A stretch of 33,215 bases of DNA, from IMG/VR virus record IMGVR_UViG_3300035180_000439, positions 1-33,215 of that record; one strand, 5' to 3'. The position numbers and the translations under genes are program-made. This document shows positions 1 to 33,215 of this stretch, in pieces (positions within the stretch are counted from its first letter, which is position 1; the number at the start of each line of letters is the position of its first letter). The DNA is from a virus. The notes beneath the pieces were generated by a model, which saw only the letters and a program-made list of their open reading frames with translations, ran no database searches and was not told the origin of the DNA.

Positions 1-33
1 GAAGAAATTTTTGATGATGAAAAATCAACGTAA
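1..33 (+). CDS. C-terminal end of an upstream gene (possibly the portal protein)
   Basis: Frame +1 is open from the first base and reads EEIFDDEKST before a TAA at 31-33. The next gene starts 41 bases later. In T4-like phages the portal gene 20 lies just upstream of the prohead core and protease genes, so the portal is the natural candidate. This is inferred from position only, since ten acidic residues carry no family signal. Confidence 0.45.
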   Translation, partial: EEIFDDEKST

Positions 34-74
34 TTAAATTTTGAATTGTAACTTTTACCTATAGGTTTACACTC

Positions 75-1346
75 ATGAATCTAAAGAACTTAACAAATAT
101 TCTCAAAAGCGGAAACGTAGCTTTGGGACAGAAGCTGCAGAATTTGCTAACAGAAGATTGCCAAATTTTGGAATATACTGACGATTCAGTACTCTTTCAG
201 AAAAATAATTTTCTTGTTTTAGCTAAATTTAAACATAATCTGTCAGAAGCCAAAATGACCTCAGACTCTATTGTGGATAATGAAGTCATTTCTATTTCAG
301 CTAAAGGAACAGAGAAAGCTCTAAGAGAGTCTTTAGTTTCTTTAGTAGACCATTTAGTTGAAGCCAACTATATTGGCGCGGAGGACGAACTAAAAGCCTT
401 CTGTGAACAGTATTTCCAATATTATATTATCAAGTCAAGATTCCCAGTTATGTTTACAGAGAATCTTGCTAAGAAAGCACCAGGATTTAAACTTCGTAAG
501 AGTGGTTTTAAGGCCATTTCTAACTTCAAGTCTGACCTGTTTGCTCTCTTAACTCTAAAAGAAAGCAAAACTTTAGAAGTAGCTGAATACACTTCCTTGA
601 TCGAAAATTCGGGTAGTGTATTATTTTTAGGTAAGCCCACTGTCAAATCTATTGTATTAGATACAGTATTAGGAAACGAATCTTTGGCAGAAGCTATTAC
701 AGATAAATTATTCCTTGTTGCCTCAACATTAAATGAATCTAATGTTGAATTACAAGAAGCCCTCGATAATAACTACGATTTAGAAAAAGGTTCTTTCGAA
801 AGTGAAGATCCAGAAGCAGTTGCATCAGAAGATTTTGATGCCCCGGAAGAAGTAGAGTCTGACTTCCCAGTTGAGGAAGAAGGACCAGCCGAATTCAATG
901 AATTCGATCCATCTAAACTTAGTGACGAAGAAGTAAAAGAACTTCATAAGAGTGTTCTTAAGTCTATTTTAAGTGGTATGGAAGAATTTGTAACTAGAGA
1001 AGCAAATAATCCAGAAAATTCAGAGATGGTTGGTGATATGGATTCTACCCTTAAGAGTGATCTTGAAGCCTTAGCAGATATGAATCTTTCTGATGAAACT
1101 CTTTCACAGATTGAGGCAAGATGGCAACCTATTATTTCTTATTTCTTAGATTCTGATCTGTATACTCCAGAGCAGGACTTAGGAGAAGAGGAAGTTGAAG
1201 TTAAATCTAGTGAAGATGAGGGCCAGCCAGTAGAAGACGTTGAACCTATTGCTGAGCCAGCGGGTGAAGACCTTGGTGCCGAACCAGCTCCAGCAGGAGT
1301 TGGACTTCCCGGTAAAGAGGAAGAAAACCCTTTTGAGAAGAAATAA
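75..1346 (+). CDS. Acidic protein next to the prohead protease, putative prohead core component
   Basis: 423 residues. I do not recognise the family. Residues 1-235 are mixed and probably globular. Residues 236-423 are very acidic and low in complexity, rich in Glu, Asp, Ser and Pro, ending in Pro-rich stretches and a basic KK. It contains several matches to the T4 prohead protease consensus (I/L)xE|(A/G): LSE|A at 56-59, LVE|A at 94-97, LAE|A at 204-207 and LQE|A at 226-229. The start follows TATAGG at 60-65, a spacing that fits ribosome binding. The stop is nine bases before the protease start, so the two are probably cotranscribed. In T4 this slot holds the small core proteins gp67 and gp68, and a larger functional equivalent is a reasonable inference. 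A scaffold-associated or portal-associated protein is the alternative. Confidence 0.55.
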   Translation: MNLKNLTNILKSGNVALGQKLQNLLTEDCQILEYTDDSVLFQKNNFLVLAKFKHNLSEAKMTSDSIVDNEVISISAKGTEKALRESLVSLVDHLVEANYIGAEDELKAFCEQYFQYYIIKSRFPVMFTENLAKKAPGFKLRKSGFKAISNFKSDLFALLTLKESKTLEVAEYTSLIENSGSVLFLGKPTVKSIVLDTVLGNESLAEAITDKLFLVASTLNESNVELQEALDNNYDLEKGSFESEDPEAVASEDFDAPEEVESDFPVEEEGPAEFNEFDPSKLSDEEVKELHKSVLKSILSGMEEFVTREANNPENSEMVGDMDSTLKSDLEALADMNLSDETLSQIEARWQPIISYFLDSDLYTPEQDLGEEEVEVKSSEDEGQPVEDVEPIAEPAGEDLGAEPAPAGVGLPGKEEENPFEKK

Positions 1347-1355
1347 GGATTTATA

Positions 1356-1994
1356 ATGGATCTATTAAACGAACTTACCTCATCTACTAGTGGGTTTGAA
1401 ATTCTCGAAGAGAAAGTCAATCCCAATAGCAGTTGGAAGAGTCTTAAGATTCGTGGAGTTTTCCAGAGAGCTGATGCTAAAAATCAAAACGGAAGAATTT
1501 ATCCATTTGGTGTATTAGATAAAGCTATCCAGGAATGCAGTGAGAGTCTTTTATCTAGAAATATGTTTGGTGAACTTGATCATCCAGCCGATCAATCACC
1601 TACCGTCTCATTGAAGAACGTAAGTCACGTAGTAACTAATCTTAAGTTCTCTGGAAAAGATGTTATCGGAGAAGCTGTTGTTTTTGATGATCCAGGTCCA
1701 GCAGGAACTCCAGCTGGTCGTTTACTCGGAGCATTAATCAGAAATAACTGCACGGTTGGTATTTCTAGTCGCGGTTACGGCTCAGTAGCTAACGGGTACG
1801 AAGGAACTGTTGTAGAAGAATACAAGCTAGTTACATTTGATTGTGTTCACGATCCGTCTACTCATAAAGCATTCGTACAGCCTGTTAATGAAGGAATCGA
1901 TTACCAGAGACAATTAAAGGCTGCACTAGAGCGCGAGAAATTTATTAAAGATTTACGCACAGACTTTAGTACCATGCTACTAAATAAGCAGTAA
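1356..1994 (+). CDS. 21: Prohead maturation protease, T4 gp21-like (peptidase S80 type)
   Basis: 212 residues, the usual size for the gp21 family. It is a serine protease that sits inside the prohead and cleaves scaffold and shell proteins before DNA packaging. Visible motifs are the N-terminal GRIYP block at 46-50, the histidine motif GELDHP with His76, and the serine motif GISSRG with Ser137 and Ser138. The GPAGTPAGRLLGAL segment at 114-127 lies between them, as in related proteases. The order His then Ser matches the herpesvirus assemblin-like fold known for this family. The start is preceded by AAGGA at good spacing. The scaffold and capsid genes follow directly, in T4 order. Identification is strong. 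The third catalytic residue cannot be assigned by eye. Confidence 0.9.
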   Translation: MDLLNELTSSTSGFEILEEKVNPNSSWKSLKIRGVFQRADAKNQNGRIYPFGVLDKAIQECSESLLSRNMFGELDHPADQSPTVSLKNVSHVVTNLKFSGKDVIGEAVVFDDPGPAGTPAGRLLGALIRNNCTVGISSRGYGSVANGYEGTVVEEYKLVTFDCVHDPSTHKAFVQPVNEGIDYQRQLKAALEREKFIKDLRTDFSTMLLNKQ

Positions 1995-2018
1995 TTATTT
2001 TTATACAGGTGATTCAAT

Positions 2019-2879
2019 ATGGATATCAAGCAGATCAAAGAAATGTTAGCCAATCCTGATGTACGTCAGGTGGTTCAGGAGCAAATTCAGGAAGCTGTAG
2101 CAGACAAGCAGGCTGAGCTTGATGCCGAGAAGGCTACTTTAGCTGAAACAAAGAAAGTTGCCGAAAAGGAAGCTTTCCTTCTTCGTAAGACTGTATTAGC
2201 TAAGTCTGCTCTTTATGAGACAAAGCTAAAAGAGTATTATGAAACAAAATTCAATGAAGCTAAGAAAAAGCTCGGCAAAGAAGTTTACGAATTTGTTAAT
2301 GAAGCCGTTAAGAACTTAACAAAAACTATCGAAGAGGAAGCAAAGTCTTCTAATTCTGCGGTTAAAATGCAAGAAGCATTTGCTCAGGCCGTACGTGTTA
2401 TGGCTCCACATATGAATATTAATGAACTTGCAGAAGCCAACCAGAATAAGATTCAGGAGCTTTCTGACAAGCTTAATGCTGCTATCAAGCAGATTAAAAC
2501 ATTAGAAACTAAGGCATTAGCTGGAGATCTACACACTCTTGTAGTATCTGAGTGTGCTGGTTATCCAATTGATAAAGTATCTCTTTTATATGAAACCGTT
2601 CTTAAGATGGCTCCCAAGTCATTAACTGAGGGACGTGAGGCATTAGAAGCTGCCAAATCAGCATTAAAAGAAAAAGAACTTGAAGTTGCCGCTGAAAAGC
2701 AGCTTGCTGAAAGTAAGAAAGTAGAACCAGAAGTAAAGCCAGAACAGAAGGATAGAGCTAAGATTAAGGTAATTGCAGAAGGAATTAAAGCCCAAAAGGC
2801 TGCAGCTGTTGAAGCTAAGACTTCCACTGAGTTAACTAAGTCAAATTCCGCTCTCGACTATGAAGTTTTCTTAGGTTAA
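2019..2879 (+). CDS. 22: Prohead scaffold protein, T4 gp22-like
   Basis: 286 residues, almost wholly charged helix and coiled coil, rich in Lys, Glu and Ala, with almost no aromatics outside the 66-95 region. The composition and its place between protease and capsid protein match the T4 gp22 major core protein, which forms the internal scaffold and is then degraded. Matches to the gp21 consensus are IQE|A at 23-26, LAE|A at 137-140 and IAE|G at 252-255, with weaker LAE|T at 41 and LAE|S at 229. Many sites fit a scaffold that is destroyed during maturation. The start follows an ACAGGTG ribosome site. Sequence identity with T4 gp22 is not claimed; the call rests on composition, sites and order. 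Confidence 0.8.
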   Translation: MDIKQIKEMLANPDVRQVVQEQIQEAVADKQAELDAEKATLAETKKVAEKEAFLLRKTVLAKSALYETKLKEYYETKFNEAKKKLGKEVYEFVNEAVKNLTKTIEEEAKSSNSAVKMQEAFAQAVRVMAPHMNINELAEANQNKIQELSDKLNAAIKQIKTLETKALAGDLHTLVVSECAGYPIDKVSLLYETVLKMAPKSLTEGREALEAAKSALKEKELEVAAEKQLAESKKVEPEVKPEQKDRAKIKVIAEGIKAQKAAAVEAKTSTELTKSNSALDYEVFLG

Positions 2880-2905
2880 TATCAACCTAACTGCAACAAA
2901 ACTAT

Positions 2906-2924
2906 AATTAATTTTATCAGGAGA
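2906..2924 (+). promoter_or_regulatory. 19-base leader element before the capsid gene, repeated at 30675
   Basis: The sequence AATTAATTTTATCAGGAGA is identical at 2906-2924 and 30675-30693. In both places it ends in the ribosome binding site, with the start codon at 2931 or 30699. It contains the strong AGGAGA Shine-Dalgarno core plus an AT-rich upstream part that could enhance translation or belong to a late promoter. No other gene in the window carries the full element. Confidence 0.55.
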
Positions 2925-2930
2925 CACTGA

Positions 2931-4514
2931 ATGTTTAAGAACCCCGTAAATCTCGAAGCACTATGTGAAGAAAGAGTAAGAGCCATCCTAGAAAAGGATG
3001 AATCTGCTGCTCGTAAAGCTGGCAAAACTTCCTTCTGGAAGACTTTCAACGAAAACTTAGAAGGCGTAATCAAGGATGCTGACTACCGTAATACCGTATT
3101 CCTCCACGCTGTAAAGTCCCTTCAGTATGCTACAAAGAACCAGCCACTAGCAGAAGCCACAACTTCTTCCTCAGTTGCTACCTATAACAAGGCAATGTTG
3201 CCAACAATCATCACCCGTGTATTCCCTCAGATTGTTGCTACAAAGTTTATTGCAACTCGTCAGCTTGACGTTCCTACCCAGCTCATCCAGACTTTCCGTC
3301 TTTCCCGCAATACCACAAAGGGACAGACAACTGCTGGCGATGAATTCATGGATCCAGCCAACTATCAGCGTTATGCAACTGGCGCTGCTCAGAAGACTTA
3401 CCAGGACAGCACCAAGGTAATTGATCCATTCTATTCCTCACAGAAGGTTTTTGAGACTGGTGGAACTGCTGCACCTTCCTCTGCAACTGTAACCTACGCT
3501 CCTTTCATTGCTGGTACAGCTGTTGTTTATGTATTTGACTCCGCTGATCCTCGTAACCAGAAGATCGTAGCAACTGATAATGGTGCCGGTGTTCTCTCCG
3601 GTGTCAACGGTGGAACTGGCGGAACTTACACTAGCCCATCTGGCGTATTCACTTACAGTATTGCACAGACTGCATCCGCTGCGGCCGCTGCTTCTCCTGC
3701 CTTAACTGTAGCTGGAACTGCAACCTATAAGGTTGAGTATCAGTACAACTTGGAACGTAATAAGAGCCTTGCTGAAATTAGCTTCAAGCAGTCTACAATT
3801 AATGCTGTTGCTAAGAGCCGTAAGAACTTCGCTCAGATCTCAGCTGAAGCAATTCAGGATCTCGAAGCTTACACTGAAGGCAAGCTTGACGCTCTTAAGG
3901 AACTCGTTGGCGGAATGACAGAGTCTATGGCTCTTGAAATCGACCTCGAAATCATGCTGAGCATGATGAGCAAGGCTGGTAAGATAACTGCTTACGATGC
4001 CGATTACGCTGCAAATACGTTCCGTGGAACTATGTTCCAGAAGAACCAGGAACTCATCCACAAGATGAATTACCTTGCAAACGATATGAGCATTGAGTTC
4101 CTACGTGGTGAAGGAATGTTCGCTATCACTCACCCACACATCTTCACCCTCTTACAGAACACCAATGAGTTCCGTATGGTTGACAACGACCACAAGGCTC
4201 AGGGTAACTTCGAAGTAGGCGGCGAGAAGTTCGGTACAGTTGGAAACTTCACAGTAGCTAAGGCTCCTCAATTCCCTCAGTCCGATAAGGTTCTCATGGG
4301 CTTCACATCCAAGGATCTTGCAAAGGCTCCTTACGCGTACTTCCCATTCGTAACTTACCTCACTCCTCCTTCTATCGACGTACTTGGTGGCGACATCTTC
4401 AGTACCGTAGTTGGTCTGCAGCAGAGATACGATCACCAGCTCCTATTAGATGGTGACAAGGGTCTTGGAGTTCTCCAGGTTTCCAATCTCTATAAAACTG
4501 GGGTCTTAGGCTAA
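2931..4514 (+). CDS. 23: Major capsid protein precursor, T4 gp23-like
   Basis: 527 residues against 521 for T4 gp23. It forms the hexamers of the icosahedral shell (HK97 fold in this family). The N-terminal 75 residues are a helical, charged propeptide ending at LAE|A (Leu73, Ala74, Glu75, then Ala76), a perfect gp21 site; the predicted mature chain is 452 residues. Residues 160-270 are rich in Gly, Ala, Ser and Thr and look like a surface insertion domain. Residues 275-527 hold the conserved core, with ISAEAIQDLEA and the C-terminal TYLTPPSIDVLGGD segment. Codon use is strongly selected: lysine is almost always AAG, and CTC and CGT are frequent, unlike the AAA and TTA rich neighbours. A strong leader precedes it and a terminator follows 26 bases after the stop. 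Confidence 0.93.
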   Translation: MFKNPVNLEALCEERVRAILEKDESAARKAGKTSFWKTFNENLEGVIKDADYRNTVFLHAVKSLQYATKNQPLAEATTSSSVATYNKAMLPTIITRVFPQIVATKFIATRQLDVPTQLIQTFRLSRNTTKGQTTAGDEFMDPANYQRYATGAAQKTYQDSTKVIDPFYSSQKVFETGGTAAPSSATVTYAPFIAGTAVVYVFDSADPRNQKIVATDNGAGVLSGVNGGTGGTYTSPSGVFTYSIAQTASAAAAASPALTVAGTATYKVEYQYNLERNKSLAEISFKQSTINAVAKSRKNFAQISAEAIQDLEAYTEGKLDALKELVGGMTESMALEIDLEIMLSMMSKAGKITAYDADYAANTFRGTMFQKNQELIHKMNYLANDMSIEFLRGEGMFAITHPHIFTLLQNTNEFRMVDNDHKAQGNFEVGGEKFGTVGNFTVAKAPQFPQSDKVLMGFTSKDLAKAPYAYFPFVTYLTPPSIDVLGGDIFSTVVGLQQRYDHQLLLDGDKGLGVLQVSNLYKTGVLG

Positions 4515-4539
4515 GAGCTAGTATAAGTTACATCAAATT

Positions 4540-4566
4540 AGGGTGGCTAATAACCACCCTTTTTTG
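4540..4566 (+). terminator. Rho-independent terminator after the capsid gene
   Basis: A seven-pair stem AGGGTGG / CCACCCT encloses the loop CTAATAA and is followed directly by a run of T at 4560-4565. It ends the head transcription unit. Confidence 0.9.
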
Positions 4567-4717
4567 TGTCTAGTTTACACCGATACGTTATAAGTTATTT
4601 ACTTAATCCGAAACTATGCAACAACTCAAATGTTTCGCTTTAACTTATAAATTACCAATACTTAATAGGAAATGGAATAGAGTTAAAGATGAGTAGATCC
4701 GCGCCGATACTCATACT

Positions 4718-5287
4718 ATGAAGTTGAAGTCCAAAAAAGGCAAGACCTTCGGCCTACTTACAGTGATCAAGCGCGACAGAAAGCGAATGGATCGTGTCTA
4801 TTGGACATGTAGATGCTCCTGCGGTGTGATTAAGTCTATAAGAGGCGATAAGCTAGGGACAACTACTGTTTCTTGCGGCCATTATAATAGAGAACTTATC
4901 AGAAAAGCTCAAGAAGGTGCGGATAGTATGTTTAAAACTAATAAGCATCGTCTTTTTTATTACATTGTTGTAAAACCATTGCATGATCAAATTCGTTCCA
5001 GAGATGGCAATAAGTGCGCTCTCTGTGATACTAAAAAGAAACTTCATGTACATCACATATTAAGAAAATCTAAATATCGTTCCTATCTGTTAGAGCCCTG
5101 TAATTTAATAACACTATGCGAAGACTGTCACTTCTTTGACGCCCATTCTGGAAATACTAATACATTAAATTTAGAATTGGCTGAATCTCTTTTGAGAATT
5201 GTGTTTACAAATGAGCGTGTTTGTCCTACTCCAGAGGATCTAATCAAGATAGTAACAGATAAAGCGAAACCATTTTTTGGTGATTGA
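4718..5287 (+). CDS. HNH endonuclease with N-terminal zinc module (probable homing endonuclease)
   Basis: 189 residues. The N-terminal module at 10-55 has FGLLTVI, then WTCRCSCG (Cys31, Cys33, Cys35) and SCGH (Cys53, His55), a small cysteine-rich domain common in phage HNH proteins and likely to bind zinc and DNA. The HNH nuclease domain follows: CxxC at 100-103, the HVHH core at 110-113, Asn129, TLCEDCH at 133-138 and a further His at 143. This is a complete His-Asn-His metal site with the structural zinc knuckle. No clear Shine-Dalgarno precedes the ATG, unlike the structural genes, which fits an inserted selfish gene. It sits behind the capsid terminator and its stop overlaps the next start (TGATG). 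It may be a homing nuclease or a resident accessory nuclease; the nuclease call is firm, the homing role is inferred. Confidence 0.85.
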   Translation: MKLKSKKGKTFGLLTVIKRDRKRMDRVYWTCRCSCGVIKSIRGDKLGTTTVSCGHYNRELIRKAQEGADSMFKTNKHRLFYYIVVKPLHDQIRSRDGNKCALCDTKKKLHVHHILRKSKYRSYLLEPCNLITLCEDCHFFDAHSGNTNTLNLELAESLLRIVFTNERVCPTPEDLIKIVTDKAKPFFGD

Positions 5288-5829
5288 TGAAACCTTTACG
5301 AATTGCTTTCGCTGCAAAACAGCGTTCTGGAAAAGACTGTGCTGCAGAATTTATATTACAATCTTATCCTGGTCAAGTAAGAAAATTTGCAGATCCTTTA
5401 TATGATTTGATGTATATGATTCAAGATTTTGTTGGCTTACCTAGGACAAAAGATAGGTTATTATTACAATTATTGGGTACCGAATGGGGCAGATCACACG
5501 ATTCTAATATTTGGTTAGATAAGTTATTTAATACTTTAGATTTAGATTCTAATGATAATATTATAATTACAGATGCACGGTTTATGAACGAATTTGAAGC
5601 ATGTAAAAAGAATGGATTTGTTCTAATTAAAATTGAAACTGATGATGAGATTAGATTTGATCGTGGTGCAGATGTTCGTTCACATGCCTCTGAGGTAGAT
5701 ATGGATATATACAAAGACTATGATTATATTATTACTAATAACGGATCGTTAGATGAATTTTATACTAAACTTTTAAATATTCTTTCCGATATAACTGGCG
5801 CTGGGAAATTCATTCCCAATTGTTCCTAG
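5287..5829 (+). CDS. Deoxynucleoside monophosphate kinase, T4 gp1-like
   Basis: 180 residues from the ATG at 5287, which shares one base with the upstream TGA; a TTG three bases earlier is less likely. The enzyme phosphorylates dNMPs to dNDPs with ATP in the cytoplasm, feeding phage DNA synthesis. The P-loop is AAKQRSGKD at 9-17, with Lys16. T4 gp1 has the same RSGKD ending. The first P-loop glycine is replaced by Ala here. The segment QLLGTEWGRS at 61-70 matches the conserved block of this kinase family, and IITDARFMNE near 95-104 is the Walker B-like strand. The C-terminus ends with a short nonconserved tail. A nucleotide metabolism gene inside a late structural block is out of its usual functional company, though T4 gene 1 is also near tail genes. 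Confidence 0.8.
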   Translation: MKPLRIAFAAKQRSGKDCAAEFILQSYPGQVRKFADPLYDLMYMIQDFVGLPRTKDRLLLQLLGTEWGRSHDSNIWLDKLFNTLDLDSNDNIIITDARFMNEFEACKKNGFVLIKIETDDEIRFDRGADVRSHASEVDMDIYKDYDYIITNNGSLDEFYTKLLNILSDITGAGKFIPNCS

Positions 5830-5842
5830 AAAGGAGTGCTAC

Positions 5843-6133
5843 ATGCACATTTATTTAAAGCGTCCACAACCTATTCAGGTTGAAAAAGTTCAAGCAGAGC
5901 AGCTCAAATTTGATGCTGTTTATACAATTGAAGGCCAGAAGTACGAAGGTAAAGCTGGCGATTGGTTAGTTCTCGCTACAAAGAATGATAAACTGTCTGT
6001 AAATATTATGTCAGATGCTGATTTTAATTCTCAGTATGCTAATGAAGTAACAGTAGATGATTTTACGTCTACCATTGAAGAATTTAATAAACTGTTTACC
6101 AGATCTTTCTTTACTAGATCCTGGCTACGATAA
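5843..6133 (+). CDS. Small protein with a PGDYG-like fold pattern, function unknown
   Basis: 96 residues. The middle segment, EGQKYEGKAGDWLVLATKND (37-56), followed by FNSQYANEVT, resembles the PGDYG-type pattern of a glycine-Asp-Trp turn, a hydrophobic strand and a conserved Phe/Tyr pair that is frequent in small phage proteins of unknown role. The C-terminal 20 residues contain a short near-repeat, LFTRSFFTRSW. The start has a strong AAGGAG ribosome site. It is the last gene before a terminator and probably shares a transcript with the HNH and kinase genes. Confidence 0.6.
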   Translation: MHIYLKRPQPIQVEKVQAEQLKFDAVYTIEGQKYEGKAGDWLVLATKNDKLSVNIMSDADFNSQYANEVTVDDFTSTIEEFNKLFTRSFFTRSWLR

Positions 6134-6150
6134 GCAGCCAATGATTTCTT

Positions 6151-6186
6151 AAAGCCACCCTCATACGGTGGCTTTAATTTTTTAAT
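6151..6186 (+). terminator. Rho-independent terminator
   Basis: A perfect nine-pair stem AAAGCCACC / GGTGGCTTT with a seven-base loop is followed by AATTTTTTAA. It closes the HNH-kinase unit. Confidence 0.9.
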
Positions 6187-6203
6187 TAACTTATAGGATT
6201 TAT

Positions 6204-6383
6204 ATGAAAAAGACTAGAGACTTATTGGATATGTATAAAAGTATGAAGGATAGAAAAAATCCAGGGCATGCTACTAAGGTAGTTCCAGATAAGAAAAAGA
6301 AAGAAAAAAATAAGAAGTTAAAAGTGGTCATTCAATTTGATCATTCTTTTGATGATATTACAGGTGGAAGCGGTGGTGAGTAA
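6204..6383 (+). CDS. Small lysine-rich protein, function unknown
   Basis: 59 residues, starting at ATG 6204 behind TATAGGA. Residues 1-40 are highly basic with a KKKKEKNKK stretch at 30-38. The C-terminus is acidic and ends in the flexible GGSGGE. Its last bases overlap the start of the next gene in the string GTGAGTAA. The opposite charges at the two ends could suit nucleic acid or scaffold binding, but no family is recognised. The clear ribosome site and tight coupling to the next gene support a real gene. Confidence 0.6.
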   Translation: MKKTRDLLDMYKSMKDRKNPGHATKVVPDKKKKEKNKKLKVVIQFDHSFDDITGGSGGE

Positions 6384-7110
6384 GGATATTCAATATTTGA
6401 CTGTTCTTAGTCAATGCCGTATACAAGGAAAAACTAGAACTTATGCTGGGTATGAGTGTAAGTGTATCTGCGGCAATTTAAAAAAAGTACTAAAGCACGA
6501 TTTCAATAGAAACTTTGTTACTTCTTGTGGATGTAAGACTGGCATTTTAATTAGTAATCGGCATATTAAACTCATAGATTTAGGTACATCCCTTGGCCTG
6601 CTTACAGTTATAGATAAAACTGACATTAAATCAACAGAGGGTTATAAATATGTATGTAAATGTATTTGCGGTAATACTATTGAGGTTTATGCTAACCGAT
6701 TAAAACGAGGCGAAACAAAATCATGTGGCTGTTCAAGTATTAAGTTAAATAGTTTAAATAACGGCGGGACTGGTACACCAAGAGAGAACTTGTCTCTACA
6801 AGAAGCTTTACGCTCATGCGATGATTACATTAAATTTGTTAAGTATTGCTTAGCTAGAGCCGAAGGTAAATCAGAGCTTTCTGGTATAACTGGGGAAGTT
6901 TTGCATGTACATCATTTAGATTCCGTGTCATATCTAATTAAAACCCATGAATTAACTATGAAGACCTATTTAGGATGTACTAAATTGTTTGATCCAACTA
7001 ATGCTATAGTCATTACAGGAACTGAGCACCGCGCCTTTCATAAAGAATATGGACACATTACTACAGCAAGTGATTGGGAATCTTTTACTAACGTAATTAA
7101 ATTATATTAG
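6376..7110 (+). CDS. HNH-type endonuclease with two zinc modules
   Basis: 244 residues from the GTG at 6376, chosen because an AGGTGG ribosome site lies at 6362-6367; upstream TTG codons would read through the preceding gene. There are two tandem cysteine modules: YECKCICG with SCGC (Cys28, 30, 32, 51, 53), and LGLLTVI, YVCKCICG with SCGC (Cys94, 96, 98, 117, 119). Each matches the N-terminal module of the HNH protein at 4718. The C-terminal nuclease-like domain has HVHH at 177-180, Asn209 in DPTNAIVI, and His218 and His222 in EHRAFHKEYG. It lacks the CxxC knuckle of the other enzyme. The extra DNA-contact module suggests a longer or more specific target. Nuclease activity is inferred from the motif. 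Confidence 0.78.
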   Translation: MSKDIQYLTVLSQCRIQGKTRTYAGYECKCICGNLKKVLKHDFNRNFVTSCGCKTGILISNRHIKLIDLGTSLGLLTVIDKTDIKSTEGYKYVCKCICGNTIEVYANRLKRGETKSCGCSSIKLNSLNNGGTGTPRENLSLQEALRSCDDYIKFVKYCLARAEGKSELSGITGEVLHVHHLDSVSYLIKTHELTMKTYLGCTKLFDPTNAIVITGTEHRAFHKEYGHITTASDWESFTNVIKLY

Positions 7111-7171
7111 CATGGTGATACATAAGTATTCCCTCTTAAAAATAATAAAAAGCATACATGGAGATTAAAAT

Positions 7172-7669
7172 ATGGCCGAGCGTCTTATGGGTTGGGTTTC
7201 AAATACGCAGGAACCAAAACGTTTAAATAGATATGAGTTACTTTTAGATGATGAGCTTAGACTCACTTGCAAATCTGCGACCCTACCTAAGATCAATGTT
7301 GAGCAGGTAGAAGTTCACAGAATGCATAACCTATATAAAGTAGCTGGTTCTAAAGTTACTTACGACGATATCACATTGACTTTCTATGATTTCGTAGATA
7401 ACAAGGCTGGCAGAAAACTCGATGATTGGCACAAACAGGTATATAACATCAATACCTCGCTTATGGGGTTCCCTGCTCAGTATAAGAAAAATATTACACT
7501 TCTCATGTACGGCCCCGATCACTCTGTTGTAGAATCCTGGCTTCTAGTAGGTGCATGGCCAAAGAATATTTCTCGCAAAGATTTAGCGTGGGATTCGAAT
7601 GAGTCTCAGGAAGTTACTTTAACTATGGCCGTTGATGAAGCTAAGCTTATTCTTTCATCTGGCGTCTAA
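7172..7669 (+). CDS. 19: Tail tube protein, T4 gp19-like
   Basis: 165 residues against 163 for T4 gp19. It forms the hexameric rings of the inner tail tube through which DNA passes. The start context MAERLMGWVSNTQEPKRLNR, the segment CKSATLPKIN near 34-43 and the central KVTYDDITLTFYD strand at 66-78 are typical of contractile-tail tube proteins. The ending strand ESQEVTLTMAVDEAKL is the usual outer beta strand. It lies immediately before the sheath gene, the reverse of the T4 order (sheath then tube). A GGAG ribosome site precedes the ATG. Confidence 0.87.
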   Translation: MAERLMGWVSNTQEPKRLNRYELLLDDELRLTCKSATLPKINVEQVEVHRMHNLYKVAGSKVTYDDITLTFYDFVDNKAGRKLDDWHKQVYNINTSLMGFPAQYKKNITLLMYGPDHSVVESWLLVGAWPKNISRKDLAWDSNESQEVTLTMAVDEAKLILSSGV

Positions 7670-7705
7670 TAGATTTGGGTCTCATTTTTATAAAAGGATT
7701 TTAGA

Positions 7706-10414
7706 ATGACACAGTTTGTATCTGCAGGTGTTTATACAGTAGAAAGAGATCTTAGTGCCTATGTTACAGATCTCTCCTCAACTATCGTAGGTATTGTAGG
7801 TACTGCAGATAAGGGACCAACCAATGTTCCTGTTCTCATTACCTCACAGAAAGAATTTGTTGATATCTTTGGACAAGTATCGCCCAAGCATTATTTAGGC
7901 TATGCTGCTATGTCTTATCTGAAAAAGGGCAACCTTCTTTGGGTAAATAGAGTTAGTGCAACAGATTCTAAGAAAGCATTATCCGCGTTTGTTCTTCCAG
8001 CCGATTCTACTCCCTATGCTGGCGATTGGACATTAAGTGGACAGAGTGCCTCTGATTTAACCTTTGATTTAGCAGATTCTGCTACAGTTACTGGTGTTGA
8101 TAAGACTATTACATTGGGTGTTGGCACGTTACTTCCGGGATTTAATCCAACTGATTCTACTCAGGCTGTTGTAGCTGATGGACTTATTGGCGCAGATTTT
8201 GGTAGTTTTGTTGCAAACAAATCCTTTGCTATTGGCAACTATGTTAATATTACATTGGGCGCCGGTAAGGGAGTCAATGCTACTATTAAGGATGTGCTAG
8301 GAACCTCATCTGCTCCTAAGATTAAAGTTCCAGTAAGTGCTTTCCCAACAACTAATTCCCCAGCTTCAGCTTACGCTGTGGGTTCTTTATCTTTAGCTGT
8401 CCCAGGAACTTGGGTAGCTCCAGCGGAAAGTACTCCCTTAATGACGATTGCAACTTCTTCGGCATTAACTAATAATACTCCAGTTACATTAACTTATTTC
8501 CAGGCAGGAACTACCTATAACAGTGATGTTAAAAAGGATGCGTTATTAGCAACATTATCTGCTCCAGCTGATGACGCTGCTTTATTTACCGCATTAGAAA
8601 CGTTAGTTCTAGCAACTTCTGGTTCTAAGTATGAAATTGGTATTCCTTTATTCGATCCCTCAGTTGTTGGAAATAATGCTAAGAATTTATCATTGATTAA
8701 CCTAGTCTTAGCTGGAATTCTTTACGGCTTTAATAAGACTGGTGTGATTGGCAAAACTAAGCTAGATGTTCTTAAAACTGATTTAAGTGTTTCCGTTGCC
8801 GCTGGCCTCGTAGGGTTTGGTTCAGTAGATGCTTCAGGAGCTTCTAGAGGATTTAAAGCAGTAACTACCTCTTTAAACAGCACTGGCACTATCGTAGAGA
8901 TTCATCTTGAATCTCTCGTAGCCGGTGTTTTAGGAACCTATAAGTATTCAACATTAACTCCAGCTCCAGTTTCTCCATTAGTCGTAAAAGATCAGGTAAT
9001 TTCTGGCTCCTTTACTTCTGGATTGAGCAGACCTAAGTGGGCTATGGAAGCTGCTGGAACTGCCTTTGTTCCAACTATAGTTAAGATTTCTAGTATTGGT
9101 GAAGCAGACTCTAGTAATACTGCGGTAACATTAACAATTGATACCGCTAATAAAACGGCAGATAAGGTTCAGAATTATACATTACGTGTATATGAAAGAG
9201 TTGTATCTGAGGCAGTATTAAGTTCCTCAACTCGTATCTCTGACTTTACTTTAGTAGAGCAGTTTGACGGTACAATTGAAGGAATTCAGTCTAATGTAGC
9301 ATCTGCTTCTAGACGTATTTCGATGAAGATCGATTATACAACTACAGATACTATCAATATGACTAATGGAATTGTGACGTTAAATCCTCTCGCAAGTGAT
9401 GGACTTACCTTCTCTCCAGTTCTTATTGCATCAGATTTAGGCTCCGGTGTAGTTGAGGGTCTTACCTACTCAGCAACTGCAACTGGCTATGATAAGTCAT
9501 TTAGCACCTTCTTACTGGATGGATCTATCGGTTCTCCTATCACTAAGGATGAAATCATTGGAGATGCTGCAAGCTCCACTGGCGTATATGCCTTCTCAAA
9601 TCCTGAAGTAATTGACGTAAACGTACTCATTGCCCCAGGCTGGTCTTCTGATCCGTCTGTTGGAAAAGTTATGACTTCTATCTGTGAGAACAGAGGAGAT
9701 GCTATCGCAGTTCTTGATACTCCTTTTGGTCTTACTGTTCAGAATGTTGTTAATTACAGAAAGTCTATTTCAAACATTAATAGTTCTTATGCTGCAATGT
9801 ACTATCCTTGGGTTAAGATTACTGATACTGTAAACAAGAAGGACATTTATGTTCCTCCTAGTGGTCAGGTAGTTGGTCAGTATGCTTATAATGATCAGGT
9901 AGCTGATGTCTATTATGCTCCTGCCGGAAGAACTCGTGGAACTCTTTCAGAGGCAATTGGAACTGAGCGTATTTTAACTCAGGGTGACAGAGATATTCTC
10001 GCAATGTCTCAGATCAATCCAATTCACACTGAAGCAGGTTATGGAATTTATATCAAGGGCCAGCAGACCTTACAGTCTACTACAACTGCTCTTGATCGCG
10101 TAAATGTTCGCAGACTCCTTCTCAAACTCCGTAAGGTAGTTGCTACTGCGTCCAAGGCATTCGAATTTGAGCCCGGTGACAGCACCACTGCGTATAGACT
10201 CAAGCAGGTTGCTGAAACAATCCTCGAAGATCATCTTCGTAAGGGTGCGATTCAGAGCTATACAGTCGATGTAGGTCCTAATGTCAATACTGCTCTCGTT
10301 CGTGAGAACAACGAGCTTAGAATGGAAATCTCTTTGGTTCCAACTAAGACTGCAGAACGTATTATCGAGGTCTTCTCCATTCTACCCCAGGGTGGCGGAA
10401 TCTCATTAGCTTAA
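7706..10414 (+). CDS. 18: Contractile tail sheath protein, T4 gp18-like, with a large insertion
   Basis: 902 residues, much longer than T4 gp18 (659). The N-terminus (FVSAGVYTVERDLS, then GIVGTADKGP and the LWVNRV strand at residues 1-95) and the C-terminal 290 residues (YVPPSGQVVGQYAYND, APAGRTRGTL, INPIHTEAGYGI, VNVRRLLLKLRK, ending ERIIEVFSIL) carry the sheath core that polymerises round the tube and contracts. The region between about 100 and 610 is rich in Thr, Ser, Ala and Gly and looks like one or more surface domains inserted between the two core parts. Its leucines are mostly TTA, while the C-terminal core uses many CTC and CTT codons, so the insert may have a different history. An AAAAGGA ribosome site precedes the ATG. 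Confidence 0.92.
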   Translation: MTQFVSAGVYTVERDLSAYVTDLSSTIVGIVGTADKGPTNVPVLITSQKEFVDIFGQVSPKHYLGYAAMSYLKKGNLLWVNRVSATDSKKALSAFVLPADSTPYAGDWTLSGQSASDLTFDLADSATVTGVDKTITLGVGTLLPGFNPTDSTQAVVADGLIGADFGSFVANKSFAIGNYVNITLGAGKGVNATIKDVLGTSSAPKIKVPVSAFPTTNSPASAYAVGSLSLAVPGTWVAPAESTPLMTIATSSALTNNTPVTLTYFQAGTTYNSDVKKDALLATLSAPADDAALFTALETLVLATSGSKYEIGIPLFDPSVVGNNAKNLSLINLVLAGILYGFNKTGVIGKTKLDVLKTDLSVSVAAGLVGFGSVDASGASRGFKAVTTSLNSTGTIVEIHLESLVAGVLGTYKYSTLTPAPVSPLVVKDQVISGSFTSGLSRPKWAMEAAGTAFVPTIVKISSIGEADSSNTAVTLTIDTANKTADKVQNYTLRVYERVVSEAVLSSSTRISDFTLVEQFDGTIEGIQSNVASASRRISMKIDYTTTDTINMTNGIVTLNPLASDGLTFSPVLIASDLGSGVVEGLTYSATATGYDKSFSTFLLDGSIGSPITKDEIIGDAASSTGVYAFSNPEVIDVNVLIAPGWSSDPSVGKVMTSICENRGDAIAVLDTPFGLTVQNVVNYRKSISNINSSYAAMYYPWVKITDTVNKKDIYVPPSGQVVGQYAYNDQVADVYYAPAGRTRGTLSEAIGTERILTQGDRDILAMSQINPIHTEAGYGIYIKGQQTLQSTTTALDRVNVRRLLLKLRKVVATASKAFEFEPGDSTTAYRLKQVAETILEDHLRKGAIQSYTVDVGPNVNTALVRENNELRMEISLVPTKTAERIIEVFSILPQGGGISLA

Positions 10415-10430
10415 ACAGCTAAGTCTCTCA

Positions 10431-10463
10431 AGAGAATGGCCCGAAAGGGCCTTTTCTCTTTTT
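10431..10463 (+). terminator. Rho-independent terminator after the sheath gene
   Basis: The inner stem GGCCC / GGGCC closes a GAAA tetraloop, an outer AGAGAA / TTCTCT pairing extends it, and a T-rich tail follows to 10463. Confidence 0.88.
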
Positions 10464-10488
10464 GGAATTAAATGTGTAAGGATTAACA

Positions 10489-11778
10489 ATGACAACCGAA
10501 GTAACTGCTGTTGACCCAACGCCATCAAGTAAAGCTTCTGATATTGTAAGTCAATCTTACAATGTTATAGATATAACTCAAAACACTGGAACCAACGGAT
10601 ACTATTCTAAATTTAATACTGGAACTAGTCAAAGTTTTATGGGAACTGTGGGATCCTCTTTATTAGCTGGGGCCGGAAGAGCTTTACCGGAAAGTTTTAA
10701 AACAGATGTTCAAGTACTATCTGATTTTAGACTGGGTACTTTTTTACGCAGAAAAGGCATAGTTTCCGGAGATACTGCGTCAATTGTAGATGGCGTCATT
10801 GATTTCATGCGTTCTGACAAAAGTGGAACTAGCAAACTAAATGTTCCTAGATTTAGTCATACTACAAAGTTTATTCCAGTCATTTTAAAGTCTGAATTTA
10901 AACTAGCACAAAGTGGTGGAACTAGTAGAGATAATTTTTATGTTATTTTTGATTCTACTCCAGATAAAATAAGTTTTTCAAAAAGTGCTACGTGGAACCA
11001 GAAAGATTTTTATGGCAGATCTGAGCCAATCCAAGTATTTGCTTCATCAAGTGCTATTACTTTTTCTTTAACCGGAATGTTTTTCTCAGATAGTGAAAAA
11101 GATCATAGAGATAAAATAGACTTAGAGAATAGGCTATTTGCCTTTGTAACTCCTTCTAAAAATCACTTTATGCCATCACCTGTCGAAGTTAGAATTGGTG
11201 AATGGAAACGCTTGCGTTGTATCGTTACAAGTGTAACGATAGACTCATCTGGACCATGGCGTACATCATCTACTCCCATCAGTTCCACTGATGGAAAAGG
11301 CACCTCACTACCGTCACATTCTCCCTATATGTATGAAGTAACTTTTAATTTTACCGTGGTATCTGAAGCTAATACAATGCAATATGCTGAAGACATTGTA
11401 GACGTTGGGCATAACGGAGGATATACTTCTGCCGGAGAATTGCCACCAGATCTTTTAGATATTCATACAATAAACGATAATAAGTATAAAAATACAGGAC
11501 TTCTTGGTTCTGGAATCAAAAGCGGCGATAATAACACTAGTATTATTTATACTATTTCAGGAAATGCTGGACAAGAAGGTACATTAGTAGGTAATGAAAA
11601 AACTGCTAATTTTGGCAATACTACAGCATATCTCAAGAGTCTTGGATTACCAACAGATGCAAATGGCTCCACCAAAACCGCAGCTTTAGCTCAGATCTCC
11701 TCAGGTCTTACTGCTACAGTACAAACGGCTATTACTAGAAACTATGGAACTCAAATAACAAAGATCTTTGGTAGATAA
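10489..11778 (+). CDS. Baseplate or tube-end structural protein with a CIS-tube-like domain
   Basis: 429 residues. The central part, about 125-300, begins with FIPVILKSEF and FYVIFDSTPDKISFSKSA, then TWNQKDFYGRSEPIQVF, a strand pattern TFSLTGMFF with LENRLFAFV, and a C-terminal MYEVTFNFTVV strand. This resembles the N-terminal tube-like domain of the LysM-type proteins that join tube and baseplate in contractile injection systems (XkdP and Afp7 types). No LysM domain is seen after it; residues 300-429 are Gly, Ser and Thr rich. The place after the sheath and before the tape measure supports a baseplate or tube-initiator role, possibly equivalent to T4 gp48 or gp54. The stop touches the next ATG. 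Confidence 0.5.
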   Translation: MTTEVTAVDPTPSSKASDIVSQSYNVIDITQNTGTNGYYSKFNTGTSQSFMGTVGSSLLAGAGRALPESFKTDVQVLSDFRLGTFLRRKGIVSGDTASIVDGVIDFMRSDKSGTSKLNVPRFSHTTKFIPVILKSEFKLAQSGGTSRDNFYVIFDSTPDKISFSKSATWNQKDFYGRSEPIQVFASSSAITFSLTGMFFSDSEKDHRDKIDLENRLFAFVTPSKNHFMPSPVEVRIGEWKRLRCIVTSVTIDSSGPWRTSSTPISSTDGKGTSLPSHSPYMYEVTFNFTVVSEANTMQYAEDIVDVGHNGGYTSAGELPPDLLDIHTINDNKYKNTGLLGSGIKSGDNNTSIIYTISGNAGQEGTLVGNEKTANFGNTTAYLKSLGLPTDANGSTKTAALAQISSGLTATVQTAITRNYGTQITKIFGR

Positions 11779-14679
11779 ATGGCAGAGAATTCCACTACAA
11801 CTGCATTAGCTAACTTTTACGCTAATTTTCAAAAAAATAATACTACTTTTGCATTATCTAAACAGCAAAAGCGTACTAATAATATTAATGCTTTAAATGC
11901 ATTACTTGATAATCTCATGACTTCTTCCGAGGAGCGTGAGAAAGTAAAAGCCTTGTTAAGTACTCGAAATGAGAATTCTACTTATGGAGATAAAGATTCT
12001 TTATTCCCTGCACTTCCTTCCTATAATACTAGATCACCTTATGTTGAAGTTTGGATTAATGGTATCTTAATTATCCCCAATACTAATGTAGATGACATTG
12101 CTTTCTTAGGGAATTCTGCTACAGCTAGTAGTGTTTCTAGTAAAGGGGTTGTAGATATTACAGGGTCTTTAACTCCAATAAAACCAGAATACGGGGCATT
12201 TACTAACTTCGATATCGCCGGAGAGTCTGGCAATTCTGGATTAGATGTTAATTTTGATAGCCTTAATTTAGATATGCCCATGGGTGGTGTAAGTTCTACA
12301 ATTACGGGTACCTTAACTTTATATAGCAGAACTCCGATTGAATTTTTAACTTTTCTTTCCAGCAATGAGGGAGAAAGCGAAGCTGGTTTATCACAGTGTC
12401 GTATTAGATTTGGCTGGAACGTGGCAAGAACTGATGGGAAAGCAGAAAAGCTATTGACTCCCTATATGACATTCTTAGTTATGAATGTGGGTATGTCAGA
12501 CCCAGGAAAAACTATGGGATCTGAGTTCACCTTAACTTTGCAAGATGCTGGTTCGGCTGTACTTCAAAACTCATCCGCTGATATTGGATTGAAAGAAAAT
12601 TGGCCTCAGGTTCAACTGCGCCTGCTTTTAGAGAAGTTTTTAGGATTTCGTTTATTTACTTTAGACGATTTATTAGTACTTGGTGAAAATGAAGACAATA
12701 AACGTAATTTTAATTTAAGTTCTCTTACTTCAGATTATACATCGAAAGATCAAGTTCTTACTGAGATAGCTAAGTTAACAAAGCAAACAAGACCCGATGG
12801 TACAGCTATTTTGACTGACGCAGAAGCTTCAGACTTACAGACAGGTTTCTTGAAAGCATATAATAATCAAAAAGAAGCTGGAGCCTTCGATAAAGATGCT
12901 ATAACTAAAGCGTTAATATCAGATAAAACTTTCTTTGTAACTAATCGTACTCCTGCTCTAAGAGTTAACAGTAATACACTTGAAAATACTATTAATCAAC
13001 TTTTGGGTAAAATCGTATGTCGTTGGTATCCTGTAGATAATCAAAATTTAGATAAAGAAATCACAGATGCGTCAAAGGCAGAAGAAGAGATTAGATCTTT
13101 AAAAGCTAAATTTGACGCTGACGGAAAATTATCTTCGGAAGAAATTACAAAATTCGCAGAAGAGAAAGAAAAGATAGCCTCTACTTGTATTTTAATATAT
13201 GTTCCTCATTTTCCAGCTGGTCTATATACTTCTTCGAATATGTTATATGGTACAGACATTGCTGAAGAAGAAGGTGCGTTTATTTTATTACCGAAAATTA
13301 CTACAGATTATAGTTTAAATGCTGTAAATTTACCACTAATCTACGGTCCAGGCGGTTCGGCGTTACCTTATTTTTATGGTGGTGCTCAGAATGTTTTTGC
13401 TAGAGTAAGTGATACTTTATTAGGTTCTCCAAAACATTTTTCAAATCGTGTAGGTGAAATTTTAGATTTAACTGCTAATTTTAGTAATCTTATTGGATTA
13501 ATGAAAGATAACTATACAGAAGACATGGCATATAGAGAAACAGGTACGTTTTTAAATATTCATCAAATAGTAAAAGAAAGTAAAGAACAAAAAAGAATAG
13601 CAAACGCTAAACTCAAAGAAAAATTAACAGCTAGGCTAAAAGAGGAAACTAAAGGAAAAGATCCAAGCGAATTTTTAAAGGATTGGGAAGCAAAAAATTT
13701 ACCTAAGTTTAAAGCTATTCGTGGCAGATTTAAACAATCTATTGCTCCTCGTTATTTAGTGAATAGTGTAGAATATTCTAATACATCAAAGGATAGCCCA
13801 GCTAAAAATGTAGCCGGAAATATTCTTCGCCATAGAATTGCTACCTTTTTAAACTATCCTTTCTCTGTTGGCATGTCTATTATGGGAGATCCTTATCTTA
13901 TTCGACAAGGTATTGGAGGGTTTGAAATTATCAATTATTATCCATCAATGGATGGTTCTACATTCAAATACAATGCTATGTTAAGTGGCCTATACTTACC
14001 GCAAAAGATTTCTCATAAAATTTCTCTTGGTGACTATGTAACGGAAATTCAAGCAGTTAGAGTGCCTGATAGTTCCGCTGATTCTGCTCAAGGTAGAATA
14101 AAATCTGTTATTAAAATTGCAGAAAAAGATAAAGCATATAATCAAGGACAGGTAGATGATATAGCTAAAAACATACTATATGAGAAGGCTTTATTAGATG
14201 TAAATCTTGATACATTTGAAACTTCTGCTTTTAGTGGGTTGAGTGTTTATAAGTTAACAAATGCTCAATTAGAAGAATATAACACAAAAACTTCTATTTT
14301 TATAGCTCAAACCACGGCTATTTCTGAAGCAGAGCAACGTACTTATATGACTAAGTATAAAAAACCTAGCTGGAATGAGGCTAGAGCGCAAGCTTTAACT
14401 GAACTTCAAGTATCTATTTTAAATAACTTTATTATGGAAGATGCTACGTTATCAATTGAAGAAAAACATGCTCTTCAAGCTAAAGTAATTGGATTACATA
14501 ATAACACAATTAATGCCCTTGGAGCATTGCAATGGGCAATTGGCGGAGCTAACTTTAGTTCGTCACAAAAAGTTACAGATAGTACGGTTTCTAAGTTAGA
14601 TACTCTTTATAATAGTTTGAAAACATCTAGATATGAAGACATTCGAAATGCTCTTGATCAACAAGCCAAGAAGCAGTAG
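11779..14679 (+). CDS. Large virion protein, putative baseplate hub (gp27-like region)
   Basis: 966 residues. After a charged helical N-terminus (1-75), residues 90-280 hold a beta-rich domain with YVEVWINGILI, a TGTLTLYSRTPIEFL segment, CRIRFGW, and GSEFTLTLQDAGSAVL. This resembles the first domain of baseplate hub proteins, but only by pattern. Residues 590-660 are a highly charged helix, probably coiled coil. Near residue 703 there is MSIMGDPYLIRQG, a Gly-Asp-Pro turn common in hub and other baseplate proteins. The gene starts directly at the upstream stop, so translation is probably coupled, and the tape measure follows 25 bases later. A different large baseplate protein remains possible. 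Confidence 0.45.
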   Translation: MAENSTTTALANFYANFQKNNTTFALSKQQKRTNNINALNALLDNLMTSSEEREKVKALLSTRNENSTYGDKDSLFPALPSYNTRSPYVEVWINGILIIPNTNVDDIAFLGNSATASSVSSKGVVDITGSLTPIKPEYGAFTNFDIAGESGNSGLDVNFDSLNLDMPMGGVSSTITGTLTLYSRTPIEFLTFLSSNEGESEAGLSQCRIRFGWNVARTDGKAEKLLTPYMTFLVMNVGMSDPGKTMGSEFTLTLQDAGSAVLQNSSADIGLKENWPQVQLRLLLEKFLGFRLFTLDDLLVLGENEDNKRNFNLSSLTSDYTSKDQVLTEIAKLTKQTRPDGTAILTDAEASDLQTGFLKAYNNQKEAGAFDKDAITKALISDKTFFVTNRTPALRVNSNTLENTINQLLGKIVCRWYPVDNQNLDKEITDASKAEEEIRSLKAKFDADGKLSSEEITKFAEEKEKIASTCILIYVPHFPAGLYTSSNMLYGTDIAEEEGAFILLPKITTDYSLNAVNLPLIYGPGGSALPYFYGGAQNVFARVSDTLLGSPKHFSNRVGEILDLTANFSNLIGLMKDNYTEDMAYRETGTFLNIHQIVKESKEQKRIANAKLKEKLTARLKEETKGKDPSEFLKDWEAKNLPKFKAIRGRFKQSIAPRYLVNSVEYSNTSKDSPAKNVAGNILRHRIATFLNYPFSVGMSIMGDPYLIRQGIGGFEIINYYPSMDGSTFKYNAMLSGLYLPQKISHKISLGDYVTEIQAVRVPDSSADSAQGRIKSVIKIAEKDKAYNQGQVDDIAKNILYEKALLDVNLDTFETSAFSGLSVYKLTNAQLEEYNTKTSIFIAQTTAISEAEQRTYMTKYKKPSWNEARAQALTELQVSILNNFIMEDATLSIEEKHALQAKVIGLHNNTINALGALQWAIGGANFSSSQKVTDSTVSKLDTLYNSLKTSRYEDIRNALDQQAKKQ

Positions 14680-14704
14680 AATTAACTATAAGAATAGGTA
14701 ATTA

Positions 14705-16975
14705 ATGGCTGATAATCCTACACCACCTTCAGGACAAGGATCTGGTTCCGAACAGGTCTTTGGAAAGTATTTAGCTAAAATTGGTATTGAATGGGATCCA
14801 CAGACTTCTCAGCAAGTCAAGAAAAATATGGATCCTATCCAAAAATATATTTTGGATTTTAATAAGACTACCGATTTTAAAAATACTTTCTTTGGTAAAT
14901 TACCAGGAATCAAAAAAGCGCTTCAATCCCTACTTCCAGATAACGTTAGATTTCTTCAGAATATGATGGCTATTGGAAATGCCTCTAAAGCTGGAGCTGA
15001 TGGAATGAATTTTTATAATAATAACTTAGGCTTCTTTGGCAAGGGTCTTACAAATCTTACATCAGTCTTCTTTAAGACAGGAGAAGGGGCTACTGCAATG
15101 GGAAGACTGGTAGCTGCCGGAGCATCAATGGCTACCTTAGGTATTTCAACACTAATCACACTAGGTATTGCCCTGTTACAACTAGCCAAGAACGTAGTTA
15201 CTGCTGCGATTGATTGGCAAGATCAATTAAATGATTTTAATAAAGTAATGGGTGGCGTTACAAGAGAACGCCTAATGCAGTTTAATGAAGGTTTAAATCA
15301 AACTATTAAGAACTTAGGCGAATATGGATTTGCCTTAGGTGAAATTACAACTACTGTTAAAGCCTATATGGTATCTGGTTTAAATCCAGCAATAGCTATG
15401 AATAGAAGTTTGATTGAAACTACTATGAAATTGCATGAAGTAACTGGAGAATCTAATACGGAATTGGCATCCTTCTTTTCTGGTATTATGAGAGGCTCTA
15501 AACTTGGTGGAGATAGTCTAAAAGCTTTGGGTGGAAGTTTTGTAGCATTTAATAGAAGCGTAGAAGCTTCCGGAGTACTTGGAAATATCTCTTTTGGTGA
15601 CGTAAAAGAAGCTATTAATTCTGTCGGAACAGCCTTGTTAATTGCATCAAATAAAAGTAAAACTGCTACTAATCATATGATGAATGACTTAGTATCCTTA
15701 ACTGGATTAGCTAAAGCATTAAATATATCAGTATCAGACCTAAATGGAAAATTCGAAGAGGCTGGTAACTTAATTAGCTCACAGGAATCTGGTTTTAGAG
15801 CAATCTTAGCTATTTCCGGTGGCGCAAATATTCAAAATATGCTGGGTAATCAGTTCAATAAAACTGAAGCCATGTTAAAAGTAGCTGATAAATTAGGCCA
15901 ATTGAATTCTCAGTTTGGTGGAAATCTTAATATTCTTGGACAAGTAGCAGAACAAACTTTTGGTTTAAGTAAAGATGTTGCTATTAAACTTGCTACTATG
16001 AGTCAAGAACAACGCATAGCTTTAGTACAAGCCAAAGAGGACGCAGCTAAACTTCAAAGCGATGGTTTACAGAAATCGTATGAAAGTGTTACTAATACTC
16101 TTTCTATTACTTTTGATCGCTTTAAGAACGTATTAATCAACGCTTTCCATAGCGCTTTAGCTGGAAATACGGGACTACAGAATATTATAAACCGTATCTC
16201 ATCTATGATCTCTGGATGGGTAAGTTCTATTGGTAACCCTAATTCTCCCTTTGCTAAAATTGTAGATAATATCGGCGGATTTGTTACCAGACTAGCTTCT
16301 GAAATTGAAAAATGGCTCCCGTCAATTGACAAAATGTTTGAAGCGGCTCACGACTGGTTAGATGAACTTTTAGATACTTTTGTAAGTGAAGGCTTTTGGG
16401 GAGGAATTGGTAAGTTAATCTACCAAATTTTAGTATCTCCAGTACGATTATTAGGTAGAGTACTAGCTATTACAATGCGCGAAGAAATGTTTGGTTATAT
16501 TACCGATGAGCAAGAAGCAGTTATTGGGCCAATAAAAGCAGCCGAGCAAAAAGATGAAAAGGCTCGTCAAGGCTTTAATAATGAGACTACTAAGAAATTA
16601 ACAGAGCTTACTGATAGATTAACTAAGATTAAAAGAGAACAGGCTAGATTTGACGGCTTAAAAGATACTGATATTACTGTCGGTAAAAATGGACAGTTTA
16701 CTTTAGTTGGATTAGAGAGATTAGAGCTAGCATCTAAAGAAGACGAAATTATTGATTCTCAAGATCAGTTAAAAAAGAGTATGGATAGTTTGAAACAATC
16801 TATTGATGCTAACACAGAAAGTAAGACGCAATCCGTAGCTAGTGGATCTCAAGGATCTCAGCGACAGAGACATTTAGTAGCACCTTCATTAGGAACTTTA
16901 GCAAAACGAGGAATGCAAAGTAGCTTTGACCCAGTGAGTGCTGGAATAGGTTTATTCAACGACATATATAGATAG
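14705..16975 (+). CDS. Tail tape measure protein
   Basis: 756 residues. It acts as the ruler for tail length inside the tube. It is mainly helical, with a Gly- and Ala-rich hydrophobic segment at about 125-168 (GATAMGRLVAAGASMATLGI then STLITLGIALLQLA) that may insert into the host membrane on DNA entry. The central helical part resembles tape measures (IDWQDQLNDFNKVMGGVTRE, SFFSGIMRGSKLGGDSLKAL). A charged coiled coil follows at 600-710 and a basic tail at the end. Its place after hub-like genes and before gp26-like genes fits. At about 1.5 angstrom per residue, the length would give a tail near 110 nm. The ATG follows AATAGG. Confidence 0.82.
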   Translation: MADNPTPPSGQGSGSEQVFGKYLAKIGIEWDPQTSQQVKKNMDPIQKYILDFNKTTDFKNTFFGKLPGIKKALQSLLPDNVRFLQNMMAIGNASKAGADGMNFYNNNLGFFGKGLTNLTSVFFKTGEGATAMGRLVAAGASMATLGISTLITLGIALLQLAKNVVTAAIDWQDQLNDFNKVMGGVTRERLMQFNEGLNQTIKNLGEYGFALGEITTTVKAYMVSGLNPAIAMNRSLIETTMKLHEVTGESNTELASFFSGIMRGSKLGGDSLKALGGSFVAFNRSVEASGVLGNISFGDVKEAINSVGTALLIASNKSKTATNHMMNDLVSLTGLAKALNISVSDLNGKFEEAGNLISSQESGFRAILAISGGANIQNMLGNQFNKTEAMLKVADKLGQLNSQFGGNLNILGQVAEQTFGLSKDVAIKLATMSQEQRIALVQAKEDAAKLQSDGLQKSYESVTNTLSITFDRFKNVLINAFHSALAGNTGLQNIINRISSMISGWVSSIGNPNSPFAKIVDNIGGFVTRLASEIEKWLPSIDKMFEAAHDWLDELLDTFVSEGFWGGIGKLIYQILVSPVRLLGRVLAITMREEMFGYITDEQEAVIGPIKAAEQKDEKARQGFNNETTKKLTELTDRLTKIKREQARFDGLKDTDITVGKNGQFTLVGLERLELASKEDEIIDSQDQLKKSMDSLKQSIDANTESKTQSVASGSQGSQRQRHLVAPSLGTLAKRGMQSSFDPVSAGIGLFNDIYR

Positions 16976-17006
16976 TAACCTAATTAAGTAAAGGACGGAC
17001 TAATAC

Positions 17007-17513
17007 ATGCAATATTTGGTTAAAAATATTACGCCACTGCCAGCACATGATGGCTCATATACTGGATCTAAGACTATTTGGGTAGAGGGTTCTCCTCAGG
17101 GTAATTGTTATCCTATTGGCCCTCAGGAAACTCTTGCAGTTGCTGATACAGCTAAGGATCTCCTATTAGCTAACTACCCTGATATCATTCAGGTAGTAGA
17201 TACCTATCTCGATGACGATGCTCCTATCGGTAAAGTAGTAACTCTTCCAGGTGCCGGCGCTTGGTTATTGGTAACTCTCGGTAAATACTGCACTCAGTTT
17301 CAATTTAATACTACTTCAACAAACTGCCTGGTTTCTTTTTCTGGATGGGATGCTGCTGGAGGACAGACAGCTCCTCCAGTAGATTATCAGATTCCTATTC
17401 CAACAGATGTAGCTACTCCAGGTGGCGATCTATTTACTCTTAATATGACTATGAACCCTTCGAAGACATTGTATGTGTCTGGTGTTGGTTCATTAACAAT
17501 CATTGGAATCTAA
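17007..17513 (+). CDS. Small tail structural protein, function unknown
   Basis: 168 residues, mainly beta with few charges and rich in Thr, Pro and Gly. The start MQYLVKNITPLPAHDGS resembles the start of the protein at 27251 (MRFIYKNIT). Residues 72-168 look like a compact beta sandwich with GAGAWLLVTLG and a C-terminal LYVSGVGSLTIIGI strand. An AAAGGA site precedes the ATG. It lies between tape measure and the DNRP protein, so a baseplate-bound role is likely. No family is recognised. Confidence 0.55.
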   Translation: MQYLVKNITPLPAHDGSYTGSKTIWVEGSPQGNCYPIGPQETLAVADTAKDLLLANYPDIIQVVDTYLDDDAPIGKVVTLPGAGAWLLVTLGKYCTQFQFNTTSTNCLVSFSGWDAAGGQTAPPVDYQIPIPTDVATPGGDLFTLNMTMNPSKTLYVSGVGSLTIIGI

Positions 17514-17525
17514 TAAGGACTATTG

Positions 17526-18734
17526 ATGTATTCCCCTTTTGCAACCTTACCAGACGTATTATTTTATACTCCAACCGATGGGTATAACTATCTAACAGAT
17601 AACCGTCCTATCTATCAGTTAGATACCAATATCCGAGCGTTAGCTGCGTCTTTGGTTGGTATTGGCTATGGTGAACATGGCTCAGTTAGTGGAGATGTAT
17701 TAACTCCAGGAAAGGGCGTTGAATTACTCCCAAATGGTTCTATCAGATATCCTGACTCATCCACAGATCCAAGCACAGCCATTTTGGGATTGGCTATAGG
17801 GGCTGCTGGAGCTGGTCTAACAAAGGTTATTTGGGGCTCTCAACTATTAGATCTTGATGTTCTAGGATTAGCTGGGGTTCTTGTCGCAAGCACTGCGGGA
17901 CAATATATTAAAGTAGATACCAATATTACTGGAAATCTTATATTAGTATCCTCTATCTCCGATTCTGATCTTATTTTAGGTAGAGTTAAAAATGCTACCT
18001 GCATTAGTATTGGTAGAGACGGACAGAATACTGTTGTTGCTGATGCAGCATCCCAAAAAAATTATTACAGTAACTTTGGTGTTACTAGAAAACGTAATTT
18101 AGATCTTTTAGCAGCAATTAATGCTACTCCACTGCAATTTACTAAAACTACTACATATCAAGATGATTTGGGCGGTTCCTATAATCCTCTTTCGATTAAG
18201 TATAATTCCTCTACCGGTTCTATTACAGCTAACGACTCTGTTCCAGGAGCTGTGTATGGATCTGACAGCAATGGTTGGGTAGTAAGAGAAACTTTCACTC
18301 AGTTCTTAAATTCTGATTTAACTGATGCGGTTAAAGTAGCTACCTTTACAAGTGCTTGGCCAGCAGTAAGTTTCCCAACATTACTTGAAGGCGGTTTACC
18401 AAACTATGAGCTTCAACCAATTGGGCCGTCAGGCATTGACTATACAGCACAGCTAGCCACCTATAAAGACTTTTATATCACTAAGTACTATCAGTATGCT
18501 AGAGCTACCTCTTTGTCGGATCCCGTATATGGTAAAGTAACAGCTACAGTAACTGTATTAGATCCAAAAGGACTACAGAAGGGTGGAGAACAGGGTAAGG
18601 TCATCATTTGTGATTTCATGACCTATTCCCTTAGTGGAAGAGAAGCTTCTAGAAATAGAATTATAGTTACAGGAACTGCTGCCGATACACTATATAGTGA
18701 TACCTCAATTTTCCCATCTATTATTAAAGCTTAA
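17526..18734 (+). CDS. Baseplate or fibre-attachment protein with DNRP motif
   Basis: 402 residues from the ATG at 17526; a TTG just before it is less likely because AAGGA at 17515 is better spaced for the ATG. The N-terminal motif FYTPTDGYNYLTDNRPIYQL at 13-32, followed by DTNIRAL, is shared with the large fibre-like protein at 19860 (FY/YY, P, D, Y, DNRP, Y, N spacing). It probably docks both proteins to the same baseplate partner. Residues 60-200 are a Gly- and Ala-rich beta region (LLPNGSIRYPDSS, then ILGLAIGAAGAG). The C-terminal half is beta and Tyr-rich. No catalytic motif is seen. Confidence 0.55.
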   Translation: MYSPFATLPDVLFYTPTDGYNYLTDNRPIYQLDTNIRALAASLVGIGYGEHGSVSGDVLTPGKGVELLPNGSIRYPDSSTDPSTAILGLAIGAAGAGLTKVIWGSQLLDLDVLGLAGVLVASTAGQYIKVDTNITGNLILVSSISDSDLILGRVKNATCISIGRDGQNTVVADAASQKNYYSNFGVTRKRNLDLLAAINATPLQFTKTTTYQDDLGGSYNPLSIKYNSSTGSITANDSVPGAVYGSDSNGWVVRETFTQFLNSDLTDAVKVATFTSAWPAVSFPTLLEGGLPNYELQPIGPSGIDYTAQLATYKDFYITKYYQYARATSLSDPVYGKVTATVTVLDPKGLQKGGEQGKVIICDFMTYSLSGREASRNRIIVTGTAADTLYSDTSIFPSIIKA

Positions 18735-18754
18735 CTTTTTTGAGTAGTTTATTC

Positions 18755-19546
18755 ATGTCTGACGTAGTAATTCCTACATTTTCATTGGCATCGCTTCTAC
18801 CACCGTTCCACGAAATCAAGTTACCTTCGGCGGGACAGTTTGATGCGTCAGTGCCAGAAACTATTAATGTTCGTGCTTTAACTGTAAAAGAGCTAAAACA
18901 CATTACTGCTAATGGTAAATTTGATCGTAAAGTCTTTGATAAAACATTAGCATCATGTATCAAAGAGCCTATTAATTTAGCAAATCTTACAGTAGAAGAT
19001 TATAACTACATTGTATATATGATTAGACTTTACAGCAATGGTAGTAAAGTATCCACCGTTAAGATTTGCGATAACCCGGCTTGTAGAAATCAGTTTAAGT
19101 TTGATTATGATATTACTGAATCAGCAGTAGTAGATTATGCTGAAGCACCTATTGAAAAAACTAAGATTGTAACTTTGCCTAGATTTCAAGAACCGCATGG
19201 ACTTAATGTTCAGGTTGAAGTTAAGCGATTACTTCGCAAAGATATCTTAGCTATTGAGGATACCCTTAGACAGCAGACTGAACTAGCTGCCAAAGATGGA
19301 ACTAAGGGTAGTGTATTCCCGTTGTTGGAATACTTGAAGACCTACATCGTTTCCATCACTGGGTTTCCAGTCCCTATTCCAAAAGATCAGATTCTGGATA
19401 TATTTTCTACTGAAGACGCTGAAATTATTACTACTGCATTTGATAATGTTGTGTTTGGTGTAAAGGGGTCAGTAAAGACTGAATGCCCATTCTGTCATAA
19501 GCAGAATGAGTATGACATTCCATTTACTGACGTATTTTTTCTATAA
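18755..19546 (+). CDS. 26: Baseplate assembly protein, T4 gp26-like, with zinc cysteines
   Basis: 263 residues from the ATG at 18755; the upstream TTG at 18740 adds five residues and has no ribosome site. The layout resembles the gp26 family, which acts as a chaperone in hub assembly: the N-terminal SLLPPFHEIKLPSAGQFD, the LTVKELKHI block near 43-51, a first cysteine pair CDNPAC near 105-110, and a second pair CPFCHKQ near 243-249 followed by the YDIPFTDVFF end. Two CxxC-type pairs suggest one zinc site. The stop lies inside a run TTTTTTCTATAA, and a +1-frame ORF overlaps the end, so a longer frameshift product is possible. Confidence is higher for the family than for its exact role. Confidence 0.65.
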   Translation: MSDVVIPTFSLASLLPPFHEIKLPSAGQFDASVPETINVRALTVKELKHITANGKFDRKVFDKTLASCIKEPINLANLTVEDYNYIVYMIRLYSNGSKVSTVKICDNPACRNQFKFDYDITESAVVDYAEAPIEKTKIVTLPRFQEPHGLNVQVEVKRLLRKDILAIEDTLRQQTELAAKDGTKGSVFPLLEYLKTYIVSITGFPVPIPKDQILDIFSTEDAEIITTAFDNVVFGVKGSVKTECPFCHKQNEYDIPFTDVFFL

Positions 19547-19796
19547 GTTCTTGAGTGGTGATACGCCAATTAACTCAGATACTTTAGATGGATACGATGC
19601 GGTTCAGTACTACTTCTTTACTAATTTTTTAACAGCAAAGTATATATTAGATCTTCAAATATTACTTCGGTTCCAATTAAAATTTGAATATTCATATACA
19701 GATTTTATAACGCCCTTAGAAATTTTGCATTTATTCCAACGAGCTGAAGAGATCGAAGAAGAAAAGAAAAAGAAAGAAAACGAGACACGCAATTAG
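19506..19796 (+). CDS. Overlapping +1-frame ORF, possible frameshift extension of the gp26-like protein
   Basis: 96 residues counted from ATG 19506 (a second ATG is at 19512). No Shine-Dalgarno lies before either ATG, in contrast with most genes here. The frame overlaps the end of the gp26-like gene and continues after its stop with YKFLSGDTPINSDTLDGYDA, a Tyr-rich helical part and a charged Glu/Lys tail (EEIEEEKKKKENE). It could be made as a fusion through the run of six T at 19535-19540. A separate small hub assembly protein in the slot of T4 gp51 is the alternative. Long tail assembly chaperones in other phages are made by similar frameshifts. Confidence 0.55.
   Translation: MSMTFHLLTYFFYKFLSGDTPINSDTLDGYDAVQYYFFTNFLTAKYILDLQILLRFQLKFEYSYTDFITPLEILHLFQRAEEIEEEKKKKENETRN
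19532..19546 (+). other. Candidate ribosomal frameshift site (+1 or -2)
   Basis: In the gp26-like frame the codons are GTA TTT TTT CTA TAA. A +1 slip of the Phe tRNA from TTT to TTC at 19538-19541 enters the downstream frame at TAT AAG, bypassing the stop. A -2 slip on the six-T run also fits. The A-site CTA codon and the stop directly after it could cause the pause. Confidence 0.45.
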
Positions 19797-19827
19797 CTCC
19801 TAATCCTTACAAGGAGCTTTTTGTTTT
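19795..19827 (+). terminator. Rho-independent terminator
   Basis: A seven-pair stem AGCTCCT / AGGAGCT with a ten-base loop is followed by TTTTGTTTT. The first stem bases overlap the stop codon of the preceding ORF. Confidence 0.85.
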
Positions 19828-19859
19828 ATAGGGTAATTAAATATGAGACGGGTATAAGA

Positions 19860-22319
19860 ATGTCAAAAGTTACTTTAAATACAGTCAAGTATTACGATCC
19901 AGCCGATATCTATAGTTTTGAAGTCGATAATAGACCTCTCTATGATATCTCAGGGAACGTAGATCTGATCAATACGGCAATTGCCAATCTTGGTTTCTAT
20001 CAAGAAGTGATGGCTAATCCAGAAACAGAGCCTGCTGGCGGTTTCTCGGCACTAAGCTGCGTTCTTTATGGACAAAATGGCTTATTATTTCCTATTGACA
20101 TTTCACAACCAGCCACTTCTATTGACTATGCTAAATTTCCTATCTATTTAGTAATAGAAGTAATGGGAAGTTCTAAGTATAAATGCTTAGCTTTTTCCTC
20201 AGCTTTCTCTTTACCTGGGTTATTCAATAAATTTCTTCCAGATTCTATTGGAAAAGCTATTAAAGTTGGTCCTGGTGGATCTTTAGTAGATGAAATTTAT
20301 TTTGATTTATACTATTCCGACTATAACTATCAGCAACTTACTGTTGGTAAAGTTTTAACTCCAACTACAATTGCATTTGGTGGAAACCAAGTTTCTGTAC
20401 TAGGAGACAATAGATTTTTAGCTAAGAATAGAGATGATATTTCTACTGGTACTATTACTAAAATCATTCAGAATGATGTTAATAGTACTATCTTTAAAAG
20501 TATTTTAACCAATACTTCCCAGTCTTCTTATACCTTTTCAGAATTTGTAAACCAAGTTGCAGCTCCTATTGGCGGTACTCCAGGAAGAACTCCAGTATAT
20601 TTCACAAGTCTTCCACTAACTAATACCAATGGCGTTTTTAATACTAACTTTTTAGATTCTGTTTTAAATGAAGTTCATTTTGCATCTCCATCAGTATCTG
20701 CGGCAACTCAATTAGATCAGAAATACAAAACAGCTGGTATAAATGTAGGAAGTCTTTTGGGATTTGCTCAATCCTTTTTGCTACACGCAAAACCATTATC
20801 TGCTAATTTATCAGAACTCTCTCAAGAGTTGTCTACTTCTTTACATTTTGACTCTTCTGTAAATACCGGATTAACTACACTCTTTGATTCTACTTTAGTA
20901 GATTTTGGAATTAGTGCAGCTAATTTTCCTAGCATTTTAAGAACTGCCGCAAGTTCTGCTTCTGGTGTTTCTTTAGGGCAGTTTAAATCTGAAGGTATTG
21001 GTGGATTTTTATACCATCTTACTAATAACTCTCCAGCTGATGTTGTATATAATGATGTAGACACTCAGTTTCCAATGGCTGGATTGCGAAACGGATCTAT
21101 TACAGTTCTGTCAAGTCAGTCTAGTACTACTGGAAATAGCGCATTAGCCTTACTAAGTAATGGACCAATTCTTTTAGATTCTGCTACTGGTGTATACTGT
21201 GTATCTCCCGGAAGTGAGCCATCTTCATTAACTAATAAGTATTACGTTGATAAAATGGTTACCGCTGCTGCTAATAGTGCTAATTCTAGAATTCCTTTAG
21301 TTGGAAATAACTCAGATAATGCGATTACTGGAAGTCTATATTGGGATCTTACGAGCAATGAAGATCCTTCTACTATTTTTCAGTTTAACACTCTAGTAAC
21401 AGCTACTGTTAAAACAGCATATCCAATCGAAGTTAAAACTTTAGCTACAACAGATTTCCAAGTTGTTAGAGCGTTAACTCCATCAAGCGGAGAAGATACC
21501 GATTTAACAAATAGACTCTTCGTACAGAATAAAATTGATGCGGCTATTGGATCTGCTATTGGGACTAACTTCGTATCAAGAATTGCCCCTGATACAATTG
21601 TAGCGGCAAAAACTTTCTCAGATACTGCTCAAATTATCACTAATAGTGCTACTCCATTGGTTCTTAATGCTCCAATTGGATTAGATACAGTAGAAGTAGC
21701 ATCAACTGCTGATGTGATTAAATTCTCTCCGGCTATTGGTGGAGCTAAAGTAAAATTAGAAACCTCAGCAACAGAAGTCACAGATTCTGATACCACTCTT
21801 GTAACTAAGAAATACATGCTGGATACTGTAGATGAAATTGCAAGTGGTAAGGTAGGAGAAGCTATCTATGGAATTTGGCATGTTGGCAATAGAACTACTA
21901 CTATTAGCACAGTGTCAGCATTAAGTGGTTGGGGCCATGCTACTAGAGGTATTACTCCAGACCAAGCATCCTCGAATTTCTTACTTACTTTTGATATCGT
22001 CGAAGGTGGAGCTTTACAATATAAGTTAAATACTCCCGCAGTATTTACAGTAAACGTATCTGACGCTAGAATTGCTGGAGTAGGTCAAAGCTTCCCAGGC
22101 GGAATTTACAGAACTCAAACTGTGATTGCAACCAATAGTGGCGGAATCTTCCAAATTATTGCTAGAAATATTCATCAAGATGACACAGATGGTAATAGTA
22201 TTAATTCATTAGTTGGGGCTAGTTGTTCAGCAATTGTGGTATTAAATAAAGATGATATTTTATACATCGCATCGGAACAGGCGGATACTGTTTCAGCATC
22301 TCTTGCAAGGATTAGATAA
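19860..22319 (+). CDS. Large tail-fibre-like protein with DNRP motif
   Basis: 819 residues from the ATG at 19860. An open frame extends upstream to a TTG at 19821, but this would start inside the terminator. The N-terminal motif YYDPADIYSFEVDNRPLYDI (11-30) matches the protein at 17526. Three fibre-type repeats of the form TxLTNKxxVDxxIxxA start near residues 455, 547 and 643, about 95 residues apart: SLTNKYYVDKMV, DLTNRLFVQNKI and TLVTKKYMLDTV. The C-terminal 130 residues, with AVFTVNVSDARIAGVGQ and a closing SAIVVLNKDDILYIA, look like a jelly-roll receptor-binding head. Composition is Ser, Thr, Asn and Ala rich with few Cys. The stop overlaps the next start (TAATG). Confidence 0.7.
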   Translation: MSKVTLNTVKYYDPADIYSFEVDNRPLYDISGNVDLINTAIANLGFYQEVMANPETEPAGGFSALSCVLYGQNGLLFPIDISQPATSIDYAKFPIYLVIEVMGSSKYKCLAFSSAFSLPGLFNKFLPDSIGKAIKVGPGGSLVDEIYFDLYYSDYNYQQLTVGKVLTPTTIAFGGNQVSVLGDNRFLAKNRDDISTGTITKIIQNDVNSTIFKSILTNTSQSSYTFSEFVNQVAAPIGGTPGRTPVYFTSLPLTNTNGVFNTNFLDSVLNEVHFASPSVSAATQLDQKYKTAGINVGSLLGFAQSFLLHAKPLSANLSELSQELSTSLHFDSSVNTGLTTLFDSTLVDFGISAANFPSILRTAASSASGVSLGQFKSEGIGGFLYHLTNNSPADVVYNDVDTQFPMAGLRNGSITVLSSQSSTTGNSALALLSNGPILLDSATGVYCVSPGSEPSSLTNKYYVDKMVTAAANSANSRIPLVGNNSDNAITGSLYWDLTSNEDPSTIFQFNTLVTATVKTAYPIEVKTLATTDFQVVRALTPSSGEDTDLTNRLFVQNKIDAAIGSAIGTNFVSRIAPDTIVAAKTFSDTAQIITNSATPLVLNAPIGLDTVEVASTADVIKFSPAIGGAKVKLETSATEVTDSDTTLVTKKYMLDTVDEIASGKVGEAIYGIWHVGNRTTTISTVSALSGWGHATRGITPDQASSNFLLTFDIVEGGALQYKLNTPAVFTVNVSDARIAGVGQSFPGGIYRTQTVIATNSGGIFQIIARNIHQDDTDGNSINSLVGASCSAIVVLNKDDILYIASEQADTVSASLARIR

Positions 22320-22831
22320 TGGCTCTTAGACACAATAATCCATCTCAAATGGTAACTCCAATTGAGTTATCCCCTTTACTTAAAAATGAAAGTCCTTATT
22401 ATAATAATCTAAATAGAGCACCTAAAAATGCTTATGATTATGCAGATAAGATTAATAATATTTTAAGTTACGGTGGATTTGTAAGTAAAATGAGATCAGC
22501 AAATTCAGCTGATGAATTTAATCTATACAACGTAGTAAAAATTTTAGACGGTGAATCTATTACAGATACTACAAGTTATAGCACTACTGATCGTTTTGGT
22601 ATTATTGTAACGGAAAAAGATTCTGACGGATTTTATATCGTTTGTACATTTTGCCCCAATTTTATCTATCCTCCAGAAGTCTTTCCAGTAACTTGGGCTC
22701 CAGGTGAAGTATTACATGTAAGTAACTCAACTCCATTAGTGGGAATAACAAATACTGGTGGAACTGCTACCGTTGGAAAAGTTACCGGGACTCAAAGTAT
22801 TTTCTTTTGTGGTACAGTTAGACTATTTTAA
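22319..22831 (+). CDS. Small tail protein, function unknown
   Basis: 170 residues. The N-terminal part has YYNNLNRAPKNAYDYADKIN at 27-46, which echoes the DNRP pattern of the two larger baseplate proteins (Tyr-x-x-Asn/Asp-Arg-x-Pro). The remaining part is beta-rich and ends in TGTQSIFFCGTVRLF. Translation is coupled through the TAATG overlap with the fibre-like gene, and the wedge gene starts 12 bases after the stop. A fibre or wedge connector is a fair guess; no family is recognised. Confidence 0.5.
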   Translation: MALRHNNPSQMVTPIELSPLLKNESPYYNNLNRAPKNAYDYADKINNILSYGGFVSKMRSANSADEFNLYNVVKILDGESITDTTSYSTTDRFGIIVTEKDSDGFYIVCTFCPNFIYPPEVFPVTWAPGEVLHVSNSTPLVGITNTGGTATVGKVTGTQSIFFCGTVRLF

Positions 22832-22843
22832 TTTGAGAGTCGA

Positions 22844-25800
22844 ATGAGAAATGTAATTTCCTTTGAAGAATTCTACGAGTCTATCTGGCTGAAGATCCCC
22901 GAAGTCTGGAGAAACTCCGATCAAGATTATGGTAGACCTCTTCAGCTATTGACTTTAACATTAGCCCAACACTTTTACTATTCTTTCTATTTAAAAATCG
23001 CATCAATGGACGAGTTATTTAACCCAGACACTTGTCCAGAAAAATATTTACCATTTTTGGCAGCAGCAGTTAATTGGAAACTCTTAGGGACTGATCCGAT
23101 TTCATGGAGAAATCAGATTAGGAATGCCCCATTACTATATAAAATTAAAGGAACTCGCAAAGGTATTACTATAGCTGAAAAGCTAATTGGATACTCTGTG
23201 TATATGACAGAGCTATACCGAGATTATACTGGAATGATTGTTCCGAAAGAAAAACTTTTTAACAATTTTCCACTTTCTGTAAAAGTAAAACCATGGTTTA
23301 GAAAAACTTCTTCCGACATATCAAAAGACATTTTCAATGAGTCCTTTTCAGATTTATTGCCTTCTTTTAACTATAATGTAGGAGATATTTCAGAATTGGG
23401 TTCTTTAATTGTTCCCCGTCAGTTAAAAAAGACAGGATCTCGTTCTACTTCTTTTTCTAGTTTGTCTAATTATAATCCAGTAACTGGTAAAGGTTCCTTA
23501 GCGCGTTTAGCAAAGCTTCCAAGAATTAATGTGGTTCTTAAGAAAGATCTTGAACTAGACCATGTAGATTCTACGGGTCGCTATACGGATGCTAACTTAA
23601 ATCAAGCAGTAGATTTATTCTTACAATTTAAACCATTTCATGTTTACATCAATGACTTAGTAGTCATGTATAGCTTATCAGACTATGTTTTCGGATCTAT
23701 GTTGGATAAAACTGCAGGCACCGGAGAACTGTCTGGTGATGTAATTCTTTCTAGAGAAGCTACTGATATTTATGTTACAGTACAAGAAGAAGATAAAATT
23801 TCTTACTATAACCAAGAGCAATTGGGTTCTTGTGATTTAGACAGTCTAGAAGCTAGCAATACTACATTATTTAAAGGTATTATTGAAACTAAGCATTTAA
23901 TGTTTGATTTAACCAATTCGGTTGAAGTTACTAATGTAAATCGCTTAACTAAACTCGGCATGTCTTTATCTGGATATGCTAGAAATTATCAGACCGCTAA
24001 GGGCTTAACACTATGGAAAGCTTCTGATTTTTCTTTGGCGGATTCTCCAGATATGCCAGGGAATCCAACTGCGTCTGTTCTAATGGATCCTTCTCACACC
24101 GTTAGATATGATTCTGTCTTTCCAGAACCCAATTATTCTTTCTTAGAGATTTCAATTCCTTTTGAGTATTCTTGTAACTTACGTCAATTATTTGGTACTG
24201 TTTCTAATTTAACTTTTGATGACTACAATTGGCCTACTAGTATTACCTCGGTTACTACTAATTCAAATGCTTTTTGTAAAGATACTGTAACTATTTCGGG
24301 AAAGGTTTTTTCTTACGATCCTTTAGTATGCCCTGAGATTGCACCTATTTCTTTAAAGGGAATTGTTAGTTTAGTGGATAGTTTGTCAGGTCATGGCATG
24401 GAATATCCTGTATATAATCCAGTTACTAATTCCAATATTTCTTTAGTATTACTTGCTAATGGCGATCCAGTTTTAAATATATTTAGAGCGTTAGTCAGAG
24501 AAAATATGTTAGTTGTTGCTTCATCTAATAATGAATCAGGTTATTTTGCTACTATTCTAACACCTAAAGTAGATTATGCCTATGATTCAATCAATAATAG
24601 CATTATTTTAAATACAAAAAATATTGAAAATAAGTTAATTGATGTTAATTATCTAGAATTTCATATTTTGTATGCCGGATTAATTCCAACTACAGCTGGA
24701 TTTTCTTTAACTGCTTCTAGTAGAAATGTTAATATTTCAGACAGACGTAAACATGCTAAATTTAATCGTATTACTTATGTTGATAATAGTGCTATTCAAA
24801 CAGAAATAGATACAGCCCACTATTCACCAGAAATTGAATTTGACGATTCTACTGGAAGTTTAATAGAAAATTCAAGTAAGACTAAGCTATTTAGAGAAAG
24901 CTTAGCAAGAGTATTTTCTAGAAATTCTTTACATTTAGAGGATACTGGAACTCCATACAAAGCCATTAATTATAATATGTTATCTCCTAGAGATACTTCA
25001 GAATGGACTGTTTATACAGATCCAGCAACTGCCTTATATAGAGGTGCAGAACGTTTATCTAAAACTATATGGGCAAACTATCATAATGTTCCATTTTCAG
25101 GAACAGCGACTGTGCCGTATGATTCAGTCAATGTATCTGGAGATGCTCAGATAACTAATAGACAATCTTTTAGATGGCTAGCAACTTTAGAAGATATCAC
25201 AGCAACGCATCCGCAGTTCTTTGCTGCGTCTAGAATGGACGTAGACGCTCGCAATAACCTTTGGACAAGAGGAAGTGCCCAAAAGATGGCAAGACCTTAT
25301 ATAGGCTCTTCTAGAGCCTCTGTGCAAGGGTTTAGAAAAGATTTTGCACTATTTAATAGAACTGAAAATCTTCCAGATTATCATATTTCATTACTTTCCA
25401 ATTATAATACAGATAATTATAAGTATAGTGTTGGAACTGTTGACTATACTGATATGTATAGAAATCCCACTATTCCATTTGATGTAGTTCCTACTCCTAA
25501 GACGGAATCTCCAGTTGCGCTAAAAACAAAACTAATAAATGGAAAAATTCAATATCCAGCTTATATTAAGAATAATTATACGGATGTTGGATATGTTCCC
25601 CAATATGATGGGCCGTTCGAATTTTCTGCAAAAGAGACGTATTTTTCTGGCGATTTAATGAAGCCAGGATTGTATGCCAATAATGTAAGAACAGATACTT
25701 GTCCGTATAGTGGCGATTTGATGGATGATTTTGCGGATCCTGCGGAAATCAATATCGACGGTTTGCAGAAAAACTTTGTTGAATTCATTGTAACTTCTGC

Positions 25801-26491
25801 AAATGATTCGGAATTCGTTCTGCCTAAAACTAATATTTTTATCTCTTGGAGAGAAATTAACACAGGAGATGTATTGGGAACTGGATTGTTTCCTGTTATA
25901 GACTATTCTAAAGTAAGACCTAGTGTAAAAGTATTAAAAAATGGCATAGAAATTGCGTATGGTCTTTGGACAATAGCGTCAAATCCTAATAGAATTATGA
26001 CTAATGCATTACCATTAGCTGAAAATGATATTATTTCGGTAGAATACTTTACCTTGGACGGAGTACAATTACCTACATATCCCGCCGATCCTATTACCGG
26101 ATCTCCATATACTTCCGATAATACTCATCCATTTACTGATTCTTTTATTATACCATTAGGATTTTCTGCCGAGGATAAAGAAGTTATTTACGAGCATACT
26201 TTTTCACATAACCCAGTTATTTCTTGGTATAGAGGAGATACAGGAGCTTTTGTAAGTGTTTCAGTAGAAACTTCTCCATCAGCTATTGCACCAGTTTCTA
26301 AGCTATATAGAGAACTTGCACAACCCAATGTAATAGTTAGAAAAAATGGTATTGATGTACTTTATGGTAAATACTGGGTGTTTACAGCAGTCCCCGGAGT
26401 GATTTCTTATCGAGTTAAATTTACTCAAGCTTTCTTACACTCCTTGCAGCCCAATGATACAATTACAATCTCTTATACTGCGTTAGTTTAA
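22844..26491 (+). CDS. Baseplate wedge protein with a gpI/gp7-type N-terminal domain
   Basis: 1215 residues, near T4 gp7 (1032). The N-terminal 135 residues carry the tail protein I pattern: IPEVWRNSDQDYGRPLQLL at 18-36, CPEKYLPFLAAAVNWKLLG at 64-82, the WRNQIRNAPLLYKIKGTRKG block at 88-107 and the following helix ITIAEKLIG. This is the wedge domain of contractile tails (P2 gpI, T4 gp7). The rest is long and beta-rich. Two copies of a related C-terminal module lie near 1027 and 1161: VKVLKNGIEIAYGLWT and VIVRKNGIDVLYGKYW, each ending in NDxIxxxY. It probably links the central hub to peripheral fibres. Confidence 0.72.
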   Translation: MRNVISFEEFYESIWLKIPEVWRNSDQDYGRPLQLLTLTLAQHFYYSFYLKIASMDELFNPDTCPEKYLPFLAAAVNWKLLGTDPISWRNQIRNAPLLYKIKGTRKGITIAEKLIGYSVYMTELYRDYTGMIVPKEKLFNNFPLSVKVKPWFRKTSSDISKDIFNESFSDLLPSFNYNVGDISELGSLIVPRQLKKTGSRSTSFSSLSNYNPVTGKGSLARLAKLPRINVVLKKDLELDHVDSTGRYTDANLNQAVDLFLQFKPFHVYINDLVVMYSLSDYVFGSMLDKTAGTGELSGDVILSREATDIYVTVQEEDKISYYNQEQLGSCDLDSLEASNTTLFKGIIETKHLMFDLTNSVEVTNVNRLTKLGMSLSGYARNYQTAKGLTLWKASDFSLADSPDMPGNPTASVLMDPSHTVRYDSVFPEPNYSFLEISIPFEYSCNLRQLFGTVSNLTFDDYNWPTSITSVTTNSNAFCKDTVTISGKVFSYDPLVCPEIAPISLKGIVSLVDSLSGHGMEYPVYNPVTNSNISLVLLANGDPVLNIFRALVRENMLVVASSNNESGYFATILTPKVDYAYDSINNSIILNTKNIENKLIDVNYLEFHILYAGLIPTTAGFSLTASSRNVNISDRRKHAKFNRITYVDNSAIQTEIDTAHYSPEIEFDDSTGSLIENSSKTKLFRESLARVFSRNSLHLEDTGTPYKAINYNMLSPRDTSEWTVYTDPATALYRGAERLSKTIWANYHNVPFSGTATVPYDSVNVSGDAQITNRQSFRWLATLEDITATHPQFFAASRMDVDARNNLWTRGSAQKMARPYIGSSRASVQGFRKDFALFNRTENLPDYHISLLSNYNTDNYKYSVGTVDYTDMYRNPTIPFDVVPTPKTESPVALKTKLINGKIQYPAYIKNNYTDVGYVPQYDGPFEFSAKETYFSGDLMKPGLYANNVRTDTCPYSGDLMDDFADPAEINIDGLQKNFVEFIVTSANDSEFVLPKTNIFISWREINTGDVLGTGLFPVIDYSKVRPSVKVLKNGIEIAYGLWTIASNPNRIMTNALPLAENDIISVEYFTLDGVQLPTYPADPITGSPYTSDNTHPFTDSFIIPLGFSAEDKEVIYEHTFSHNPVISWYRGDTGAFVSVSVETSPSAIAPVSKLYRELAQPNVIVRKNGIDVLYGKYWVFTAVPGVISYRVKFTQAFLHSLQPNDTITISYTALV

Positions 26492-26515
26492 TAATTAAAT
26501 ATAGGTGTGCTAATT

Positions 26516-27001
26516 ATGGCGATTACAAAATTATTACTAGATGCTTTTATTAGACCAGAAGTGTTAGCTGAAGCGTTTTCAATGAAAACCCCAGAGGAAC
26601 AGGTATCTGCCTATAAGCAGTCTTTATTAGATACTCTTAGATTTATGCAAGGAACGGCATATAAAATTTTAGCAAATCCTGCAGATAAAGCTAACTTATC
26701 TTATGCATTTCAGAAGTATCTACATAACTTAGATCTTATTCAGAAATATTTTGAGAGTATTAGTGATGCTAATATGGTCGAATTGATTAAAGCAAATAAG
26801 ACCAGCTTTGTGTCTGCCGTAAATGAACGAGTATTATTTAAACCTATTGTATGGAGTAGAAACTTAGAAGTAGACACTGATAAGTTACCTCCTAAGTTTT
26901 TGAACCCGGAAGGAATGCCTGCACAACAATATAGAGGCGCTTCTACTTTTTATGCCCCTGACGCACCATTAACCGATAAAATCGCTCTGGATAGGAAATA
27001 A
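26516..27001 (+). CDS. Small helical protein with a protease-type site, function unknown
   Basis: 161 residues from the ATG at 26516; ATAGG at 26501-26505 gives good spacing, while the earlier in-frame GTG at 26507 is too close. Residues 1-100 are helical with little beta signal. LAE|A at 17-20 matches the prohead protease consensus, near the N-terminus, as in T4 internal head proteins. The C-terminal 50 residues are Pro-rich and end in a basic DRK. Its stop and the next start are one base apart. It is not recognised as a known family. Confidence 0.5.
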   Translation: MAITKLLLDAFIRPEVLAEAFSMKTPEEQVSAYKQSLLDTLRFMQGTAYKILANPADKANLSYAFQKYLHNLDLIQKYFESISDANMVELIKANKTSFVSAVNERVLFKPIVWSRNLEVDTDKLPPKFLNPEGMPAQQYRGASTFYAPDAPLTDKIALDRK

Positions 27002-27002
27002 C

Positions 27003-27248
27003 ATGAAACTAGAACAGCTTTTAAACCTTGTTGAAGAAACTACCTCAGGCAGTGTAGCATCTTATTCTAAACCCTTATCAGATGAGCCGCTAAAGCGCCT
27101 CAAAAAAACTGGATTTATGCAATATGCTACCGATAATAACTGCCGAGGTTGTAATATTATTAAACACTACGGTTGGTCAAATGCCAACTCAAACGCAAAA
27201 GAACTCACATGTCACTTTTGCGGCGTAAAACACACAAAAGGAAAGTAA
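27003..27248 (+). CDS. Small zinc-ribbon protein
   Basis: 81 residues. The C-terminal half has CRGC (48-51) and CHFCGVKH (70-77), two CxxC pairs spaced for one zinc ribbon. The N-terminal half is helical, with a Ser/Thr-rich linker. It starts one base after the preceding stop, suggesting coupled translation. Such ribbons often bind nucleic acid or structure a small protein; nothing shows which here. Confidence 0.6.
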   Translation: MKLEQLLNLVEETTSGSVASYSKPLSDEPLKRLKKTGFMQYATDNNCRGCNIIKHYGWSNANSNAKELTCHFCGVKHTKGK

Positions 27249-27250
27249 AC

Positions 27251-27631
27251 ATGCGCTTTATTTACAAAAATATTACTGAAAACACACAGATTCTCACGCT
27301 GTTAAATGATGAGAAAACCCAGGTAACTAGTATTCCTCTTGGAGCTGGGGCAAGAGTTGAAGTAGCTAATAACAGCTTGGATATTTATGTACCACATATT
27401 CTTTCTAGGATTGATGAAAGCGGCTACGACATCTCTCACAGTATTGTAATGGCTCAGGCATCAGACGCTAGAAATGCAGAAGCGGTCAAAAGCGAAGCAG
27501 CTAAAGCTGCCCTTGAAAATGTCAATGTTCCTCCCGCTCCTAAGGTTTCTGAACCTGCTCCAGTAGTTCCCTCAACAGATCCCTCAACAGATCCTTCGAC
27601 AGATGAACCAAAGGCAAAAAAAGGTAAGTAA
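27251..27631 (+). CDS. Small protein with STDP repeats, function unknown
   Basis: 126 residues from the ATG at 27251, preceded by AAAAGGA; an open frame extends upstream to 27173 but overlaps the zinc-ribbon gene and reads basic low-complexity sequence. The N-terminus MRFIYKNITENTQ is like that of the protein at 17007. Residues 15-60 are beta-like. The C-terminal part is Ala-rich helix, then Pro-rich, then three STDP/STDE repeats and a basic KAKKGK end. The stop overlaps the next start (TAATG). Confidence 0.55.
   Translation: MRFIYKNITENTQILTLLNDEKTQVTSIPLGAGARVEVANNSLDIYVPHILSRIDESGYDISHSIVMAQASDARNAEAVKSEAAKAALENVNVPPAPKVSEPAPVVPSTDPSTDPSTDEPKAKKGK
27568..27603 (+). repeat. Three tandem 12-base repeats
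   Basis: Units at 27568-27579, 27580-27591 and 27592-27603. The first two are identical (TCCCTCAACAGA) and the third differs at three bases. They encode the STDP repeats and could vary in copy number. Confidence 0.85.
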
Positions 27632-28278
27632 TGTATAAACAAAGAAAAAATTTTCTATCCTATCAGGTGCCTTCAGCGGATTCTAAAAAAGCTGAAGCAA
27701 AGAAAATTCTTTCTTCTATTCTAGAATCTTCTGCCATTGCTGCATTAGATAGTTTATACCAGCCAAAAGAGTTTGATCAATCACAAAGGGTAGCTCCAAA
27801 AGAACTGCCCTTTTCGCAACCAGCTGCAGCTTCTAACTTAGAGCCAGTATCAGATACTTTGTTAACAGTTGGTAAACTACCCACAGAAGGTGGAGCAGTT
27901 GTAATCGGAGTTAAGAAACCGATTCAAGTGGTATTCAAGGATGAGAGTGCTACTAATTCGTTAAAAGAAGATATTACAATTGTAGAAGATGATGTTCTTG
28001 CTCCAGTTGAAGAAGCTCCAATAGAAGTTCAAAAGAAACTAGAAGATGAGGATTATGATTGTTTAGAGTCTGCTCCTCCTTTGGATCTATCTAGCGACTT
28101 ACAGAATACAGTACTACAACGCGGTCAAGGGATGATTACATCAGTTCAAATGAGTAATAATGTTCTTTCTCCAGCTGCTATGCAAACTGGTGATCGTATC
28201 AAAGGTATCGAAGATGATATTGAAGGCTACTCAGTAGTTGGACTAGATAATGACATTGGCATGAACATGCTTAAGTAA
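27631..28278 (+). CDS. Acidic low-complexity protein, function unknown
   Basis: 215 residues. The N-terminus MYKQRKNFLSYQV is basic. The middle is Pro-, Glu- and Asp-rich (VEEAPIEVQKKLEDEDYD) and probably disordered, with a beta-like TEGGAVVIGVKKPIQVVF near 85-102. The C-terminal 50 residues are Asp- and Gly-rich (GYSVVGLDNDIG). It is translationally coupled to the preceding gene by TAATG and is the last gene of its unit, 20 bases before a terminator. No family is recognised. Confidence 0.5.
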   Translation: MYKQRKNFLSYQVPSADSKKAEAKKILSSILESSAIAALDSLYQPKEFDQSQRVAPKELPFSQPAAASNLEPVSDTLLTVGKLPTEGGAVVIGVKKPIQVVFKDESATNSLKEDITIVEDDVLAPVEEAPIEVQKKLEDEDYDCLESAPPLDLSSDLQNTVLQRGQGMITSVQMSNNVLSPAAMQTGDRIKGIEDDIEGYSVVGLDNDIGMNMLK

Positions 28279-28298
28279 TAACTCAATGTATTTGCAAT

Positions 28299-28329
28299 GG
28301 GCCCTAATTTTTGTTAGGGCCCTATTTTT
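28299..28329 (+). terminator. Rho-independent terminator
   Basis: A nine-pair stem GGGCCCTAA / TTAGGGCCC with the loop TTTTTG is followed by TATTTTTA. It closes the wedge-protein unit. Confidence 0.9.
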
Positions 28330-28357
28330 ATCGAATTAATTTGGAAGAGGGTTTTTC

Positions 28358-28864
28358 ATGCAAATAAATGAAACTTTAGATTTTCGCGGCGAAGTTGTTA
28401 TTACTGCCACAAGCGATTCTGGAACTGAAGTTCTAGTTAATGATAAAAATCTAATTGTCTTGAATGGAAGAAAGAAAGTAGCTCAGCATATGTTGTCTGG
28501 AGCTGGAGCGTACATTTCGGATATTTCCTTTGGTTCAAATGGAACAGCTGTCGGTGACCCTAATCAGATTAAACCAGTGCTTCCAACTGAAATGACTATT
28601 ACTCCCATTCCAAGTTTGATTGTTGGTGAAGATTATACTTTTACAGTAGATTCCTCCTCATTAGCTATTTCTGATGCTAGACCTAAATTGGTATATATTA
28701 TTAATATTCCGAAATTAGGTACAGTCTTGAATGGTAAATCAATCAATGAATTAGCGCTAATGCTAAGCACAGATCCAGCCACCGCTTTTGCTATTAAAAG
28801 ATTTGCTACAATCGTTAAATCCGAGTCCATTGCATTAAATATTACTTGGACTATCTATTTCTAA
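28358..28864 (+). CDS. Small fibre- or baseplate-type structural protein
   Basis: 168 residues. The start has the common phage structural pattern FRGEVVITATSDSG, then VNDKNLIVLNGRKKVAQHML at 27-46 and ISDISFGSNGTA at 53-64, found in small virion proteins of many contractile phages. The rest is beta-rich and ends in ITWTIYF. It has a strong GGAAGAGG ribosome site after a terminator, so it likely opens a new unit. The exact structural role is not known. Confidence 0.55.
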   Translation: MQINETLDFRGEVVITATSDSGTEVLVNDKNLIVLNGRKKVAQHMLSGAGAYISDISFGSNGTAVGDPNQIKPVLPTEMTITPIPSLIVGEDYTFTVDSSSLAISDARPKLVYIINIPKLGTVLNGKSINELALMLSTDPATAFAIKRFATIVKSESIALNITWTIYF

Positions 28865-28873
28865 GAGTTTTAA

Positions 28874-30259
28874 ATGACCGAATTCGTCCCGTCTGATGAG
28901 CGTCAAGGCAATACTTTACCTCCTACGGGAGATCAAGATGCTCGACTATCTGTTGATAGAGAAAGTATACTGTATTCTTATCAGAATACCGTAGCTAGTT
29001 CTTACACTGGAGATGTTAGACATTTTGTGACTAAATTTGGAGATTATTTAAAAACTAAAAACGCTTTTTACGATGTTACTAAAAATACCTTTGTAGAATT
29101 TCCAATTCGTTATGCGGCACCAAATCTAGTATTTTCTGATGATAAGGGATTAAATGGAGTTTCTCAAGAAGCTTCTATTAAAGATAGAATTATTCTTCCA
29201 GTAATTTCTTATTACCTTTCTAATATTGAATATGATAGTAAACGTGCAGTAGACCCAAGTGTTCGTTATTTTTATAAACCGGATAAAAATGATAAATCAA
29301 AAGTTTGGGTTACAACTGCCCCAAGACCCACAAATTATTCGTTTCAAGTAGATATCTGGACAGAAACTAGAGAGAGTTTTTATCAAATTGTTTCTGCTAT
29401 TCAATTAGATTTTAATCCGTATTCATATTTAACAGATTTATATTCTTATGAAGATGAGACCCAAAAATCTTTTTATATGCCTTATGCAAAAATGAATTTA
29501 ACTGGATTTACAGATAATTCAAACTTTGTACCGGGAACTGATAGAAGAGTAGTAAGAGCTACTTTACAGATAACAGTAGAAGGCTTTTTAACACAACCTC
29601 CCAAAAAACAAAGTTATGTCTTTGATACGTCTTATACATTATTCGGAGAACTTGGGAAAGCTGTTGGAGCCCCAATTATAGCCTCTTCTTGGAATACTTC
29701 TAATACAGCGGGAGCCATTGCTGCACAAGGAGTTCCAAACTTAGTAAACTCTGTTTTTGGTAGAACAGGAGATATTGTATCTACTAGCGGTGATTATACA
29801 GCTCAAGAAATTACAATAGTTGGCGGATTAGGGAGTTTAGCAGGGCCTGGAGATTCTGTTGAAACAGCTTTAGAGAATTTGAGTCAAAAAGTAAATACAG
29901 ATGTATTTAATATTACTTTGTCAGAACCAATGCCTGCAGGTACTTTATTTAGAATTATAAATCAAAAAGCTTATAAAGTAAAATCAATAGATTCTATTAC
30001 TCCAAGTGTTGACGGTATTACATTATCAGCCGGTACCACAAATTCTGTAGTAGAGGCAGGTAGAAAATTAAATACTACGTATGATATCGGAATTCCGCAA
30101 ACTACAGATGGATGGTTATATTTAAGCTCTACTGGAACTCTGACAACAACCATTCCTACTGTAGTTGCTGGAGATGTTTATTTATTGGTTGTAGGTAAAG
30201 CATTGTCTGGAACTAACTCATTTATTTTTGATCCAAAAACCCCAGTTAAACTTATTTAA
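28874..30259 (+). CDS. gp15-like tail completion protein fused to a fibre-type domain
   Basis: 461 residues. Residues 30-245 resemble the T4 gp15 tail-sheath stabiliser family that caps the tail: VEFPIRYAAP (74-83), ILPVISYYLSNIEYDSKR (107-124), TTAPRPTNYSFQVDIWT (147-163) and AIQLDFNPYSYLT (175-187), matching the family pattern of LPxxSY, YDxxR, PxPYxxxF and FxP. From 290 the protein carries NSVFGRTGDIVSTSGDYTAQ, a motif typical of phage tail fibres, then a beta-rich Thr/Gly region with TALENLSQKV. gp15 proteins do not usually have this tail, so a fusion is inferred from pattern. The ATG is 10 bases after the previous stop. Confidence 0.58.
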   Translation: MTEFVPSDERQGNTLPPTGDQDARLSVDRESILYSYQNTVASSYTGDVRHFVTKFGDYLKTKNAFYDVTKNTFVEFPIRYAAPNLVFSDDKGLNGVSQEASIKDRIILPVISYYLSNIEYDSKRAVDPSVRYFYKPDKNDKSKVWVTTAPRPTNYSFQVDIWTETRESFYQIVSAIQLDFNPYSYLTDLYSYEDETQKSFYMPYAKMNLTGFTDNSNFVPGTDRRVVRATLQITVEGFLTQPPKKQSYVFDTSYTLFGELGKAVGAPIIASSWNTSNTAGAIAAQGVPNLVNSVFGRTGDIVSTSGDYTAQEITIVGGLGSLAGPGDSVETALENLSQKVNTDVFNITLSEPMPAGTLFRIINQKAYKVKSIDSITPSVDGITLSAGTTNSVVEAGRKLNTTYDIGIPQTTDGWLYLSSTGTLTTTIPTVVAGDVYLLVVGKALSGTNSFIFDPKTPVKLI

Positions 30260-30269
30260 TAGAGCACTT

Positions 30270-30662
30270 ATGTCAGAAACCCTTTTAAAATTATTGCCGG
30301 ATGGTTCTGGAAATGAGCAAGTATCGGTTTCTATTCGCTCTCTTAAAGACTCTTCGGTAACAAACATACCGACTTCGGTCGTAACTATCACTTGGGACGC
30401 CGACTACAAAAAAATAAATTTACTTTCTGATACAGCTATTATGTTTTCAGGCGCTGTAAAAGATGGGCAACAGTTAGTACTAGCAATAACTCAAGCTGAT
30501 ACTATTCCACATACTGTAACTTTTTCTAATATTAGACTAGGTTCTGATATTTGGAGTGTTCCAGTACTTTCTACAGAACTTGGTAAAACTGATAGATTGA
30601 TATTTTTTTACGATTCTTCAACCAATTCTTATGATCTTATGGGATATGCCAGAGGGTTTTAA
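30270..30662 (+). CDS. Small fibre-domain protein
   Basis: 130 residues from the ATG at 30270; the open frame continues upstream to 30228 but overlaps the preceding gene. Residues 55-130 match a domain found near the ends of many phage fibres: GQQLVLAITQAD, HTVTFSNIRLGSD, then KTDRLIFFYDSSTNSYDLMG. It may be a split-off fibre tip or a small partner of the fusion protein before it. The ribosome site is weak (AGAG), which suggests coupling to the upstream gene. Confidence 0.55.
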   Translation: MSETLLKLLPDGSGNEQVSVSIRSLKDSSVTNIPTSVVTITWDADYKKINLLSDTAIMFSGAVKDGQQLVLAITQADTIPHTVTFSNIRLGSDIWSVPVLSTELGKTDRLIFFYDSSTNSYDLMGYARGF

Positions 30663-30674
30663 GATAATTATAGC

Positions 30675-30693
30675 AATTAATTTTATCAGGAGA
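30675..30693 (+). promoter_or_regulatory. Second copy of the capsid-gene leader element
   Basis: Identical over 19 bases to 2906-2924, here placed before the ATG at 30699. It includes the AGGAGA ribosome site and an AT-rich upstream part. Confidence 0.55.
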
Positions 30694-30698
30694 TACAA

Positions 30699-31100
30699 AT
30701 GGCCTTCACAATGATTGATGCAAGAAAAAATGCAATGCTTGACACGTTCACGTCAGGGATTGGTTCAAGCCCTTTACTCAGAATCTATGACGCTACGGGT
30801 GGAGTTCCTGCTAATGCTAACACGGCCTTGGGTTCTCAGGTTCTACTCGGTACTCTAACTTTCTCAGCAACTCCGTTTCCTGCTGCTTCAGCTGGTACTC
30901 TAACGGCTAATGCTATTACTCAGGATTCTTCCGCTGATGCTACAGGGACTGCTGCGTTCTTTAGAATTCTTAACAATGCTGGTACTGTGACTTATGCCCA
31001 GGGAACAGTAGGAACTTCAGGAGCCGATCTAAACCTCAACACAACAAGTATTGTTGCAGGAGGCCCAATCAGCGTTACATCACTGACTATCAGTATCTAA
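30699..31100 (+). CDS. Small abundant-type virion protein (decoration or fibre-like)
   Basis: 133 residues, Ala-, Thr- and Gly-rich, mainly beta. The pattern DARKNAMLDTF, then SPLLRIYD, LLGTLTFSATPFPAASAGTL, SADATGTAAFFRI, GTSGADLNLNT and a final VTSLTISI belongs to a widespread family of small phage virion proteins of unknown exact role. Its codons are as selected as those of the capsid gene, and it shares the capsid leader element, so it is probably made in many copies. A capsid decoration protein and a fibre component are both possible. Confidence 0.65.
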   Translation: MAFTMIDARKNAMLDTFTSGIGSSPLLRIYDATGGVPANANTALGSQVLLGTLTFSATPFPAASAGTLTANAITQDSSADATGTAAFFRILNNAGTVTYAQGTVGTSGADLNLNTTSIVAGGPISVTSLTISI

Positions 31101-31156
31101 GGTTAAATATTACAGCCAGAGCATCTAAATATTTGGTTGTATTTCTACCTAATCAT

Positions 31157-31306
31157 ATGTTTAAACAAACTTTATTTGTTTCAAAATTAGTCTCTCTAGT
31201 CAGACGATATATGATGGAACATCTAAAGTCATCAAGTGCACGAACTTGCAATTGTAATATTTGTGTAGAGGCTAGAAAATTATTAGACAAGTACGGCCCA
31301 TTTTAA
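31157..31306 (+). CDS. Micro-gene with a CxCxxC motif
   Basis: 49 residues. The sequence begins MFKQTLFVSKLV, is basic in the middle (VRRYMMEHLK) and contains TCNCNICVEA (31-40), a CxCxxC pattern that may bind a metal, ending in DKYGPF. No clear ribosome site precedes the ATG at 31157. The stop is 12 bases before the next start. It may be a real regulatory or metal-binding peptide, but evidence is limited. Confidence 0.4.
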   Translation: MFKQTLFVSKLVSLVRRYMMEHLKSSSARTCNCNICVEARKLLDKYGPF

Positions 31307-31318
31307 AAGGAGAGTAAT

Positions 31319-31486
31319 ATGTTTTGGATTGGTTTAGTAGTAGGTCTTGTAGTTGGTGTAGTAGCTGCTTTACTCATCAGCAGAAATAATAAGATAAAGG
31401 CTGGAAACTTAGCAGAAAAGCTTAATAGTAAAATTGAAGAGCTTGAAGCAAAAGTAGCAGAGCAAGCAAAGGCTTTGCGTAAATAA
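31319..31486 (+). CDS. Small membrane protein with coiled-coil tail
   Basis: 55 residues, with a strong AAAAGGAG ribosome site. Residues 2-20 (FWIGLVVGLVVGVVAALLI) form one transmembrane helix, followed by SRNNK and a charged coiled coil (LAEKLNSKIEELEAKVAEQA). A single-span protein with a cytoplasmic or periplasmic helix could take part in lysis or in membrane-associated assembly, but there is no lysis cassette nearby to support this. It lies at the end of a unit, with a terminator 20 bases after the stop. Confidence 0.62.
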   Translation: MFWIGLVVGLVVGVVAALLISRNNKIKAGNLAEKLNSKIEELEAKVAEQAKALRK

Positions 31487-31506
31487 CTAGTCAAGCCATT
31501 TATTAG

Positions 31507-31540
31507 AATAATGCCTTCTTTACAGAGGGCATTATTTTTA
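31507..31540 (+). terminator. Rho-independent terminator
   Basis: A twelve-pair stem AATAATGCCTTC / GAGGGCATTATT with one G-T wobble and loop TTTACA is followed by TTTA. It ends the unit that contains the micro-genes. Confidence 0.85.
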
Positions 31541-31568
31541 ATAGGTAATTAATTTGTAGGAATCAATA

Positions 31569-31862
31569 ATGTCAACAACTACAGGGTCATCTACTGCAGA
31601 TTTTGGAGCTACCCCAGGAACCGACTATATCCAAATTGTAGTTACCGGGCAGACTGGAATTGTTGCCGCTACTTCTAAAGTTGATGCATGGAAGTCGATT
31701 AAAGCAACTACAAACCATACTTTAGAAGATGTAGTCATTTCGCATTTTGAAGTATTTGCTGGAAATATAGTAGACGGAGTTGGATTTACTATATATGTAA
31801 TAAGCAGACAAGGAAGATTAACTGGCCAATATATTATTGACTGGGTTTGGTCAACAACTTAA
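31569..31862 (+). CDS. Small structural protein upstream of a surface protein
   Basis: 97 residues with the pattern DFGATPGTDYIQIVVTGQTG at 11-30, then a central AWKSIKATTNHTLEDVVISH and a hydrophobic beta end. The DFG, PG and VTGQTG elements recur in small phage virion proteins that precede large surface proteins, as here. The start follows TAGGA at good spacing. Function is unknown. Confidence 0.55.
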   Translation: MSTTTGSSTADFGATPGTDYIQIVVTGQTGIVAATSKVDAWKSIKATTNHTLEDVVISHFEVFAGNIVDGVGFTIYVISRQGRLTGQYIIDWVWSTT

Positions 31863-31880
31863 TTTTAAAAAGGATATAAA

Positions 31881-33215
31881 ATGGCAGGAATTCGTGTAGA
31901 AGGTAATACCAGTGGAAATGTAGCAGAAGTAGATTCTGCCCATAATTTAATGGTTGCTACTTCTTTAGTGCCAGCTAATATTGGCGCAATTAGAATGTAT
32001 ACCGAAAATGATGCTGGTAATGTAACTGGTACCCCATATTTAATGCAACCAGAAACATCACCTGATTATAAATTGCGTGTTGGTTTAGATACTTTATTAT
32101 TTAATGATAGTTTTAATACTGCTGCTGGTATTCAGAATAATAACTTATGGAAAGTTGTTATTGCTTCATCAATGTCTGTCGCTTCTGGTGCTGGTGCGCT
32201 TCAGTTTAACGCTAACAATACATTAACATCTGGTGCGGGTGTTGCGGTTTGGTCTTGTCGTTACTTTCCACTTATTCAAACTGGTCCAACTTACATTGAG
32301 TTTAGTGGATATCCTACAGATCAGCCTTTAGCTAATCAAGTCGTAGAATTTGGTTTATTCTTACCTACAACTGGCGGTGCAGCTCCGACTGAAGGTGTTT
32401 TCTTTAGATATACATCAGCGGGTTTATATGGTGTAACTAACTACAATGGTGTAGAAACTCAAGTATTACTACAGGCTACTCAATTAACTGCAAATACTCA
32501 AGTAGTGTTTACTATTGCGTGTGGTGAGGATCAAACTCGTTTCTGGATTAACGATATTTTATTAGGAACTATTAAAACTCCAGCCGCTAATGGCACACCT
32601 TTCATGACTTATGCATTACCTATTGCTATGCAGTTTAGAAACAACAACTTAGTAACTGGTTCTCCAGTTATGCAATGGAAAATGTGCAATGTTAGTGTTA
32701 ATCTTGCTGATTTCAATACCAATAAACTTTGGTCACATCAAATGTGCGGTATGGGTTTAAATGCTGCACAAGGTCAGAATGGTCATGCTTCAATTCTTTC
32801 TACCGCTTCAACTGCCGTAACTGCTGCTCCTGCTGCTGCTGCTGCTCTTGTTCAGGCATCTGTTACTTCACAGTTCACAGGTTTAGGTGGTATCTTTAGG
32901 GTTCTGCCTACTTTAACTTCAGGTACAGAAGGTTTGCTTTGTTCTTATCAGAATCCTGCCGCCTCAATCAACCTTACGCCAAGAACGCTTTACATTACAG
33001 GTTGTAAGATTTATTCAACAGTTGAAGTTGCTTTAACTGGCGGTCCACTTATAAACGTGCTTCAGTTATTGTACGGCCATACTAACGTTTCGGCTGCGAT
33101 CACAACTGATTCTGCAACTGCTTGGGCAACTGGTTCTGGTAAATGTCCAAGACGTATTCCAATTGGTATTGAAGTATATCAGTCTGCTGCTGCTATTGGT
33201 GCTGTTGCTAATAAT
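31881..33215 (+). CDS. Large surface or fibre-like virion protein, partial (runs off the window)
   Basis: 445 codons are open from the ATG at 31881 to the last base without a stop, so the C-terminus is missing. The start MAGIRVEGNTSGNVAEVDS, with LRVGLDTLLFNDSF near 72-85, belongs to a family common in metagenomic phages and thought to be virion surface proteins. Residues 88-240 have a lectin-like beta pattern (FRYTSAGLYGVTNYNG; RFWINDILLGTIK), similar to LamG/concanavalin folds. A run of Ala and Pro (AVTAAPAAAAALV) at about 313-325 links to a second beta domain. An AAAAAGGA site precedes the ATG. Carbohydrate binding is inferred from fold pattern only. Confidence 0.65.
   Translation, partial: MAGIRVEGNTSGNVAEVDSAHNLMVATSLVPANIGAIRMYTENDAGNVTGTPYLMQPETSPDYKLRVGLDTLLFNDSFNTAAGIQNNNLWKVVIASSMSVASGAGALQFNANNTLTSGAGVAVWSCRYFPLIQTGPTYIEFSGYPTDQPLANQVVEFGLFLPTTGGAAPTEGVFFRYTSAGLYGVTNYNGVETQVLLQATQLTANTQVVFTIACGEDQTRFWINDILLGTIKTPAANGTPFMTYALPIAMQFRNNNLVTGSPVMQWKMCNVSVNLADFNTNKLWSHQMCGMGLNAAQGQNGHASILSTASTAVTAAPAAAAALVQASVTSQFTGLGGIFRVLPTLTSGTEGLLCSYQNPAASINLTPRTLYITGCKIYSTVEVALTGGPLINVLQLLYGHTNVSAAITTDSATAWATGSGKCPRRIPIGIEVYQSAAAIGAVANN

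Follow-up and report, generated by a model that had tools for sequence, protein, structure and literature searches.

In a 33,215-nucleotide stretch of viral DNA (IMG/VR record IMGVR_UViG_3300035180_000439, here called the window), +1 programmed ribosomal frameshifting on UUU-C (19538–19541) very probably fuses a C-terminal domain of 84 residues to a short tail assembly chaperone of 263 residues, the resulting long form having 346 residues. We infer the slippage itself from sequence comparison: protein-level conservation holds in both reading frames, the slip sequence is kept, and relatives have the same layout. The gene most likely encodes the tail assembly chaperone of a bacterial virus, a T4-type phage with a contractile tail. 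The majority of ribosomes would end at the TAA (19544–19546) and make the short form (TAC-N), and in a minority the tRNA-Phe on UUU (19538–19540) would move +1 and re-pair with UUC (19539–19541). Reading would then resume at UAU AAG as VFF-YKFLSGD..., and the long form would end in the 84-residue, mostly helical C-terminal domain. On the model of gpG and gpGT of phage lambda, many short and few long copies may coat the tape measure protein, with the C-terminal domain recruiting the tail tube subunits.

Table 1. Location of the putative chaperone gene, its predicted recoding site and the probable tape measure gene in the window
Feature	Position	Strand	Basis
Probable tape measure protein gene, 756 aa	14705..16975	+	Size, one hydrophobic segment, synteny with L005 (43% identity)
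gp26-like gene, putative short form of tail assembly chaperone (TAC-N), 263 aa	18755..19546	+	PF12322, phrog_150, hhalign to SP-15 group
Overlap: +1-frame ATG 19506 and codons up to the slip site	19506..19541	+	6/6 codon changes relative to L005 non-synonymous in the +1 frame; no Shine-Dalgarno
Slip sequence and stop, TTT TTT CTA TAA; predicted +1 slip	19535..19546	+	12 nt identical in L002–L005 despite differing proteins; frame constraint switches here
Putative C-terminal domain (TAC-C), 84 aa and stop, post-shift reading YKFLSGD...	19542..19796	+	42% identity in relatives; hhalign chain via SP-15 group

Read directly, the gp26-like gene ends in the zero frame with GTA (19532–19534), TTT (19535–19537), TTT (19538–19540), CTA (19541–19543) and TAA (19544–19546). 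As the first-pass annotation of this DNA had described, a +1-frame ORF (19506–19796, 96 amino acids counted from an internal ATG) overlaps this end. The annotation put its extension past the stop at about 84 codons, and we found the +1 frame open for 82–83 codons and the −1 frame for one. In random sequence of the local composition, 83 open codons have a probability of 0.002, and in the alternative frames of the other window genes 7 of 13,716 positions were open equally long. The ORF was also said to lack a ribosome site, and indeed there is no Shine-Dalgarno-like sequence within reach of ATG 19506 or ATG 19512, the closest 4-mer being AAGG at 19463. No stimulatory RNA structure was found at the four loci folded, where downstream folds were no better than shuffles.

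The short form is readily placed in a known family. The gp26-like protein matches PF12322 (T4_baseplate, gp26) above the Pfam cut-off (E 7.4e-10), phrog_150 (baseplate hub; E 3.7e-12) and the SP-15 group (hhalign, E 3.9e-14). The ORF opens at TTG 18740, to which ATG 18755 is probably to be preferred as the start. The window holds one gp26 gene. As a query against viral contigs, gp26 alone gave no matches, the second ORF retrieved close relatives, and a plasmid search gave no match. The second ORF is harder to place: it has no family match of its own and no direct match to phrog_634 (the gp51 C-terminus), and a direct hhalign comparison with the T4-like set was not significant. The connection runs through the Bacillus phage SP-15 group, whose C-terminal ORFs match the second ORF (hhalign profile comparison, E 1.4e-5) and in turn the C-terminal family of T4-like gp51 (profile comparison, E 7e-7). 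The structure model of gp26 is good (pLDDT 88) and that of the C-terminal domain moderate (pLDDT 72); Foldseek searches with these models gave no meaningful matches. Two short annotated hypothetical proteins, SP15_046 (L019:5821-5940) and KNV73_gp038 (L022:5821-5931), correspond to tail ends of the C-terminal domain and are probably mis-annotated pieces of the long form.

The closest comparison is with four IMG/VR contigs, L002–L005, which represent about two distinct genomes. Their genes are arranged as in the window, gp26 being 68% and the C-terminal part 42% identical. The first-pass annotation had proposed that the T run and the downstream frame be compared in related phages; both TTTTTTCTATAA, identical over its 12 nucleotides in the window and all four contigs, and the +1 extension are kept. 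When the window is aligned with L005, constraint passes from one frame to the other at the T run. Upstream of the slip, the differences lie almost all at third positions of gp26, and every codon changed by them in the +1 frame is changed non-synonymously (Table 1); downstream, constraint on the +1 frame is that of an ordinary coding sequence. To judge from these substitutions, +1-frame translation probably does not include the overlap. The suggestion that a frameshift joins the two frames draws strong support from the comparison with relatives.

The first-pass annotation left the slip as either +1 or −2. If ribosomes moved back two bases on the run of six T, the product would contain VFFFYK rather than VFFYK; the tail chaperones of phage Mu are known to use a −2 shift. 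The TTTTTT of the window and L005 does permit tRNA-Phe to re-pair two bases back, and Listeria phage LIS04 has TTTTTT A, but re-pairing fails at GAA TTC TTT C, AAC TTT C and GGC TTC TTT T in homologues that use the same frame. The +1 slip is preferred because several homologues cannot re-pair two bases back; the −2 shift, which we consider improbable, was rejected on this ground. Still less likely is a gene of its own for the second ORF, with translation from ATG 19506 or by reinitiation coupled to that of gp26. An in-frame ATG is present within the overlap in the window and L002–L005, and two other loci have an ATG just past the gp26 stop, but the window ATGs lack a Shine-Dalgarno sequence, before the slip the +1 frame shows no constraint, and T4 gp51 is a true fusion of both parts. 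Moreover, the second ORF has no ATG, GTG or TTG start in 14 of 101 +1 loci, and no ATG in 56 of the 101. Independent initiation was rejected given the missing Shine-Dalgarno sequence, the unconstrained upstream frame and the start-less homologues. It is scarcely credible that transcription slips on the T run, or that an indel from sequencing or assembly has split one gene: there is a six-T homopolymer at the junction, but the split recurs across independent contigs and complete phage genomes, and many +1 relatives carry only TTCTTT or TTTCTT, with no long run.

The predicted +1 frameshift belongs to a wider pattern in the gp26 family. The survey covered 153 loci, which form 35 clusters when grouped at 50% identity, and locus counts are phylogenetically non-independent. 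In all 35 lineages a shifted-frame C-terminal ORF adjoins the gp26 stop. Scored by frame, 18 clusters contain +1 loci only, 16 contain −1 loci only and one is mostly +1 (sister loci L165 and L169 apart). On inspection, the cluster of phage IME-SM1, scored −1, proved to be +1; its gp26 frame continues beyond the slip site, which misled the scoring. The window's arrangement also occurs in Listeria phage LIS04, Streptococcus phage GXN1, Bacillus phage SP-15, Flavobacterium phage immuto and uncultured megaphages, as well as in more than 100 IMG/VR loci; in SP-15, LIS04, GXN1 and immuto it is seen in complete genomes.

The slip sites fall into two classes. The +1 sites read GAR TTY TTT CGT, TTT TTT TGG, TTT CTT TGG, TTC TTT TGG or, as in the window, TTT TTT CTA, and the −1 sites read T TTT TTN. 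The base before TTTTTN is T in 14 of 14 −1 loci versus 1 of 48 +1 loci (non-independent counts), the sole exception, L053, having been checked. The window has A TTT TTT C, and not the U UUU UUN heptamer with a −1-frame extension found in the −1 subgroup; a further in-frame TTTC occurs upstream. An in-frame TTT followed by C or T lies within the last 16 codons in 124 of 132 +1 loci. Six clustered +1 loci (L058, L061, L062, L063, L067 and L068) have no UUU-Y site; they read GAA TTA TTT AAT CCC AGT and may slip at CCC-A instead. Synonymous variation in 69 immuto-type loci collapses from the slip codon onward: the proline five codons upstream of the slip is encoded by CCT in 36, CCA in 20, CCG in 7 and CCC in 6, and the proline three codons after the first Phe by CCT in 68 of the 69.

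The first-pass annotation would have been contradicted by homologues with the two genes well separated, and the surveyed loci were examined for this. A possible own start past the gp26 stop occurs in 2 of the 153 loci, the sisters L165 and L169, and nearly all others overlap. In these two, the C-terminal ORF is out of reach of a slip at the Phe codons, and an ATG that follows the gp26 stop within a few bases (TAGAAATG, TAGAAATCATG) could start it; the C-terminal ORF is probably a separate protein there. Taken as a whole, this one chaperone family probably makes its short and long pair at the same junction in four ways: by −1 frameshift, by +1 frameshift, from two genes (T4) and with a separately started C-terminal ORF (L165, L169). 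The base before the T run would separate −1 from +1, and the direction of recoding would have changed in evolution with the product kept.

In T4 itself, gp51 is a single protein made of a gp26-like part and a C-terminal domain, and gp26 stops just after the FF at which gp51 goes on. PF12322 genes number two in T4 and one each in P-SSM2, SP-15, LIS04 and three IMG/VR contigs, the profile model having missed the Flavobacterium genome and the contigs being possibly incomplete. The abstract of Vladimirov et al. 2022 reportedly names genes 26 and 51 and describes frameshifting conserved in several T4-like groups. In 2016, T4 was still given as the exception to G-T frameshifting (PMC5009743). PMC10885494 and PMC12846349 credit the identification of the T4-like tail assembly chaperones to Vladimirov, Gautam and Davidson (2022, Virology 566:9-15); the former describes some T4-like phages with a short gene alongside a fused long one, the latter poly-T −1 signals in T4-like TAC-N genes. 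The T4-type chaperone system (gp26/gp51) is therefore already known, and the +1 class and the placement of the gene after a probable tape measure gene are variant features. The first-pass annotation was right to see a likeness to known tail assembly chaperones, but the gp26-like protein would itself be the chaperone and not an oddly placed analogue.

The window gene shares with T4-like gp26/gp51 the PF12322 family and, as predicted, would share a C-terminal domain and the Phe-Phe at which short and long forms part; with the −1 members it shares a T-rich slip site. It differs from T4, where two separate genes make the two forms, and from the other T4-like members examined (cyanophages, pelagiphages and vibriophage nt-1), which slip −1 where the window is predicted to slip +1. 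Its position after the probable tape measure gene is a further difference from T4-like gp26/gp51. Other systems resemble it in some respects. Phage lambda gpG/gpGT, likened by layout, also yields a short and a long chaperone via low-level frameshifting close to where the first gene ends (PMC5009743), but the shift is −1 and the gene precedes the tape measure. The tail chaperone of Halorubrum virus HSTV-2, an archaeal myovirus likened by shift direction, likely uses a +1 frameshift (PMC5009743). In phage Adele (Vandenendeviridae), likened by description, the slip is also T-rich and the downstream ORF is commonly annotated as a separate hypothetical protein (PMC12846349), but the slip is −1 (GTTTTT) and the gene lies before the tape measure.

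With these results, the T4-type system of chaperones would also include a +1 class, represented in phages of Bacillus, Listeria, Streptococcus and Flavobacterium and in many uncultured phages. Annotations of this class either omit the C-terminal part or, as with SP15_046, list it as a small protein of its own. Cyanophage and vibriophage gp51 lacks the first ∼200 residues (PMC3037559); a possible explanation is that gp26 would supply them. Both signs of frameshift at the same codon pair in one family also offer a clean natural comparison for recoding rules.

The gene order appears to be as the first-pass annotation had it, with the chaperone gene after the tape measure, but the tape measure was identified without homology. 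The candidate lies two genes upstream of the chaperone gene in both the window and L005, and is a probable tape measure by protein character and shared order only; against annotated tape measures it showed no homology (hhalign probability 0.1%). In SP-15, LIS04 and immuto the chaperone gene sits between the tail tube and tape measure genes, as in the lambda G/GT-type order, and in the window, given the probable tape measure, it does not.

Some neighbouring genes deserve mention. Directly after the C-terminal ORF, L005 has an extra ORF (L005:5333-6154) that by eye resembles a GIY-YIG homing endonuclease and is absent at this place in the window. Among the structural genes of the window are two ORFs with HNH-like motifs, HVHHI and HVHHL (4718–5287 and 6337–7110), judged by eye to be probably homing endonucleases. 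The two window genes flanking the chaperone gene (17523–18734 and 19860–22319) have a common N-terminal motif, DNRPxY (BLASTP E 1.5e-5), perhaps a common attachment domain.
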